Part shown: one piece after another, positions 1 to 64,000 of the stretch
How positions within the stretch are numbered: position 1 is the stretch's first letter
Layout: every line of letters begins with the position of its first letter
DNA from: Desulfopila aestuarii DSM 18488
GTDB taxonomy: Bacteria > Desulfobacterota > Desulfobulbia > Desulfobulbales > Desulfocapsaceae
Direction: 5' to 3'
NCBI GenBank assembly: GCA_945863875.1
Contig: CAMBBS010000001.1
Span: 1-64,000, forward strand
DNA: 64,000 nt
Program-made: the position numbers and the translations under genes
Notes under the pieces: model-generated
What the model was told of the DNA's origin: nothing
Database searches by the model: none
What the model saw: only the letters and a program-made list of their open reading frames with translations

Positions 1-56
1 ATTATCCAAGTTTCAATGAAATAGCCGACCCAAACAGGGGAGCCATTATGAGGCTA

Positions 57-90
57 CAAAGCTTTTGGGGTTCAAGCCCCAAAGGCTTTG
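57..90. repeat. 14-bp inverted repeat (hairpin)
   Basis: A 14-base arm at 57-70 pairs with 77-90 apart from one G-U pair, around a six-base loop. There is no clear T-run after it, so it is only a weak terminator candidate. It lies about 170 bases before the solute-binding protein gene and may belong to the end of an upstream gene outside the window. Confidence 0.4.
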
Positions 91-256
91 TCGTGTCAAA
101 ATAAATTAGTGCATTCAATAAGTTATCCGTTAGCTTGACGGCTATGCCCTACAGGGGACCTCCAACAAAAGGGTTGGGCGCTTGGAATAGTTTTCCTAAG
201 GCGTCTCTTCCGAACATATATTGCGCGTTCATCCAGAGTGAAAAGGAGGCCTTTAA

Positions 257-1042
257 TTGAAGAGCATTGTAGCTAGAATCAGTGAGGTTGTCGTTTTTTT
301 ATTGTTTGTTTTTGTTAATTCCGCCTCTTGCGAGGAAAGTTCTTTCTATATTGCAGATGATATAGATGCAGCCCCCTATATCTTTGCAAACTCGGAAAAA
401 AGACCAGATGGAATTTTCTACGACATTATCGAAAATGCATTCAGACGCATGGGTATTCCTCTTAAATATGAAGTTTTTCCTTGGAGAAGGGCGCAGGTGA
501 TTGTGGAAACGAAACAGGCTGATGCGCTGATTACAATCCCCACATCAACTCGCCTTAAATATCTGGTGCCGACCCGGGAACCTGTGTTCGTGATGAAATA
601 TAAAATATTTACACAACGAGACAACCCGAACATTGAAAAAATCAAATCAATTCGATCCTTGTCTGATCTCAAAGGATTGAAAATCATAGACTATATCGGT
701 GACGGATGGGCAGAAAAAAATCTAACCCAATATGGAGTTGAATGGGCGCCGACTCTCACTTCAGCATGTAGAATGATTGCCTCGCACAGGGGGGATGTTT
801 TTTTGCAGGATGAAGCCATGGTGTTGTATGCAATAAAAAACACAAGAAAAAAAAGAGAGAAACCTGATCTTAATTACGACCATCTTGTATCATTTGACAC
901 TCCCGTCCCTCACGTCGGATTTCATCTTCTTATTCGAAAAGATTCTCAATATCTGAAACTCATTCCGAAATTCGACGAAACAATCAGATCGATGCACGAA
1001 GATGGCGAAATAGAAAAGATTAAAAATAAATGGATAAATTAG
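257..1042 (+). CDS. periplasmic solute-binding protein (SBP family 3)
   Basis: This encodes a 261-residue protein of the extracellular solute-binding family 3 type, which binds small polar ligands such as amino acids in the periplasm. The first 25 or so residues are a signal peptide with a hydrophobic FLLFVFV core. No good lipobox precedes the Cys near residue 25. The mature part has the usual two-lobe layout, with an N-terminal segment around DGIFYDII and a central FPWRRAQ segment typical of these proteins. The start is a TTG chosen because AAAGGAGG lies seven bases before it. No permease or ATPase gene is adjacent, so it is an orphan binding protein or part of a sensing pathway. The gene is AT-rich compared with the rest of the window. 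The ligand cannot be told from sequence. Confidence 0.8.
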   Translation: MKSIVARISEVVVFLLFVFVNSASCEESSFYIADDIDAAPYIFANSEKRPDGIFYDIIENAFRRMGIPLKYEVFPWRRAQVIVETKQADALITIPTSTRLKYLVPTREPVFVMKYKIFTQRDNPNIEKIKSIRSLSDLKGLKIIDYIGDGWAEKNLTQYGVEWAPTLTSACRMIASHRGDVFLQDEAMVLYAIKNTRKKREKPDLNYDHLVSFDTPVPHVGFHLLIRKDSQYLKLIPKFDETIRSMHEDGEIEKIKNKWIN

Positions 1043-1473
1043 GCTGCCAAAACAAGCAGGATAAAACTTCTTGTCAGGGTGTCGTTGACTTCTCCATGAC
1101 CTTCATGTTTGCATGCTCAACAGGAGAAAGTCTTGTCCTAAATAACTGACGGGTCTCTCTAGATACTTATTCAAAATAAATATTACCGGAAAATCACTAA
1201 AATATGACGGAAGCATTTATAAAGGATTTTGTAGCTCTCCTTGGGGGTATGATACCAATCCTATTGGCAGTAGGAATGTTCGACCTTTGAGATGTTCAAG
1301 GACTGTACTTCCAGGCGAGGGCAGTAAATATGTCAAATTCGCCAAAAATAAAAATGATAAAGATTCGACCCGGCGGTGCTAACGAATGACTAATAAACTA
1401 ACGGTGAATCATTGCCTAGTCAATCAAAAGCCAATTCGCAAGGCACAGCCAGCGAATATTGATCAAGTCTTTG
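1043..1473. other. intergenic, no gene seen
   Basis: About 430 AT-rich bases lie between the solute-binding protein and the LysE remnant. I see no convincing coding frame, tRNA or repeat. Confidence 0.5.
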
Positions 1474-2000
1474 TTAATAATAAAGCCCCAGTACAATCAT
1501 TGCAGTACCAGTAGCCCCGTTCATTTTATCCTGAGCGCTTGCACTCTTGAACAACTCCTTGGTTCGTGAAGCTGTGTAAGCATAAAACAACATGACAGAA
1601 CCCAGAACAAGAAAAACAACTGAGGCAACACTAACAACGTCAATGGTCGGAAGTTACTCTAGATGGACGAAAGTTGGTAAAAAACTTAGATAGAAAATAA
1701 TTACTTTTGGGTTACCAAGGGTGATGGCTAATCCATCCAAGAAACTGGCTCGGCCAGATTGTGGTATTATTGCTGCAATGTCAAGACGTTCAGCAGAAGA
1801 TCGCCATGACTTCATGCCAAGCCATACCAAATAAGCGCTGCCAAGGTACCTGATAGTTAGAAATATTGTGTTGAAGGTTTCGGCAATTGCTGATAGGCCG
1901 TAAATGGGAAAAAGGAGAAAAATCTAATCGCCAATTACTATGCCAAAAACCACAGGTACTGTGCTTTTGAAGCCAGACGATAGGGCACTGAGATACCGTC
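1474..2000 (-). pseudogene. LysE/RhtB-family exporter, truncated and interrupted
   Basis: Read on the minus strand, the region gives recognisable LysE-family amino-acid exporter sequence: an early VVFGIVIGD segment, a middle YLGSAYLVWLG segment, LGNPKVIIFYLSFLP, and a C-terminal VFLVLGSVMLFYAYTAS helix ending at a stop at 1474-1476. The frame is broken by a TAG after GIVIGD and by a TAA after LPTFVHLE. The N-terminal part is missing because the right end of an IS605-type element abuts it at 2001. Both stops are TAA or TAG, so recoding is not a likely explanation. Family membership is clear; the original substrate is unknown. Confidence 0.8.
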
Positions 2001-2574
2001 TTGACATTCTCCCCGGCCTGAAGGCCGAGGATTCCACCACCACCTGCGCATGAGCATACGCTTCTGAGCAGTTGCCTTGGTGGATTCCTGCTGCTGGCGG
2101 CATGACGGCGCCGCCCACTGCACCGGCAAACCGGGCAGGTCCTGCCCTTTTGATATGTATGGCGCCAACCGCCATTCCCGGCCAGCTTGTCCTCAAGTTG
2201 CCTGCGAAACTCGAGCCATCCCTGGCCGAGGAGGGAGCTGTTCAATCGGGACTTGGCCGGGACCTTCTTACCTGTTGCCCCGATCTCCCGGCTGTTGATA
2301 AACCGAACCCATCCTCTTTTGGGCAGGAAAACCCGAGCCCCATCCAGCTTGAAACCTTGCGGGTATCCCAAGAAATCGAGGGCCTGGCCGTTTTTCTTGA
2401 CCCAGGGAAACCGCTGCGGAATCTTTTTATCGAACGCCTCCTGAAGAGACACTCCTTCTGTAAAGCAAGGGCTTTGTTCCAGACGAACCGGCAGCACCCG
2501 GCCTGTTGCCGGAACAATTGCTGCCGATCCTGTTCGACCTTCAGTCTCTATTTATATGCCTTGCGTATCTTCAT
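2001..2574 (-). pseudogene. TnpB remnant (copy A), internally deleted
   Basis: The reading starts at an ATG at 2574 but meets TAG at codon 9. It then continues with RFVWNKALALQ and, after a frameshift, with a block around GYPQGFKLDG and GWVRFINSREIG. That block is joined directly to the C-terminal segment SSLLGQGWLEFRRQLEDK. The whole central RuvC region with its catalytic Asp and Glu is missing, and the tail is frameshifted. A normal TnpB has about 350-400 residues. This copy cannot encode an active nuclease. Confidence 0.8.
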
Positions 2575-2596
2575 AAATTAAATTATACTTTGGTCT

Positions 2597-3010
2597 ATGG
2601 AGACAAATAACGAGATCCGAACAGGAAGACATTGCGTTTTCAATATGCACGTCCATCTGGTGTTTGTGACCAAATACCGGAAAAAAGTATTGGACGGAAA
2701 TGCTATCGCAATACTCCGGGAATCTTTTGCCGGGATCTGCCGGAAGTCTGCAGCTGAACTGATCGAGATGAACGGAGAAGAGGACCATGTTCATCTGCTC
2801 GTTTTTTATCCGCCCAAGGTGGCCGTCTCTGCTCTGGTGAACAGTCTGAAAGGCGCTTCGTCCAGGATATTGAGGAAGCGTTATCCCGAGATAGCCGAAA
2901 GGTATTACAAAGATGTTCTGTGGAGTCCGAGCTACTTTGCGGCTTCCTGCGGCGGTGCGCCGATCTCCATTATCCGGCAGTATGTCGAACAGCAACAGAC
3001 ACCGGAGTAA
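2597..3010 (+). CDS. tnpA: IS200/IS605-family transposase TnpA (Y1, HUH)
   Basis: A 137-residue single-strand transposase of the HUH/Y1 type, which cuts and rejoins the hairpin ends of IS200/IS605 elements. The family N-terminus (HLVFVTKYRKKVL) is present. The HUH metal motif is EEDHVHLLV, with His64 and His66, and the catalytic tyrosine is Tyr129 in IIRQYVEQQ. The length fits the family. It is transcribed towards the left end of copy A and divergently from the tnpB remnant. This is the only TnpA in the window with every key residue. The copy at 14980 has lost both motif residues, and those at 26461 and 29149 are fragments. It could therefore act on the other defective copies in trans, which is an inference. 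Confidence 0.92.
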   Translation: METNNEIRTGRHCVFNMHVHLVFVTKYRKKVLDGNAIAILRESFAGICRKSAAELIEMNGEEDHVHLLVFYPPKVAVSALVNSLKGASSRILRKRYPEIAERYYKDVLWSPSYFAASCGGAPISIIRQYVEQQQTPE

Positions 3011-3049
3011 CAGCTTACGCCTTGTCGCCCCGGCCAGAAGGACCGGGCT

Positions 3050-4135
3050 TTACGGCGCGTTATTGGTAAACCTCTGCATTCCCTCCTGCATCAATAGCAT
3101 GAACTCTCCAATTGGCGGTGACATTTCCAATTCTTTTGGAATGCCCCTCGTGTAACTGAATTGGCCGTTTTTTTCACCCAGCAGTGTATACACTGCTTCC
3201 TTTTGACGGTGCTTCTGAAAACGGGCAAAGACGATTTCACCCTTCTTAAAAAAGATAACCGCTCTCCCATCTCTAAGTGACAGATGAACCGCCCCGGTTT
3301 TCCGTGCGGCATTGATCATATGCAAAAGATCCGCAGAGTTTATGTCGGCTAATTTCCCGGTCATGCCGGAGGTAATATTTCCTGACCGCAAGGCTATTAT
3401 CTGCGCCCTGTCGACCAGCATCTTTAAGAGAAAAAGCTGCAGCGTCTGGTACCCTTTCAGGATATTCCGGAAATTCTTCATACTAAGCATAGCCACTTGG
3501 GTGTCTTCGGTAGTATGTATAGAATTGGACACCGGTTCGCCGGAAAGAAGGCTCATCTCACCGAATATCTCTCCTGCCTTAATCTCGGCGACCTTTGAGC
3601 CATAGTCATTTGTGACCGTGACCAGTCCCTTCAAGATGATATACAGATCATTGCCTGGCGCCCCCTTCTTCACAACTCTCTTGTCTCTGGGGATCGTGTT
3701 GAACTCAAGCAGCAGTGTCAGGTCAATTAAAGAATGATCATCAAGAGGTTTAAATATATCAAGTTGCCGGAGTACTCCGAAATGTTGTTCAATAAGCTTC
3801 CTCCGGCGCCGATCTTTTGCCTCCTGGAGCATTTTCATCTGCAGCGTGGCAAAATCTTTTTCCTTTTTGTATTCAAAGTGAATCATGCCTTCACAGCCAC
3901 CGCAGTCAAATTGAGACTTTTGCCCACCACTTTGGGGAAGCCCACCGATATTATGTTTTACAGTGACGATATTGGCAATTTTCTGGGCCAGATGGAGGCA
4001 GCTTGGTTTATAGGACGGTGTCAGCAGGTTGAAATTTTGCACCTTCAGCTCCTCACCTGTATTGTAAGTGGGACAGGAACGCTCTTCTGTGATGAGAAAA
4101 ACTGCATCACGGTATTTTTCCTCTGGCTTGTTCAA
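3050..4135 (-). CDS. cyclic nucleotide-binding (Crp/Fnr-like) protein with PATAN (DUF4388) domain
   Basis: A 361-residue probable signalling protein. The N-terminal 85 residues hold paired cysteines (CPTYNTGEE, SCLHLAQK, FDCGGCEG) that could bind metal. A cNMP-binding domain follows at about 115-235, with the phosphate-cassette-like stretch GEIFGEMSLLSGEPVSN. A DUF4388/PATAN-like domain fills about 255-350 and contains GAVHLSLRDGRAVIFFKKGEI. There is no DNA-binding helix-turn-helix like that of Crp, so it more likely signals through protein contacts. The last residues (NNAP and the stop) are encoded by the left end of IS copy A, so the native C-terminus was replaced. The domain core still looks complete and the gene may be functional. 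Confidence 0.8.
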   Translation of the reverse strand: MNKPEEKYRDAVFLITEERSCPTYNTGEELKVQNFNLLTPSYKPSCLHLAQKIANIVTVKHNIGGLPQSGGQKSQFDCGGCEGMIHFEYKKEKDFATLQMKMLQEAKDRRRRKLIEQHFGVLRQLDIFKPLDDHSLIDLTLLLEFNTIPRDKRVVKKGAPGNDLYIILKGLVTVTNDYGSKVAEIKAGEIFGEMSLLSGEPVSNSIHTTEDTQVAMLSMKNFRNILKGYQTLQLFLLKMLVDRAQIIALRSGNITSGMTGKLADINSADLLHMINAARKTGAVHLSLRDGRAVIFFKKGEIVFARFQKHRQKEAVYTLLGEKNGQFSYTRGIPKELEMSPPIGEFMLLMQEGMQRFTNNAP

Positions 4136-4567
4136 AAATTACCCTCCAATACTGCCTGGACCCTGGGACAATAGGAAGATTTTTCGGACATTTCTTCCCT
4201 TACATGTCACCGGCCGTTTTTTTATTTACGACGACGGAGAATTTTTCTCTCCAACTGTTGCTCACCAGGGCCAGATCCCTGCTTTCACGAATGGGACCGG
4301 AATTGTTCCAACCAACAGGTAACGTTGATTCTTTCAAACCGGTGTGTCTGATGTATCATTACGATTATACGCCTTAATCGAAAAAAATGTAAACAGGGGA
4401 TGACAACTTATTCCATCCAGTTATCTTTTATCTACTTCTTCCGGACCCTTCCGTTTGACCTGAGACCCGGTCATTGCAGCCGGAATTACCAGACATTCAT
4501 TTTACTGGGCAAGCTTCGTTTTTTGAACATACCGCACAGTTGAGATTCCTGATTTCGTCAATGCATT
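4136..4567. other. intergenic, no gene seen
   Basis: This holds the probable promoter of the minus-strand cNMP/PATAN gene. No supported coding region was seen. The right side runs into a transposase remnant. Confidence 0.4.
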
Positions 4568-4687
4568 AAAAAAGTCTGGGAGGTTGACCCGCTTCTTTGC
4601 AGCCACTGCGGTGGGAAAATGAAGATTGTGAGTTTCGTTTACGAACAACGGGTGATTAAGAAAATCTTGGTTCGTCTTTGTTTGTAA
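4568..4687 (+). pseudogene. IS91-like transposase C-terminal scrap
   Basis: A short open stretch reads KKVWEVDPLLCSHCGGKM, then KIVSFVYEQRVIKKIL and a stop at 4685-4687. The CxxCGGKM zinc-ribbon-like motif followed by a short tail is typical of the C-terminus of IS91/ISCR-type transposases. Nothing of the catalytic part remains upstream. Confidence 0.6.
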
Positions 4688-4887
4688 TCAATTGTTATTG
4701 ATGGGAAAAATATTGGAAACCTGGCCCAGGGCCGGTTATTGCCTTCATCTTCAAAATACTTGCTAAAGCTGTTTTGAAGAGGTAGTTATTGATGCATCGA
4801 ATCGGATGGCCCTTCGTTGGCGTGGCTTTTTTAGGACCTCCGGAAAAGGCGACTGCTAATGATCCTAACGCTCGTAAGAGGTTGACC

Positions 4888-6633
4888 ATGTCAGACACGA
4901 ATATTTTTGTCACGGCCTTGTCCCGGGTTTTTCCCACCTTTGTTGGCAAAATCCAGGGTGCTGTTTTCTCACTTCTTGTTTTACATCTGGCCTGTGCGGG
5001 TTCGATCATCCTTGCCATCGTCTACCCTGATTATCTTGCACCATTTGTCGGCTTGGGGCTCGGCCTGCTGGTGCTGGCGCTCATTGCCGGCATGGTTTGC
5101 ATCGAGATGCTTAAATGTGGTCAGAACGAAATTGTCGCCGAGATAATGTCACTTTTTGCCAATATCGAGCGAGGCAGAGCCGATCTGTCAAAGGTGAATA
5201 GAAGATTTGGCAACCCCGATGTCCAGAGGATCAATGACAGTTATGGTTGTTTTCTCGATACGGTGAGAAAACTCATCGACGAGATACGCAGGATCGGCAT
5301 TGATATCGCCGTAGATTCGACCAGGGTTGCCTCAACGGTTTTTGGTACCGCTCGCAAGACGGCGGAGCAGCGAGAGTTGTCGGAGCTGGTCTCTGCGGCA
5401 AGCAATGAGGCAAACAGTGCAATCGCAGAGGTCTCTGAAAATACGCAATATGTGTCTGGAAAGACCACAAACAACCTGGAGATGGCGCGCAGTTCACTCA
5501 ACGAACTCGTGAGTGTCACTGAAAAAATATCGCAGATAAACAGGACGGTGTCTTCCTTTATCGCTACAGTGGATGATCTGGACAAAAGTTCCGGAAATAT
5601 TCTTGGCATAGTCAGTACCATTAACAGCATATCCGAGCAGACCAATCTCTTGTCGCTCAATGCCACAATAGAGGCGGCGCGGGCGGCTGAACACGGCAAA
5701 GGTTTTGCTGTGGTCGCAGCGGAAGTCCGCGAGCTGGCTAAAAGGATAAAACCGGCCACCGAGGAGATTACTGCAAACATCAACTCCATGATTGCCATTG
5801 TTGATAAGACCAAGAGTGAGACGGAAAAAATTCTGCAATACTCCAGGGAAACAGACGAAGTCGTCGGCCATACAACGGAGAATTTCAAGACACTGATCAC
5901 CGATTTCGAGATAACCGATGATCAGCTGATGAAGATAGCCGCGGCAATCGAAGAATTGTCGACCAATAATACCGAGATCACCAGGAAGGTCGACTCCATC
6001 AATTTGCTCAGCGGCGATATTGCTCAAGAGATGGGTCTCTCAGAAAATTCCATAAGCGCCCTGAACAGGATCACGGAAAAGATGCTGGAGATGGTGTCGA
6101 CGTTTAAAACCGGCGAGGGTAAATTTGACTGGCTGATAACCACCGCCCAGTCGATAAAAGTTGACTTTGAGAAAAGTATTCAGCAGTTAAAAGATAAGGG
6201 TATCAATGTCTTTGATGCCAATTATAAAAAAGTGCCAAATACCGAACCGCAAAAATATACAGCCGCATTTACCACGGCTTTTGAGAAAGAGTTGATGCCC
6301 CTTTTTGATGCGGCTAGAAAGCGGATCTCCAATTCCATATATGTTCTCGCCATTGATAAAAATGGCTACCTTGCCTCCCACCACGCCGAGTTTTCGAAAC
6401 CGATGACCGGTGATCCCAAGCGCGACCTGCTGGAGAGTCGTCACCAGAGAATCTTTTTTAATGTTGATTCGGAAAAGAAACGCTGCAGACACACAGAGCC
6501 GATGCTCATGCAGACCTATATGCGCGACACAGGTCAGATCCTCAATGACCTTTCCATGCCGATATATATAGATGGCAAACACTGGGGGGCGATGATCATC
6601 GGTTTTGATCCCAAGGTGATGTTTGCCGACTGA
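4888..6633 (+). CDS. methyl-accepting chemotaxis protein with C-terminal sensor-like domain
   Basis: An inner-membrane chemoreceptor of about 581 residues from the chosen ATG, which has AAGAGG upstream; an in-frame ATG at 4789 gives 614. Two hydrophobic segments near residues 20-45 and 50-75 are separated by only a few residues, so there is almost no periplasmic domain. A long coiled-coil signalling region follows, with the conserved hairpin tip around [18 protein letters not shown] and [17 protein letters not shown]. After the signalling part comes an extra domain of about 120 residues with [28 protein letters not shown] and [11 protein letters not shown]. This resembles the cytoplasmic Cache/PAS-like tails known in some receptors. 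Sensing is therefore probably cytoplasmic. No che genes are nearby. Confidence 0.9.
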
Positions 6634-7185
6634 CGCCTCCCGCAGCCATTCGTCAAAACCCATAGAAGGAAATCTATAGTTCCGAGATGCTTCGCGCTTC
6701 CGTTTGTCAGGTTTTATTAACTATGGCGATAGGTAAAATTGATGCTGAGGAGTAAGGCGAAAAAGAGGTAACCCGTCAGGTCGATTTCTGAATCAAAGAG
6801 AGGAACGGGTAGGAAAGGTGTTCCTTCAGTGGCAGCTGTAATAGAATCAAGGATATTTCGGCCCGGTTTTCTTGCTGTGGAGGGATAGCTTCTGCTGTGG
6901 GCAAAATGTTCCGCTCCTTGCACCGTCCGAAAACAGGCCGATATTTTCAGCCGGACTTTGATCATGCGAATGTCTTGTCCGGCAAGATTGTTGGTGAACG
7001 TTTAAATAGCGATAAACAACCAACACAAAACATAAAACTCGCTAGCACCTGGAAGAACATCAGGTTAAAAACAAGACAATGACATATTGTTATCTTTCTA
7101 ATCCTGAAATTCTTCTTTGCTCAATGCAAACTTTCGCTGTTTTTTGTTTTGACATACATAAACGTCATTAAGTGCAATTAAGGGC
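6634..7185. other. intergenic, no gene seen
   Basis: About 550 bases between the chemoreceptor and a transposase remnant. Several short open frames exist on both strands, but none has a convincing ribosome site or family resemblance. Confidence 0.4.
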
Positions 7186-8256
7186 ATGGGAGATGCCAAC
7201 TTTTTCACCAAACCAGTCGACAAATGGCAGCGCAAGTACGAAGCGTTACGGGCTTCCTTTGTTGAGCGTCGACCCGACCGCATTGTTGCCGGACGTTTTG
7301 GGCGAGCATCGGCCACCTCCGTGTTCTCCGGCATCAGTTTCGTCATGAAAAAATCGACTTCTCGGAAGCAGTGGCCGAAGCCGGCCATCCACGACGGAGA
7401 ATCGATGCGACAACCCGGCAGAAAAATGTTGAATGGCGGCAGCGCGAAATCTCGGCGGGCGATATCGCCCAACTGCTCAACCGGGAGGCGATAGACATTT
7501 CCGTGCGCACCATCGAACGTATCCAGGCGGAAGAAGGATTTAAAAAGCTTCCTCGGCGAACCCACCTTCAAGCATCTCCATGATCGCCACCCATGCCATT
7601 ATCATCCCGGTTTTAAATTGGTTGAAAGCGATGGCCGGGACATTGCCAAGCCGGAGATCAAGAGACAGGCGAGCCTTATCACCGGAATCAAGAACGGACT
7701 CAACACGCTTTACAAGAAGCTGACAACTGCCAATGCTGCCACGAAGAAGGACGGTGCCCCGCGCCGGAACAGTGTCAGGCGACACCTGGAAGGTACCATC
7801 GCCGGACAAGAGTCCGCGCTCGCTGTTCTCCAGGAAGAAATGAAGCGGTCGCCGGAGCGTGTGGATGCCTCAAGTCTTGAGGATTACCAATCGATCCAGC
7901 GGGTTGACGACGAGGGGAAATACCTGTTTGCTTTTGTGACAGCTTCTGTCTGGAATGCCCGCAGGCAGATGGTAGACTGGCTGCAACCGCACTTTGATGA
8001 GGAAAATGAGCTGGTGGATCTGTTTTATGCCATCACCAATGGCCATGGCTGGATCAAGTCAACCAGGGCAGTGGTCACGGTACGGCTTGAGCCATTGCAG
8101 CAGCCGAGACGGCGGCTTGCCCAGGAGCAACTACGCCGTAAACAAACCTTGGCGCACGCACTCCTGGCGGGAAGTGGCTGGCCGTTGAAGGAGCTGAGGA
8201 GCCAGTTTGAAGCCCGGATGTCCAAAAAAAAAAGACCGGTTTTGTCGGCCTGTTAA
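7186..8256 (+). pseudogene. chimeric or internally deleted transposase remnant (copy G)
   Basis: The start gives a transposase-like helix-turn-helix region (FFTKPVDKWQRKYEALRA), which shifts frame near 7310 and continues as EAGHPRRRIDATTRQ and SVRTIERIQAEEGFKKLPRR. At about 7560-7570 it jumps, near a CACCTTCAAGC stretch, to HDRHPCHYHPGFKLVESD. It then runs to 8256 through LITGIKNGLNTLYKKLTT and NARRQMVDWLQPHFDEEN. The same C-terminal block occurs in the remnants at 13255-13624 and 29416-30550. The catalytic centre expected between the two parts is absent. I cannot assign the IS family with certainty. Confidence 0.65.
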
Positions 8257-8352
8257 CGAGGAGTGGGTCTGTCAGATGCACTGTCTTTGTTTGCAATTAG
8301 GCGTAATTGATACTGTCCTGGAGTTGCATGATAAGACCTGAACTCAATTAAA

Positions 8353-8382
8353 CCGTCATACCCCGCTTCCGGGGCATGACGG
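8353..8382 (-). terminator. terminator-like hairpin for the lactonase/ADH operon
   Basis: CCGTCAT-A-CCCCG pairs with CGGGG-C-ATGACGG around a CTTC loop. On the minus strand it is followed by TTTAATT. It lies about 70 bases after the stop of the minus-strand hydrolase gene, so it probably ends that operon. Confidence 0.65.
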
Positions 8383-8449
8383 AATAGCAGCATAACAAGT
8401 CATGGTTTGGACATGACCTGTTGAACTGATCTCTCAGTTCGACGTTGAA

Positions 8450-9229
8450 TCAGTCGTAATATTCAGGTGCCTGCTTAAATTCCTTCCATGCCGCGGGATC
8501 GTGGCCGGTGACCACCTTCACACCCTGGGTTTCCTGGAGGAGGCGCATGCGGTTGACCGAACGAACTGTTTCTCCGGCATTCCACATCAGGCCTGGCAAG
8601 GTCCCGTTTTTTAGATTTTCTGTCGTGTAACAGGAATCAGCGGCAAAAAACATCGGTCCGCTGTTAGGTAGGTTCACCAAAATCGACTGATGGCCAGGAG
8701 TATGGCCCGGTGTAAAATAGATTTTGATTGCTCCATCGCCGAACAGATCGAATCCGTCTGTATTCCAGCCTTCCAGAATATACCAGTCGACATCTTTATC
8801 GAAGTCTTTGCGGATGTAAGCAAGTTTCATATATGGGTCGGGGACATAGGCAAAGTGCAACTCATCACGCTGGACAATGTACTGCGCGTTGGGAAAATGG
8901 CCCACGCAACCTGCATGGTCCAGATGAAGGTGAGACAATATGACATAGCGGATATCTTCCGGAGCAACACCTACCTTCTTGATGGCGTTGACACACCACT
9001 GCTCCTCGGTCATCACCGGGTCATAGGCACCCAGAATATCTCCCCAGTGTTTTTTCTTCTCATGGATAATTTCATAGGCATTGCCCGTATCAAAAAGCAC
9101 CTTCCCTTTAGGGTGGTCTATCAGCAGAAATGGCACCGGCACATCAAAATTTTCGCCTACACCCTGATTCAGGGTAAAGAAATGCCTCTGGCTCTTTAAA
9201 ATACCCGCTTCAAACAAATACAGTTTCAT
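8450..9229 (-). CDS. metallo-beta-lactamase-fold hydrolase (N-acyl-homoserine lactonase family)
   Basis: A 259-residue soluble protein of the metallo-beta-lactamase fold. The dinuclear metal motif HxHxDH is seen as SHLHLDHAG (His100, His102, Asp104, His105). It is joined by the later histidine of TPGHTPGH, the aspartate of AADSCYT and the histidine of TGHDPAAW. Spacing and length resemble AiiA/AttM-type lactonases, but many proteins so named act on other lactones or thioesters, so the substrate is open. The gene lies 23 bases after the iron alcohol dehydrogenase on the same strand and probably shares its sigma-54 promoter. A substrate related to an alcohol, aldehyde or lactone route is plausible. 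A hairpin at 8353-8382 probably ends the transcript. Confidence 0.85.
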   Translation of the reverse strand: MKLYLFEAGILKSQRHFFTLNQGVGENFDVPVPFLLIDHPKGKVLFDTGNAYEIIHEKKKHWGDILGAYDPVMTEEQWCVNAIKKVGVAPEDIRYVILSHLHLDHAGCVGHFPNAQYIVQRDELHFAYVPDPYMKLAYIRKDFDKDVDWYILEGWNTDGFDLFGDGAIKIYFTPGHTPGHQSILVNLPNSGPMFFAADSCYTTENLKNGTLPGLMWNAGETVRSVNRMRLLQETQGVKVVTGHDPAAWKEFKQAPEYYD

Positions 9230-9252
9230 AGGGTCACTCCTCTATGGATGAA

Positions 9253-10554
9253 TTACCAATTCTTTATCGATTGCCTGAAAATTTCAGTCAGATCCTGCGG
9301 AGTCGGTTTTCGGGGTGAGATGGTCAGGAGTCTCTGCTGCTTCCAGGCCCCTTCCGTCAACCCTGGAATATCCTTCTCTTCATACCCCAATTCTCCGATT
9401 CCATTTGGAAAACCAATATCCTTCATCAAATCTATCAAGGCCTGTGCAAGACAGTCACCCGCTTCCTGCAAGGGTATCCCTTCTGTGTCATAGCCAAGTG
9501 CCGCTGCCGCCATAAGATGACGTTTCCGTTGTGCCGGGGCGGTGAACCTGAAACAAGCGGGAGCGGTCACGGTAACAGAAATGCCGTGTGGTACCATGGG
9601 TTCAGAAGCATTGTAATCCGGTGGAGAGTAGTTTTTAACCATGCCGGCAATGGGGTAACCGAGCGCGTGGGGGAGATGGACTCCGGCATTGCCAAAACCA
9701 ATTCCGGCAAAGGTTGAAGCAGCCATCATATGGTAACGGGCGTCGAGGTCACAGGGAGAAATCATAGCCCTTCTTAAGTAGGCTCCCCCAAGTTCAATCG
9801 CCTTATGACTCCACAGGTCGGCGATGGGGTTCGACCCGATGTATGGCGGCCTTTGTTGCGGTGTTGCCGGTTTGAATCTGGTGTTGTACGGTACTGCGGT
9901 AAAAGATTCGATTGCATGGGTCAACACATCCATTCCGGAGGATGCGGTCACCATAGGCGGCATGGTGAGGGTATTCAGGGGATCGATTATGGCCATGGTC
10001 GGCCTGATATAGAAATGAGAGATTCCTGTTTTTAAATGCAAATCCAAAAGGTCCAGGACGATCACCGTTGTTGCCTCACTGCCCGTTCCTGCAGTTGTTG
10101 GAACGGCTATCAGGGGTTTTAACGGTCCCGGCACGGGAGTTCCTCTGCCGATGGGCGGGTTAATATACTCCAATAGATCTGCGGGGTATGTTCCATACAA
10201 ATTCATAGCTTTGGCTGTGTCAATGACCGACCCGCCGCCAACAGCAACTAATCCGTCAAAAGTCTTGCCGCCAAGAAAAGAGATCGCCTCTCTGAAACTG
10301 ACGTCGGTAGGTTCAACGCCGACTGTGTAATACGGCACCGATTCGATTCCTGCATCAGCCATAATTTTCTCAATTTTTGTGAGCAAACCCGTTGCAACAA
10401 GCTGTTGATCACTCACAACCACAACCCGCTTCAGCTTTAGTCGATTGAGTTCATAGCCCAATTCCACGGTGGCACCATAACCAAATTTCGTCGGTGTCGT
10501 GGACATTGGAATTATCGTTTCAGTGGGTAAATCATAACTTGATAGTGCTTCCAA
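9253..10554 (-). CDS. iron-containing alcohol dehydrogenase (group III)
   Basis: A cytoplasmic NAD(P)-dependent oxidoreductase of 433 residues that interconverts alcohols with aldehydes or ketones. The nucleotide-binding stretch GGGSVIDTAKAMNL is near residue 110. A metal site is suggested by MDVLTHAIESF, HLPHALGYP and the later PHGISVTV histidine. It is somewhat longer than the usual 380-390 residues because of an insertion around 225-245 (TPQQRPPYIG). AAGGAGGTGAT precedes the start. It is first in a two-gene operon with the lactonase-like gene and has a -24/-12 promoter at 10606-10623. The divergence of the family means the physiological substrate cannot be named. Confidence 0.9.
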   Translation of the reverse strand: MEALSSYDLPTETIIPMSTTPTKFGYGATVELGYELNRLKLKRVVVVSDQQLVATGLLTKIEKIMADAGIESVPYYTVGVEPTDVSFREAISFLGGKTFDGLVAVGGGSVIDTAKAMNLYGTYPADLLEYINPPIGRGTPVPGPLKPLIAVPTTAGTGSEATTVIVLDLLDLHLKTGISHFYIRPTMAIIDPLNTLTMPPMVTASSGMDVLTHAIESFTAVPYNTRFKPATPQQRPPYIGSNPIADLWSHKAIELGGAYLRRAMISPCDLDARYHMMAASTFAGIGFGNAGVHLPHALGYPIAGMVKNYSPPDYNASEPMVPHGISVTVTAPACFRFTAPAQRKRHLMAAAALGYDTEGIPLQEAGDCLAQALIDLMKDIGFPNGIGELGYEEKDIPGLTEGAWKQQRLLTISPRKPTPQDLTEIFRQSIKNW

Positions 10555-10605
10555 AGTATCACCTCCTTGTAAAAGTTCGCCTGAAAATCGGTTTCAAGTT
10601 CTTTA

Positions 10606-10623
10606 TAGCAAGTTGGCTGCCAA
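10606..10623 (-). promoter_or_regulatory. sigma-54 (-24/-12) promoter of the ADH operon
   Basis: On the minus strand the sequence TTGGCAGCCAACTTGCTA has GG and GC separated by ten bases, as in TGGCAC-N5-TTGCW. The predicted transcription start is near 10597, giving a leader of about 43 bases before the dehydrogenase start. A sigma-54 activator gene lies just upstream. Confidence 0.75.
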
Positions 10624-10742
10624 TTTTACCGGCAAAGCTGCAACTTATGTCAAATGCTGACTAACAGCGCTTAATCATTGATGAAGAAAGTTGTAAGAAA
10701 AGCCGAACCAACAAGTTGACAGGGAGATTCACGCAGTCTTCC

Positions 10743-10776
10743 CTGCAATCCTGCAGGCAAAACTGCAGGATTGCAG
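10743..10776. promoter_or_regulatory. perfect 14-bp palindrome, possible activator site or terminator
   Basis: CTGCAATCCTGCAG at 10743-10756 is repeated inverted at 10763-10776 around GCAAAA. It starts two bases after the regulator stop codon and lies about 120-150 bases upstream of the -24 element, where sigma-54 enhancer sites are usually found. No T-run follows on the minus strand, which weakens the terminator reading. Confidence 0.55.
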
Positions 10777-10778
10777 AT

Positions 10779-12587
10779 TTAGATAGTTTTTTTCAGTTTA
10801 CGAAACAAAGTGGTGGGATCAATACCGAGGATTTTTGCTGCATCGGAAGCATTACCATATTTTTCCAGAGCTTCCTCAATGAGTTGTTTTTCAAATCTTT
10901 GTACCATGATTTTCAACGTTAAGCCGTCCGGTAACGAAGTATCCTCCGTTTTTGGCCTCTCTGATGAACAATTGAGAAATTCATCGGGAAGGTCTAGGAC
11001 TGATACCTGATTTGTTGAAGAATAGATCATTAACTGGTCAACAACATTACGAAGCTCACGGACATTGCCAGGCCAGTCATAAGTCAATAAAATTTCCTGG
11101 ACTTCCGGGGAGAAAAATCTTGTCATGCCATATACAGCAGACAGTCGGGCCATAAAGTGATGCACGAGAGGCAGTATATCCTTCCTCCTCTCTCTAAGAG
11201 GGCTCATCTTGATAGTAAGAACTTTGATGCGGTAATAGAGATCACTGCGAAAATATCCGTTTTGAATGCAGGTTTGCAGGTCCCTGTTTGTTGCACAAAT
11301 AATACGAGTTTGAATTTTTCTGGTTTTGTTGCTACCAAGGGGTCGAATGCAGCCTTCATCCAGTGCTGTCAGGAGCTTCGCCTGCAGACCAAGTGGAATT
11401 TCACTGATTTCATTAAGAAAAAGAACCCCTCCATCCGCCGCGGCAAAAAGGCCTGTCTTGCCACCTCTGCATGCACCGGAAAATGCACCTTCTTCGTACC
11501 CAAAGAGTTCAGATTCAAGCAATTCTCCGGGAATGGCCGAGCAGTTAACCGCAATAAACGGCACGGTTGTCTTTGTTGTCTGCAAGAGATGGATATACTT
11601 GGCCATTAGATCCTTACCAACCCCTGTCTCGCCGGTAAGAAGAATTGGGGCGTCATATTTGGACGCCCGAACTACTTGCCTGAAAGTGGTAATTGTAAGC
11701 GGATCTCTGGCGACAACGGGTAACTCAGCAAATTGCGGCAACTCGCTGTCAGGAGCCTTCTGTTCGCTTTTTCCTGCTGCATTCCGCAACATTATCAGGT
11801 CGGCACCGTAATTCTTTATCCGTTTATCACGTTCCAGGCATTTACGGGCAATTGTATCGACAAACAGCAGATCCTGGACATATGTCAGAATGTAGGCGAG
11901 TTTGTTCTGTTTCGAAAAGATGGGTTTCCCGGTAACAAGAACATTTTTCCCGCAAAGGAGTGTCTGAAAGAACGTTTGCTGCGAGAAATTATTATCTTTT
12001 AAACCGTTTAAAACCGACAAAGTGACGCTTTTTGAGAAAAAGCCTTTTTCAACAAGCTCAGCAAGATTTCTCCCAACCAGGTCGTTTTCGGACAAAAAGG
12101 CGATTTTCTCATAGGATGGATTCACCTTAACAGTGTCCGCCTGAGGGTTGGCAACATACAGGCCGGCATAGGAATCGATAAAATCGGGATGATCATCAAC
12201 GGAGACAATTGTGTGTAAATCTTTCTTGTTTACGTGCGAAATATCTTTTTTGAATGAAACAAGCAGATGTCCCAACGGTTTGCCATAACTTGTTGATCGC
12301 AAGTTGACAACCTTAAAGGCTCTGTCCTCTCCCTCCTCCGATCCCTTGAATCGTTTCCATAAAGCAGGCAGTGATTCACGAATAGAAGTACGGAACCCGT
12401 ATTTATGATCAAACGTATGTTCCTGCAGGAATGCTCGATTGCAATAGATTAGACGGCCATCGCCGGAAATAGCCGAGAGGGAAACATATGCCGTATCCAG
12501 AACTGCTAATGGCAGTTCGGTGCTAATGCGAATATCATTTTGACAATTGTGTAGATCCAGGAGTCGATACATTGTCAGGCTCCGCAC
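10779..12587 (-). CDS. sigma-54-dependent transcriptional activator with PAS domain
   Basis: A 602-residue enhancer-binding protein. The N-terminal half holds PAS-like regions (YCNRAFLQEH near residue 50, and a second around NPSYEKIAFLSENDLVGRN near 150-180). The AAA+ domain follows at about 300-530, with Walker A GETGVGKD, a Walker-B-like region GGVLFLNEISEIP and the R-finger region. The sigma-54 contact loop reads GAFSGA rather than the usual GAFTGA. A Fis-type helix-turn-helix closes the protein (NASDAAKILGIDPTTLFRKL). It probably senses a small molecule and switches on the dehydrogenase/lactonase operon through the promoter at 10606-10623. The regulator is transcribed in the same direction, and the palindrome at 10743-10776 may be its binding site. 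Confidence 0.92.
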   Translation of the reverse strand: MRSLTMYRLLDLHNCQNDIRISTELPLAVLDTAYVSLSAISGDGRLIYCNRAFLQEHTFDHKYGFRTSIRESLPALWKRFKGSEEGEDRAFKVVNLRSTSYGKPLGHLLVSFKKDISHVNKKDLHTIVSVDDHPDFIDSYAGLYVANPQADTVKVNPSYEKIAFLSENDLVGRNLAELVEKGFFSKSVTLSVLNGLKDNNFSQQTFFQTLLCGKNVLVTGKPIFSKQNKLAYILTYVQDLLFVDTIARKCLERDKRIKNYGADLIMLRNAAGKSEQKAPDSELPQFAELPVVARDPLTITTFRQVVRASKYDAPILLTGETGVGKDLMAKYIHLLQTTKTTVPFIAVNCSAIPGELLESELFGYEEGAFSGACRGGKTGLFAAADGGVLFLNEISEIPLGLQAKLLTALDEGCIRPLGSNKTRKIQTRIICATNRDLQTCIQNGYFRSDLYYRIKVLTIKMSPLRERRKDILPLVHHFMARLSAVYGMTRFFSPEVQEILLTYDWPGNVRELRNVVDQLMIYSSTNQVSVLDLPDEFLNCSSERPKTEDTSLPDGLTLKIMVQRFEKQLIEEALEKYGNASDAAKILGIDPTTLFRKLKKTI

Positions 12588-13254
12588 AATAAGCAGTGAA
12601 TAGAGGAAAAACCTTTTCAGTTAGAGTCGAAAAAGACTTTCGAGTAATGCTGATATGGCTATCCTACGTTACTCTTTTGAATGAATTATTTCAATTAAAT
12701 TCAAAAAAGAAGAGAGGGGGTCTGGAAAGACAATTGAGCTGATAAGTTTTTAATATCACATAAATATTTCCATTCACAGCTGTCCATGGCTACTGCGAGT
12801 AAGGAATTTCACTAAAAAGTAGTGGTATGCCGGTTGAGCCAATTTAAGTCTATCTCACCTTCCAAATTTACATTAGAAGCGGCAGCAATAATCAAATGAA
12901 AAATGGATTGAGAAAAGATTTTTCCAGCGTGCTTCATTCATATTGTTTAGGTGCATAGATCGGCTTCCGAGCTCCCACCGCCACCACCCTCCTTTCTGAT
13001 GTTGTTTCCGGCGTTTTCTGCTGCGCTACAAGCCCTGCCTGTAAATTACAACGGGTGCGTTGGAGCAAGAGGTGAAAAAGCCAACTGCATTGACTGATAA
13101 AGTGGCAAGTAAAGGCGCTTGCCGAGTGGACTAAGACAGCACAAGGATCGAAAGGGCAGGGGGGGGGATGTTTTTCTAGGGAAGCATCAAAAATGTTTTA
13201 CACCTGTATTCAGATTCTACAATAAGACACATTATAAAAATAATAATTACAGAC
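12588..13254. other. intergenic, no gene seen
   Basis: About 670 bases that include the promoter region of the minus-strand sigma-54 activator. I see no supported gene. It leads into the transposase and integrase debris. Confidence 0.4.
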
Positions 13255-13624
13255 CTCGTAAATGGAGGTAGAGAACCAACTTTTTTTGGGACATTTTTTG
13301 TCGGCTCTTCACCGACCGCAACTACAAGCCATTTGCCGGTGGGGGTACGCGCTCCGAGATTGGTCAGCTTACGACAAAGTTGCTCTTGGACAATTCGGCG
13401 GCTGTTTTGTCTCAGGGGTTCACGCCTAACCGTGACATCTGTCTTGTTTGACTTGATCCAGCCTTGGCAGCTTGTAATTGCATGAAATAGATCCACCGGC
13501 TCATTCTCTTCATTGAAATGAGGTCGAAGCCAGTCCACCATTGCTTTCGCGCATTCCAAACAGAAGATGTTACAAAATCCAGACCTCGTAAATAAGAGCT
13601 CAACGAGGTGGTCAGAATGCCCAA
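13255..13624 (-). pseudogene. large-transposase C-terminal remnant (copy H)
   Basis: Minus-strand reading gives DFVTSSVWNARK, then after a frameshift VDWLRPHFNEENEPVDLF and LCRKLTNLGARTPTGKW. This is the same C-terminal block as in 7186-8256. The N-terminal and central parts are absent, and an integrase remnant abuts it. Confidence 0.65.
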
Positions 13625-13935
13625 CTGACGTTATTCCGCTTTCGTCCGTACTGGAGTCGGGCCATCATCTACACCCTTATTGAAACCGGGATGCGCCGGA
13701 GTGCGATAACCAACCTCAACCTGGTCGACATCGATTTTGACCGGCGGATTTTGTCAGTGGTCGAGAAGGGTGGGAGCGTCCAGCCTTATACGATCAGCCG
13801 GCAGGGGGTGGCGGCGGTCAGCGACTACCTGGAACAGGAGAGGGCAGGGGATCATGAGAACTGTAACAAGTGGCAGGCCCACGCCCTGTTACTCTCGATC
13901 CTATGCAATCCCCATGGCGGCGGTCGATTAACTGC
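13625..13935 (+). pseudogene. tyrosine recombinase (integrase) fragment
   Basis: The frame reads FRFRPYWSRAIIYTLIETGMRRSAI, here split as YWSRAIIYTLIETGMRR and SAITNLNLVDIDFDRR, followed by VVEKGGSVQPYTISRQG. This matches the start of the catalytic domain of XerD-like phage or integron recombinases, where an Arg follows ETGMR. The C-terminal His-x-x-Arg and Tyr part is missing. The stretch ends where the group II intron 3' region begins. Confidence 0.7.
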
Positions 13936-13958
13936 CCGACCTGTCCCGTCTGCCCCCA

Positions 13959-13988
13959 GAACCGTGCGCACGGGTCCGTACACGGCTC
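13959..13988 (-). ncRNA. group II intron domain V-like hairpin
   Basis: On the minus strand GAGCCGTGTACGG pairs with the following CCGTGCGCACGGTTC. This resembles the domain V pattern that starts GAGCCG and ends CGGTTC, just downstream of a group II maturase tail. The usual GAAA-type apical loop is missing, so the hairpin has 30 instead of 34 bases and is probably inactive. Confidence 0.6.
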
Positions 13989-13989
13989 C

Positions 13990-14720
13990 TCATGGAACAC
14001 GTATCCATTGACGTAAATGAAACCAATGCTTGAGCAGACTATCTGATCTCAGCTTTTGTCCCAACGCACCGGTAAACCAGCGGTTGGGATAAGCCTTAGG
14101 CAGTGCCCATGTCCGCGATAAGACCCATCGTCCATTATTCGAGTATACTGTCTGGGCGGATTGCTTCTGGGAGACCCCGCGCTTGATAAGTTTCCGGTAC
14201 AGATGGCGACGTTTCTTCTGCTGGTCGACGATTCGAGAACGGAGTCTTCTTCTGACATGCGCCTCAACATGCGCGAGCTGTGATGGATACTGGGTCATCA
14301 GGTAAGAGTCCGACCATCCCATATACCATTCATTCGCTTCATCGTCATTTCCAGCGTCAAATGGGTACCCGGAGGGATCAGTTCCTTGACCTTCTGCATG
14401 GCCCGTTTCATCGACTGCCGGGAAATTACTACAGCCCCGTCGACGGTGGTCATGCCCAGAAACTTCACCTCCTCACTGCGACCAACCTTGCTTTCCTCGC
14501 GGTTGATCTTCAGTTTAGAGTTTCTGCTCGATAAATTTGCTGATGTAGGCCATCACCCGGTTCGCCGCCTTAGGCGACCGCACGAAGACATTACAGTCAT
14601 CGGCGTATCTGCAGAATTCAAGTCCCCGTCGTTGCAGTTTCTTATCCAACTCGTCGAGCACCACGTTGCTCAGCCGGATTCTCTTGGGATTGATAAAAGT
14701 TGGGATTAAAATATAGCTAT
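13990..14720 (-). pseudogene. group II intron reverse transcriptase/maturase, 5'-truncated
   Basis: Minus-strand reading starts inside the reverse transcriptase domain at RIRLSNVVLDELDKKLQRRG and contains the catalytic RYADD motif. It then meets a TAA after FIEQKL. In another frame it continues as KINREESKVG, FLGMTTVDGAVV and a maturase/GIIM domain (RRRLRSRIVDQQKKRRHLYRKL; SRTWALPKAYPNRWF). The N-terminal half of the reverse transcriptase is absent, and at least one frameshift is present. A domain V-like hairpin follows, so this is the 3' half of a retired group II intron. Confidence 0.75.
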
Positions 14721-14979
14721 CTTGGCTTTGCAGATTTGAGTCTGCAGCATCTTCCGGGTCAAATGATTGAACAATCTTCCGAAGAGACTCTGGAACAATC
14801 TGGGGATTGAGGATGTCGTTATCGTGTCAGGAAAAACGTGCTTTTCGAAAGCTCAAGATGACCTTCTGATGTTGCTAGGCATTAGAGTTATCTTCTTGTC
14901 TCCCGATACAGTAGACACCTTTACCAAAAACGCGCCGTAAAGCCCGGTCCTTCAGGTCAGGGCTACAGGGGGTAAGCTG

Positions 14980-15339
14980 TTACTCCGGTGTTTGTTGCTG
15001 TTCGACAGAGTGCCGGATAATGGAGATCGGCACACCGTTGCAGGAAGCTGCAAAGCAGCTCGGACTCCACAGAACATCATACCTTTCGGCTATCGCGGGA
15101 TAACGCTCCCTCAATATCCTGGACGAAACGCCTTTCGGACTGTTCACCAGGGCAGAGACGGCCACCTTGGGCGGATAAAAAACGAGCAGAGGCACATGGT
15201 CCTTTTCTCCTTTCGTCTCGATCAGTTCAGCTGCAGACTTCCGGCAGATCCCAGCAAAAGATTCCCGGGGTATTTCGATAGCTTTTCCATCCAACACTTT
15301 TTTCCGGTATCTGGGCACAAAGACCAGATGGACGTGCAT
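14980..15339 (-). pseudogene. TnpA (copy B), active site lost
   Basis: The reading is related to the intact TnpA at 2597-3010, but the start ATG has become ATT, leaving an internal Met at 15339. The HUH motif DHVH has become DHVP, a two- to three-residue deletion lies in ERYDVLW, and the catalytic tyrosine position reads IIRHSVEQQ instead of IIRQYVEQQ. These changes should abolish cleavage. Confidence 0.8.
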
Positions 15340-15409
15340 ATTGAAAACGCAATGTCCTCCAGTTCCAATCTCGTTGTCTTTCTCAATAGGCCAAAGTATA
15401 ATTTATCTT

Positions 15410-15972
15410 ATGCAGATACGCAAGGCATAGAAATAGAGACTGAAGGTCAAACAAGGCCGGCAGCAATTTTTCCGGCAACAGGCCGGGTGCTGCCGGTTCG
15501 TCTGGAACAAACCATGAGGTTTCTCGACAAGGCTCCCAGGGAGGCGTTCGATAAAAAGAATCCGCAGCGGTTTCCCTGGGTCAAGAAAAAAGGCCAGGGC
15601 ATCGATTCCTGCCGATACCCGCAAGGTTTCAAGCTGGATGGGCACCGGGTTTTCCTGCCCAAGAGAGGATGGGTTCGGTTTATCAACAGCCGGGAGATCG
15701 GGGCAACAGGTAAGAAGGTCAGGGAAAAGTCCCTATTGAGCAGCTCCCTCCTCGGCCAGGGATGGCTCGAGTTTCGCAGGCAACTTGAGGACAAGCTGGC
15801 CGGGAATGGCGGTTGGCGCCATACATGTCAAAAGGGGCAGGACCTGCCAGGTTCGCCGGTGCAGTGGGTGGCGCCGTCATGCCGCCAGCAGCAGGGACCC
15901 ACCAGGGCAACTGCTCTGAAGCCTATGCTCATGCCTCGGTGGTGGTGGAATCCTCGGTCTTCAGGCCGGTGA
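15410..15972 (+). pseudogene. TnpB remnant (copy B), internally deleted
   Basis: From the ATG at 15410 the frame has stops at codons 7 and 9. A later frame gives RFPWVKKKGQGIDSCRYPQG and GWVRFINSREIGATGKKV, joined straight to SSLLGQGWLEFRRQLEDKLA. As in copy A the RuvC core is missing. The tail is frameshifted after GNGGW. Confidence 0.75.
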
Positions 15973-16359
15973 GAATGTCAATGTATCGGGGGGCTCATCG
16001 ATGCTGTCCGTTGCAAATATTGTCCAGTGAGACGCTTTAGGTTTCTGAAAAAGATTTTTTAACAGCAGGAGATAGGCGAGATTTCCTCATCTCCCGGGCC
16101 GAGGTATTGACCATGAGATTGAAAAAGGCTGATGTGGTTGTATACCTACTCCACTTGACTTACCGAAGTCACAAAAAAATCGTCTCCTCTCTTTTTTAAC
16201 CCATGTTGTCACAGATGCGGCATTTCAATGGTCTATGCAACGATTTTCACTTTCTCAATGTTGCAAAAATGACACCAAGTCAATGAGCACATGGTTGGGC
16301 GGTTGAGTGTAGTGCCATGATGATGATTTTGGCTATTGGTTTTTTGCTGGAAACATGGT

Positions 16360-17890
16360 TGCCATCCCGCCATGTACCTTCGACAAATAAAAATCAGCGG
16401 CCGCAGATCGGGGGATGCCTGCACCACCTTTCGCCTGGTCGCCTCGGAGCGGATCGGTGGCCGTATCAAACAGCGAACCCCCTCTTGAACCTGGGTACGA
16501 ACTTCAGCCTGGCGAAAGAGAAATGGCCGGAGCTGTGTGCCCGGATCGAGCAGATCCTTGCCGGGCGGGGGGCGTTGTTCCCTTTGGCGGGAGATATTGA
16601 GCAGGAGGCACATCGCTATGCTGCACTTTTGATCGGTAAGGGTGGTGCAGAGGACAGGCGAGACGAAAATGGGAGCAGCTTTGACTAGCAGGAAGTGGCT
16701 GTCAATTCCTGATAGTTGGTTCGTTCCTCGGCCAATTGGTGTTGAACATGTCGCCCTTGGTGCCTTGCAAGAGCTGCATGTACCGCAAATTCTGGCGGCT
16801 TCCGGGCTGAACAAGGTGCAGCATTATCGGCAGGATGGCAGCGCCAGGCAGTGAACTTGCGACCTATGGCGGGCTGACCGAGCGGAGCGGCCTGGGCGGA
16901 GCTTTTGGGTTGTGCTGATGCCGGGATGTCATTGCTTCGCCTGTATCGAACGCCGGATCTTTTGGTAAAGAACCGGCAAACAATTGAGTCGCTGTTCTCT
17001 GCCAGGATCGGTGCACTGTTTGCCCTGGAGGCATCGGTGACTCTGTACGATCTGACCAACACCTCTTTCAAAGGAGACGCCGCCGGCAATCATAAGGGGC
17101 AACGTGGTCATTCCAAGGAAAAACGATCCGCTTGCCCCCCCCTGGTGACTCTCGGCCTGCAGACCCCTGAAGGGGCACTGGTGATCATGGATCGAGGTAT
17201 CGCTCCCGAGAGCAATATAGCCTGGTTGGCCGGCCACCGTTATCGGTATCTGGTGGTGAGTCGGGAAGGGAATCGCCGGTTCGATACGGAGCGGCCGGTC
17301 GAGGTGGTGAACAAATCGGGGGGATCCATCCTGGTGCAGCGGATAGTCAACGAAGCGGCCACCGAAGCGCGGTTGTCCTGTTCTTCCTCCGAGCGCCAGG
17401 AAAAAGAGGCGGGGATATCCAGCCGTTTTATCGAAAAGTTTGAGAAGGGACTGGCCAAACCGGCCGCTGGGCTGACCACGCCGCGCCGGGAAAAACGTCA
17501 CGACAGGATTCTTCAGAGGATCGGCCGTCTGCAGGAAAAAAGTCACGGCATCGGCCGGCACTGTCGCATCGACGTCACTCGGCATGCAGCCGGCGATGAA
17601 GCCGTAGCTCTGTCCTGGGAAAAAGTCCCGGTTGCCGGGACGATGGTGACCCATCCCGGGGTCTGCTGTTTGAGAACCAATGAGCTGAGGTGGGATGAAA
17701 AAATGTTCTGGCAAGCCTAGACCATGCTGGCCGATCTCGAGGCGGTTTTCCGGAGCTTGAAATCGGAGTTGGGGTTACGCCCTACCTGCCACCACAAGGA
17801 AGACCGGGCCGGGGGGCATCTCTTTATCACCGTGCTGGCATATCAAGCTGTTCAGGTTCTGCGGTATAAATTATGCGGCCAGGTTGCAGG
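16360..17890 (+). pseudogene. IS1634-type transposase, multiply broken
   Basis: Fragments in several frames follow the order of an IS1634/IS4-superfamily transposase: LGTNFSLAKEKWPELCARIE, RPIGVEHVALGALQELHVPQ, the first-Asp region SVTLYDLTNTSF at about 17040, and RGHSKEKRSACP. These join directly to EGALVIMDRGIAPESNIAWL, so a block that normally lies between is lost. The last part reads DLEAVFRSLKSELGLRP and FITVLAYQAVQVLRY near 17870. Frameshifts and the deletion make it inactive. Confidence 0.75.
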
Positions 17891-18381
17891 TCCGTAAATA
17901 TTGTGCCAGAGATAACCACAATTTTACAGCGGATGCGATGCATAATGAGGTTGAGGATGCAATGTTTCCCGCCCAATGGCCGCAAATGGAGAAATCGCGT
18001 CTTTTTTCCTTTGAATATCACCTGGGTGTTTTTGCAACATGGAAATGATCTTATTGAGTCACCAATCTCTGCTTTGAAGATGATCTTATTGCCAAGGTAT
18101 CGGGTAGAGCGATATTCCACATTTTTAATATTAAAGGCATGGTATAGTCATGACGTAGACATGCCATGATTGCCTTTGTGGAGAGGTTGTATGTTCATAT
18201 CAGAGGTCTGGTTTAATGCTGGACCGGCAGGGAAAGTTAGAAAAAAGTGTAATTCTGCATGAAAGGCTAACCCAATATCATTGCATAAGATGGGTCAGGG
18301 CAGGCGTGTGTTTAAGAGGGCTGCCCTAAAAAACAGTTGCGTATCAGTTCCAGCTAAATTCAGCATTGGGGAGGGAATAAA
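17891..18381. other. intergenic, no gene seen
   Basis: The junction between the IS1634 remnant and the malic enzyme gene. Short open frames on both strands have no recognisable family. The 3' part should hold the malic enzyme promoter. GGAGGG lies just before the malic enzyme ATG. Confidence 0.4.
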
Positions 18382-20655
18382 ATGATATACTACAAAGAAG
18401 CACTCCGGTATCACAGGGAACCGCGACCGGGCAAGACCGAGGTCGTTCCCACCAAGCCGTTTATAAGCCAGGCTGATTTGAGTCTTGCCTATACACCCGG
18501 GGTGGCAGCACCCTGCCTGGAGATTGAAAAGGATCCCCAAAAATCGTTTGAATACACCAACAGGGCTAACTTGATTGCGGTTATAACTAATGGCACCGCG
18601 GTGCTCGGTCTTGGAGCTATTGGTGCACTGGCCAGCAAACCGGTTATGGAAGGAAAGGCGGTACTGTTTAAACGGTTTGCCAATATCGATGTTTTTGATC
18701 TGGAAATCGATACGACTGACCCGGATGAATTCATTCGCACGGTCAAGCTGTTGGAACCGACCTTTGGCGGCATTAATCTGGAAGATATTAAAGCCCCCCA
18801 GTGTTTTTACATTGAAGAACAGCTGAAAAAGCAGATGTCCATTCCCGTTTTCCATGACGACCAGCACGGCACGGCTATCATCTCGGCGGCGGCAATGATC
18901 AATGCGGCGGCGCTTACCAAGAGGAAGCTGGCGGACCTGCGCGTGGTCATCAATGGGGCGGGAGCGGCAGCCATAGCCTGCGCCCGGTTGTATGTCCTGC
19001 TCGGGGTATCGAGAGCAAATGTGATGATGGTGGATACGAGAGGCATCATCTATAAAGGTCGGACTGATGGGATGAATCCGTACAAGGAGGAATTTGCCAG
19101 TGATACCGGCCGTCGAACCTTGGCGGATGCGGTACGGGGGGCGGATATGCTGGTTGGGCTTTCGGCGAAAGGTGCCTTTACTTCGGAACTGTTGATGCAG
19201 ATGAGCCCCTCACCGATCATTTTCGCCCTGGCTAACCCGGATCCGGAGATCGATTATGACGAGGCGAAGGCAGCACGACCCGATGCCATTGTCGCCACCG
19301 GGCGATCCGATTTTCCCAACCAGGTCAACAATGTTCTTGGTTTCCCCTATATTTTCCGCGGGGCTCTCGATGTTGGAGCTACCTCGATCAACGAGGCCAT
19401 GAAGGTTGCCGCCGTGCATGCCTTGTCTGAGCTCGCCAGGGAAGATGTCCCCGACGCGGTGATCCGTGCCTATGGTGACAAACCGATCCGCTTCGGCGCC
19501 GATTATATAATACCGAAACCGTTTGACAGTCGTGTCCTGCTGAAGGTGGTGCCGGCAGTGGCCGAGGCGGCGGTGGAAAGCGGCGTAGCCAGGGTCGCCC
19601 TGCCCGAGCGTACAATATATGTGAATAAATTGGAGGCCACCCTCGGTCCTGAACGTGAACTCATTCGCAAGATCATTATGCGTGCACAGCAGGATCCCAA
19701 GCGTATCGTTCTACCCGAAGGGAGTTTGTCAGTGATCATCCGTGCGGCCTACCATACTCTTCATGACGGAATTGCCATGCCGGTGCTGCTGGGGAATGAA
19801 GAAAAAATCTCAGCCATTGCCGACAGTCTGCAAATTCCGCTTACGGGCATCGAAATCATCGACCCTGAGCGAAATCCTTACCTGGAATCATTTGCTGAGA
19901 AACTTTTTCAACTGCGCCAACGCCGAGGCTGGCCCATGAGAGAAGTACAGCGGCAACTCCGGAACCCCTACGTCTTTGGCGCCATGCTGGTACGTGAAGG
20001 GCTGGTGGATGGTCAGGTCCACGGTGTAGCCGATTCCTATCCGAATGCCATCCGTCCAGTGCTCCAGGTCATCGACCGGCGGCCGGGGGTAGCCAAAGTT
20101 TCCGGTCTTTACCTGATGATCTCGAAAAACCGGACCCTGCTGTTTGCCGATGCCACGGTCAACATCCAACCCAATGCCGAAGAGCTGGCCGAGATTGCGA
20201 TCCTGGCCAGTGAAGTGGCGCACTTCTTCGATATGGAGCCTCGAGTGGCCATGCTCTCCTTCTCAAACTTCGGCAGTGTCCACCATCCTGAGGTGGACAA
20301 GGTGACTGCGGCAATGAATATCGTCAGACGCCGCAGGCCTGATCTGATCATCGACGGTGAAATGCAGGCGGATACGGCTGTGGTCGATACGATCTTGAAC
20401 GGGCAATTCCCGTTCAACCGGTTGGGGCAGTCGGCAAATGTCCTGATCTTTCCTGATCTGACCTCGGGTAACGTCTCTTACAAGCTGCTTGATCGGCTGG
20501 GTGGGGCCAAGGCCATTGGACCGCTCCTTATGGGCCTAAGCAGACCTTTCAACGTGGTCCAACGTAACAGCGATATGGAAAACGTCTCCACCATCATCGC
20601 CCTTACTGTCGCCCAGGCGAAGAATCAGAAGAATCTGGGAAGCATGGAAGAGTAG
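18382..20655 (+). CDS. maeB: NADP-dependent malic enzyme with phosphotransacetylase-like domain
   Basis: A 757-residue fusion typical of bacterial MaeB. The N-terminal half (about 1-425) is a malic enzyme that decarboxylates malate to pyruvate, with [11 protein letters not shown] near the start, the catalytic HDDQHGTAI region and the nucleotide-binding [14 protein letters not shown]. The C-terminal half (about 430-750) is related to phosphotransacetylase and usually acts as a regulatory domain responding to acetyl-CoA. The start ATG has GGAGGG ten bases before it. The gene stands alone between an IS remnant and a palindromic intergenic region. It probably feeds pyruvate and NADPH. Assignment is secure, but which cofactor it prefers is taken from the family. 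Confidence 0.95.
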
Positions 20656-20730
20656 GCTGGCTTTTGGCTGCAGAATATGTGCAAAAAGAAGGCTTGTCGC
20701 AATACATGAGGTCAATCTTGTAACAAAAGA

Positions 20731-20905
20731 CAGGTGAACCACCGGCTCTGCCGGTGGACTCCTAAAGTTTGACAACACTTCTGCGCACGAAGATAAGCGT
20801 CTTGAGCAACTGAAGCTGTTCTCAAGGGCACCTTTAGGTGGCTCCCGGTTTTCAAACGTTTTGAGCGGTTCAGATTTTTATAGGGTATCTCCTCGCAACC
20901 AGAAT
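20731..20905. repeat. palindromic remnant, IS200-like
   Basis: A perfect hairpin, CCACCGGC-TCT-GCCGGTGG, lies at 20739-20757. A second imperfect one is at 20826-20846 around CACCTTTAGGTG. Such small hairpins in intergenic DNA resemble the ends of IS200-type elements, but no transposase gene lies between them. It sits between the convergent malic enzyme and P-type ATPase genes. Confidence 0.4.
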
Positions 20906-20921
20906 CCATTGAATAGCTTTC

Positions 20922-23645
20922 TCAGACATCGTCCCTACCTGGGGGGGCAACGCCATTCTCCCGCCGAGTTACCAGCACTTTCCGGAGATAATCGATGGTG
21001 AAAATGATCACAATCCCTAGCCAGGCCAGACCATATGTCTCAGCCGCCACTGGCCCGGTGTTCAGCGCCCGGGCCAGTGGCGGCCAGTAGAGAATGGCCC
21101 AGGAAAAGATGATCTGGATGAGAATACCGGCGAAGATCAGCCGGTTGCTGAACAGGCCGGGGTCCAGACCGGACCTGAACTCGTAGCGGCGCCCCACCAG
21201 GTTGCCGATTTGCATCAAGAGAATGGTGGAGAGGGTAATGCCGGTGGCCGATTGGTGGAGGGGTGAGGAGGCGTCAAGGACGGCGCCGTAATGCCAGCCG
21301 CCGCTGAAGAGGACGAAAAAAAAGAGAAAGAGAGCCCAAAGAGCCTCGATCAGGCCGAGGAAACAGTAGCTGCGGACCATCAGTTGCCTGGTCAGCAGAT
21401 TCTGGGAGGGGTTGCGCGGCGGCTTGCGCATGACCTCCGGATCGACGGGTTCCTGGCCCAGCCCCATGGAAGGCACAAGGTCCGTGCCTAAATCGATGGA
21501 AAGGATGTGGATGATATTCAGCGCCAGCGGCACCGGCAGGACGATGTAAAGCAGATAGGGCAGGATCTCCGGACCATTGCTCACCAGGACATAGCTGGTG
21601 AACTTTTTCATATTCTCGAACACGGTCCGCCCTTCCTCGATGCCGTCGACTATGGAGGCGAAATTGTCATCAAGCAGGATAATCTGGGCCGACTCTCGAG
21701 CCACGTCCGTGCCATGTTTGCCCATGGCTATGCCGATGTCCGCAGCGCGCATGGCCGGGGCATCATTGACACCGTCGCCGGTCATGGCCACTACCCGGTC
21801 CATATGTTTCAGCGCTGTGACGATCTTCATCTTTTGCTCCGGTGTGGTCCGGGCAAAGACACGCACCCCCTGTTGTAATTGCTCGACCAGGGCCTCCACC
21901 GTCAATCGTTTAAGCGCCTCACCGGTAAGATAAGTGGTGGAGCCGGGTGCAACGATCCCCGCCTTGGTCGCCACGGCCAACGCCGTCGCAGGATGATCAC
22001 CGGTGATCATCACTACCTCGATACCGGCAGTGTGACATTTTACCACCGCCGGGGCCACCTCGGGCCGGACCGGGTCCTCGATGCCGAGAAATCCGGCCAG
22101 AATGAGATCATGCTCCAGGCTATCGGCACCCGCCTCATCCGGTATCGTCTCGCTCTCTTCCACTGTCAGCTGCCGATAGGCAACGGCAATTACCCGTAAG
22201 CCCTGGGCCGCCATCTGCTGCATGACGGTCTCACTGGCCGCCAGCTGCTCAGCAAGCAGCATTTTTTCCTCAATGTTTTTGTCCGGACCGACCACGCTCA
22301 CCATGGGCCGGATCGCCTCAAACGCACCTTTGACGACAAAGAGGCGCCTGCCGGCGAGGTTGACAATGCCTCCGGATCGCCGTTTTTCGACATCAAAGGC
22401 AAAGGACCGCACCACCTGCTGCTGTACTGTCGCCAGTGTGCCCAGACCCAGGTTGGACCATTTGTACGCCACGGCAACATCCAGGGGATCTCCGAGCAAC
22501 TGATCAGCCGTTTGATGGATATCAGAGGCGGCTATGGCCAGGGTGGCCAGTTCCTGTTCACGCTCCGGCAGCATCGCCACCCCGGAGCGCGGCTCCACCA
22601 TCCGGGTGATGGTAAGTTGATTCAGGGTCAAGGTGCCGGTCTTGTCAGTGCAAATCACATGAACAGCGCCCAGGGCTTCCACCGCGTTGAGACTGGTCAC
22701 CAGCACATTCTTTTTGGCCATGCGCAGGCTGCCCATCACCAGGGCCAAGGTCAGGGTGGGCAGGAGTCCCTCCGGCACATTGGCGACAATGATGCCCATC
22801 ATGAACACCAAATTCATCCACAACGGCTTGCCGCTGACCACCCCATAGAAAAAAAACGAGAACCCCATGGTGCAGGCGATGGTGGTGAGGATGCGGATCA
22901 TCCGTGAAATTTCGCGTTCCAGTGGCGAACCGGTACGGCGGATGGTTTGGGACAACTGGGCGATGTGGCCGAAACGGGTACGCAGGCCGGTGGCAAAGAC
23001 CACCCCCCGGCCGGTCCCCTTGACCACGGCGCAGCCGGCAAATCCGATGTTTTCGCACTCCTCCAGGCCCCTGTCCTGCATTTGCGAGGTGAGCCGGATG
23101 GCCTCGGATTCACCGGTGAGCGGCGCATTGTCGATCATCAGCCCATCCGAGGCGACAATCCGCAGATCGGCGGCAATCTTGTCACCCTCGGAGAGCACCA
23201 CCACGTCACCGGGAACGATCCCGGACGCTGGTATCCGGCTGATTCGATTGTCTCGGCAGACCTCTACCAGATGGGGCAGGAATTTCTTCAGGGCTTCCAT
23301 GGCTTTTTCAGCCCGGGATTCCTGGATAAAACTGAACAGAGCGTTGAGCAGCGCCACCACGATCAAGGCCCAGCCGAGCACACCCATGCCTTCGTTGGGG
23401 TTGATCCGGTGGGCGATAAAACAGATCATCGCCGAAACAATCAGGAGAATTGCAAAGAAGTTGGTGAACTGGCGACCCATCGTGCGCGCCAGTTTCCAGC
23501 GGTCGACCACTTCAAAGAGGTTGGGGCCTACATGAATGAGCCGCTCGGTCACCTCGGACGACGTCAACCCTTGGGGCGAGGAGTGCAGCGAGGCATAGAC
23601 CTCTTCCGGCGGGATCTGGCCTATATGAGCGGATCGCGGATTCAT
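20922..23645 (-). CDS. P2-type cation-transporting ATPase (Na+/K+-ATPase-like)
   Basis: A P-type ATPase of about 907 residues that pumps cations across the inner membrane. It has an N-terminal cation-ATPase domain, the actuator motif LTGESEAI, the phosphorylation motif CTDKTGTLTLNQ, the hinge TGDGVNDAPAMRAADIGIAMG (in two parts) and a six-helix C-terminal bundle. The fourth membrane helix reads IIVANVPEGLLPTLT, and the PEGLL form is typical of the Na+/K+ and related group rather than Ca2+ pumps. Ion specificity is therefore probably Na+ or K+, but this is an inference. The start at 23645 is chosen because its ATG overlaps the stop of the upstream universal stress gene by four bases, so the two are translationally coupled. 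Confidence 0.9.
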   Translation of the reverse strand: MNPRSAHIGQIPPEEVYASLHSSPQGLTSSEVTERLIHVGPNLFEVVDRWKLARTMGRQFTNFFAILLIVSAMICFIAHRINPNEGMGVLGWALIVVALLNALFSFIQESRAEKAMEALKKFLPHLVEVCRDNRISRIPASGIVPGDVVVLSEGDKIAADLRIVASDGLMIDNAPLTGESEAIRLTSQMQDRGLEECENIGFAGCAVVKGTGRGVVFATGLRTRFGHIAQLSQTIRRTGSPLEREISRMIRILTTIACTMGFSFFFYGVVSGKPLWMNLVFMMGIIVANVPEGLLPTLTLALVMGSLRMAKKNVLVTSLNAVEALGAVHVICTDKTGTLTLNQLTITRMVEPRSGVAMLPEREQELATLAIAASDIHQTADQLLGDPLDVAVAYKWSNLGLGTLATVQQQVVRSFAFDVEKRRSGGIVNLAGRRLFVVKGAFEAIRPMVSVVGPDKNIEEKMLLAEQLAASETVMQQMAAQGLRVIAVAYRQLTVEESETIPDEAGADSLEHDLILAGFLGIEDPVRPEVAPAVVKCHTAGIEVVMITGDHPATALAVATKAGIVAPGSTTYLTGEALKRLTVEALVEQLQQGVRVFARTTPEQKMKIVTALKHMDRVVAMTGDGVNDAPAMRAADIGIAMGKHGTDVARESAQIILLDDNFASIVDGIEEGRTVFENMKKFTSYVLVSNGPEILPYLLYIVLPVPLALNIIHILSIDLGTDLVPSMGLGQEPVDPEVMRKPPRNPSQNLLTRQLMVRSYCFLGLIEALWALFLFFFVLFSGGWHYGAVLDASSPLHQSATGITLSTILLMQIGNLVGRRYEFRSGLDPGLFSNRLIFAGILIQIIFSWAILYWPPLARALNTGPVAAETYGLAWLGIVIIFTIDYLRKVLVTRRENGVAPPGRDDV

Positions 23646-24487
23646 ATTTTGCGGTAGGTGCCGACATCGCAAGGGGTGGTGCGAAGGATCTGCTCAGTAC
23701 GGCTGCTATAGAAAAAGCGGGAGGGTAGATTGCGTTCCGTGGCCCCCAGCAGGATCATGGCCGCATTGATTTTTCCCGCCTGGACCACGATTTCCTTGGC
23801 CCAGTCGTCGGAAAGCACTACATGGCAATCAAGATGCCAGGAGACGCCAGCGGTCTTTTGCCGTATCTCACTCACAATCCGATTGAGATAGTCATAGCCC
23901 GTGGCGATTCTCTTTTTAGTGGCTACGTCGGAGATGTAACGGAAATGGAGGGGGTTGACCATCATCACCCGCAGGAGATAGAGCCGTTTGACCGAGGCGG
24001 CCAGCATTTGCAGAAAGGGCCGTGCTGCTTCGAAACCACGAGGATGGCCAGCCAGGGGGAAGAGCAGAGTGCGCGGACAACCGAGTAAACCGGGGCTGAC
24101 CACACGGATGGCCATGACGTTGAAACGCGCGCAGCGCAGCAATCGCTCCGCGATGGTGCCGACGAGAAATCCTCTTCCCTTGGGATTAACGCGCGTGCCG
24201 CACAGGCAATAGCTTTGTTTGCCTGAGGGAATTGCATGGAGCAGGCTGGTAAAAACATCACCTTTTGGCTCCAGTATCAGGCTCTGGCAGGTGGCACCGT
24301 GTTGCTGGCATTCCGCGGCGATGGAGGCGAATTTAGCCTCAATTCGATTGCGGGTGAGAGAACCGTCGAGAATGTGGAGCAGGAGAAGTCGCTGAGAGGG
24401 AAGAGCTACCGCCATCTGCACTGCGTAACGGGCAACCCAGTCCGCGTTGATCGATCCATCGTGTGCCAGAACAATCCGCCGGTCCAT
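23642..24487 (-). CDS. universal stress protein, two UspA domains
   Basis: About 281 residues from the ATG at 24487, which has GGAGGTGCG directly before it. The first UspA domain opens RRIVLAHDGSINADWV and the second starts near TLLFPLAGHPRGFEAARPF. The nucleotide-binding glycine motif GxxGxG is not clearly preserved at the end of either domain, so ATP binding is uncertain. It overlaps the P-type ATPase start by four bases, and the pair forms one operon. A role in controlling or protecting the pump under stress is an inference from linkage. IS copy C ends about 75 bases upstream of the start and may have altered the promoter. Confidence 0.8.
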   Translation of the reverse strand: MDRRIVLAHDGSINADWVARYAVQMAVALPSQRLLLLHILDGSLTRNRIEAKFASIAAECQQHGATCQSLILEPKGDVFTSLLHAIPSGKQSYCLCGTRVNPKGRGFLVGTIAERLLRCARFNVMAIRVVSPGLLGCPRTLLFPLAGHPRGFEAARPFLQMLAASVKRLYLLRVMMVNPLHFRYISDVATKKRIATGYDYLNRIVSEIRQKTAGVSWHLDCHVVLSDDWAKEIVVQAGKINAAMILLGATERNLPSRFFYSSRTEQILRTTPCDVGTYRKI

Positions 24488-25050
24488 CGCACCTCCGGGA
24501 TGTGTGGTCTTACCGTTGGGGAAATCGTACTCGATTGGCAATAAACGTTAACTTGAGATCATTGATATTCTCCCCGGTTTGAAGACCGAGGATTCCACCA
24601 GCACCGACGCATGGGCATACGCTTCTGAGCAGTTGCCCCGGTGGATTTCTGCTGCAGGCGGCATGACGGCACCACTCACTGCACAGGCGAACCGGGCAGG
24701 TCCTGCCCCTTTTGATATGCATGGCGCCAACCAGGCCAGCTTGTCCTCAAGTTGCCTGCGAAACTCGAACCATCCCCGGTCGAGGAGGGAGCTGTTCCAC
24801 CGGGACCTGGCCCGGACCTTCTTGCCTGGTGCCTCGCTTGTCGCCGATGCCGGTCTGGATATATCCCTTCTCTTTGCATTCTCGAAACACACTACCGCGT
24901 GGTTTTTGCTGATAGTCGACGAGGCGTTATGAAGAGAGTCGTTACGGGCGCCGGCAATACGCATAGGCGGCCGGGTTATTTTTTGTTGCTGCTTTTTCCA
25001 GTTGGCTGAGAGTTTTTTCTTTCCAGCCAAACGCCGCTGCTCCTTGGTAA

Positions 25051-26335
25051 GGAGCAGTTCAATAATTAAATATACTTTTGGGGAGTGATAGAATAATTCC
25101 ACTCGCCATGAAAAGACTCAGGGTGATGGTTAAGTTCCTTCATTTCGACATCACTGATTTTAATCCCCCCTGGAGAGGAATTGGTGTCCAGAGTTGCTCT
25201 TGCCTTTAGGCCGGTCCTGGTCTTGGTGGCCTCAATAAGATTTACTGTCACTTCATGACTTATGAGTGGGCGGCCAAGCCAATTCAGGTTGATAGCACTG
25301 AACAATCGATGCTCTATCTTATTCCATTTACTGGTTCCTGGAGGAAAATGGCTGACCTGAATCTCCATTCCTGTTTCGTTGGCTAATTGCTGTAGTTCGG
25401 TTTTCCAAAGTCTAACCCTGGATCCGTTACTGCCACCGCTATCTGCCGTGATCATAAGCCGAGTGGCATTCGAATACCTCTGCTTACCCATCACGTGCCA
25501 CCATCTCCGAATGCTCTCGACGGCAAAGGCTGACGTATCATGATCAATGCCAACGTTCACCCAGCCTTCATTATGTTGCAAATCATAAACTCCATAAGGA
25601 GAGACCTCCCCAAGCTCTTTGTCAGCCAAATCGTGTCTCTTTACCTTGACAGGGTCGCCTTTGGAACGATATGATTTTCCGGCATTCTTGAAAAGACCGA
25701 CCAGCTCTTTCTTCCTTGTGTCCACAGAGATTACTGGCTGCCCAAGATCTTGATTGGCCTTCACGCGTTCCGAAATATATTGAAATTGCTCGTCTCGATC
25801 GACGTGAGAATCGCCTTCCAGCGTTTTTTTGTTCCCTTGCAGACTATACCCCTGCTCTGAAAGAAGGGTTCCGACTGTTACATGACCAATCTTGTGGCCT
25901 TTGCCCTGGAGTGCAGCGGCGAGGGTGCGAAGGCTTTTTGTAGTCCACAAAAGCGGAGATTCAGGATCACCCATTGTGTTATCTTCAACAAGAAGTTTCA
26001 AGTCGTTGATTAAAGTGTCGTTGCTGGTTTTAAGTGATTTTCTACCCGCCCCAACCCGCCGCAAGCGACCATCAGGGAGCGGGATGTCTCCTGTAACTTC
26101 CTGGATTCCCCTTAAAATAGCGCTCCTTGCCATTCCTGTTATTTCATGAACCGCTTTGAGCCCGCCGCGGCCAAAGGCTTTCACCTCCGAGGCAACCCAA
26201 AGCCTACGCCCTTTCTCATCAAGGTGAGGCCATATAAATCGAAAACGTGTACGTATGGGGTCAAGATTCGTTGTTGTCATCTCAAGATAATGACAGAACT
26301 GACATTAAAAGTCTAGTTTATTTTTGAACAGTCCC
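25051..26335 (-). mobile_element. ISAzo13-like insertion sequence
   Basis: A 1285-base element with imperfect terminal inverted repeats (GGAGCAGTTCAA at 25051 and TTGAACAGTCCC ending at 26335), holding one transposase gene. It lies inside the tnpB remnant of copy C. Flanking TAA and TAG may be a decayed three-base target duplication. Confidence 0.75.
25066..26280 (-). CDS. ISAzo13-family transposase
   Basis: A 404-residue intact transposase. The N-terminal part reads LDEKGRRLWVASEVKAFGRG, then a helix-turn-helix region (GGLKAVHEITGMARSAI) and the segment PLLWTTKSLRTLAAAL, all typical of ISAzo13-like proteins. A DDE-type catalytic core is suggested by VISVDTRKKELVG, LMITADSGGSNGSRV and SKWNKIEHRLFSAINLNW. 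The length matches the family and no stop or frameshift is seen, so the element may still be active. It is inserted in an already defective IS605-type copy, so it is the younger arrival at this site. Confidence 0.9.
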   Translation of the reverse strand: MTTTNLDPIRTRFRFIWPHLDEKGRRLWVASEVKAFGRGGLKAVHEITGMARSAILRGIQEVTGDIPLPDGRLRRVGAGRKSLKTSNDTLINDLKLLVEDNTMGDPESPLLWTTKSLRTLAAALQGKGHKIGHVTVGTLLSEQGYSLQGNKKTLEGDSHVDRDEQFQYISERVKANQDLGQPVISVDTRKKELVGLFKNAGKSYRSKGDPVKVKRHDLADKELGEVSPYGVYDLQHNEGWVNVGIDHDTSAFAVESIRRWWHVMGKQRYSNATRLMITADSGGSNGSRVRLWKTELQQLANETGMEIQVSHFPPGTSKWNKIEHRLFSAINLNWLGRPLISHEVTVNLIEATKTRTGLKARATLDTNSSPGGIKISDVEMKELNHHPESFHGEWNYSITPQKYI

Positions 26336-26460
26336 TAGGCTTTTTTCCATCTTTTTGAAACTGTTGAGCGGTTCCCGGCTGTTGATAAACCGAACCCATC
26401 CTCCTTGGGGCAGGAAAACCCGATCCCCCTCCAGCTTGAAACCTTGCGGGTATCGAAAGG

Positions 26461-26562
26461 TATGATGTTCTGTGCAGTCCGAGTTACTTTGCGGCTTCCT
26501 GCGGCGGTGCGCCGATCTCCATTATCCGGCAGTATGTCGAACAGCAACAGGCACCGGGGTAA
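26461..26562 (+). pseudogene. TnpA 3' fragment (copy C)
   Basis: Only the last codons remain: YDVLCSPSYFAASCGG followed by ISIIRQYVEQQQAPG and TAA, including the catalytic tyrosine. The fragment is fused at about 26455 to the middle of the tnpB remnant, so the shared start region of both genes has been deleted. Confidence 0.75.
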
Positions 26563-26671
26563 CAGCGTACGCCTTGTCGCCCCGACCTGAAGGACCGGGC
26601 TTAACGGCGCGTTTTTGGTAACCTTTCAGAGTCCAATGAATATTTGCCAGCGCCAACACAATGAGGGTTTT

Positions 26672-27937
26672 TTACAGCAGATCCATTTCCGCAAATTGAG
26701 AGTAACTCCATAGAGCGGCTCCCAGTCCTTCAGGGATAACCGCCAATTCTGCCTGCTGAATAACGATGAGATCGTTAGTTGCAGAATCAGAGGATATAAA
26801 GGAGACATGACCGTCTTGAGATACAACAATGGCAACTGCCCCTGGTTGAGCATTGGCAAAATGGGCCGCTGACTGGTGTCTGGTACCTCCCAAATCCATG
26901 AGGTTCGCCGTTGTGCCGTTGTCTCCCTCGACCGGTTTATATACGCGTATATTTGCCGGAGGAGTCTGGTTCTGGGCAGGGGTTATTTTCGCGCCAAAAC
27001 AATAGACAAATCGGTCAAAAGACATGATCAGTGCGCCATCTACGGCAGTCAGTCTGGCGATATGTTTACATTGCTGGTCTAACTGGTGGCCCAGACGTTC
27101 GAGATGCTCCCTTTCCGCAGTTGTTTTGTTCTGGGACGCTGCGCCGAAGAAATTTTTAACGGTAGTTATCAAGGAAGGCTTTTTGGTCACATCGTAATCA
27201 CTTTCAAGAAAGATTGCTCCACCGGTATAGGGGACAGGGGTATCAATCGAACGCTGCCATTCGCCATCCTCAGGTACCACCAGCAGGGTTCCTCCTCTAG
27301 CATGTGCACGCATTTGTCTTGCGGTGTTCAAGAGCGACATATAACGCATTAGATAGAGTATCCTGTCTTTCTGTTTGTCTTTTGGTGATGTTAGCTTAGG
27401 TATGATTGTTCTCATCAAAGAAGAGTGATCAATAAAAAACGCCTCATTGCCAGACAGTGCCGCAAGGCTTTTTCCTCCAAAAGTTATCAGCACACCCCCT
27501 GGTGCCATGGCTTCAACACAGAGGTTGGGGGTAAGTGTGTTGACAGAACGTGTTCTGAATCCCCAGACAACTAATTTCTCGTCTTCGTTTGGCCAGACAG
27601 AGATATCAGCCCGTGGATTTTCGAGCGCTGCACCTAATTTTACGAGGTTGTTGACATCAAAGCTGATTGGCTTGTCGAAGATGAACGTATCGAATGAGTC
27701 TTCTGCTGGACTGAGGATAATCGATATGGTCACAGAATTACCTTCGTCGGTGGCAAAGCTTGTCCATACGGCAGCGTCGATGATTTGCGAAATAAGTTGT
27801 TGCGATGGAATGAGGGAAATATTCTGGAAGAGGCTGCCAACGATTGTGGTTGACACGGTTGACGCAATCAGCAGATTGATTCGTCTTGATAATTCTTCAA
27901 TGAATCCTGGATGTAAGGTGTAGGCGGTGTGGATCAT
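26672..27937 (-). CDS. DisA-type diadenylate cyclase with N-terminal sensor region (DACNV-like)
   Basis: A 421-residue protein whose C-terminal third matches the DAC (DisA_N) fold that makes c-di-AMP from two ATP. The DGA motif appears in TAVDGALIMSFDRFVYCFGA (about residue 300). The RHxxA motif appears as GGTRHQSAAHFANAQ (about 350), followed by AVAIVVSQDGHVSFIS. About 290 residues precede it and look like the DACNV-type sensor region described for bacterial DAC proteins. No membrane helix is obvious. This differs from DisA, which has DNA-binding domains, and from membrane CdaA. It stands alone, convergent with IS copy C. c-di-AMP synthesis is likely but unproven, because some DAC-like proteins in this group are thought to be sensors or to use other nucleotides. 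Confidence 0.8.
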   Translation of the reverse strand: MIHTAYTLHPGFIEELSRRINLLIASTVSTTIVGSLFQNISLIPSQQLISQIIDAAVWTSFATDEGNSVTISIILSPAEDSFDTFIFDKPISFDVNNLVKLGAALENPRADISVWPNEDEKLVVWGFRTRSVNTLTPNLCVEAMAPGGVLITFGGKSLAALSGNEAFFIDHSSLMRTIIPKLTSPKDKQKDRILYLMRYMSLLNTARQMRAHARGGTLLVVPEDGEWQRSIDTPVPYTGGAIFLESDYDVTKKPSLITTVKNFFGAASQNKTTAEREHLERLGHQLDQQCKHIARLTAVDGALIMSFDRFVYCFGAKITPAQNQTPPANIRVYKPVEGDNGTTANLMDLGGTRHQSAAHFANAQPGAVAIVVSQDGHVSFISSDSATNDLIVIQQAELAVIPEGLGAALWSYSQFAEMDLL

Positions 27938-28351
27938 AGGGGGATATCGCTAATATTGCTTGTTTGAGAAAGGTTACTGCATCCATGGAATATGCGATAC
28001 AGAAAAACGCCAAATTTTTATGGTCGCGAATAACCGAGCGGGTAAAGGACAGCGTTGGAGATATCGCCGATAAAGACTGCATCTGTCGGCCTGCCTCCAG
28101 CGGCGGAAAGCACCAGCTTGCGGTAGGTTTGTTGTTCATAATATCAGTTTAGCAGATAGATATAGCTTGGTCCGACCCCAAATGCAATAATATCAAATTG
28201 ATAATTTGAAACAATGAGTAGTGTGTCATCAGATTAACGGTCAATGCCAAGTACTGTTGCCGTTGGGCATCATTGAAGTCCGGCAAGCCATACAGAGCGT
28301 ATTGCCCAGCTTCCGATAGTCCTGTCGGCGGCTTGTTTTTCCCAGCTCTTG
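27938..28351. other. intergenic, no gene seen
   Basis: This holds the upstream region of the minus-strand DAC gene. Overlapping short open frames of 62-80 codons exist on both strands, but none has a good ribosome site or a recognisable family. Confidence 0.4.
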
Positions 28352-28738
28352 TTAGACGGGTTGTATCGGACCAGGATATCTGGCCACCTGTATATCGGCC
28401 GTTAGCAGTGTTATCCCCTCAACAATGGCCTGCGCGACGAGCAGGCGATCGAAGGGATCCTGGTGGATTGGCGGCAAGGTACTGATGGCTACCGCATGCT
28501 CACTGAGGATCGGCAGTTCATGGTAGCCGTTGTCCAACAGGCTACGCCGCAATACGCGTGGATCGACCTTGAAATCTTCGCGGCCCAAACCGCATTTGAT
28601 GACGATTTCCCACAAGCTGGCGACGCTGAAGAACAATTCGTTTTCAGGTTCACTCATCAGCGTCTGGGCATCCGATGGCAGATGTTCAAAGCCTTGAGCT
28701 GCCCATAGCAGCAGGTGAGTGTCCAGTAGCAGCTTCAT
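28352..28738 (-). CDS. VapC-type PIN-domain toxin
   Basis: A 128-residue PIN-domain ribonuclease, probably the toxin of a type II toxin-antitoxin pair. The acidic residues expected for metal binding are seen in LLLDTHLLLW (Asp6), SLWEIVIK (Glu near 44), DPFDRLLVAQA (Asp near 96) and LLTADIQV (Asp near 114). The gene overlaps the antitoxin by four bases (28735-28738), the usual arrangement for translational coupling. Targets in the cell cannot be told from sequence. The pair sits between a DAC gene and IS debris, as expected for a mobile addiction module. Confidence 0.9.
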   Translation of the reverse strand: MKLLLDTHLLLWAAQGFEHLPSDAQTLMSEPENELFFSVASLWEIVIKCGLGREDFKVDPRVLRRSLLDNGYHELPILSEHAVAISTLPPIHQDPFDRLLVAQAIVEGITLLTADIQVARYPGPIQPV

Positions 28739-28980
28739 ATGCCCTCTTCGAACATCTTCACAATCTCTGCTTCGGCCATCTGGTCGAAGTCATCCGGCAC
28801 GCTTATTTGTCCTGCCATAAAGCCAAACCGTTTCATCTGGGAAGGTCCCGGCGCATTGAGCGGAACAACTTTGACCAACGGCTTTCCGGCCTTGGCGATG
28901 ACGAACGGCTCACCCTTGGCGGCTTGTTCCACCAGTCGAGATAAATGGGTTTTCGCCTCGTGAATGTTGTATGTCTTCAT
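28735..28980 (-). CDS. Phd/VapB-type antitoxin
   Basis: An 81-residue antitoxin of the Phd/YefM prevent-host-death type. The N-terminal part MKTYNIHEAKTHLSRLVEQA and the stretch GEPFVIAKAGKPLVKVV are characteristic of the DNA-binding and dimer fold. The C-terminal tail, rich in acidic residues (DDFDQMAEAEIVKMFEEG), would wrap the toxin. It precedes the PIN toxin gene with a four-base overlap and would repress its own promoter, as known for the family. Confidence 0.9.
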   Translation of the reverse strand: MKTYNIHEAKTHLSRLVEQAAKGEPFVIAKAGKPLVKVVPLNAPGPSQMKRFGFMAGQISVPDDFDQMAEAEIVKMFEEGI

Positions 28981-29148
28981 AATGGCACCTCGTCTAGACT
29001 TGGTTCGTTGAACTTAGTTTGTAATGCGATTCGCCACCATGTCAAGTTCGAATAGAGTGCCCCCTTGTGGAACAGGCGAAAACGTGGCCGCACTATCCTG
29101 GATCAGTAATGCAATTACTTCTTCATGAGTTAAAGAATACTTTGGCCT

Positions 29149-29415
29149 ATGGAGAAAGACAACGAGATTCGAACAGGAAGACATTGGGTTTTCAATATGC
29201 ACGTCCATCGGTCTTTGTGACCTAATACCGGAAAAAAGTGTTGGACGGAAAAGCTATCGAAATACTTCGGGAATCTTTTGGTGGGATCTGCCGGATGTTT
29301 GGAGCTGAACTGATCGAGACGAGCGGAGCAGAGGACCATGCTCCTCTGCTCGTTTTTTACCCGCCCAAGGTGGCCGTCTCTGCCCTGGTGAACAGTCTGA
29401 ACGGCGCTTCGTCGT
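29149..29415 (+). pseudogene. TnpA fragment (copy D)
   Basis: It begins MEKDNEIRTGRHWVFNMHVH, but a one-base loss shifts the frame to RSL and a stop. Downstream frames still show GVVFVTKY-like and EDHAPLLVFYPPK sequence, with the HUH second His changed to Pro. It ends abruptly at about 29415 in the next transposase remnant, and the IS ends are absent. Confidence 0.7.
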
Positions 29416-30550
29416 TCCCTTTGAGCTTGGCCTCGGGCTGAATTTGGAAGTCCTTGACCGGCAGGGCAAGCGTGCCATTCATCTCCTCCCGGCAAGGGGT
29501 TTTCATCAAGAAAGTCGATCTTGCGGATGCAGTGGCCAGGCGGCTTTTCAGTGTTGAGACAATTGCGTTGGGTGCCGGCAAATCGCGGTTGGCCACGGCG
29601 CTGGGCATCAGCCGTCAGACCATCCATAACCAAATTGACATCAAGAAGCATTTCGGTCCGGAAGGGGTGATCCAGGGCGACAATCCTGAGGCGAGCAAAA
29701 GCAAGCGCCAGCAGCGCCACTTGCATCGGCCGGAGCGCAACCGTGGCAACAGGTCTGCAGAGGTTGCAAAGGTCCGGGCACAAGAGCGCCAGGAGAAGGA
29801 GGCCAAGCAAGTCAAGCTTGCCTTCTCCTTCCCCTCTGGTCAGCAGCGGGTGCAGGGGGCTGAGCAGCTCTTTTTAGAGGAGCATGATAGGGAAAAGAGG
29901 TGTTGCCCCGGGACTTTTCCGTCTATGATGACCTTGGCCAGGCAATGGAATTGGCTTGAGCTGGTGATGGGCTCTTTTGGGTCGGCCTGCAGGCTCTTCA
30001 TGGTCTTTGTCTTGATGACAGCAGGCAATATCGGTTCCAGCGAGCTGTTGAAAAATGTGCGGTCGCGCGAAGCCGGGATTGTGCTGGGGAGAAAGCGGAT
30101 TCCGTGCAGGCCTGAGGTCCGGGAGTGGTTGTACAGCGCGGCCCGGCAACGGGTGGCACGGTTTTTACTGGAGGATTTTTTCGCTGTCAGAGGCGCGGGG
30201 TTTGTCTTCAATGACAAGCACTGCGGTGTCTTTGAGGAGGAAAAGACATTCACCGTTGACTCGGAACCTGATCGGCATAATGTGACGCCCAGGCGTATCT
30301 TTGTGTGGAACAAAACCAGCAGACGCAGGGCAAGTGGACTTGCCTGGAGCGGCGGCATGGAGATGAACACGCAGGGATGTGCCACCGCGATCCTCAGCCG
30401 CCGGGGGGCGTCTGAAAACACCTTCGAGCCTCTCCATGATCGCCACCCATTCCATTATCATCCCGGTTTTAAATTGGTTGAAAACGATCTTGAGGATTAC
30501 CAATCGATCCAGCGGGTTGACGACGAGGGGAAGTGCCTGTTTGATTTTGT
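29416..30550 (+). pseudogene. large-transposase remnant (copy I)
   Basis: This is the longest remnant of the large transposase family. It shows RRLFSVETIALGAGKSRLA, a helix-turn-helix (ALGISRQTIHNQIDIKKHFG), QRRVQGAEQLFLEEHD-like sequence, NWLELVMGSFGSACRLFMVF and LEDFFAVRG. It jumps to FVFNDKHCGVFEEEKTF, HPFHYHPGFKLVEND and LEDYQSIQRVDDEGK. Parts between (a probable catalytic block) are missing. It stops at about 30550, just upstream of the DsrE-like gene. Confidence 0.7.
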
Positions 30551-30670
30551 GAAATGCTCGATAAAAAATATAATAAAAAAAAGAAACTTCTTGAACCATT
30601 TATGTTAGCATCGTTCGATGCGTATTTTTCAAAACTTTTGTTTGAGAACTTTTTTGGGGAGGTGCAGTGC

Positions 30671-30988
30671 ATGAAAATCGGCATGGTAATCTGCCAGAAT
30701 ACCCCTGAAGTCATCTGGAATGCTTTCAGACTGGCAAACATGATGCTCGAAGGAATGGACGATGTAACCATTTTCCTGAACGGACCGGCAGTGGAGTATG
30801 AGAAGTCCGACTCGGAGTACTTCCCTTTGCAAATCTTGGCAAAGACTTTCACCCTGTCGGAAGGTGTTCTACTCGCCTGAGGCAAACTGATGGACCTTCA
30901 CGGTGTGGAGGAAGGATATCATAAGCGGGGAACACAGAAGGACCTCTATACTTTGGTAAAGGAAAGCGATAGACTTCTTTCCCTGTAG
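30671..30988 (+). CDS. DsrE/DsrF-like protein, candidate selenoprotein (UGA at codon 70)
   Basis: Read through an in-frame TGA at 30878-30880, the gene encodes 105 residues of the DsrE/TusD-like small sulfur-transfer family. The start ATG is preceded by GGGGAGG. The N-terminal part MKIGMVICQNTPEVIWNAF and the middle DDVTIFLNGPAVEY fit the family fold. The stop lies in VLLA-x-GKLMDLHGVEEGY, exactly where DsrE-family proteins have a conserved cysteine (ACG). The frame after it continues to a natural end (KDLYTLVKESDRLLSL, then TAG) that resembles family C-termini. A hairpin with a GGU apical loop follows within 25 bases. Selenocysteine in a DsrE-like protein is known in related bacteria. The alternative is a simple nonsense mutation, so expression must be tested. 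Sec use also requires selABC elsewhere in the genome. Confidence 0.7.
30890..30922 (+). promoter_or_regulatory. candidate bacterial SECIS hairpin
   Basis: After the UGA at 30878-30880, CCTT at 30895-30898 can pair with AAGG at 30912-30915. CAC at 30899-30901 pairs with GTG at 30905-30907, leaving a GGU apical loop 21 bases after the UGA. Outer ATG/CAT pairs are possible. A GU in a small apical loop at this distance is what bacterial SelB elements have, but the stem is short. Confidence 0.45.
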
Positions 30989-31361
30989 ATGCAAAAGCAA
31001 GTGACGTCATGCATAATTCGCCGCGGGCGGGGCCTTGGATGACCCCTTTTCAGTCATGTTGTATTTCATCTCTGGCGTTCTTGAAAATCGAAAGATTCGA
31101 CCTGGCAAGATTGAATAACGATTTGGCCCATGAAGTAAACCTTCTTCCTGACACCCGTTCGTCACTTCAGTTGCGAAAGAGCCCCCTATGGTATACTCAT
31201 AGCTATGAGCGCCTGCTCCGTCTCGGCATCCCCGCCCGGTCTTTGCCGATGGTCTTGTTTGTGTAGGTCGATTAAGAGTGTGTACTTATCCATAGCCTAA
31301 GCTCTTCCTTGTTTCGGGCGAATAAGGAATTCAATTATACAGAACTGTTTATTTTGCCAGC
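30989..31361. other. intergenic, no gene seen
   Basis: An open frame of 85 codons starts at 31009 but has no family resemblance or good ribosome site, so I leave it out. The segment should contain the promoter of the HD hydrolase gene. Confidence 0.4.
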
Positions 31362-32147
31362 ATGAACGATGATCAGTACATTTTTTTCAAAGAATGGGTG
31401 AAGCAACATATCCGAACTTTCCGAGAAGTTGACCCCTTGCATCAGCAATGTCTCGACCTGAAGGAGGCTCATACTTTCCGTGTTTGTGAAGCCATTGAAC
31501 GGATTGCATCAGGTATTGGTCTTTTGGAAAACAATACCCGGATAGCTTGCGTGACAGCCTTATTTCACGACATCGGTCGTTTTCCCCAATATCAAAAGTA
31601 CCGGACCTTTCGTGATCCTGATTCGGATAATCATGCCAAACTTTCCATTTGGGAGTTGAATCGTCATCACGTCCTCCATACGTTGAATTTTGCCGAACGC
31701 CAGATGATTAGGCGAGCTGTTTTTTTTCATAACTGGCTCCAAATCCCTAAAAATCTTGATCCGGAAACCTTGCTTCATTGCCAACTCATCCGTGATGCCG
31801 ACAAGGTTGATATCTTACGGGTCATGTCCGAGCACTTCCAGATGGACGAATCTTTGCGAAATCCTGTGGTTACCCTCGGATTGGGGTCAGACAGCCTGGT
31901 ACGGGAAGAGGTCTATCGCATGTTGCTCGATGGACAGATCATGAACTACACAAAGCTAAAAACAATCAATGAGTTAAAAGTACTGCAGATGAGTTGGGTG
32001 TTTGATATAAATTTTCGGCCAACTTTTGAGATCTTAAAGGAACAAGATAATATCGGCTTACTCGCCGCATCTCTGCCCTGTACACCACTGCTGCGGGAAG
32101 CGATTGATTTCGTCAATAGCCATATAGAGAAGCGTTTGAAGTGCTAA
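31362..32147 (+). CDS. HD-domain phosphohydrolase
   Basis: A 261-residue soluble metal-dependent phosphohydrolase of the HD superfamily. The metal ligands are seen as EAHTFRV (His), FHDIGRF (His-Asp) and IRDADKVDIL (Asp). The RFPQYQKYRTFRD stretch that follows the HD pair is typical of a bacterial subgroup with unknown substrate. Members of the superfamily cleave nucleotides, cyclic dinucleotides or other phosphate esters. The start has no strong ribosome site, but no better ATG is present. It is separated from the DAC gene by a toxin-antitoxin pair and IS debris, so a joint role in c-di-AMP turnover is only a possibility. Confidence 0.85.
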   Translation: MNDDQYIFFKEWVKQHIRTFREVDPLHQQCLDLKEAHTFRVCEAIERIASGIGLLENNTRIACVTALFHDIGRFPQYQKYRTFRDPDSDNHAKLSIWELNRHHVLHTLNFAERQMIRRAVFFHNWLQIPKNLDPETLLHCQLIRDADKVDILRVMSEHFQMDESLRNPVVTLGLGSDSLVREEVYRMLLDGQIMNYTKLKTINELKVLQMSWVFDINFRPTFEILKEQDNIGLLAASLPCTPLLREAIDFVNSHIEKRLKC

Positions 32148-32179
32148 TGGCTCTAAGTTTGGCAAAATATGCAGTGCAA

Positions 32180-32921
32180 TTGACATTCTCCCCGGCCTGA
32201 GGGCCGAGGAATCCACCAGCAGCTACGCCTGAGCAGGCGCTTCTGGGCAGTTGCCTTGGTGGATTCCTGCTGCTGGCGGCAGGACGGCACCACTCACTGC
32301 ACCGGCGAACCGGGCAGGTCCTGCCCTTTTGCTCTCTATGGCGCCAACCGGCTCGGCGTGTTCTCCGAAACCGCATGCCAACCACCTGAACCGTGTTTGT
32401 CTCTTGCGGTTTTCTTTTACGATGCGTGCACAGGCCGGACACGTCCTGCTGGTATTCTGCGGCACCACGCAGAGGAGCCAACCGCCATTCCAGGCCGGCT
32501 TGTCCTCAGGTTGCCGGCGAAACTCGAACCATCCCCGGTCAGAGAGCAGGACGCTGTTCCACCGGGGCCTGGCCCGGGCCTTCTTACCTGGTGCCTCGCT
32601 TGTTGCCGGTGCCGGTCTGGACATATCCCTTCTCTTGAAATGCTCAGCTTGCCGCGCGGTCTGAAGCGAGACAGACCAATGATCCCCCCGCCTGGACACG
32701 GTGACATTTCCTGGTGTTGCCTCGATCTCCCGGCTGTTGATAAACCGAACCCATCCTCTTTGGGGCAGGAAAACCCGGTGCCCATCCAGCTTGAAACCTT
32801 GCGGGTATCGACAGGAATCGATGCCCTGGCCTTTTTTCTTGAACCGGGGAAACCGCTGCGGATTCTTTTTATCGAGTGCCTCCTGGAGAGCCTTGTCGGG
32901 AAAGTTCATAAGGTAAAACAC
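32180..32921 (-). pseudogene. IS605-type element copy E: right end and tnpB remnant
   Basis: The right end TTGACATTCTCCCCGG starts at 32180. Minus-strand tnpB from 32921 to 32223 is open for 232 codons. It lacks the N-terminus and the central RuvC part: SREIEATPGNVTVSRRGD and HWSVSLQTARQAEH join KRRDMSRPAPATSEAPGKK. The zinc-ribbon region (RTCPACARIVKENRK, RWLACGF) is kept, but the final RuvC Asp position reads HAEPVGAI, Glu in place of Asp. No tnpA or left end is present. It abuts the end of the transfer operon. Confidence 0.75.
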
Positions 32922-32989
32922 TCATTAGTAGAGAAGGAAGAGGGGAGCTCCGGCACGAGCAAGAACCGGGGCCGATGGGTGCCTGTCGC

Positions 32990-34153
32990 TCAAAGGGTGT
33001 CCCTGTCAAACTCCTTGATTTCAAGTTCCTTGCCCTCGGAAACGATAACGGTAATCTCCTTTGCTGCCCCTACCTCTATAACCGGAGTAGCCTGCTTGGC
33101 AAGGCTCAGATAAAACTCCTGCAAACTGGCAGCCCCATCTGACAGGCCGCCGCCGATGGAATATTTTGCCACCTGACTGGAATCAATAGTGGTCGTTGTG
33201 CCGAGTGCGGAAGTGGAGTGGGTAGTGGCAGCCGATTTCAGCATGTCGCCCATGCCGCCGAAAAATCCGGCTACGATGGTTCTGGCCGTGGCCGAACCCA
33301 TTCTTGAGACCACCCGGCCTGACAAGCCGACTTTACTGTCAGAGTCTGTAACAAAACCTTTGACCTGTGTATCAATGATGGCCTTGCCCTCGTTACTGAG
33401 GCACGACAGGGACACCAGCCGTACATCTGCCCGCTCTTTATCCAGCCTGCCGACCGCTTCGGCAATGACGAAGCAACCGGCCATGTTTGCCTTGATGTCA
33501 TTTGGTAGAACCGCCGGGGTTTGAATTCTGAGCAGCAGCGGTTCCGGGTTGCTCGTTCCTTTCCCAGATGTAGAAGCGTCGAATCCGGTGAGCAGCTTCG
33601 CCTCCATAAAGGAAGGGGGCAGATAGACTGTTCTTGCTTTTTTTTTTCCATTTTGGGGTTCCAGTTCTCCTGTAGCAGTTGCCGGGTTCGACAACACACT
33701 GATTTCCCCGATCATCCTGGGTTCGGGCTTGGGATGCTGTGGTAAATTTGCCGGTCCTGTTCTTTCTGGTGAAAGTGGCCATGGCCGCCCTTCAGGTGAT
33801 GGCGTGGGGAAGTGTTGTTTTTCAGCAACCTCGTCGGCAGTGGGGAGTGCGGGAAGCAGCTGCTCAAGATTTGATTGTTCAGTTTTCTTTTGTTCCTGTG
33901 TTATTTTGTCTACGGCATCCTGGAGAGATTCAAGCTGTCGTCTCTGTTCCCGGAGCATTGTTTTTTGGATGAGGTCAGGCTCCAGCTGAATCTCCCTGGT
34001 GTTTTTCTGGCTGAAAAAACCTTCGGATGTATCAGTCTGGGATGCTTTGTAGCCGGTTGAGACCAAAACCAAAAAAATGATCCCGATGCACGACCAGATA
34101 ACGATCTTCTTCATCCTTGGTTCAAGATCATCGAATCTTTTTTTAAGACTCAT
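32990..34153 (-). CDS. traB: F-type conjugation protein TraB
   Basis: A 387-residue component of the F-type type IV secretion core, related to TrbI/VirB10. It is anchored by one N-terminal membrane helix (about 20-40, IGIIFLVLVSTGYKA). A coiled-coil region follows at about 60-100 and a proline-rich spacer at about 110-150. The C-terminal TrbI-like domain (about 190-360) spans inner and outer membranes in the family. Its start overlaps the TraK stop by four bases. It is the last transfer gene here. TraV, TraC and all later genes of the F operon are missing, and an IS605-type remnant begins 70 bases downstream. The protein itself looks complete. Confidence 0.85.
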   Translation of the reverse strand: MSLKKRFDDLEPRMKKIVIWSCIGIIFLVLVSTGYKASQTDTSEGFFSQKNTREIQLEPDLIQKTMLREQRRQLESLQDAVDKITQEQKKTEQSNLEQLLPALPTADEVAEKQHFPTPSPEGRPWPLSPERTGPANLPQHPKPEPRMIGEISVLSNPATATGELEPQNGKKKARTVYLPPSFMEAKLLTGFDASTSGKGTSNPEPLLLRIQTPAVLPNDIKANMAGCFVIAEAVGRLDKERADVRLVSLSCLSNEGKAIIDTQVKGFVTDSDSKVGLSGRVVSRMGSATARTIVAGFFGGMGDMLKSAATTHSTSALGTTTTIDSSQVAKYSIGGGLSDGAASLQEFYLSLAKQATPVIEVGAAKEITVIVSEGKELEIKEFDRDTL

Positions 34154-34887
34154 TTTTCCCGCTCCTTCTGGTCAACGACAAAAGCTTCTGTGGACTGACC
34201 GGGATGTAAACGGTGATCTTCAACGGCTATCGCAATGATCGATTCGCTGAAAGATGATGATAAAAAAACTTTTTCATCCACCTCAATTGGGTCTTGGGCG
34301 TGGGATTTGACGAGGTATTTACTCAGGCGCAATCCAACCCCGTCTACATCGACAATCTGGATGAGTTTTGCCTCCAGTCCAGGGGCAAGGGGTACTGTTC
34401 TGGTTGGCTGGCTTATCCGGTAACTGGCCGGGTAGGTGCCGTTGTAGGCTTCTCTGATGATCTGCAGGGCCTGTTTCTCCAGAGGCATTTTTTTGAAATG
34501 GTCGATGTTCTGCTTGAAAGATTCTCCTATGGGAGAAGCCAGGCGGAGGGTGACGGAGGGAATGTCGCTGGGGGTGACGAGCAGGGTATAGACAACATTG
34601 TTACAGACGACAAAAAGCTCACTTTGGCGCTCTGCATAGATAAATTCATCGCCGTCGTCCTCGATTTGAAATTTTATAAAGGCATTGTTGCCGGAAAAAT
34701 GGCCGGTCATGCCCTTTTCCTGGGAAAAAATGAGATCGTTCATCGGTCCGGGGCAAACAATGCGATTTATATCCATGTTGGACAGCTCTACAGCTGTCGG
34801 GATTTCTGCCTGGATCATGGGATCCGCCAGGCAGGTACCGATTGTCGCCGAGATCAGGGAAGCTGTTGCTGCAATGATTTTAACCAC
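34150..34887 (-). CDS. traK: F-type conjugation protein TraK
   Basis: A secreted outer-envelope part of the F-type transfer core (VirB9-like role), 245 residues from a GTG start. The GTG at 34887 is chosen because AGGAGGAAG lies just before it and the product then begins with a signal peptide (ASLISATIGTCLA). An upstream open frame without such a signal would run into TraE. It overlaps the TraE end by eight bases and the TraB start by four. Features include the central FIKFQIEDDGDEFIYAER and PGLEAKLIQIVDVDGVGLRLS stretches. The operon order A-L-E-K-B is the F order, which supports the call. Confidence 0.8.
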   Translation of the reverse strand: MVKIIAATASLISATIGTCLADPMIQAEIPTAVELSNMDINRIVCPGPMNDLIFSQEKGMTGHFSGNNAFIKFQIEDDGDEFIYAERQSELFVVCNNVVYTLLVTPSDIPSVTLRLASPIGESFKQNIDHFKKMPLEKQALQIIREAYNGTYPASYRISQPTRTVPLAPGLEAKLIQIVDVDGVGLRLSKYLVKSHAQDPIEVDEKVFLSSSFSESIIAIAVEDHRLHPGQSTEAFVVDQKEREK

Positions 34888-35455
34888 GCTCTTCCTCCTG
34901 CCTTTGGGAAAGTTTCTCTTTGAACGATACGATATAGAATTTACCGTCCTGCAAGCGATAGTTGATGAGATATGTTTTGCTTGAATTTTCCAGCAGGGTA
35001 TCGCCGGCAAACTGTTTGAGATTTCCGAAAACCTCGATAATGTTCTCATCAAGTTTGATTGTCTGCAGATAGAAAACCGAACTGACCTGGGACTCTTCAA
35101 TCCTGCTTGCCAGGGAATACCAGGCCTGCGACGCTTCCGGGTATGCCTCCGGCGCATAATAGGAAAGCAGTCCTTCAAATTGCATCCGGGCGGTCGGTGG
35201 GGAGTAGGTGGCAGCCAGATTGACAATCCTTCGGCTCAGGTCTTTTGTATAGCTGTCAGTGGGTCTCCCCTGGACAAATTCGACCGTTCCGGTCATTTGG
35301 GGCGGGATTAACACAACCCTCTGGTATTTAACCGCCCGATACACCATGAAAGAATTGAAGATCACCGCCAGAGCGAGGACAACGATGATGAATTTGAGCA
35401 ATCTGTTTTCAACGTAAAGGTTGCTGGTTTTCTGGAGAAAAATGTTTGTCTTCAT
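34880..35455 (-). CDS. traE: F-type conjugation protein TraE
   Basis: A 191-residue inner-membrane protein of the transfer core, equivalent to VirB5/TrbJ-region TraE of F. One membrane helix near residues 20-40 (LKFIIVVLALAVIFNSFMVY) is followed by a periplasmic domain with PPQMTGTVEFVQGRPTDS and YLQTIKLDENIIEVFGN. Its start overlaps TraL by four bases. The sequence stays open and matches family length, so it looks functional apart from the truncated operon around it. Confidence 0.8.
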   Translation of the reverse strand: MKTNIFLQKTSNLYVENRLLKFIIVVLALAVIFNSFMVYRAVKYQRVVLIPPQMTGTVEFVQGRPTDSYTKDLSRRIVNLAATYSPPTARMQFEGLLSYYAPEAYPEASQAWYSLASRIEESQVSSVFYLQTIKLDENIIEVFGNLKQFAGDTLLENSSKTYLINYRLQDGKFYIVSFKEKLSQRQEEERG

Positions 35456-35733
35456 TCATGAAACTCCCGTTGAAAATATTCGGGATAATTCTTCATCTGG
35501 ATAAAACCGAACATGTAGAGGATATGTTTTAGAAAGCCCCGGGCCTTTAATCTCTTGGTGCGGCTATAAAAAAATTGAGTCACCAGAAAGACGGGCCACA
35601 TGATCTTGCCGTAGATCAGGGCCAGCGTGAGAGTGAATACAAAGAGGATTAATTCATCCGTCTCAAACCAGAGCACCTGGATCGGCTTTGACAGGTATTG
35701 GGGAAATCTGTGGGTGAAATTATTTTCCTTCAT
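35452..35733 (-). CDS. traL: F-type conjugation protein TraL
   Basis: A 93-residue small membrane protein needed for pilus assembly in F-type systems. It has the characteristic start THRFPQYLSKPIQVLWFE and two hydrophobic segments (ELILFVFTLTLALIYG and MWPVFLVTQFFY). It lies between TraA and TraE as in F, with a four-base overlap with TraE and about 30 bases after the pilin gene. Confidence 0.85.
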   Translation of the reverse strand: MKENNFTHRFPQYLSKPIQVLWFETDELILFVFTLTLALIYGKIMWPVFLVTQFFYSRTKRLKARGFLKHILYMFGFIQMKNYPEYFQREFHE

Positions 35734-35761
35734 TGAAAGGCCTGCTCTTCAAGGGGTGCGG

Positions 35762-36097
35762 CTACATGATCATTGCGCCTACGGTCTGCACAACCGCATC
35801 GGCCTTTAACAAGAATGCGCCGCCAAGTACAACACCTGCCGCAGGTAAAATCATTTGTCGAATGGCCAGAATCGCCGCAAAAACCATACAGGCGACGCCG
35901 GCAACAAAACCGATAGGGCCGAGCAGGATCTGATTGACGCCGATATCGTAGAGATCATAGGCAAAAGAGCCTGCTGCCGGGACGGCCATGGCCATGGCAT
36001 GAGCCGATATAAAGCAGGCGGCAAATAGTACGGCCAGGCCTGTGGTGATTTTTGCCTGGCGACTGTTCTTTGCATGGTTTGTGGGGCTCAGGTTCAT
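35762..36097 (-). CDS. traA: F-type pilin TraA
   Basis: A 111-residue propilin. A long leader of about 37 residues ends near AHAMA, and the mature pilin of about 70 residues begins near VPAAGSFAYDLYDIG. The mature part has two hydrophobic helices (GPIGFVAGVACMVFAAILAIR and ILPAAGVVLGGAFLL, each partly listed) around a short basic loop, as in F pilin. It is the first structural tra gene of the operon and overlaps the stop of a small secreted protein by four bases. Confidence 0.85.
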   Translation of the reverse strand: MNLSPTNHAKNSRQAKITTGLAVLFAACFISAHAMAMAVPAAGSFAYDLYDIGVNQILLGPIGFVAGVACMVFAAILAIRQMILPAAGVVLGGAFLLKADAVVQTVGAMIM

Positions 36098-36519
36098 AGG
36101 TTTTTCTCCTTTTCAATGAATAAAATCAACACGGTTTTAGGACCCTGGAACAGCATGGTGGTTGTTGTGGGGACGTTGACTTTCTCCGTGCCAGGCCTGC
36201 AGGTAGGGCCGGTTACCGTCAAAGGTCTCTTGCCCGTGATGCCATATTGTTGCAGGCCGGACAGGATAGTTTCGGCTCCTGCTGGAGACGGCACGGTGCT
36301 GTTCAGTTCAAAATGTACCAGGGGCAGCCATAGACCGATTGATGGTTTTTCTTGTAATTGCCGCTGGTCAGAGATCAGAAAGGTTGCGCTGGTCACATCC
36401 TGGGTCATTGTCATTGGAAACCCGTACAATTCCTGCCGAACCTCCATTGCTTCCGGTCTGGTCGATGTCAGCATAAGGGTGAGCAGGGCCGAACTCATTA
36501 TTTGATGTTTGCTCTTCAT
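36094..36519 (-). CDS. small secreted protein of unknown function in transfer operon
   Basis: A 141-residue protein with an N-terminal signal peptide (SSALLTLMLTSTRPEA) and a mature part of about 115 residues without membrane segments. It has one cysteine in TGPTCRPGTEK, and I do not recognise a family. It lies between the MerR-like regulator and TraA, with a four-base overlap with TraA, so it probably belongs to the transfer operon. A role at the cell envelope in pilus biogenesis, or as a leading-region accessory, is inferred only from position. Confidence 0.7.
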   Translation of the reverse strand: MKSKHQIMSSALLTLMLTSTRPEAMEVRQELYGFPMTMTQDVTSATFLISDQRQLQEKPSIGLWLPLVHFELNSTVPSPAGAETILSGLQQYGITGKRPLTVTGPTCRPGTEKVNVPTTTTMLFQGPKTVLILFIEKEKNL

Positions 36520-36555
36520 CTCTGTTTTCTTTTTTCGGAAGGTGTGACCTGCGAT

Positions 36556-37077
36556 TCATTTCTTTTCTTGGCATTTTTCAAGCGCCAAGTACTTTTTAAG
36601 AGCCAGTAAATGTTGCGTATTACTCATTTGTTTGTGCTCTGTAAGAGAGTGTTTTTCTTTATGGATCGCAGCATTTTTTTTCCGGTGCTTGGCAACCTGT
36701 GCCCGGTTTCTGATTTGATACAGGCGGGCTATCTGTTGTTTTTTAAGAAGAAAGCGGAAAGTGGTCTGGATTTCCTCGATGACCGAGCGCATGGGTAGTT
36801 TTGTTCCCGGTTGCAGATTATGATACCGGCTGTAAGCGTATCGTTCCCATTTGGTTGATAAGCCGGCAGTTTTCAGAAAGCTGAGCCGCGTTTTCATGGA
36901 AAGGCGGTTCAGTTGTGCCCGCATCAGTTCTTTGTCACCCCAGACCTGTTCAAAAAAGTGTAGAGCTGTCAGGTCTTCCTGCCGGAGAGGATCCTGGATG
37001 ATACCTTTGCGAGACAAATAGCTGAGAGTGCGTTTGGGGATGGAAGTGGTTTTTGCATATTCAGTGACTGAAATCAT
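36556..37077 (-). CDS. MerR/excisionase-like DNA-binding protein
   Basis: A 173-residue basic protein. The N-terminal 45 residues look like a winged helix-turn-helix of MerR/excisionase type (SVTEYAKTTSIPKRTLSYLS). The remainder is rich in Lys, Arg and His. Its start overlaps the sigma-like gene by four bases, so the two are co-expressed. It probably helps control the transfer genes downstream. I do not recognise the C-terminal part. Confidence 0.6.
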   Translation of the reverse strand: MISVTEYAKTTSIPKRTLSYLSRKGIIQDPLRQEDLTALHFFEQVWGDKELMRAQLNRLSMKTRLSFLKTAGLSTKWERYAYSRYHNLQPGTKLPMRSVIEEIQTTFRFLLKKQQIARLYQIRNRAQVAKHRKKNAAIHKEKHSLTEHKQMSNTQHLLALKKYLALEKCQEKK

Positions 37078-37607
37078 GGCAAGGCTCCAGATATTCGTTG
37101 AATGCTGGTGCTGACCAGGCGGCAGGCCTGACGGCGGCTGACCTTGAATTCCCTGGCAATGTCCGGCGTACCGACAGGGGTTTGCTGCTGAAGAAGCCAG
37201 AGGCAGATTTGCCGCTGTCGTGTGCTGACCACTTGCAATACCTCATTGATCCTGTTGGTTTCTGGTTCGGTAACCTCTCCTGCTTCCTCCTGAAGAGGGA
37301 GAAAGTATTCTTCCAGGCAGTGAACTGTCTGAATGCCGGAGGACAGCTTGAGGCAGTTTGTTTTGAAAATCACCCGAAAGAACGCTACGAATCGATCTGC
37401 CTCGTCTTTGTTTTTGCAGCTGATAAGGGCTTTGTACGCGGCAATGGTCGCTTCCTGGTAGAGATCTTCACGGTCACCGGCCATGAACTTGAAATAGGGT
37501 GAGGCCATCTGGCGAACGAGTTTTCTGTTGGCGTGGACCCATTGCAAGGCAGTAGTCCATGTCTTCTGGTTGGCAAGCTGTTGATTATCTTGTCTCGGAC
37601 CTGTCAT
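37074..37607 (-). CDS. sigma-70-like (ECF-type) regulator in plasmid block
   Basis: A 177-residue protein with the two-part layout of a small sigma factor. Region 2 is suggested by GDREDLYQEATIAAYKAL (about residues 44-62). A C-terminal region 4 helix-turn-helix is suggested by RQRQICLWLLQQQTP and ARDFKVSRRQACRLVS-like sequence (here AREFKVSRRQACRLV). It is overlapped by the MerR-like gene and lies between the replication initiator and the transfer genes, all on the minus strand. This suggests a plasmid-borne switch for transfer expression. Similar proteins exist on mobile elements, but I cannot name a characterised match, and promoter recognition is unknown. Confidence 0.65.
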   Translation of the reverse strand: MTGPRQDNQQLANQKTWTTALQWVHANRKLVRQMASPYFKFMAGDREDLYQEATIAAYKALISCKNKDEADRFVAFFRVIFKTNCLKLSSGIQTVHCLEEYFLPLQEEAGEVTEPETNRINEVLQVVSTRQRQICLWLLQQQTPVGTPDIAREFKVSRRQACRLVSTSIQRISGALP

Positions 37608-37640
37608 TTTGTCACCGACCTCCCTGCGGATGATTTTTCC

Positions 37641-37675
37641 TAAAAGATTAAAAGAGGATTAAAGATGATTAAGCG
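37641..37675. other. AT-rich GATTAA repeats, possible unwinding element of oriV
   Basis: GATTAA occurs three times at 37646, 37657 and 37667 in an AT-rich stretch next to the iteron array. This is what a DNA-unwinding region of an iteron plasmid looks like. It also lies in the promoter zone of the sigma-like gene. Confidence 0.5.
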
Positions 37676-37744
37676 TTTTTGGCCACCTGGCCGAACCTCT
37701 CTCTTCATTGGTGTTTCAGAAGAGTAAGGTTTTGCAAAGTGTGC

Positions 37745-37870
37745 GTGGTGTGCCCCTTCTGCATGGGTGCTGTGCCCCTTTCTGTGTGCACACCGTGCCC
37801 CCCTCTGTGAGTGCTCTGCCCCCTAGGTGCGACTGTTCTGCCTCCCCTGTGTGAGTGCTCCGCCCCGCTG
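37745..37870. repeat. plasmid iteron array (six units, about 22-bp period)
   Basis: Six imperfect repeats have the core TGCCCC (CGCCCC and TGCCTCCC in two units) at 37751, 37773, 37796, 37817, 37839 and 37861, so the spacing is 21-23 bases, about two helical turns. On the minus strand the unit reads roughly GGGGCAGAGCACTCACAGA. The array overlaps the 3' end of the TrfA-type initiator gene, and the AT-rich repeats at 37641-37675 flank it. The GGGGC core recalls the RK2 iteron. This is very probably a vegetative origin. Confidence 0.75.
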
Positions 37871-38770
37871 GAGATCCGTTGTTGAGTTGGTAATCTTTGG
37901 GGGTCGTTGTACATGCATCTTGTCCTGTGTATCTATTCGCCAGGCGAGAATCGCCGCTACCTTGACCAGCTCGTCCATTGCCATACGCAGGCTTCTTCGG
38001 AAATCGACAAGTCGGTGGCAGTTGGAACCGCAGAGGATTTTTAAGGTGATGACTTTCACTGAGTACGGTTCCTTGTGACTGGCGTAGAAGCCGTGTAACC
38101 ATTTGGCCAGGTCCGTTTTTAAACGGAGGCGCTGGTGCCACTGTATTTGGGTCCAGCCGGCATTGAAGAGTTCTGCGAGTCTGGGGTTTATCTTTAACGA
38201 ATAGGTTTGCTCTCTTTCGCTGTGTATGAATTCATCGATTAGTGGTCCGGCATAGGCAAAAGCCTCATTCGTGAGTGTGTGGCGGATTTCGATATCGATT
38301 TCTATGGCGGTCGCCGTTAGACGACGAAAACTCTCTTTCAGCCATTCTCGGCCGGATTTTCCCGGTTGGCGGCCAATTGAACGAAGAAAGCTCTTGATCC
38401 TGAAGTTGATATATTCCAGGTAAATTTTTTCCATATGCCTTTGGCTGGATTGCAGATGGAACGCCTGCGCCAGGACATCGAAATCCCCCTGGTCGAGCTG
38501 CCAGCCGGTATATCGGATATTTAACCCTGCAACAGAGGCAATGGTTTCTCCCACTACGGCTCTTCGTGCACCACGCCTGACTACTCTGAAAAGGGCGGAG
38601 CGCAGGCAAAGGTTTGGTACTCCCCGTGTCGTTCCCGGCCATTCAGGAAGAAGCGGTATTTGGTTTAGTTTCCGGATTTTGTCTTGTAGCTCCGGCGATA
38701 GTCTTTTGAGATAGCGCTCCTCGGCGGCATCGACAGCATATGCGCCGAAAGGTTTTTCCTCAGATGGCAT
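37823..38770 (-). CDS. trfA: TrfA-family plasmid replication initiator
   Basis: A 315-residue initiator that would bind iterons and load the host replication machinery. TrfA-like features are RGVPNLCLRSALF near residue 48, RRGARRAVVGETIASV, then IRYTGWQLDQGDFDVLAQAF, and the winged-helix region around WIQ-type TQIQWHQRLRLKTDLAKWLHGFY. The last 20 or so codons lie inside the iteron array, so the C-terminus RGGALTQGRQNSRT is encoded by iteron DNA and may be non-essential. It reads towards the sigma-like, MerR-like and transfer genes. The gene is open from start to stop. Confidence 0.85.
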   Translation of the reverse strand: MPSEEKPFGAYAVDAAEERYLKRLSPELQDKIRKLNQIPLLPEWPGTTRGVPNLCLRSALFRVVRRGARRAVVGETIASVAGLNIRYTGWQLDQGDFDVLAQAFHLQSSQRHMEKIYLEYINFRIKSFLRSIGRQPGKSGREWLKESFRRLTATAIEIDIEIRHTLTNEAFAYAGPLIDEFIHSEREQTYSLKINPRLAELFNAGWTQIQWHQRLRLKTDLAKWLHGFYASHKEPYSVKVITLKILCGSNCHRLVDFRRSLRMAMDELVKVAAILAWRIDTQDKMHVQRPPKITNSTTDLQRGGALTQGRQNSRT

Positions 38771-39461
38771 AATGTCTGACTTTGTTGACGGCTTTTTGGT
38801 TAATGGCCATTTTTCAGTGCTCTGTTATTCGCACCTGTGAACCTCTGCACGGTGACGTGTTTGGCCGATTTTCACGGATCTGTTTGCTTTGTCATGGGTG
38901 TCTCGTCCCTCTTCGGCATACCTCATCAAGCGATGCGCTATTTCCTTCTTTGCTAACCTGTTGCCGGATCACCCTGTTGATGTCGATTGTCTCCATGGCA
39001 AAGCCCGCTCGAAGGGGTAACCCGGTCATTATCCGTGTCGAAAACACCTGTGAAGCTCTGACTGTCAAGTTTACTGAAGCTGAGTTGCTCTTTAAAATGC
39101 CAAAGTCTGTAAAGTTTAATAGTGCTTTTTCTTGAGCGGCCCTGTATGGTTTATGCTTAACTGAGTGAAGGGACAAAGTCAAATAAATTATGTTATAACA
39201 ATATTATAAGATAGATTAGGTTGTTGACCGTGAGGGGCGATTAGGCCCATTTTAGGCATTTTTATTGTACAACAATAAAAACAGTAGATGTCGATATAAA
39301 GTGCCAAGTTGTTATTCAATTTGCCTATTACGGCGTAACTTGTATTCGCAGAGCGACAAGCTGCAATGAAATGGAGCATAAGGATTACCAAGAGAAATTA
39401 TTTTTAATTATAGTCCCGGTGCTATTGGAAATTTTTCGAAAATATTTATGGAGGAGGCTTT
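38771..39461. other. intergenic, initiator promoter region, no gene seen
   Basis: About 690 bases. The left part is upstream of the initiator. A minus-strand frame of 96 codons at 38892-39182 has no recognisable family. An inverted repeat at 39259-39281 is listed separately. The right end carries GGAGGAGG before the next gene. Confidence 0.4.
39259..39281. promoter_or_regulatory. 10-bp palindrome, possible operator
   Basis: TTTTTATTGT and ACAATAAAAA are perfect inverted repeats around ACA. This is 180 bases before the helix-turn-helix gene at 39462. It could be an operator for that regulator or a terminator. Confidence 0.4.
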
Positions 39462-40607
39462 ATGAAACTTGAGTGGCGGCTCAAACAGGTATTGGAACAG
39501 TACAATCTCTATAGGTACGGTGTGGAATCGCATATTGCGAAGGATTGTGGCTTCCACCGGCATACGGTAGGAAAGTTTCTTCGAAATCAAGTTCAGAGTT
39601 CCAAGCTAGAAGTCCTGGAAAAACTCTGTGGCTGGCTTATTGAAAGGGGCGTGCCCGCGGAAACACTGCCGGCCGCCTTGTTCGGTGTTAGGCCTTCTGG
39701 CTTATGGCGGGCGTTGGGGCATTCAAAGAAAATTTTGATCTTCCTGGGGGAGTATCACCTTAAAGGAAGGACGATTACAACACCACAGGCTTCTCCGCCT
39801 GTTTCAATTTCCCGGCATGATTCGGTTGTTTCTTCGAAGATAATCCATTTTCTTTCCACAGAAGCCGATCTTCGTGACACGAGACCTTCGGTGAAAATGC
39901 TCTATGTTCCTTTTTATTTTACCCCCGGTGTTTTTGATGTCAGGGGGGATGGATTAACGGAGGACAAAAATCGAGCCAGCCGAATCTTCAACAATATGCG
40001 AAAAGATACAGGAAAAGGACGTTCCACTATCTTGATTGGCAGTCAGAGGGTCAATTATTTGGTTGAGTACATGGTGGCGGATCTTTTCAACTGTGAACCG
40101 TTTGTTCCAGCGGATGAAGCACCAAAGGTTCCCATTTACCTTTGCTACCGGAAGTTTGACCGGCTCGTTCCAAGCTGTTTTGGCGGAGAGGGGAACCCCC
40201 CAGGGAAAAATGGTGAAATCGGTCATGGCACCTATTATCTGGATGAGAATTTTGAGTGGCAATTTCTTGAGTGGCAAAGGAAGATAATTGATGCCGGGAT
40301 TGTGATTGTAATTCGTGAAGCGGACAGTGTTGAGATGGCGGCATTTGGCTTTTCCGGTCGATCGACCAATGCCATTGGTAATGCCTTGCTGCAAAAAGCT
40401 GAAAATTTCTGGCCTGAAAACGGTAACGGATCTTGCAATACGGTAGTTTCTGGAGGAAGAGAAATCGGTATTTATATCTGCCAGGTTGAATTTAGCGAAC
40501 AGAATACCAAAAGAGAGGACTGGGCTTATGAAAATTTTGAAAACGATGTGGTCAAGGTCATACCTCTGAGTCGCAAGGTGCTGGAAAAATTTCTGGTTAG
40601 AAAATAA
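39462..40607 (+). CDS. helix-turn-helix protein with unknown C-terminal ligand-type domain
   Basis: A 381-residue protein with GGAGGAGG seven bases before its ATG. Residues 1-65 look like an XRE-type DNA-binding domain (HIAKDCGFHRHTVGKFLRNQ). The rest contains STILIGSQRVNYLVEYMV, DLFNCEPFVPADEAPKVPIY and AGIVIVIREADSVEMAAF. The GSQRVN...E pattern resembles nucleotide- or ligand-binding regulators I have seen only as uncharacterised proteins, so I do not name the domain. It is AT-richer than the nearby sulfatase genes and lies at the edge of the plasmid block. It probably senses a small molecule and controls nearby genes, but the target is unknown. Confidence 0.6.
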   Translation: MKLEWRLKQVLEQYNLYRYGVESHIAKDCGFHRHTVGKFLRNQVQSSKLEVLEKLCGWLIERGVPAETLPAALFGVRPSGLWRALGHSKKILIFLGEYHLKGRTITTPQASPPVSISRHDSVVSSKIIHFLSTEADLRDTRPSVKMLYVPFYFTPGVFDVRGDGLTEDKNRASRIFNNMRKDTGKGRSTILIGSQRVNYLVEYMVADLFNCEPFVPADEAPKVPIYLCYRKFDRLVPSCFGGEGNPPGKNGEIGHGTYYLDENFEWQFLEWQRKIIDAGIVIVIREADSVEMAAFGFSGRSTNAIGNALLQKAENFWPENGNGSCNTVVSGGREIGIYICQVEFSEQNTKREDWAYENFENDVVKVIPLSRKVLEKFLVRK

Positions 40608-40683
40608 CCATTAGGTTCCGTCGCCCGCTGCAACTGATCTTGTTTTCAGGCGGTGTTTTTATAGACATTTCTAGCCTGGCCAC

Positions 40684-40745
40684 ATGCAACAGGATATCGA
40701 AAAGCAGAAACGGGAAAGATACGACACCAGGTCAGCTCAGACGCA
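40684..40745 (+). pseudogene. second TnpB-type 5' scrap
   Basis: The stretch gives ISKSRNGKDTTPGQLRRKLT, nearly identical in DNA to the upstream and start region of the TnpB remnant at 41644. It is only the first dozen codons and is joined to another transposase remnant. Confidence 0.55.
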
Positions 40746-41170
40746 AACTGACTCCGAGTGTCAAAGCAATCCCAACGCAAGAAGGGCCGGCAGGGCGAGA
40801 AGCACACCACCGGCCGCTACGTCCTGGCAGACAGTGGAGGTTGCCGGCAGGAACCGCTTGGCGCAGGGTATCCGTCAGGAGATCCATCCGGGTGGCGATC
40901 TCAGCCAGCTCTTTCCCCTGATGCAGATATCTCTGGACCTCTACAAGTGCCGGTGGTGTCAGAACTGCAGCTCCGCGCCTGCGCGGTTCTTCGTAAAATC
41001 CTGCGATGCCCTGCTCGCCATAGAGCTTTACGCCTCGCTTCACATTGATTGCGGTATTTGGTCGGCCCCTGGTTCTTACGGGAATATTCGTAGCATAAAC
41101 CAATTGCTGCTTCTTTCTCGAGAACATGCGTTGAGAAGTTAGGAGAGAAGGTAAGGTCAAGGTTCAGGAG
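40745..41170 (-). pseudogene. transposase N-terminal helix-turn-helix remnant
   Basis: Minus-strand frames give AVKLYGEQGIAGFYEEPRRR-like sequence (GVKLYGEQGIAGFYEEPRRR), VLTPPALVEVQRYLHQGKEL and AEIATRMDLLTDTLRQAV. These are repeated helix-turn-helix units of the kind at the start of large transposases. It may be the N-terminal part of the same family as the remnants at 7186, 13255 and 29416. No catalytic part remains. Confidence 0.5.
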
Positions 41171-41643
41171 CGGAAATGAAAGTTCATGGAACTGCATCGT
41201 TGTCTGACCATTAGAGCCTTCGTCCACCGTCGACAACAGGATACGTATATTCAAGTTTATGGTATTGTTCCTGAAAACTTTAGTTCGCTGCTTTGCGCTC
41301 TCAGGAAAGGTTATAGATCGCTAAAAATAATATGGAAAATATAGCCATAAAATGGTAGACTGTTGCCAGTTGGTAATTAATATTTTCAGTATGGATAATG
41401 TTAGGTATTACCTGCGGAGCACTCCCTGTTGTCGCCGAGTTCCTCCAGGGACTAGCCCAGATCCTCCACAACGCCATGCCGTAAAGAACCGAATCGATGC
41501 CCTGGGGCATCGAGCCGGTCAAAAAATGAGGAGGACCAGCATGAACGAAATTGCGTCGCAATCCCCTCCCTTTTGGCAGGGGGGCAAGACGCACCTTTGG
41601 GCATTCATTCCACAAGATCTCGAAAAGCAGCAACGGGATAGAT

Positions 41644-42105
41644 ATGCTACCAGGTCAGCTCAGGCTCAAACTGACTAAAAAGCAGCAAACCGCAGTCATC
41701 GAGCGGCTTCCACTGCCCACGTCTCTATGGAATTGGGCTATCCGTAAAAAAGAATTGGAGGCCAAGGGAGGGATCTGTCACACCCCGAAGGGATTTCAGA
41801 ATCTTGCTTTCAGTCAAGATACTATCCGTGGCCTGTTCAGAGCAGGCCTTGGCAGGTCCGTTGCTGCAGCCGCGCACGGACAGCTTCGATCAATGCTTTC
41901 CTGCCGGAGCCGTCTAGGCGGTATGCCGTACATCGAGGTTGCCAGCGAAGGTTCCACCAGGGTCTGTTCTTCTTGCTGCGCCGGTACGGCACCGCACGGA
42001 AGGGCAGGACAGTCGGCAAGGCAAGGGGCGTGTCCGGCGTGTGCAGCGCACCATGACCGCGACGAAAACGCCGCGATCACCCCCCCCTTGCAGCGGTTGG
42101 AATAA
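41644..42105 (+). pseudogene. second TnpB-type protein, internally deleted
   Basis: A single 153-codon frame starts MLPGQLRLKLTKKQQTAVIE and LWNWAIRKKELEAKGG, as in a full OrfB. It then jumps after KGFQNLAFS to RGLFRAGLGRSVAAAAHGQL and the zinc ribbon (RVCSSCCAGTAP, GACPACAAHHDRDENAAI). The first Asp and the Glu of the RuvC site are lost and only the last Asp (DRDENAA) remains. No associated ends were seen. It belongs to a different IS605-type lineage from copies A-F. Confidence 0.75.
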
Positions 42106-42249
42106 CCGTCGACAGGGCCGCTTGAGGTCCGTCAGGAATCCCCTGGATTCATCCATGGGGAGGTTCAAACACGGGCTTGTTCAAGCCATCCCGCCGGCGG
42201 GATTCTTCATCGCGTTTCAGGTGATCATTTGCACTAAAAAAGACGAAAC

Positions 42250-43521
42250 ATGAAGAATATGCCTGTACCAAAAGGAATGCTGCCGCCCCAACCCGAAGGC
42301 TATAAACACCGCTTTCATGCGATGGTCAAGCCCGTCGGAGCGCGATGCAATCTCAATTGCACCTATTGTTATTATCTGCATAAAAAAGATCTGCTGCACC
42401 AGACGGCCACCCCGCGGATGTCCGATGAAATTCTCGAACAGCATATCCGCCAGTATATCGAGGCCCAGACGGGCGACGAGGTGGTGTTCTCCTGGCAGGG
42501 AGGCGAGCCGACCCTGCTCGGCCGCGATTTCTTCTATAAGGTCGTCGAGTTGCAGGCTCGGTACAAAAAGCCATCCCAGCGAATCGAAAACGACCTGCAG
42601 ACCAACGGCACCCTGCTCGATACAGAGTGGGCCGCTTTCCTGAAACGATATAATTTTCTCGTCGGCCTGAGTTGTGACGGTCCGGCCCGTTTGCATGACC
42701 TTTACAGAACCGGCAAAGGCGGTGGATCGACCCATGAAAAGGTCATGGCGGCGGCCCGCCTGCTTCGCCGCTACGAGGTGCCTTTTAACGCTCTCTGCGT
42801 CGTCAACCGGGAAAACGTCAAATATCCACTCGATGTCTACCGGTTCCTGACCCGGGAATTAGGGGTGTGGCGGGTGCAGTTTCTCTCCTGCGTGGAGCCC
42901 GGGGTTTTCTGCGATACAGCTCCCCAGCATTGGCATGCCGCCAGTCTGCCGATTGTCGGAACAGCCCAGGCCAGACCGGGCATGGCCGACTCAGTCGTCA
43001 CCCCCTGGTCGGTCGATCCTGACGAGTGGGGGCGGTTTCTCTGCAGGGTTTGGGATGACTGGTACAGGAGGGATTACGGCAAGGTGCATGTCGACCTGTT
43101 TGAGACCGCAGTCGTGCAATCGCTGGGCTGGCCGTCGCAGCGCTGCATTACCGCGGAGTTCTGTGGTAAAGGCATGGCGATTGAACACAACGGCGATGTC
43201 TTCGCCTGCGACCACTATGTCTATCCGGAGTATAAAGCCGGAAACATCCTGGAAACGCATTGGAGCACGCTGGCTTACTCGCAGACCCAGAAACAGTTTG
43301 CATTCTCCAAGCGTCACAGCCTGCCGAAATATTGCCTGCAGTGCCGGCATCTGCGCCTCTGCTGGGGTGAGTGCCCGAAAAACCGGCTGGTGCGCACCCC
43401 GGACGGTGAAGTCGGGTTGAATTACCTGTGCTCCGGCCTGAAGCAGTTTTATACCCATATACAGCGGGACATGCCGGAAATCATGCGCCGGGTCAAGAGG
43501 GGCCGGATAAGGCAGGGCTAA
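42250..43521 (+). CDS. anaerobic sulfatase-maturating enzyme (radical SAM, SPASM)
   Basis: A 423-residue cytoplasmic radical SAM enzyme that oxidises the active-site Cys or Ser of a sulfatase to formylglycine without oxygen. The SAM-cluster motif CNLNCTYCYY lies near residue 35. FSWQGGEPTLLGRDF and the sequence around DDLQTNGTLLD-like ENDLQTNGTLLD are typical of the subfamily. The C-terminal SPASM cysteines for two more 4Fe-4S clusters are seen in ITAEFCGKGMAIEHNG, FACDHYVYPE, YCLQCRHLRLCWGECPKN and LNYLCSGLK. The target is almost certainly the sulfatase 109 bases downstream on the same strand. Confidence 0.93.
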   Translation: MKNMPVPKGMLPPQPEGYKHRFHAMVKPVGARCNLNCTYCYYLHKKDLLHQTATPRMSDEILEQHIRQYIEAQTGDEVVFSWQGGEPTLLGRDFFYKVVELQARYKKPSQRIENDLQTNGTLLDTEWAAFLKRYNFLVGLSCDGPARLHDLYRTGKGGGSTHEKVMAAARLLRRYEVPFNALCVVNRENVKYPLDVYRFLTRELGVWRVQFLSCVEPGVFCDTAPQHWHAASLPIVGTAQARPGMADSVVTPWSVDPDEWGRFLCRVWDDWYRRDYGKVHVDLFETAVVQSLGWPSQRCITAEFCGKGMAIEHNGDVFACDHYVYPEYKAGNILETHWSTLAYSQTQKQFAFSKRHSLPKYCLQCRHLRLCWGECPKNRLVRTPDGEVGLNYLCSGLKQFYTHIQRDMPEIMRRVKRGRIRQG

Positions 43522-43629
43522 GACCTTAAGATAATGCGGCTATATATCAACAAACAGCAGGACAAAATCAGCAGAGCAAAGGAGTGGCGAAGAAAAAAAA
43601 TTAATCAGCTGTACCAAAAGGAGAAATCT

Positions 43630-45240
43630 ATGACTATCAGGAGGAAACCCTCGAAGTGGGATCTTGTAAAGGGATTGAGGAGATCCGGAAGCCTGTTGAC
43701 CGGACTGTGTGTCGCGGGCGGGATGGTCCTTGCGGCCAGTGCCATGCCGTCGTGGGCGGAGGCGGCGCCTGCACCCCAGAAAAAACCGAATATTGTCATT
43801 ATCTGGGGTGATGACATCGGCCAGTTCAATGTCAGCGCCTATAACATGGGCATGATGGGCTATAAGACGCCGAACATCGATCGTATTGCCGCCGAAGGTG
43901 CAATCTTTACCGACTGGTACGGCCAGCAGAGCTGCACCGCCGGCCGTGCAGCCTTCATCACCGGCCAGTCGCCCATACGCACCGGCCTCACCAAGGTCGG
44001 CCTGCCGGGCGCGGCCGAGGGCATGCAGAAAGAAGACCCGACCATCGCCACGATGCTCAAGGAGCAGGGCTACATGACCGGACAGTTCGGCAAGAACCAT
44101 CTCGGCGACCGCGATGAGATGCTGCCCACCGCCCATGGCTTCGATGAGTTCTTCGGCAACCTCTACCACCTGAATGCCGAAGAGGAACCGGAGAATCCCG
44201 ACTACCCGAAAGATCCCGAATTTAAAAAACGCTTCGGCCCGCGCGGAGTCATCAGCTCGTCTGTCGATGGCAAGATCGAGGACACCGGTCCGCTGACCAG
44301 AAAACGTATGGAGACGGTGGACGGGGAGGTCACTGCCAAGGCACTCGATTTCATGGAGCGGGCCAAAAAGGCGGACAAGCCGTTTTTCATGTGGTGGAAT
44401 TCCACCCGCATGCACGTCTTCACCCACCTGAAAAAGGAGTCGCAGGGTAAGACTGGTTTTGGCATATACGCCGACGGCATGGCTGAGCATGACGGCATGG
44501 TAGGCCAGCTGCTGGATAAACTGAAAGAACTGGGACTTGAAGAGAACACCATCGTCATGTACTCCACCGATAACGGCTCAGAATCTTTCTCCTGGCCCGA
44601 TGGCGGCACCACGATGTTTCGCGGCGAGAAGGCATCGCAGTGGGAAGGCGGCTATCGTGTACCCTGTGTCATTCGCTGGCCCGGGGTCATCAAACCCGGC
44701 ACGGTCGTCAACGAAATCGGTGCGCACGAAGACCTCTTCCCCACTTTGTTGGCAGCGGCGGGAGATACAACGGTCAAGGAAGACCTGCTGCAGGGGAGAA
44801 AGGCCGACAACATGACCTACAAGGTCCATCTCGACGGCTACAATCTGTTACCCGCCTTGAGTGGTGAAGGTCCATGGCCGCGCCAGGAGTTCCTTTACTG
44901 GACCGACGACGGCAGTGTCGCGGCGTTGCGGTACGGCAACTGGAAAGTGACCTTCCTGCGGCAGGATGCCGGTGGTCTGAAGGTCTGGCAGGAACCGTTT
45001 ACGAAACTCCGAGCCCCGATGCCGACCAATCTGCGCATGGATCCGTTTGAACTGGCACGGGATATCGGCATGGACTATGACCGTTGGGCTCTCGAACACA
45101 TGTTCGTGATCGCCCCGACTGCCGTTTACGTCGGTAAGTGGCTGCAGAGTTTCCAGGAGTTTCCGCCGCGCCAGAAACCGGCGACTTATAACCTGGATCA
45201 TGTCATGGAAGCGGTGGCCAGAGGCGCAGGTGACAAGTAA
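43630..45240 (+). CDS. exported sulfatase (formylglycine type, CTAGR)
   Basis: A 536-residue periplasmic sulfatase that should cleave sulfate esters. The start at 43630 has AAAAGGAGAAA before it, and the product begins with a signal peptide ending near WAEAAPAP. The alkaline-phosphatase-like fold is shown by IVIIWGDDIGQFN (metal Asp pair), the active-site Cys in QQSCTAGRAAFITGQ, FGKNHLGD and MYSTDNGSESF. The signature is CxAxR rather than CxPxR, a form known for sulfatases matured by anaerobic enzymes, and the maturase gene is next door. It is the largest gene of the sulfatase block. The natural substrate is unknown. Confidence 0.92.
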   Translation: MTIRRKPSKWDLVKGLRRSGSLLTGLCVAGGMVLAASAMPSWAEAAPAPQKKPNIVIIWGDDIGQFNVSAYNMGMMGYKTPNIDRIAAEGAIFTDWYGQQSCTAGRAAFITGQSPIRTGLTKVGLPGAAEGMQKEDPTIATMLKEQGYMTGQFGKNHLGDRDEMLPTAHGFDEFFGNLYHLNAEEEPENPDYPKDPEFKKRFGPRGVISSSVDGKIEDTGPLTRKRMETVDGEVTAKALDFMERAKKADKPFFMWWNSTRMHVFTHLKKESQGKTGFGIYADGMAEHDGMVGQLLDKLKELGLEENTIVMYSTDNGSESFSWPDGGTTMFRGEKASQWEGGYRVPCVIRWPGVIKPGTVVNEIGAHEDLFPTLLAAAGDTTVKEDLLQGRKADNMTYKVHLDGYNLLPALSGEGPWPRQEFLYWTDDGSVAALRYGNWKVTFLRQDAGGLKVWQEPFTKLRAPMPTNLRMDPFELARDIGMDYDRWALEHMFVIAPTAVYVGKWLQSFQEFPPRQKPATYNLDHVMEAVARGAGDK

Positions 45241-45342
45241 TATAGCGCCGGGGGAATCACCATATAATTCGACCGGCAGTATCAGCCGCACATCGGTACT
45301 GCCCTTCGCATCGAAACAGATCAATCTTCTTCGGAATCAAAC

Positions 45343-46302
45343 ATGAAACCCCGCGAAGCGTTTCAAGACATTGCCGCTGCGATGAATGCGGCCATTATCG
45401 GCCAGGCAACAGTGGTCGAGCGCCTCCTCATCGCCTTTCTTGCCGATGGCCATGTCCTCATGGAAGGTCTGCCCGGGGTGGCCAAGACGCGCTCGATCAA
45501 GACCCTTGGTAAACTGGTCGAAAGCGAATTCCGTCGCGTACAGTTTACCCCGGACCTGCTGCCATCGGACATCACCGGCTCGGAGATATACCGGGAACAG
45601 ACCGGTATCTTTGATTTCCAGCCCGGGCCAATTTTCGGCAACCTGGTGCTTGCCGACGAAATCAACCGCGCACCAGCCAAGGTGCAGGCCGCTCTGCTCG
45701 AGGCGATGGAAGAACGGCAGGTCACCGTCGCCGGCACGACCCATCAACTGCCTGCGCTCTTTCTTGTCCTTGCCACCCAGAACCCGATCGAGCAGGAAGG
45801 CACCTATCCGTTACCCGAGGCGCAAATGGACCGTTTTCTCCTCTATGTCAATGTGCCGTATCCGCCGGCGGAAAACGAGGCGGCGATCCTGCGCCTGGTG
45901 CGTGGCGAGAAGGCCGGCGGCTCCGCCGAAGCCGGGCCGAAGATTTCCCAGGATGTCGTCTTTGCCGCCCGCCGGGAAGTGAGTGCCATCCATGTCGCCG
46001 AAGCGGCGGAGCGCTACATTGTCGATCTGGTCATCGGCACCCGTGAACCGAAGCGTCACGGTGGCGAACTGGCCGGATGGATTCGTCTCGGGGCCAGTCC
46101 GCGGGCAACTCTCGCCCTTGATTCCGCAGCCCGCGCCCATGCCTGGCTGCGGGGTCAGGACTTCGTCTCGCCCGACAACATCCGGGCCGTCGCTCCGGCC
46201 TGTCTTGCCCACCGGATTCACCTCTCCTACGAAGCAGAAGCCGCCGGCAAGACCCGCACCGATGTGATCGAGGCTTTGCTGCAGGCTGTAGTCTCAATTT
46301 AG
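45343..46302 (+). CDS. MoxR-family AAA+ ATPase
   Basis: A 319-residue cytoplasmic AAA+ ATPase of the MoxR type, thought to act as a chaperone-like remodelling factor together with VWA-domain proteins. Walker A is seen as EGLPGVAKTRSIKTL, Walker B as LVLADEINRAPAKVQ and sensor 1 as FLVLATQNPIEQEG. It leads the run of tightly packed genes up to BatD. It lies 102 bases after the sulfatase, which suggests a role in folding or activating envelope proteins such as the sulfatase, though that is inference. Confidence 0.93.
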   Translation: MKPREAFQDIAAAMNAAIIGQATVVERLLIAFLADGHVLMEGLPGVAKTRSIKTLGKLVESEFRRVQFTPDLLPSDITGSEIYREQTGIFDFQPGPIFGNLVLADEINRAPAKVQAALLEAMEERQVTVAGTTHQLPALFLVLATQNPIEQEGTYPLPEAQMDRFLLYVNVPYPPAENEAAILRLVRGEKAGGSAEAGPKISQDVVFAARREVSAIHVAEAAERYIVDLVIGTREPKRHGGELAGWIRLGASPRATLALDSAARAHAWLRGQDFVSPDNIRAVAPACLAHRIHLSYEAEAAGKTRTDVIEALLQAVVSI

Positions 46303-46318
46303 CAAGAAGGTGACGGTC

Positions 46319-47284
46319 ATGAAAAACGCCACATCACCCCCCGCGATTGCCAGCGGCATTCAGACCTCGCTGGAGGCACTGCTGATGCTGCGCGCCGAGG
46401 CCCGCGGTTTCAGCTTTCTGCCGCGCCAGCCGGTGACCTCGCTGCTTGCCGGCCGCCATGGCTCACGGCTGCGCGGCCGCGGCCTGGCCTTTGAGGAACT
46501 GCGCCATTATCAGCAGGGTGATGACATTCGTACCATTGACTGGCGGGCCACCGCCCGGCTGCGCTCGCCGCACGTACGGGTCTACCGTGAGGAGCGCGAG
46601 CGTCCGGTCCTGCTGGTTGTCGATCAACGTCGCACCATGTTTTTCGGCAGTCGCCGTGCCATGAAATCGGTCGTAGCCGCCGAGGTTGCCGCCCTTGTCG
46701 CCTGGCGTACCCTTGCCGCCGGTGACCGGCTTGGCGGTATCGTTTTCAATGAGTTTGAGATGGTCGATCTGGCCCCGCATCGCAGCCAGACCAGGATCCT
46801 GCGCCTGTTGCACGAAGTGGTACGGCTGAACCAGCTGCTGGCAGAGGAACCAGCGGAACCGGTCGCGGGATCGGTAACCCTGAATCACGTCCTCGAGGCG
46901 GCACAGCGGCGCGCCGTCCATGATTATCTGGTGGTATTGATCGGCGATCTCGACGGGGCGGATGAAACCACCCAGCGGCTTGTCACCGGCCTGTCTGCCC
47001 ATAACGACGTCCTTCTGGTCGGCATCTATGATCCTCTTGGCGCCTCTCTCCAGGTCCAGCCGGGCATGACCGCGGTTGACCGGGGCATTTCCTGCGAACT
47101 GCCGGTGGGCTCCGCCTTCGCCGATTCTTTCCGGAAGGCCTTCGAGCACCGACTTGACCACTGGATGGGGATTGCCCGCAGCCTGCGTGTGCCGGTCATT
47201 CCCCTTTCGGCCGCCGCTTCACCGGCCCGGCAACTGCGTGACCTTTTTGGCACCCATCTGCAGCGGAGGACCGACGGCGCATGA
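46319..47284 (+). CDS. DUF58-family protein
   Basis: A 321-residue protein from the ATG at 46319, which is preceded by AAGAAGG; a GTG nine bases upstream is possible. The conserved core GDDIRTIDWRATARLRSP lies near residue 70, as in DUF58 proteins that accompany MoxR. A VWA-like fold follows (RPVLLVVDQRRTMFFGSRRA) with a degenerate metal site. No membrane segment is seen. It overlaps DUF4381 by four bases. Confidence 0.88.
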   Translation: MKNATSPPAIASGIQTSLEALLMLRAEARGFSFLPRQPVTSLLAGRHGSRLRGRGLAFEELRHYQQGDDIRTIDWRATARLRSPHVRVYREERERPVLLVVDQRRTMFFGSRRAMKSVVAAEVAALVAWRTLAAGDRLGGIVFNEFEMVDLAPHRSQTRILRLLHEVVRLNQLLAEEPAEPVAGSVTLNHVLEAAQRRAVHDYLVVLIGDLDGADETTQRLVTGLSAHNDVLLVGIYDPLGASLQVQPGMTAVDRGISCELPVGSAFADSFRKAFEHRLDHWMGIARSLRVPVIPLSAAASPARQLRDLFGTHLQRRTDGA

Positions 47285-47793
47285 ACCCGGATCCCACCAG
47301 TCTCGACAATCTGCATGATCTCGTCATTCCGCCCCCAATGCCGTGGTGGCCGCCGGCGCCGGGCTGGTATGTGCTGAGCGCGCTGCTGGCAGTGGCGGCA
47401 GCCTGGCTGGCATGGCGTTCCTGGAAACGATGGTGTGCCAACGGGTATCGACGGGCCGCACTGCGTGAACTGGCCAAGGCGCAGGACGTTACCGCCATAG
47501 CTGAACTGCTCCGCCGCACTGCACTCGCCATCATGCCGCGATCTGTCGTTGCGTCCATGAGCGGCCCCGACTGGGCGGACTGGCTGGCCGCCCATTGTTC
47601 CGACCCCATGCCCGGCCCTGTGCGCACGCAACTCACCTCCGGCGTCTATGGCCGCCGGGCAGCAGAACAGGAGATCCCCGCCCTGCGCAACTATGCCGCC
47701 CGCTGGATCGCCCGCCACTGCCTGTTGCCGTCCAACCGGATACCTCCATGCCATGAAAAAAACATTCAAAAAAAGGAGATGAAACAATCATGA
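47281..47793 (+). CDS. DUF4381-family membrane protein
   Basis: A 170-residue protein with a single N-terminal membrane helix (about 27-45, GWYVLSALLAVAAAWLAWR) after a proline-rich start (PPPMPWWPPAPG). The cytoplasmic tail has the helical ELLRRTALAIMPRSVVASM region common to DUF4381. It overlaps the genes on both sides by four bases. In MoxR/Bat operons it appears regularly between DUF58 and the VWA proteins. Confidence 0.85.
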   Translation: MNPDPTSLDNLHDLVIPPPMPWWPPAPGWYVLSALLAVAAAWLAWRSWKRWCANGYRRAALRELAKAQDVTAIAELLRRTALAIMPRSVVASMSGPDWADWLAAHCSDPMPGPVRTQLTSGVYGRRAAEQEIPALRNYAARWIARHCLLPSNRIPPCHEKNIQKKEMKQS

Positions 47794-48788
47794 AAATTTC
47801 CTGCCGTCACCGGTTCATTGCACTTGTGTCTGTTTGCGTACTGGCCTGCTCGGCGAATATCGTGCCGGCCGCTGACGATCCGCTCCCTTCCTGGCAGGAC
47901 GGCAAGACCAGGCAGGCCATCATGGACTTCGTCAGGAAGGTCACCGAGGCAGAGTCTCCGGATTTCGTTGTCGAAGCAAAGCGGATTGCCACCTTTGATA
48001 ACGACGGCACCTTGTGGGCGGAGCAGCCAATGTATTTCCAGGCATGCTTTGTTTTTGACCGGATCAAGGCCCTTGCCCGGCAGCACCCGGAATGGGAGAC
48101 GAAGGAACCTTTTGCCTCGGTGCTCAAAGGCGACCTGAAAGCGGCTCTGGCGGGCGGGGAGCGGGGAGTGCTGGAAATGGTCATGGCCACGCATGCGGGT
48201 ATGACCACCGGAGAGTTCGAGCAGATCGTACGAGACTGGATCGCCAGCGCAAAGCATCCTGTAACCAGAAGACCATTTGCCGGGATGGTCTATCAACCTA
48301 TGCTTGAGTTGCTCGACTACCTGCGGGCAAACGGTTTCAAGACCTTCATCTTTTCCGGTGGCGGTATTGAGTTCATGCGTCCGTGGACGGAAAAAGTGTA
48401 TGGCATCCCGCCCGAGCAGGTTTTCGGCAGCAGCGTGAAGACCAGGTTTGAGCTGCGTTACGATAAACCCGTGCTCGTGCGCCTGCCGGAAATCAACTTC
48501 ATTGACGACAAGGCAGGAAAAGCCGTCGCCATCCAGCAGCATATCGGCCGTCGTCCCATTGCCGCCTTCGGCAATTCCGACGGAGACCTGCAGATGCTGC
48601 AATGGACAGCCGCCGGCCCCGGCCCCGGTTTCTGCCTTCTTGTTCACCATACCGATGCAGAACGTGAGTGGGCCTATGATCGACAGAGCGACATCGGCCG
48701 TCTCGACCAAGGACTCGACGAGGCCAAGGCCAAGGGCTGGACGGTTGTCGACATGAAAAACGACTGGAAAGAGATATATCCGAAATAA
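47790..48788 (+). CDS. exported HAD-superfamily phosphatase
   Basis: A 332-residue HAD-type phosphatase with a signal peptide (LVSVCVLACSANIVPAAD), so it acts in the periplasm. Motif I is TFDNDGTLWAEQ with the two aspartates. Motif II is FIFSGGGIEFM and motif IV is AFGNSDGDLQML. Its place inside a MoxR/Bat operon is unusual, because the cytoplasmic ATPase and the envelope VWA proteins on either side are normally adjacent. It overlaps DUF4381 by four bases and precedes BatA by 18. It may remove phosphate from a substrate that the sulfatase also handles, but that is speculative. Confidence 0.88.
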   Translation: MKISCRHRFIALVSVCVLACSANIVPAADDPLPSWQDGKTRQAIMDFVRKVTEAESPDFVVEAKRIATFDNDGTLWAEQPMYFQACFVFDRIKALARQHPEWETKEPFASVLKGDLKAALAGGERGVLEMVMATHAGMTTGEFEQIVRDWIASAKHPVTRRPFAGMVYQPMLELLDYLRANGFKTFIFSGGGIEFMRPWTEKVYGIPPEQVFGSSVKTRFELRYDKPVLVRLPEINFIDDKAGKAVAIQQHIGRRPIAAFGNSDGDLQMLQWTAAGPGPGFCLLVHHTDAEREWAYDRQSDIGRLDQGLDEAKAKGWTVVDMKNDWKEIYPK

Positions 48789-48806
48789 GACCGGAACTCG
48801 ACTGCT

Positions 48807-49844
48807 ATGGTGAATCTTGCCTATCCTTGGATTTTCATCCTGCTGCCGTTACCCTGGCTGCTGCGTTATCTCCTGCCGCCGCGGCAGACGGTACAGGTGG
48901 CGGTGCGGGTACCGTTCGGGGATCGGATTCTGGCCGCAAGTACCGGAAGAATTGCCGCGCGCAAACTCAAACGACGATGGGGGCCGACCGTGGCGCCGTC
49001 CCTCGTCTGGCTGCTGATTGTCACCGCCCTGGCCCGCCCGCACTGGCTGGAGCCACCGGTGACGCATGAGCAGCCGACCCGTGATCTGTTGCTGCTGGTT
49101 GATATCTCAGGCTCCATGCGCCAAGAGGATTTTACCAACTCCGCAGGCGTGAAGGTCGATCGCCTCCATGCGGTGAAGGAGGTGCTGGGTGATTTTCTTT
49201 CGCGCCGCAAGGGTGATCGCGTGGGACTGGTGGTGTTTGGCGATGCGCCGTTTCTGCAGGCGCCATTTTCCACCGATCTCGACCTTTCCCGAAAACTGCT
49301 TGATGAGACCGAGATCGGAATGGCTGGGCCACGGACCGCCTTTGGCGATGCCATCGGTCTTGGCGTGACCCTCTTTGACAACAGTGAAGCCCCCGCCAGG
49401 ACCATCATTGCCCTGACCGACGGTAATGACACCACCAGCCAGGTGCCGCCGGTCGAGGCTGCCCGGGTGGCAAAAGAACGGGGTATCCGCATTCATGCGG
49501 TGGCAATCGGCGACCCGGTGACGGTCGGCGAGGAAAGGCTGGATGAGGCCGTACTCCGCCTCGTTGCAAAGACCGGCGGCGGATCCTATTTTTTTGCCGG
49601 TGATCGCAGACAGCTTGCGGGCATTTATGAGCAACTGGACAGGATCGAGACGAACCAGGTGAAGGTCGTCAGTTACCGTCCCCGTCGCGATCTCTATTAT
49701 TGGCCGCTTATTGCAGCACTGATGCTGTCTCTGGCAACAAAGGCCCAGGTCATTCTGCGCGGCTTTCGGTGCCCGGCCCCCGCACAGATGCCTGGCACCG
49801 TTCGTGTCGATCCCCTCAGCGGACGGCTGGAGGTGCGGAAATGA
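48807..49844 (+). CDS. VWA-domain membrane protein (BatA-like)
   Basis: A 345-residue membrane protein with two N-terminal helices (about 4-20 and 58-75), a cytoplasmic or periplasmic VWA domain and a C-terminal helix near 305-320. The metal-ion-dependent adhesion site is intact: LLLVDISGSMRQEDF near residue 95 and IALTDGNDTTSQ near 205. It overlaps BatB by four bases (ATGA). It probably forms an envelope complex with the next genes and the MoxR ATPase. Confidence 0.9.
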   Translation: MVNLAYPWIFILLPLPWLLRYLLPPRQTVQVAVRVPFGDRILAASTGRIAARKLKRRWGPTVAPSLVWLLIVTALARPHWLEPPVTHEQPTRDLLLLVDISGSMRQEDFTNSAGVKVDRLHAVKEVLGDFLSRRKGDRVGLVVFGDAPFLQAPFSTDLDLSRKLLDETEIGMAGPRTAFGDAIGLGVTLFDNSEAPARTIIALTDGNDTTSQVPPVEAARVAKERGIRIHAVAIGDPVTVGEERLDEAVLRLVAKTGGGSYFFAGDRRQLAGIYEQLDRIETNQVKVVSYRPRRDLYYWPLIAALMLSLATKAQVILRGFRCPAPAQMPGTVRVDPLSGRLEVRK

Positions 49845-50767
49845 CAACAAGCCTCACCGACTTCCATTTCATCCGGCCCGGCTGGCTGCTGCTTGTGCCG
49901 CTGGTCGTCGGTCTGTGGTGGGTTTGGTTGAGATACTCCGACCCGCTGCGCGGCTGGCGGCAACAGATTGCGCCTGAACTCCTGAAGGCGCTGACCGTTG
50001 GGGGCGGGCCGGGGCAGCGTCGGTCGGCACAGAGGCTGCTGGTCGTGTGGTTGTTGGCTGTAGTGGCCATAGCCGGCCCAACCTGGCAGCTCGAGCCCAG
50101 CCCTTTCGCCGATGACGCCTCGCCACTGATGATCGTGCTGAAAGCCGATGCCGGCATGGAACAACCCGATCCCGCCCCCTCCCGGCTTGAACGTGCCCGC
50201 CTGAAAATCGCCGATCTGGCCGAAGCTCGTAAAGGTCAGCCACTCGGCCTGATCGCCTATGCGGGTTCCGCCCATCTCGTTCTGCCGCCGACCCGCGATA
50301 CCGCCGTGGTCGCCGTTATGGCCGCGGAGGTCGGTCCGGACATCATGCCTGTCGCCGGTGACCGCCTCGATCTCGCCCTGGGTGAGGCCGGACGTGTGCT
50401 TGATGCCGGCGGACAGGGTGGCAGTATCCTTGTCCTGGCCGACTCGGTGCATGTCGATTCCGTCCTGCTGCAGGCTGTGGCTGCCGACTTGTCCCCGTCT
50501 GTCCAGTTCCTGGCCATCAATAGTTCCGATTCTTCCGAAGACCATGCCCTTCGCAGCGCTGCCCGTACACTCCGAGCCCATGTCGAACCGTTCGATATGG
50601 GCGGCAGGGATGTCGCGGCCGTTGTCCGTCGAGCTGCGCATGCACCGGTCGCGCAGGTGGGTGGACAAGGCGGGCATTGGCAGGAGGCGGGCTACTGGCT
50701 GGTGCCGCTGCTGGCCCTGGCCGTTCTCGTATCTTTTCGCCGTGGGGCAGCTGGGGGGACAAGGTGA
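49841..50767 (+). CDS. VWA-like membrane protein (BatB-like), degenerate metal site
   Basis: A 308-residue partner of BatA, with helices near 14-33 and 68-84 and a C-terminal helix near 287-303. The VWA fold is present, but the metal motif DxSxS is replaced by LKADAGMEQPD near residue 106, so ion binding is doubtful. The start at 49841 is set by an ATGA overlap with BatA, although the frame is open further upstream. It overlaps the TPR protein by a GTGA. Confidence 0.82.
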   Translation: MTTSLTDFHFIRPGWLLLVPLVVGLWWVWLRYSDPLRGWRQQIAPELLKALTVGGGPGQRRSAQRLLVVWLLAVVAIAGPTWQLEPSPFADDASPLMIVLKADAGMEQPDPAPSRLERARLKIADLAEARKGQPLGLIAYAGSAHLVLPPTRDTAVVAVMAAEVGPDIMPVAGDRLDLALGEAGRVLDAGGQGGSILVLADSVHVDSVLLQAVAADLSPSVQFLAINSSDSSEDHALRSAARTLRAHVEPFDMGGRDVAAVVRRAAHAPVAQVGGQGGHWQEAGYWLVPLLALAVLVSFRRGAAGGTR

Positions 50768-51348
50768 GAGAAATCCTGGCCATGATGGCGGCTGTCTGGA
50801 TGAGCCTGTGGTTCACCCCCGATGAGCGGGGGTGGCGGCTTTTCGAGCGCGGGGAGTTCAGCGAAGCGGCAGATGCATTCAACGATCCGCTGTGGCGGGG
50901 AACGGCCCTGTATCGCGCCGGTGAATTCGAAAAAGCGGCCCGGGCCTTTGCCCGTTGCGACTCCGCCGAGGCCTTTTATAATCAAGGCAATGCCTTGCTG
51001 ATGCATGGCGATTACCAGAGCGCCGTCAGCCGTTACGACCAGGCCCTGGAAAAACGGCCGGACTGGAGAGAGGCGGTTGAAAACAGGGAGATCGCCAGAG
51101 CCAGGGGGAAAGCGACCGAGACACCGGGCGGTGAGATGGGCGAGCAGCAAATCGGTGCCGATAAGATCATCTTCGACAAGAAGGCCAGGCAGTCCGGCCA
51201 GGACACCGAGACAGCAGGAGGGAAAGCCCTTTCCGACCAGGAAATGCAAGCCCTTTGGTTACGCCGGGTACAGACGCGGCCGGCGGATTTTTTGAAGGCC
51301 AAGTTTTCCTGTCAGCAGGCTGCCCGGAAAGAAGGGGGCGATATATGA
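50764..51348 (+). CDS. tetratricopeptide-repeat protein (BatC-like)
   Basis: A 194-residue protein with a GTG start in a four-base overlap with BatB. The hydrophobic N-terminus (LAMMAAVWMSLWF) may be a membrane anchor. Two or three TPR units follow (LFERGEFSEAADAFNDP, ALYRAGEFEKAARAFARC, NQGNALLMHGDYQSAVSRYDQ), then a polar tail. It overlaps BatD by four bases and would scaffold the envelope complex. Confidence 0.85.
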   Translation: MREILAMMAAVWMSLWFTPDERGWRLFERGEFSEAADAFNDPLWRGTALYRAGEFEKAARAFARCDSAEAFYNQGNALLMHGDYQSAVSRYDQALEKRPDWREAVENREIARARGKATETPGGEMGEQQIGADKIIFDKKARQSGQDTETAGGKALSDQEMQALWLRRVQTRPADFLKAKFSCQQAARKEGGDI

Positions 51349-52571
51349 AAATCCGCATCTGGTTGATCGTCTGCTGCTGTATATATGCCGTCGAGGTGTG
51401 GGCGGAGATTCCTGCCGTAACGGTGCATGTGCCGGAAACGAAGGCCTGGATTGGTCAGCGCGTACAGATCTTTGTCGAATTGAGGGCCTCCGGTACCTTT
51501 GCAGGCACCGCGGGCTTTGACCTGCCGCAACTTCCTGGGGTGTTGTTGATGAAAATAGGCAATCCCGTGGTTGGATCAGAGGAGATCGGAGATCAAAGCT
51601 GGTTTGTCCAGACGCATGAATTTGCGTTATTTTCACAAAAGCCGGGAGTGCTCGAAGTGCCTGCGTTTGCCGTGCGCTTTTCCCACCGGCAAGATTTTGC
51701 CGGGCCTGTTACCGAGGTGCAGGCAGAGGCTCCCGGCTGGAACCTGGCGATCGAACGCCCGCCCGGCACCGAGCGGATCGGCTTTCTTATTGTCACCGAA
51801 TCGCTCGAGGTCACCGAGACATGGGAGCCACGGCCAGGTCCCGTCCGGGCAGGAGCGATGTTCAAACGCACCATCGTTCAGCAGGCCCCGCAGATTCCCG
51901 GCATGGCCCTTGCCCCGATGCCTGCCGCCGCACCGAAGGGTGTCCGCATTTATACCGGCGAATCGACCACCGAGGACCGGTTCGAGCGCGGCGATTTTCT
52001 TGGCAGGCGTCGTGATACGTTCACCTACCTGTTCACGGAACCGGGCACGGTGACACTTCCGGCCCTCAGCTCTATGTGGTGGAACCCAAGGTCAAAGACG
52101 CTTCAGGCAACCACTCTGCCGGCGGTAGTCGTCCAGGTGGCACCGGCGCCTGCCGCGCCGCCTTCCACGGCAAGGCCTGTCTGGCCATATCTGTCGGCGG
52201 GGGCTCTGGCCATCGGCCTGATTGCCTGGCAAAGACGCCGTTTGGCGGCATGGCTGGAACAATACCGTCTATGGTTGAATCCGCCGGAACGTGCAGTCGA
52301 GCGCAATCTGCTCCGGGCCTGCGGGTGTGACGATGCCAAGTCCGCTGCCGCTGCCTGGTTCGCCTGGCGAAACAGGCAGCCCATCGACTTCAGGCCCGGT
52401 CCTGAGCTGGATTCAGCTGTTCTTCGTCTCCACAGAAACCTCTTTGGGCCGGAACCTGGCGATTCCTGGAGGGGTAACGCGCTCGCGTGCGCCCTCCGAA
52501 AAAACCTGGCAACCGGGAAAAAACATCGTTTTCAAAAAAAGCACTCTGCCTTGCCTTTGCTCAATGCATAA
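51345..52571 (+). CDS. BatD-like envelope protein
   Basis: A 408-residue protein from the ATG in an ATGA overlap with the TPR gene. A signal peptide (IRIWLIVCCCIYAVEVWA) is followed by a beta-rich periplasmic region with VHVPETKAWIGQRVQIFVEL. A membrane helix comes near 280-297 (WPYLSAGALAIGLIAW), then a cytoplasmic tail. It ends the MoxR-Bat run. Such genes have been linked to aerotolerance in Bacteroides, but the role elsewhere is open. Confidence 0.85.
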   Translation: MKIRIWLIVCCCIYAVEVWAEIPAVTVHVPETKAWIGQRVQIFVELRASGTFAGTAGFDLPQLPGVLLMKIGNPVVGSEEIGDQSWFVQTHEFALFSQKPGVLEVPAFAVRFSHRQDFAGPVTEVQAEAPGWNLAIERPPGTERIGFLIVTESLEVTETWEPRPGPVRAGAMFKRTIVQQAPQIPGMALAPMPAAAPKGVRIYTGESTTEDRFERGDFLGRRRDTFTYLFTEPGTVTLPALSSMWWNPRSKTLQATTLPAVVVQVAPAPAAPPSTARPVWPYLSAGALAIGLIAWQRRRLAAWLEQYRLWLNPPERAVERNLLRACGCDDAKSAAAAWFAWRNRQPIDFRPGPELDSAVLRLHRNLFGPEPGDSWRGNALACALRKNLATGKKHRFQKKHSALPLLNA

Positions 52572-52781
52572 CATACCTCTCGATACCGGGCAGCCGCGAG
52601 GTGCATGCAGCACTGTTAGCCCCAGTGCCGACAATCAGGAGACAACCACTTCATGGAAACGGTAAGGAAAAGCGACGGTGCCATTCTTGGCAGATGTCAA
52701 TCCGTTAACGGCTTGGATGCCGTGAATTTTCCGGTCATGGAGAAGATCCCGAAAGACCATTATGGCGTAAAGGAGAACGAC

Positions 52782-53534
52782 ATGGAGAAAAAAACAACAA
52801 CGATGAAGGTAAGAGTAACGAGCCTGGTTTTGTCGATCTGCGGACTCTCGGCGGGATCGGCCTGGGCAGCTCCTCACGGCTGGAAATTTGAGTTGACGCC
52901 GTATGTCTGGGCCGCAGGGATCGACGGCGATATCGAGGTGAATGGCAGGAAGGTCGATGCCGATATGGGATTTGAAGATTTGGTTGACAAGGTCGATATC
53001 GGCGGATCCTTTCTTGCGGTAATACAAAAGGGAAGGTGGGTGAACTGGCTTCAGGTGGATTACCTCGGGTTGAGTGATGACGAGAACGTCCCGTCGCCAG
53101 ACGCAACCGAGGTGAACATTGAATCGGATACGCTCTATCTGACGGCGGCAACCGGTATTCAGGTTGGTCTCTGGCGGGAGGGTCAGACCCTCGACATCAT
53201 GGGCGGTATCCGTTACGTGCGCATGGATAATGAGTTGACCATATCCGGCGTGGGTTCTTTCGACGAAACCATGGATATCTATGATGGAGTGCTGGTCCTA
53301 CGGCCCAGTTGGCCTCTCAGCGAGCGCTGGAGATTTAATCCAACGCTGTCGATCGGTGCCGGCGACTCGGATCTGACTTATGAACTGCAGCCTCAGTTCC
53401 AGTTCAATTTTACAGAAACATGGGCGATGCGCATAGGTTACAGACGTCTCTATTATGATAGCGAGGGAAGCAGGGGGAATTCCTTCGACGGAGCTTTCCA
53501 CGGATTTTTTATCGGTTTCGGCGGGATGTTTTAG
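52782..53534 (+). CDS. outer-membrane beta-barrel protein
   Basis: About 250 residues from an ATG with AAAGGAG before it. A signal peptide ending at SAWAAP is followed by alternating hydrophobic/polar strands typical of an OmpA- or OmpW-sized barrel: WKFELTPYVWAAGIDGDIEV, WVNWLQVDYLGLSDDE and MRIGYRRLYYDSEG. The last residue is Phe in GFFIGFGGMF, as required for barrel assembly. It could pass small sulfated or phosphorylated compounds, but no ligand is suggested by sequence. It is separated from BatD by 210 bases, so it may be transcribed from its own promoter. Confidence 0.75.
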   Translation: MEKKTTTMKVRVTSLVLSICGLSAGSAWAAPHGWKFELTPYVWAAGIDGDIEVNGRKVDADMGFEDLVDKVDIGGSFLAVIQKGRWVNWLQVDYLGLSDDENVPSPDATEVNIESDTLYLTAATGIQVGLWREGQTLDIMGGIRYVRMDNELTISGVGSFDETMDIYDGVLVLRPSWPLSERWRFNPTLSIGAGDSDLTYELQPQFQFNFTETWAMRIGYRRLYYDSEGSRGNSFDGAFHGFFIGFGGMF

Positions 53535-53847
53535 TGGTGCACCGAATATGGGGGTCATCTGTCCCTTCCGGCATGTGAAGGAGGAAATCAGGGTATTGAA
53601 AGCACGGTTGGTTCTTGTGGAGGCGCGGTATTCGGTGGAGGAAAATGACAGCATAAATGCCTCGGTACTTTAGACTGCCAAGAGAATAAGTAGAGCAGAA
53701 ATAGAAAACGTGATACAGTCGATCAGAAATCCGGTTCGCGATACATATCTGTTTTCCATGATCGACACAGCAAGCATCGTCAAGCCGATGATTGCCGTGG
53801 TCTTTTTGCCAAGAGCCGCAAATATCGATTTTAGGTGCTTACGAACG

Positions 53848-55197
53848 ATGACTTTTTCCCAGGGAATTCTCAATATCCTCGTTGTCGATGACGAGAGGAA
53901 TATCCGAAAAACGCTCTCCTATTGTCTGGAAACCGAAGGCCATGCAGTCGTTGCGGTCGCCAATTCCCAAGAGGCGTTGGTGGAGGCGAAGAGACGGTCT
54001 TTTGATATTGCTTTCATTGATCTCAGGTTGGAAAGGGAAAACGGGATGGATCTCATTCCGCCGTTACTGGCCGAATCCCCCTGGATTAAAGTTGTTGTTA
54101 TAACAGCAAACGCAACAATCGAGACTGCCGTTGAGGCCATGCGCCGTGGGGCATCAGATTATATTGAAAAACCTTTTACCAGCGCCCAGGTGAAACTGCT
54201 GATCCGCACCTTGGGACACATCCGCGATCTCGAAAATGAAATAACCGTTTTAAAGGAAGACCAACGACGGTTTGCACCTGAGGCGCTGCTGCAGAGCAAA
54301 AATACCGACATGCTTCGGGTTATTGAGACATTGCATAAAGCGGCCACCTCCGAGGCAATAATCCTCATTCGCGGTGAAAGCGGCACTGGCAAAACAATGT
54401 TTGCCAGGACCATTCACGGCCTGAGCAGGCGGGCCAAAAAACCTATGATGGTTGTCTCCTGTCCTGCCGTGCCGACCGAACTGCTGGAGAGTGAATTGTT
54501 CGGACATGCCAAGGGCGCTTTTACCGGTGCGGTAAAAGAGATTCCAGGCCGTATCGCCGCCTGTGAAGGCGGGACGCTTTTCTTAGATGAAATCGGTGAC
54601 ATGGCCTTGTCAATACAGGCGAAATTGCTTCGGTTCATCCAGGACAAGGAATATGAGCGCCTAGGGGAAACCCTCTCCCGCAAGGCAAATGTGCGGATCA
54701 TCACCGCCACCAATGTCAACCTCGAACAGCGTGTCGCTGAAGGCCGGTTTCGCGAAGACCTGTTTTACCGGATAAATGTCATCAGCATAAACGTTTTGCC
54801 GCTGCGTGAACGGCGGGAAGATATCCTGGCCATTGCCAAAGGTTTTTGCAGTTTCTTCTGTCTTACCAACCATAAAAGCATGAAGGAGTTTGATGCCGGA
54901 GCCGAACGGGCGCTTCTGGCATATTCCTGGCCCGGCAATGTCCGAGAACTGCGAAACGCCATTGAACGTGCGGTTATCTTAGGCAATGGTCAACAGATTA
55001 CCGAGGAAGATTTGCCGGAAAGCATCGTTCCTTCGATCAGTTTTCCCGGTGTCGGCGATTTCGTCTCTCTCGCCGCCCTCGAAGAAATCCACATAAAAAA
55101 GATTCTGAAAAAGTCGCCTTCTATTCAGGAAGCCGCCGATATTCTAGGAATAGATCAAGCCACTTTGTGGCGAAGAAGGAAGGTTTACGGAATCTGA
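53848..55197 (+). CDS. sigma-54-dependent response regulator (AlgB/NtrC-like)
   Basis: A 449-residue activator from the ATG at 53848 (an upstream open frame has no better start). The receiver domain (LNILVVDDERNIRKTL; phospho-acceptor Asp in IAFIDLRLERENG) is followed by an AAA+ domain with Walker A RGESGTGKTMFA, GAFTGAVKEIPGR and LFLDEIGDMAL. A Fis-type helix-turn-helix (IQEAADILGIDQATLWRR) ends the protein. It fits the AlgB pattern. Its partner kinase gene lies 199 bases downstream and has a sigma-54 promoter, so this regulator probably activates that operon once phosphorylated. Confidence 0.92.
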   Translation: MTFSQGILNILVVDDERNIRKTLSYCLETEGHAVVAVANSQEALVEAKRRSFDIAFIDLRLERENGMDLIPPLLAESPWIKVVVITANATIETAVEAMRRGASDYIEKPFTSAQVKLLIRTLGHIRDLENEITVLKEDQRRFAPEALLQSKNTDMLRVIETLHKAATSEAIILIRGESGTGKTMFARTIHGLSRRAKKPMMVVSCPAVPTELLESELFGHAKGAFTGAVKEIPGRIAACEGGTLFLDEIGDMALSIQAKLLRFIQDKEYERLGETLSRKANVRIITATNVNLEQRVAEGRFREDLFYRINVISINVLPLRERREDILAIAKGFCSFFCLTNHKSMKEFDAGAERALLAYSWPGNVRELRNAIERAVILGNGQQITEEDLPESIVPSISFPGVGDFVSLAALEEIHIKKILKKSPSIQEAADILGIDQATLWRRRKVYGI

Positions 55198-55226
55198 GCT
55201 GCTTCGCTGTTTTCTTCCTGTGTCAT

Positions 55227-55243
55227 CCTTGCGATTTGCAAGG
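55227..55243. promoter_or_regulatory. inverted repeat, possible activator site
   Basis: CCTTGC-GATTT-GCAAGG is a perfect six-base inverted repeat about 85 bases upstream of the -24 element. It could be the binding site of the sigma-54 response regulator or the end of the regulator transcript. Confidence 0.45.
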
Positions 55244-55325
55244 TCCCCTCCCGCCTTCCTTTCAATCTGCAACCTCCTTGTCCAGAGAACTTTAAAATAA
55301 ACCACAATATCCAGTAATTATAGTA

Positions 55326-55340
55326 TGGCACACCTTTTGC
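55326..55340 (+). promoter_or_regulatory. sigma-54 (-24/-12) promoter of the kinase operon
   Basis: TGGCACACCTTTTGC has GG and GC ten bases apart and matches the consensus TGGCAC-N5-TTGC fully. The expected transcription start is near 55352, about 45 bases before the kinase start codon. Confidence 0.85.
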
Positions 55341-55396
55341 TTTATAGATAACAATTCGCTGGTTTGCCTACCCTGGCTAAAAAAAGGATCTGCTCC

Positions 55397-57232
55397 ATGA
55401 AGCTGAAAAAAAAGATATTGATAGGCTATGCCTTTGCCTTCACTCTCATGGGCCTCGTTGCGACATGGGCGATAGTAAATTTATGGTCGCTGGGGAAAAC
55501 AACCGATGAAATCCTCCGGAATTACTACCGGAGCATCCTGGCGGTGGAGAATATGGTGGATGCCTTGGGCAGGCAAGACAGCGGCATACTCCTCACGCTC
55601 ATGGGGGACATAGAAAAGGGTATCTCCCAGTACCGGGAAAACGACGCGCTGTTTCTGGAATGGCTTGGCCGCTCCAGGGACAGCATTGCCGTAACCGGAG
55701 AGCTGGAAGTCATTCATGACATCGAACGAAGATACAAGAAATACTTTAATAAAATTAACGAGATATACGATTTCGAGAAAAAAGGATCGGCCGCTCCTTT
55801 AACCCTCGCCACCTATAAACAGTCGATTCTACCGGTTTACAGCGCTGTAAAGGCCAGCTGCCTGGAATTGCGGACCATGAATGAAAAGACGATGTATTCC
55901 GACAGTGAACAGGCGAGATCAACGGCCAAGCGGGCGATCTTCTCCACGGTGATCGTCGCATCGATCGCATCGATCGTCGCTTTTTTTTTCAGTCAGGTAT
56001 TCTCCGAGCGGCTCGTCCTCCCTTTGCGGCGCTTTGTCGAGGCGGCCAAAAAAATTTCCGCGGGTGAATTCTCTGTCCAACTCGCAGTTGAGACCAGCGA
56101 TGAGCTAGGTCTGCTCGCCACTGAATTCAATCGAATGACGGCCGAGCTTAGACGGTATCACCTGATGAATGTCGACCGGATCGTAGCCGAGAAAAACAAG
56201 GGCGATGCCATCCTTGCCAGCATCGAGGATGGCCTGGTGGTGTTTGATACGGATGGGAGGGTGACCGGCATCAATCCTGCCGGCTGCAGGATATTGAATG
56301 TCCATTTCGCCGAGGAGGAAACCCTCTACTGTCGACAGCTGCTTTCCACCCCCAGTGTCTGTGAAATAGTCGCAGAAACGGGACAAACCGGAATACAACC
56401 CGATCTCCCCGACGATCGCCGCATTATCACGCTCAGCAGCGGAGAAAACACGCGCCATTATCTCTTTTCAGCGACGGCTATCGGCCGGAAAGATCAAAAG
56501 CTGTTTGGGGTCGTCCTGCTCCTGAAGGATATAACCCAGTTACATGAGGTCGAGCGACTGAAGAGCGAGTTTGTCATGGCCGCTTCCCATGAACTGCGCA
56601 CCCCTCTGACAAGTTTGGGCATGGGGGTCGATCTGCTCATCGAGCATGCCGCGCAATACCTCCCCGACCGGGAAAAAGAGTTGCTCCATGCCGCTTATGA
56701 CGAAGTGCATCGCATGAAGTCAATGGTTCAAGACCTGCTCGATCTCTCGAAAATTGAAACGGGCCGGATCGACCTCGAATTTGAAAAAATCGCAGTGGGC
56801 ACATTATTTGAACATGCTCGGGAGATCTTTAAAGGTCAGGTGAGCATGAAGCATATCAACCTCTCCATAGACGATACTGAATTTATGCCATTGGTCCGTG
56901 CCGATACCAATAAAATTGTCTGGGTCCTCTCCAATCTTATGTCCAACGCCTTGCGGTATGTCAATGAGGGAGGGCACATCCGGCTTTCAGCTGAGAAAAA
57001 TGGTACGGATATCCGGATCGCAGTGCAGGATGATGGCTCCGGGATTCCGCAAGAATACCAAACCCGGATTTTTCAAAAATTCGTCCGGGTGAATAAACAG
57101 GAAAGGGGCAGGACGGGTCTTGGTCTTGCAATCTGTAAAGAGATTGTCCGGGCCCATGGCGGGACAATCTGGGTTGAGTCCGATCCAGGCCGGGGGAGTA
57201 CTTTCTTCTTCACTCTGCCTGTTGTTCAATGA
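55397..57232 (+). CDS. KinB-like sensor histidine kinase
   Basis: A 611-residue membrane kinase from the ATG at 55397, which has AAAGGA before it. Order of domains: a first membrane helix (7-30), a periplasmic four-helix-type domain, a second helix near 178-200, HAMP (about 200-255), PAS (about 265-380), HisKA with the phospho-acceptor in MAASHELRTPLTSLGMG, and HATPase_c with NLMSNALRYVNEGG, DDGSGIPQEYQ and GLGLAICKEIVRAHGG. It resembles KinB and sits with an AlgB-like regulator. The stimulus is unknown. NhaD follows after 33 bases, so they form one operon. Confidence 0.92.
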   Translation: MKLKKKILIGYAFAFTLMGLVATWAIVNLWSLGKTTDEILRNYYRSILAVENMVDALGRQDSGILLTLMGDIEKGISQYRENDALFLEWLGRSRDSIAVTGELEVIHDIERRYKKYFNKINEIYDFEKKGSAAPLTLATYKQSILPVYSAVKASCLELRTMNEKTMYSDSEQARSTAKRAIFSTVIVASIASIVAFFFSQVFSERLVLPLRRFVEAAKKISAGEFSVQLAVETSDELGLLATEFNRMTAELRRYHLMNVDRIVAEKNKGDAILASIEDGLVVFDTDGRVTGINPAGCRILNVHFAEEETLYCRQLLSTPSVCEIVAETGQTGIQPDLPDDRRIITLSSGENTRHYLFSATAIGRKDQKLFGVVLLLKDITQLHEVERLKSEFVMAASHELRTPLTSLGMGVDLLIEHAAQYLPDREKELLHAAYDEVHRMKSMVQDLLDLSKIETGRIDLEFEKIAVGTLFEHAREIFKGQVSMKHINLSIDDTEFMPLVRADTNKIVWVLSNLMSNALRYVNEGGHIRLSAEKNGTDIRIAVQDDGSGIPQEYQTRIFQKFVRVNKQERGRTGLGLAICKEIVRAHGGTIWVESDPGRGSTFFFTLPVVQ

Positions 57233-57265
57233 CAAAAAACGTTCTGCAACAGAAAAGGAGTAAAC

Positions 57266-58555
57266 ATGTCAACGATCTTGGTGATAATCTTTGTGCTGGC
57301 TTACGCATCCATTGCCCTGGAGCATCCGCTCCAGGTCAATAAATCGGCGTCGGCTCTAATTGGTGCCGGTCTTTTGTGGACGGTCTATGCGGTGATGGGT
57401 GGAGACCATCATCTGATATCGGAGAACCTCAGCGAGTCGGTAGCCACGACTGCCCAGATCGTTTTCTTTCTTATGGGAGCGATGACTATCGTCGAGGTGG
57501 TCGATGCCCATAACGGTTTCTATGTAATCACCTCGCGCATCAAAACCACTAAGCTGAGCTCCCTGCTTTGGCTGGTTGGCCTCGTCAGCTTTTTTCTCAG
57601 CTGCATCCTTGATAATCTGACAACAACCATCGTTATGATTTCATTAATGAAAAAACTCCTTGACCGGCATGAGGACCGGCTTTTTTTCGCCGGAATCATC
57701 GTCATAGCCGCTAATGCCGGCGGGGCCTGGACGCCGATTGGCGATGTCACCACAACAATGCTGTGGATAGGAGGCCAGATCACCACTCTCAACATCATGA
57801 AGGGGGTGTTTCTGCCTTCACTGGTCTGTCTTGTTGTGCCGCTGGCTCTTCTCACATTTGTCCTGCGCGGCAAAAATGTCGTCAGTCCAAAAGCGGTTGA
57901 AAACAATGGCAACAAATTGCAGACAACCTCTTTCGAACAAAATCTGATGTTCTGCATGGGGGTCGGCACCCTGGTGGCCGTCCCGATCTTCAAGGGTATC
58001 ACCCATCTGCCGCCGTTTATGGGCATTCTCTTTGGTCTTGGCATCCTCTGGCTGGTCGGTGAGATGCTGCACCGCACCAAGGATGATGATGACAAAGAGC
58101 ATCTGACCCTGGTCGCCGCCCTCACACGCATCGATATGAGCTGTCTCGTTTTTTTCATCGGTATCCTGCTGGCGGTTGCCACACTTGAACATACCCATAT
58201 TCTCACGGCTCTTGCACAATGGCTGGATATGGCCGTAGGCCGTCAGGATATCATTGTCATCCTGATCGGTCTGGCCAGTGCCGTGGTCGATAATGTGCCG
58301 TTGGTAGCCGCCTCGATGGGGATGTACGATATGGCCAAATATCCGACCGACAGTTTTCTGTGGGAGTTCCTGGCGTTCTGTGCCGGGACCGGCGGTTCCA
58401 TCCTGATTATCGGTTCGGCTGCCGGTGTCGCCGCCATGGGTCTCGAGAAGATCCACTTCTTCTGGTATGCCAGGAAGATCGGCTGGTTAGCCGCTCTTGG
58501 CTATTTCTCGGGCGTTTTTACCTATGTGGTGCAGTATGCGTTGCTCCACGGCTGA
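57266..58555 (+). CDS. nhaD: NhaD-type sodium/proton antiporter
   Basis: A 429-residue inner-membrane antiporter with about a dozen hydrophobic helices, preceded by AAAAGGAG. NhaD family markers include FFLMGAMTIVEVVDAHNGF, FFLSCILDNLTTTIVMISL, NAGGAWTPIGDVTTTMLW and FCAGTGGSILIIGSAAG. It exports Na+ in exchange for H+ and would recharge a sodium gradient used by the SLC13 transporter further downstream. The regulatory genes before it suggest response to an envelope or osmotic signal. Confidence 0.9.
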   Translation: MSTILVIIFVLAYASIALEHPLQVNKSASALIGAGLLWTVYAVMGGDHHLISENLSESVATTAQIVFFLMGAMTIVEVVDAHNGFYVITSRIKTTKLSSLLWLVGLVSFFLSCILDNLTTTIVMISLMKKLLDRHEDRLFFAGIIVIAANAGGAWTPIGDVTTTMLWIGGQITTLNIMKGVFLPSLVCLVVPLALLTFVLRGKNVVSPKAVENNGNKLQTTSFEQNLMFCMGVGTLVAVPIFKGITHLPPFMGILFGLGILWLVGEMLHRTKDDDDKEHLTLVAALTRIDMSCLVFFIGILLAVATLEHTHILTALAQWLDMAVGRQDIIVILIGLASAVVDNVPLVAASMGMYDMAKYPTDSFLWEFLAFCAGTGGSILIIGSAAGVAAMGLEKIHFFWYARKIGWLAALGYFSGVFTYVVQYALLHG

Positions 58556-58629
58556 AAAAGCTGGATTATGCCTTGGCCGTCACGGCCGCACGGTGTAACT
58601 GATAACATTACTGTAAGAGGAGAGATGAT

Positions 58630-59070
58630 ATGACGGAAGAATTGAAAGCCAAGGTTCTGTTGGTCGATGATGAGGTTGACTTTCTGACGATCCTGGCTGC
58701 GCGGCTGGAGTCCAGAGGACTGAAAGTCACCACCGTTACCCGGGGCGAGGATGCCGTTGCCAAAGTTGAGAACGAAGTTTTCGATCTCATCATACTCGAC
58801 CTGTCGATGCCGGGCATCGACGGCCTGGAAACCCTGAAGAGAATCAAGGCCAAACAGCCCGATGCCGAAATCATCATGCTCACCGGCCAGGCTTCTATCA
58901 GGACGGGTATTGAAGCAATGAAGCTCGGGGCGGAGGACTTTTTGCAAAAGCCGGTGAATATCTCCACACTGATGGACAAAATCAGTGAGGCTAAAGACAA
59001 GCGAATGCTCGTCCTGCAGTCAAAAAACATTATGGAGATCGAGAAGATCCTGCAGACCAAAGGCTGGTGA
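58630..59070 (+). CDS. single-domain response regulator
   Basis: A 146-residue receiver protein without output domain. It opens KAKVLLVDDEVDFLTILAA and has the phospho-acceptor Asp in DLIILDLSMPGIDG, the Thr of IIMLTGQASI and the Lys of FLQKPVNI. AGAGGAGAGATGAT precedes the ATG. It lies 75 bases after NhaD and before the CBS remnant, in the same direction. It may receive phosphate from the KinB-like kinase and contact transport proteins, which is an inference. Confidence 0.92.
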   Translation: MTEELKAKVLLVDDEVDFLTILAARLESRGLKVTTVTRGEDAVAKVENEVFDLIILDLSMPGIDGLETLKRIKAKQPDAEIIMLTGQASIRTGIEAMKLGAEDFLQKPVNISTLMDKISEAKDKRMLVLQSKNIMEIEKILQTKGW

Positions 59071-59143
59071 AAACCAGAGCCAGAATCATTTTACCACAAT
59101 GGTTTGGTTCGAAAATAGACGAAAATAAAGAAGGAGAAAACCT

Positions 59144-59394
59144 GTGAGTACTGACGGTCAGACGGTACGAGATATGATGATTTCCCTTTCCGGCTTTCCC
59201 TGCTTGAAGGGAAACGGAACGGTTCAGGAAGCTGTGCCGCAACTGCGGTCATTCTGTCCGGTCGGCAGTGGCGGCCCTGCGGCTTCAATGCATTGATGGT
59301 GGTGGCAGAAAACTGCAAGCTTATCGGCGTTGTCAATTTTTCCAAGATCTTCGGAGCCTTGGGCGATATGCTTATTTTAATGAACAGCAAATAA
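59144..59394 (+). pseudogene. CBS-domain protein, frameshifted
   Basis: From a GTG at 59144, with AAGGAGA before it, the frame reads VRDMMISLSGFPCLKGN and TVQEAVPQLRSFCP, which looks like the first half of a CBS-type domain, and ends at TGA at 59294-59296. The rest of the domain is in another frame: NALMVVAENCKLIGVVNF, then SKIFGALGDMLILMNSK and TAA at 59392. A single-base loss, or two extra bases, near 59270-59290 would explain it. A sequencing error or a programmed shift are alternatives. The neighbours are intact. Confidence 0.6.
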
Positions 59395-59409
59395 GAGGAA
59401 ACGGACACA

Positions 59410-60891
59410 ATGTCATCTGCATATAGCGAACCAACTGAGGTAAAGGCTCCGTTCGACTGGAAAAGGGTGTTTTTCCTCATCCTGGGAATTGTCCTGTTTG
59501 GTATCATCTACTATTCTCCGGCCTGGCCGGATGCCGTCGATCCGATGGGGAAGCACTTCACCTTGTCTGTCGAGGGAAAAGGAGCTTTGGCACTTTTTGC
59601 CCTGGCGGCTACCTGGTGGATCTTTGAGGTTCTGCCCATCGGCATCACCGGTATTGCCATCGGCGTGATCCAGGCCTTGTTTCTTATCCGTAAACCGGAA
59701 GTCGCCTTCAAGGATTTCATGGACCCCTCGGTTTTATTCATCTTCGGCTCCATCGTCATCGGCCTGGTGTTTACCAAGAGCGGTTTGACCAAGAGGATGG
59801 CTTACAAGATGCTTTCCATTGTCGGTGAAAGAACGAGCATGATCTATCTCGGCTGCTTTGTCATGACCGTGGCTTTAACGCACCTGATGGCGCATACCGC
59901 CGTTGCTGCCACCATGTTCCCCTTGCTGATGGCCATTCACACTTTCTATTCCGATGAGGATAAGCCGACCAGGTTTGGCAAAGGTCTTTTTATCGGCATG
60001 GCCTATGTTGCCGGCGCGGGGAGTATCATCACCCTCCTTGGGTCGGCCCGTGCGGCGGTGGGCATCTCCTTTTTCAAGGAAATGACCGGGCAAGAGATCA
60101 GTTTTTTTGAGCTCACCTATTATCTCTTTCCCTTGGGCTGGATTATGGTCGTCCTGATCTGGGGGATGATGATGCTCTTATGCAAACCGGAAAAGGCGGT
60201 TATTCCCGGCCTGAAGGGGAGAGCGAAAAGGATGTATGCAGAACTTGGCGGCTGGAGCAGGAACGAGATCATGACCCTGGTGATCGTTCTCTCCGTTATC
60301 ATCATCATTGCCGCGAAAAACTGGGTCCCGGCCCTGAAATCCATTGATAAAACCGCCATTCTTCTGACTTCTACCCTGATGTTCTTCGCCCTTAACATCC
60401 TTAAGGTCGAAGATCTTGAGAATATTCCCTGGAATATTATCCTGCTCTTTGGCGGGGCGATGTCGATCGGCTTCTGCCTCTGGCAGACCCATGCCGCTGA
60501 ATGGCTGGCGGTGAACTGGCTGGCCCTTTTTAAGGAAGCTCCGTCGGTCGTTTTTATCCTGGGTATCGCCTTCTTCGTCATGGTTATGACCAACTTTATC
60601 ATGAACGTCGCCGCCATTGCCATCTCTTTGCCGGTGGCCCTGGTGATCGCGCCATATCTTGGTGTGGCCGGCCAGGTTATTTTCTACTCCTCTCTGGCGA
60701 CTGCCGGTATGCCTTTTTTCCTGCTGATCGGCGCAGCGCCCAATGCCATTGCCTACGGCTCCAAGCAGTTTACCGCCGGTGAATTCTTCCGCTATGGCAT
60801 GGCAGCGAGCGTGGTGCTGATGTTTGCAGTCTGGCTGATGGTAACGGTTGTCTGGCCGATTATGGGGATGCCGATTCTGCTGGCAAAATAG
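59410..60891 (+). CDS. SLC13/DASS-family sodium-anion symporter
   Basis: A 493-residue inner-membrane transporter with about 11 helices. The DASS family is indicated by ALALFALAATWWIFEVLPIG, MDPSVLFIFGSIVIGLV, HLMAHTAVAATMFPLLMA, and the C-terminal NFIMNVAAIAISLPVAL and GAAPNAIAYGS motifs. Members import sulfate or C4-dicarboxylates with Na+. It directly follows the CBS remnant and NhaD, so a sodium-coupled anion uptake role is likely. Which anion cannot be told here. Confidence 0.88.
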   Translation: MSSAYSEPTEVKAPFDWKRVFFLILGIVLFGIIYYSPAWPDAVDPMGKHFTLSVEGKGALALFALAATWWIFEVLPIGITGIAIGVIQALFLIRKPEVAFKDFMDPSVLFIFGSIVIGLVFTKSGLTKRMAYKMLSIVGERTSMIYLGCFVMTVALTHLMAHTAVAATMFPLLMAIHTFYSDEDKPTRFGKGLFIGMAYVAGAGSIITLLGSARAAVGISFFKEMTGQEISFFELTYYLFPLGWIMVVLIWGMMMLLCKPEKAVIPGLKGRAKRMYAELGGWSRNEIMTLVIVLSVIIIIAAKNWVPALKSIDKTAILLTSTLMFFALNILKVEDLENIPWNIILLFGGAMSIGFCLWQTHAAEWLAVNWLALFKEAPSVVFILGIAFFVMVMTNFIMNVAAIAISLPVALVIAPYLGVAGQVIFYSSLATAGMPFFLLIGAAPNAIAYGSKQFTAGEFFRYGMAASVVLMFAVWLMVTVVWPIMGMPILLAK

Positions 60892-61049
60892 CTCAAAAGC
60901 AGGGCGCTTGACCCCATGGCTGAGGCGTGGGGCCGGCGAGCTATTTTCGGTCATTGATTTTTCCGCTTCTTGTTTTGTCGCGGCCTCTGTGTGCAGGTAA
61001 TTTGAGCCTTAGGAGAATTGAGGCGAAAAATGTCTGCGCAGGTTTTGAG

Positions 61050-61485
61050 TTGACAGTCTCCCCGGCCTGAAGACCGAGGATTCCACCAGCACCGGCGCAG
61101 GCGCAGACGCTGCTGAGCAGTTGCCCTGGTGGATTCCGGCTGCTGGCGGCATGACGGCGCCACTCACTGCACCGGCGAACCGGGCATGTCCTGCCCTTTT
61201 GCTCTCTATGGCGCCAACCGGCTCGGCGTGTTCCTCGAAACCGCATGCCAACCACCTGAACCGTGTTTGTCTCTTGCGGTTTTCTTTTACAATGCGCGCA
61301 CAGGCCGGACAGGTCCTGCCGGTATTCTGCGGCACCACGCAGAGGAGCCAACCGCCTTTCCAGGCCGGCTTGTCCTCAAGTTGCCTGGGAAACTCGAGCC
61401 ATCCCCGGCCGAGGAGGGAGCTGTTCAACCGGGACCTGGCCCGGACCTTCTTCGCTGGTGCCTCGCTTGTTGCCGATCTCCATTA
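61050..61485 (-). pseudogene. IS605-type element copy F: right end and tnpB tail
   Basis: The right end TTGACAGTCTCCCCGG starts at 61050. Minus-strand tnpB keeps NSSLLGRGWLEFPRQLEDKP, the zinc ribbon RTCPACARIVKENRK and LACGFEEHAEPVGAI, again with Glu where the last RuvC Asp should be. Upstream at about 61470 it joins a short piece of the tnpA 3' region (CCGATCTCCATTATCCG). Everything else of the element is missing. Confidence 0.7.
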
Positions 61486-61740
61486 TCCGCCAGCAGGAAA
61501 ATCACCAGAAATGTCTTTGTATTTTTCATTGCAGCAGAAATCCACCGGTTCTGACTTACGCCAAATCTACCGAGCCGCCTTCCTTTGAAGGGGAGGTGTT
61601 TGGGTTCTGTGTTGACGAATGCAATTGGAAGCTATATACCTAGAAATACTTAAATTGGTTAATCATAGCTGATCGATGAGACTGTTTTTTTCAGGTCGCC
61701 AAAAGACGATGGGTTAAGCGACGTTCTGTCGCCTCCCCCG

Positions 61741-62802
61741 ATGGGTGTAAGTATGACGGATAACGTAGCGGAGTATTATGGCAAAATTCTTAACGGCGGG
61801 TTTTCGACAGAGCTCTGCCGGCGGCTTACGGAGTGGCGAACTGCTCTGCTCGCCCTGGATAAAATGTGCTTGCCCATCATTCCTTATATTGCCGCCTGGC
61901 GCGGAGAGGGAGAAATTATCTGGTATGAACATGTCGGTAAACGTTTTCTGACCATCCTCAATTGTCAGCCATCGGAAGTTGCCGAGGTCTTTCGGCACCG
62001 TCTGGTCGATCGCCGGCTGTATCGCTATGTGGAACAGGAAGCCAGTGTTGAAGAAGAGATTGTCACCAAGGACGAGCTGTGGGGCGATCAATGTGCCCTG
62101 CGCGCGATGGTGCAAAATGAGGGTGCGGTGGAATGTATTTACCAATTGGCCCTGCCGACGGGTAAAAAAACGATATGGTTGAAGGATCAGGCGACGATCG
62201 AAATATTTTCCCGCGACGAGATCTGTCTCTCCATTGGCTGCCTGACCGAGGTCACCAAAGAGATGGAACAAAAAGGCTTGCTTGAAAAATTCGGCTATTT
62301 TGATGAACTGACCAAGTTACCGAAACGATCTATCATGCAACGCATTATCGAAATGAATATCGGCAATCTGTATCGGGATTACATCAAAGACTTCATTTTT
62401 GTGCTGCTCGATATTGATCATTTCAAAGAAGTGAACGACACCTATGGCCATCAGGCGGGAGATCAGCTGCTGCAGAGTTTAGCGGAAGTAATGTGCGCCA
62501 CCAAACGGCATGAAGATGAGATTGGTCGCTATGGCGGGGATGAATTTTATGCTTTCTCCATTGGTGGCTTGCAGAATGGGTTACACTTTGCTGAACGTTT
62601 GCGGCTGGCGGTAGAGGCCACCGATTTTGTTTACAACCGGCAGCCGATTCCGGTGACAATCTCCATCGGCCTGGTGGCTGCCAGTCAGCTGGTGGAGGCC
62701 GGCAAGATTACCGTGGAGGACCTGGTCCGGGTAGCGGATCGGCGGTTATATATTGCCAAGCAAGGCGGAAGGAACCGGGTGGTTTGCGAAGATCCACAAT
62801 AG
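61741..62802 (+). CDS. diguanylate cyclase (GGDEF)
   Basis: A 353-residue protein. The C-terminal GGDEF domain (about 185-350) carries the full active site RYGGDEFYAFSIGG and an I-site RHED five residues upstream, so it can make c-di-GMP and be inhibited by it. The first 180 residues are a PAS/PAC-like input region (EIIWYEHVGKRFLTILNC; FSRDEICLSIGCLTEVTKEM). No membrane helix is seen. The first ATG at 61741 has no strong ribosome site; 61753 is an alternative start. The gene stands alone. Confidence 0.92.
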   Translation: MGVSMTDNVAEYYGKILNGGFSTELCRRLTEWRTALLALDKMCLPIIPYIAAWRGEGEIIWYEHVGKRFLTILNCQPSEVAEVFRHRLVDRRLYRYVEQEASVEEEIVTKDELWGDQCALRAMVQNEGAVECIYQLALPTGKKTIWLKDQATIEIFSRDEICLSIGCLTEVTKEMEQKGLLEKFGYFDELTKLPKRSIMQRIIEMNIGNLYRDYIKDFIFVLLDIDHFKEVNDTYGHQAGDQLLQSLAEVMCATKRHEDEIGRYGGDEFYAFSIGGLQNGLHFAERLRLAVEATDFVYNRQPIPVTISIGLVAASQLVEAGKITVEDLVRVADRRLYIAKQGGRNRVVCEDPQ

Positions 62803-62837
62803 GTAATGCCGTCCCCCCCCTCCCGACAGACGCAGGA

Positions 62838-63389
62838 TCAAGCCGTATGCCGTTTTATCCAGGCCACATAGCGGTCGATCCAACCCTGGAAAAAGGCTTT
62901 GCTTTCCATGCCAATGTTACCGGACTCGTCAAATAAACCGTCCTTTGCCTGGACGAAGGCCTCCGGCTGGCCAAGTGTCGGTACATCCAGATAAGCGAGG
63001 ATAGTACGCAAATGTTGCTGCGCGATGGCCGTGCCGATAGTCCCCACGGAAACTCCCAGTACCCCCGCCGGTTTGCCGGTCCAGGCACTCTGGCCGTAGG
63101 GGCGGGAGGCATGATCAAGCGCATTTTTCAACACACCGGGCAGAGAACGGTTGTATTCCGGGGTTACAAAAAGCAAGCCCTGCGCCGCACGGACGTCACT
63201 CTTTAACCGTTTGACCGAATCGGCCGGATTACCGTCATCGTCCTGATTGTAGAGTGGCAAATCACCAATGTCCAGGTGCTTGAAAGTGAATTCCGAAGGT
63301 GCCAGCTTAATAATGGCGCTGGCCAGGGAACGGTTAAAGGAAGCCTTGCGCAGGCTGCCAACGATGACGGCAATGTGATAATGACGCAT
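62838..63389 (-). CDS. NADPH-dependent FMN reductase
   Basis: A 183-residue flavoprotein of the NADPH-dependent FMN reductase / chromate reductase family. It has the flavin phosphate region IAVIVGSLRKASFNRSLA, the YNRSLPGVLKNALDHASRP segment typical of the family, and GVLGVSVGTIGTAIAQQHL. AGGAGAAAATC precedes the ATG. It could reduce quinones, azo compounds or metals. It probably has its own promoter, being divergent from nothing and convergent with the diguanylate cyclase. Confidence 0.92.
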   Translation of the reverse strand: MRHYHIAVIVGSLRKASFNRSLASAIIKLAPSEFTFKHLDIGDLPLYNQDDDGNPADSVKRLKSDVRAAQGLLFVTPEYNRSLPGVLKNALDHASRPYGQSAWTGKPAGVLGVSVGTIGTAIAQQHLRTILAYLDVPTLGQPEAFVQAKDGLFDESGNIGMESKAFFQGWIDRYVAWIKRHTA

Positions 63390-63515
63390 GATTTTCTCCT
63401 GTAATCGATATTTTTTCTGTGCGGCGAAGTGCGGTTGTGCCTATCGGTGCTGCAGCCCATTTAGGCCGGTGCTACGAAAACTCCAGGGTTGCGAGGAGCT
63501 TTCTGATGCTCGGCT

Positions 63516-64000
63516 TTAAGCCGCTACACCCGCATGTTCCGCCCGACCATCAAGTACTTTCCTGATCAGAGCGGCAATGCTGTCTTTGGTCAGAGGTTTC
63601 AGGGCGAATCCTTTGATGCCTAAAAGCCTGGTTTTTTCTTCGGAGATGAGATTGCTGTAGCCGGTGCAGAGAATTATCGGCAGCTGGGGACGGACCTGCA
63701 GCAAACGTCGGGCCAGATCGAAGCCGGTCATGCCCGGCATGGTCTGATCGGTGATGACCAGATCGAAGGCTTCGGGCTGGTTTTTGAAGGTGTTCAGGGC
63801 TTCCAGGCTGCTGGTCCGCACCGTGACGGTATAGCCGAGCCTCTGCAGCATGGTCTGGGCCATCTCGCACAACATTTTTTCATCATCAACAAAGAGAATA
63901 CTCTCGGTACCGACGGGGAGCAGCTCGAAGGGTTTGGCCTCCGGTACCGGATGGTCGGCGAGGGCCGGCAGCATGATATGGAAAACACTGCCCTCGCCGG
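63516..64000 (-). CDS. hybrid sensor histidine kinase, C-terminal part (cut by window edge)
   Basis: Minus-strand reading enters at the window edge with GEGSVFHIMLPALAD, the last strand of a HATPase_c domain. It continues into a receiver domain: SILFVDDEKMLCEMAQTML, phospho-acceptor Asp in DLVITDQTMPGMTGF, LCTGYSNLISEEKTRLLG and the Lys of FALKPLTKDSIAAL. It stops at 63516. The N-terminal sensory and kinase parts lie beyond the window, so the signal is unknown. The receiver at the C-terminus makes it a hybrid kinase. Confidence 0.85.
   Translation of the reverse strand, partial: GEGSVFHIMLPALADHPVPEAKPFELLPVGTESILFVDDEKMLCEMAQTMLQRLGYTVTVRTSSLEALNTFKNQPEAFDLVITDQTMPGMTGFDLARRLLQVRPQLPIILCTGYSNLISEEKTRLLGIKGFALKPLTKDSIAALIRKVLDGRAEHAGVAA

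Follow-up and report, generated by a model that had tools for sequence, protein, structure and literature searches.

The candidate gene lies on the forward strand of the window, by which we mean the whole 64,000-nucleotide stretch of DNA analyzed here. The frame at 30671-30988 begins with an ATG at 30671, encounters a TGA at codon 70, and then continues for 35 sense codons to a TAG (Table 1). Read with the standard code, the open frame stops at 30880 and gives a product of 69 residues. The observation of this frame in an earlier note on the same DNA is confirmed, and its interpretation of the gene as a selenoprotein is supported by the results described below. We consider it highly likely that the gene encodes a selenoprotein of the DsrE fold with Sec at residue 70. 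The assignment of the UGA as a Sec codon draws on evidence derived from sequence: the UGA is conserved, the C-terminus is constrained, the hairpin covaries, Cys homologues exist, and the predicted fold is that of DsrE.

Table 1. Features of the candidate selenoprotein gene, with positions in the window
Feature	Position	Strand	Basis
Gene for a DsrE-like selenoprotein of 105 aa (residue 70 predicted as Sec), including the stop codon	30671..30988	+	TGA-read-through translation
Shine-Dalgarno-like GGGGAGGTG, 6 nt 5' of the ATG	30656..30664	+	sequence reading alone
In-frame UGA, predicted Sec codon 70	30878..30880	+	shares its alignment column with the Cys that is invariant in homologues with Cys
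SECIS-like hairpin, 7-bp stem, loop GGU at 30902-30904	30895..30911	+	fold, pair counts (38 and 55 sequences), synonymous-recoding control

A scan of contigs from named genomes gave eight loci, including those of Desulfosarcina cetonica and D. alkanivorans, and the TGA is found at the same codon in all eight. The search of the order (257 genomes) gave matches in 62 genomes, the best 41 rows of which (40 genomes, the own genome included, identity at least 56%) contain one TGA each and no other stop. Seven of these 41 rows (G222, G046, G062, G060, G110, G240, and the second of G098) are absent from the first locus set. The aligned loci of the same branch, which are also 41 in number, comprise 7 from the named-genome scan and 34 others, with the own gene included and with L022 and L038 representing one contig. 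Every one of them has TGA as codon 70, and the relatives in this branch are 55-76% identical to the window protein. A partial locus (L023), which has the TGA too, is excluded from the family counts. The class-wide search covered no genomes beyond the 257 of the order, and its sole addition is a weak match without an internal stop (G138).

The proposal of the earlier note that the frame continues past the TGA into a genuine C-terminus is borne out by the TGA of the 41 loci and by the conservation of the C-terminus in the relatives. Among 40 sequences, pairs differ on average by 0.246, 0.161, and 0.569 at the first, second, and third codon positions before the TGA, and by 0.242, 0.182, and 0.549 after it. 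By this measure, the codon positions are constrained alike on both sides of the TGA. As to the integrity of the frame in close relatives, it is intact in all 41 aligned loci, but damaged copies do exist, one of them in the genus mate G144, where the copy contains both a TGA and a TAG and has lost its start. Elsewhere, L146 has a frameshift at the Sec site, and in L158 a TAG follows soon after the TGA. A separate case is L142 (G370), an otherwise open copy with the Sec TGA in which a TAG replaces Trp16; a nonsense mutation or a sequencing error would account for this codon, pyrrolysine being less likely.

The position of the TGA at a conserved Cys, as suggested in the earlier note, agrees with the alignment to DsrE-like proteins, and homologues with Cys at the UGA column were found (L143, L062, and L063). 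The first of these comes from a sample of the phylum, in which 74 of 395 genomes match; the loci read from this sample include a second branch with UGKC and this one Cys homologue (from G399), which is 54% identical and has ACGKC at the Sec site. The further-off relatives that were read comprise eight UGxC selenoprotein candidates and two Cys proteins with ACGTC, L062 and L063. The distant rows without a stop that were read are these two together with L143 and L146. The plasmid search gave 5 records, every one a haloarchaeal DsrE protein, at 34-36% identity.

The AlphaFold2 model of the window protein (30 aligned rows, Cys written for Sec) has a mean pLDDT of 97.4, and in the predicted structure the strand composed of residues 66-70 ends at residue 70. 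The four best rows of the Foldseek search against the PDB, which belong to three entries, are DsrE/DsrF-like, with E values of 1.6e-5 to 9.1e-5, TM scores by query of 0.73-0.76, and rmsd values of 4-7 Å. The profile of the wider family, in turn, retrieves YchN (PDB 1jx7) at E 4.7e-6. On the basis of these models, the window protein is predicted to have the DsrE fold, with Sec at the conserved Cys column. The same fold is found, by profile or by Foldseek, in YchN, in the DsrE/DsrF-like entries 3pnx, 3mc3, and 2qs7, and in BT1422 (2fb6, of unknown function). The Foldseek PDB rows are 9-18% identical to the window protein, and their listings mention no Sec.

Of the 20 branch members compared with family models, 11 match PF02635 with E values of at most 0.01, the best value being 1.1e-4, and none matches an NCBIfam model. 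The window protein itself has no match to any family of Pfam or NCBIfam, even with the threshold relaxed to E 1. The YedF model is matched by none of the 20 branch members and by 7 of the 30 sequences in the wider alignment A2, from which L069, L073, L074, and L076 are left out, having no hit at the search cut-off. In the own genome, the two PF02635 matches both lie outside the window contig.

The earlier note had placed a hairpin with a GGU loop 21 bases downstream of the TGA. The hairpin and its loop are present, but it is the loop, not the stem, that begins at this distance, the stem beginning 14 bases after the TGA. Over 38 sequences of the same branch, the hairpin is 98.5% paired, as compared to at most 61% when it is slid. 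Two pairs change on both sides, a number reached by 139 of 500 shuffles, while the two-sided cells number 11, which none of the 500 shuffles reach. Nine of these 11 cells are located at one pair and may reflect a single event. When the second branch is added (55 sequences), pairing amounts to 98.2%, as compared to at most 58.7% for the slid versions, and two-sided changes are found at 6 of the 7 pairs and in 23 cells, each of these numbers being reached by 0 of 500 shuffles, in which the relatedness among the sequences is not preserved. This wider alignment uses 18 of the 24 loci L135-L158, leaving out L136, L140, and L141 (repeats), L143 (Cys), L146 (frameshift), and L158 (TAG soon after the TGA). 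At one of the pairs, Leu/Glu, Ile/Asp, and Val/Asp codons switch together, giving C-G, A-U, and G-C, respectively; L151 and L152, with Val and Glu, break this pair. The first G of the loop is invariant in the 55 sequences.

In the synonymous-recoding control, for which the 30-nt stretch was picked around the hairpin, 4.7% of 300 recodings of the window gene fold equally well, and the hairpin in the window sequence alone is only moderately unusual. Over 40 sequences, the median of this value is 2%, and it is below 5% in 32 of the 40; in L046 it amounts to 67%, and the hairpin there is nothing special. A recoding control at the level of the alignment, whose null came out at zero energy, is kept out of the evidence. 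The Cys homologue L143 retains a similar hairpin, which means that the hairpin is not exclusive to the Sec forms. Perhaps L143 switched from Sec to Cys recently; alternatively, something other than Sec insertion may preserve the sequence.

It is also important to consider the machinery for Sec insertion, for which the earlier note proposed a search of the genome. The own genome has selA (618 bits), selB (353 bits), and selD (367 and 357 bits), all above the cut-off, whereas selC with the UCA anticodon was not found in the assembly. The two selD genes, located at C30:41797-42723 and C4:18059-18988, each contain one in-frame TGA. No tRNA-Sec(UCA) was detected in the own assembly (98.5% complete) by the Rfam model, with which 150 of 475 candidates were scored, and a pattern search of the assembly allowing up to 3 mismatches gave no match, which is the chief reservation about the Sec reading. 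Within the genus, tRNA-Sec(UCA) was found in 12 of 15 genomes. It is missing from G142 (56% complete), from G141 (89% complete), where a partial hit abuts the end of a contig, and from the own genome. Since 12 of the 15 carry it, we read its absence here as an assembly gap and infer that the UCA tRNA-Sec is present in the cell. However, the own genome is the only member of the genus at least 90% complete that has no tRNA-Sec(UCA), so a real loss is possible.

The surroundings of selC were compared on this account within the genus, where an acyltransferase-like gene adjoins selC at 12 of 12 loci and glyQ at 8 of 12 (1.5 kb flanks, names by profile). The own glyQ (C64:5010-5882) adjoins an ORF similar to alpha-amylase or trehalose enzymes on unbroken sequence, with no tRNA in 9 kb, and a search of the own genome for the acyltransferase-like gene gave nothing below E 1e-3. 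The piece carrying selC is therefore either absent from the assembly or located elsewhere, and a gap and a loss are not distinguished by these data.

If the tRNA-Sec has been lost, for example, the TGA could be a true stop here, in which case the gene would be truncated or a pseudogene and the downstream similarity a relic. The failure to find a UCA tRNA-Sec in the assembly, the broken copy of the genus mate G144, and the mobile elements close to the gene would be in line with such a scenario. However, all 41 aligned loci have retained the TGA, and their C-terminal frame is intact and constrained to the same degree as the N-terminal part. In addition, the hairpin covaries, and in the own genome selA and selB are accompanied by two selD genes that themselves contain a TGA in frame. 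Together, these results make a truncated gene very improbable.

The only Rfam match over the cut-off in the own genome is a tRNA-Sec-like gene with the Cys anticodon GCA at C30:43537-43626 (L024:1501-1590, minus strand). It sits near selD and a YedF gene (L082:4841-5449, 206 bits), and GCA tRNAs with similar flanks are present in G144 (L101) and G148 (L102), in addition to a UCA tRNA-Sec. A GCA anticodon does not pair with UGA. The C30 tRNA resembles the selC* tRNA-Cys, as that is described in PMC7609411, and according to the same source an opal selC* tRNA-Cys with SelB* and CysRS* occurs in Desulfobacterales. One could thus envision that a tRNA-Sec-like tRNA-Cys of this type, together with a second SelB, reads the UGA as Cys instead of Sec. 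Given the GCA anticodon of the C30 gene, the presence of a UCA tRNA-Sec in addition to such a GCA tRNA in G144 and G148, and the result that 1 of 11 SelB-profile matches passes the cut-off and 0 of 11 lie on contig C30, this scenario is extremely improbable. The same contig contains a read-through ORF with six TGAs (L082:6142-7647, minus strand), in which the stretch ...CGSGGCGCUSH presumably resembles HesB-like selenoproteins.

With Sec as the preferred reading of the UGA, residues 70-73 of the window protein are UGKL, that is, the UxxC motif is absent and its partner Cys is replaced by Leu. The motif of the 41 branch loci is UGKL in 30, UGKC in 9, USKL in 1, and UGKI in 1, and the partner Cys is missing in 32 of the 41, the window protein included. 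Besides the Sec column, no Cys is invariant in the branch, and L035, L036, L037, and L038 (the last equal to L022) have no Cys at all. Because the partner is Leu, the Sec may work alone, and the 32 members without the partner, together with the four lacking any Cys, suggest that it may be a lone carrier of sulfur or selenium in the manner of DsrE-Cys78.

In the mechanism that we propose, Sec70, the only conserved chalcogen residue, would be inserted at the UGA by SelA, SelB, and SelD via the hairpin starting 14 nt downstream. It would then act alone, carrying a sulfane sulfur (or selenium) atom, and would hand this atom to an acceptor, for instance a DsrC-like protein. In Allochromatium vinosum, DsrE-Cys78 is described as transferring sulfur to DsrC in this way (PMC3397948). 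The protein would be reset by the thioredoxin system. The relay step from Sec70 to the acceptor is close to an even guess, leaning slightly against. The broader proposal, that this Cys-poor DsrE branch is a single-selenium carrier handing sulfur (or selenium) to DsrC-like proteins and thereby links selenocysteine to the sulfur relay, is speculative and rather unlikely in this specific form.

The genes next to the relatives offer some guidance. In 8 of the 41 loci a DsrC-like gene is found just upstream, and an equal number of loci have SelB downstream, in both cases all from one genus; the one DsrC-like gene that was profile-tested (L045) contains two DsrC stretches. TrxB is a neighbor in 3 of the 41 loci, and in L016 a NifS/IscS-like desulfurase lies directly upstream, an aminotransferase-V ORF whose nearest model is NifS at 467.9 bits, below the NifS cut-off of 530.75. 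One representative of each neighbor type was profile-tested, the remainder being assigned by BLAST clustering. Since most loci reach 1.5 kb per side, absent neighbors elsewhere mean little. We have also considered a conserved gene neighborhood as a guide to function, but this guide is weak, with the DsrC-like and SelB genes coming from one genus and TrxB from 3 of 41 loci. The neighbors in some relatives support sulfur or redox traffic, without specifying the exact reaction, and are compatible with a lone Sec carrier but no proof of it.

An alternative function, compatible with the assignment of Sec, is thiol-disulfide or peroxidase-like redox chemistry in place of a sulfur relay. Here, the TrxB neighbors of three loci and the UxxC pair kept in 9 of the 41 members and in related branches have to be set against the 32 members in which the partner Cys is missing, the four distinct members without any Cys, and the DsrE fold with the DsrC neighbors of one genus, which point to sulfur transfer. 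On balance, redox chemistry is tenable but somewhat doubtful.

DsrE-like selenoproteins (PF02635, UxxC) are listed from the Sargasso Sea and from Desulfovibrio vulgaris (PMC1088965, PMC1794560, PMC13188914), and the statement of the earlier note that such proteins have been reported in deltaproteobacteria is correct for the latter organism (PMC1794560, PMC13188914). As described in these sources, the known protein shares with the window protein the DsrE family, the Sec at the conserved Cys column, a SECIS-like hairpin, and the occurrence in deltaproteobacteria, but it has UxxC where the window protein has UGKL. Relative to the eight UGxC members from the order, which probably represent the known type, the window protein shows 29-41% identity. 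It is very probable that the window gene is of this known kind, a DsrE-like selenoprotein, in a branch that is mostly without the partner Cys. DsrE of DsrEFH and TusD of TusBCD, likened here by their description (PMC3397948), likewise use a single reactive sulfur-carrying residue, which in their case is Cys rather than Sec. A further similar entry, "DsrE 1" from the selenoproteome of the Global Ocean Sampling (PMC2398784), is listed without a Pfam domain and without a Cys homologue, but as UxxC, unlike the window protein.

In the literature searched on DsrE selenoproteins, as far as the accessible text of these sources extends, no report of the UGKL branch was found. As judged from the sequences, what appears to be new here is a branch with no NCBIfam match (0 of 20) and mostly without the partner Cys of UxxC. 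Because the standard translation ends at residue 69 and none of the 20 members matches NCBIfam, the annotation of this branch, which spans 40 of the order's 257 genomes, is probably wrong. A DsrE protein with Sec as its only conserved reactive residue would provide a test of selenium as a carrier of sulfur atoms, for which the DsrC neighbors of one genus suggest a candidate partner.

Among the ten flanking ORFs scanned in the window, none is DsrC, NifS, or TrxB, and no DsrF or DsrH partners were recognized; the ORF just upstream (29454-30605), which is additional to these ten, has no NCBIfam match. The surroundings of the gene look like a mobile region, with conjugation genes (TraL, TraE, TraK, and TrbI-like) at 32990-35730 (minus strand), an ISAzo13-type transposase at 25066-26277, and a PIN/Phd toxin-antitoxin pair at 28352-28977. 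An ORF with a Cas12f1-like TNB domain at 32223-32918 (minus strand) is perhaps the remnant of a TnpB-type transposon.

In a tree of 65 short proteins, for which the program warns of too few columns, the window protein is placed with Desulfosarcina alkanivorans and with three MAGs labelled Desulfohalobiaceae, Desulfobacteraceae, and Desulfobacterales. This grouping (90/90, not starred) does not include the genus mate G145 or the family members G180 and G181. The tree omits L022, L040, L136, L140, L141, L142, L146, L151, and L158. This placement and the transposase, the TnpB-like piece, and the Tra genes nearby make a horizontal gain of the window gene plausible. On the same tree, UxxL needs at least two changes, so the partner Cys would have been either lost and then regained or lost repeatedly. 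Finally, an ORF at 26672-27934 (minus strand) of the window has a DACNV sensor domain and a weak match to a DisA-type cyclase.
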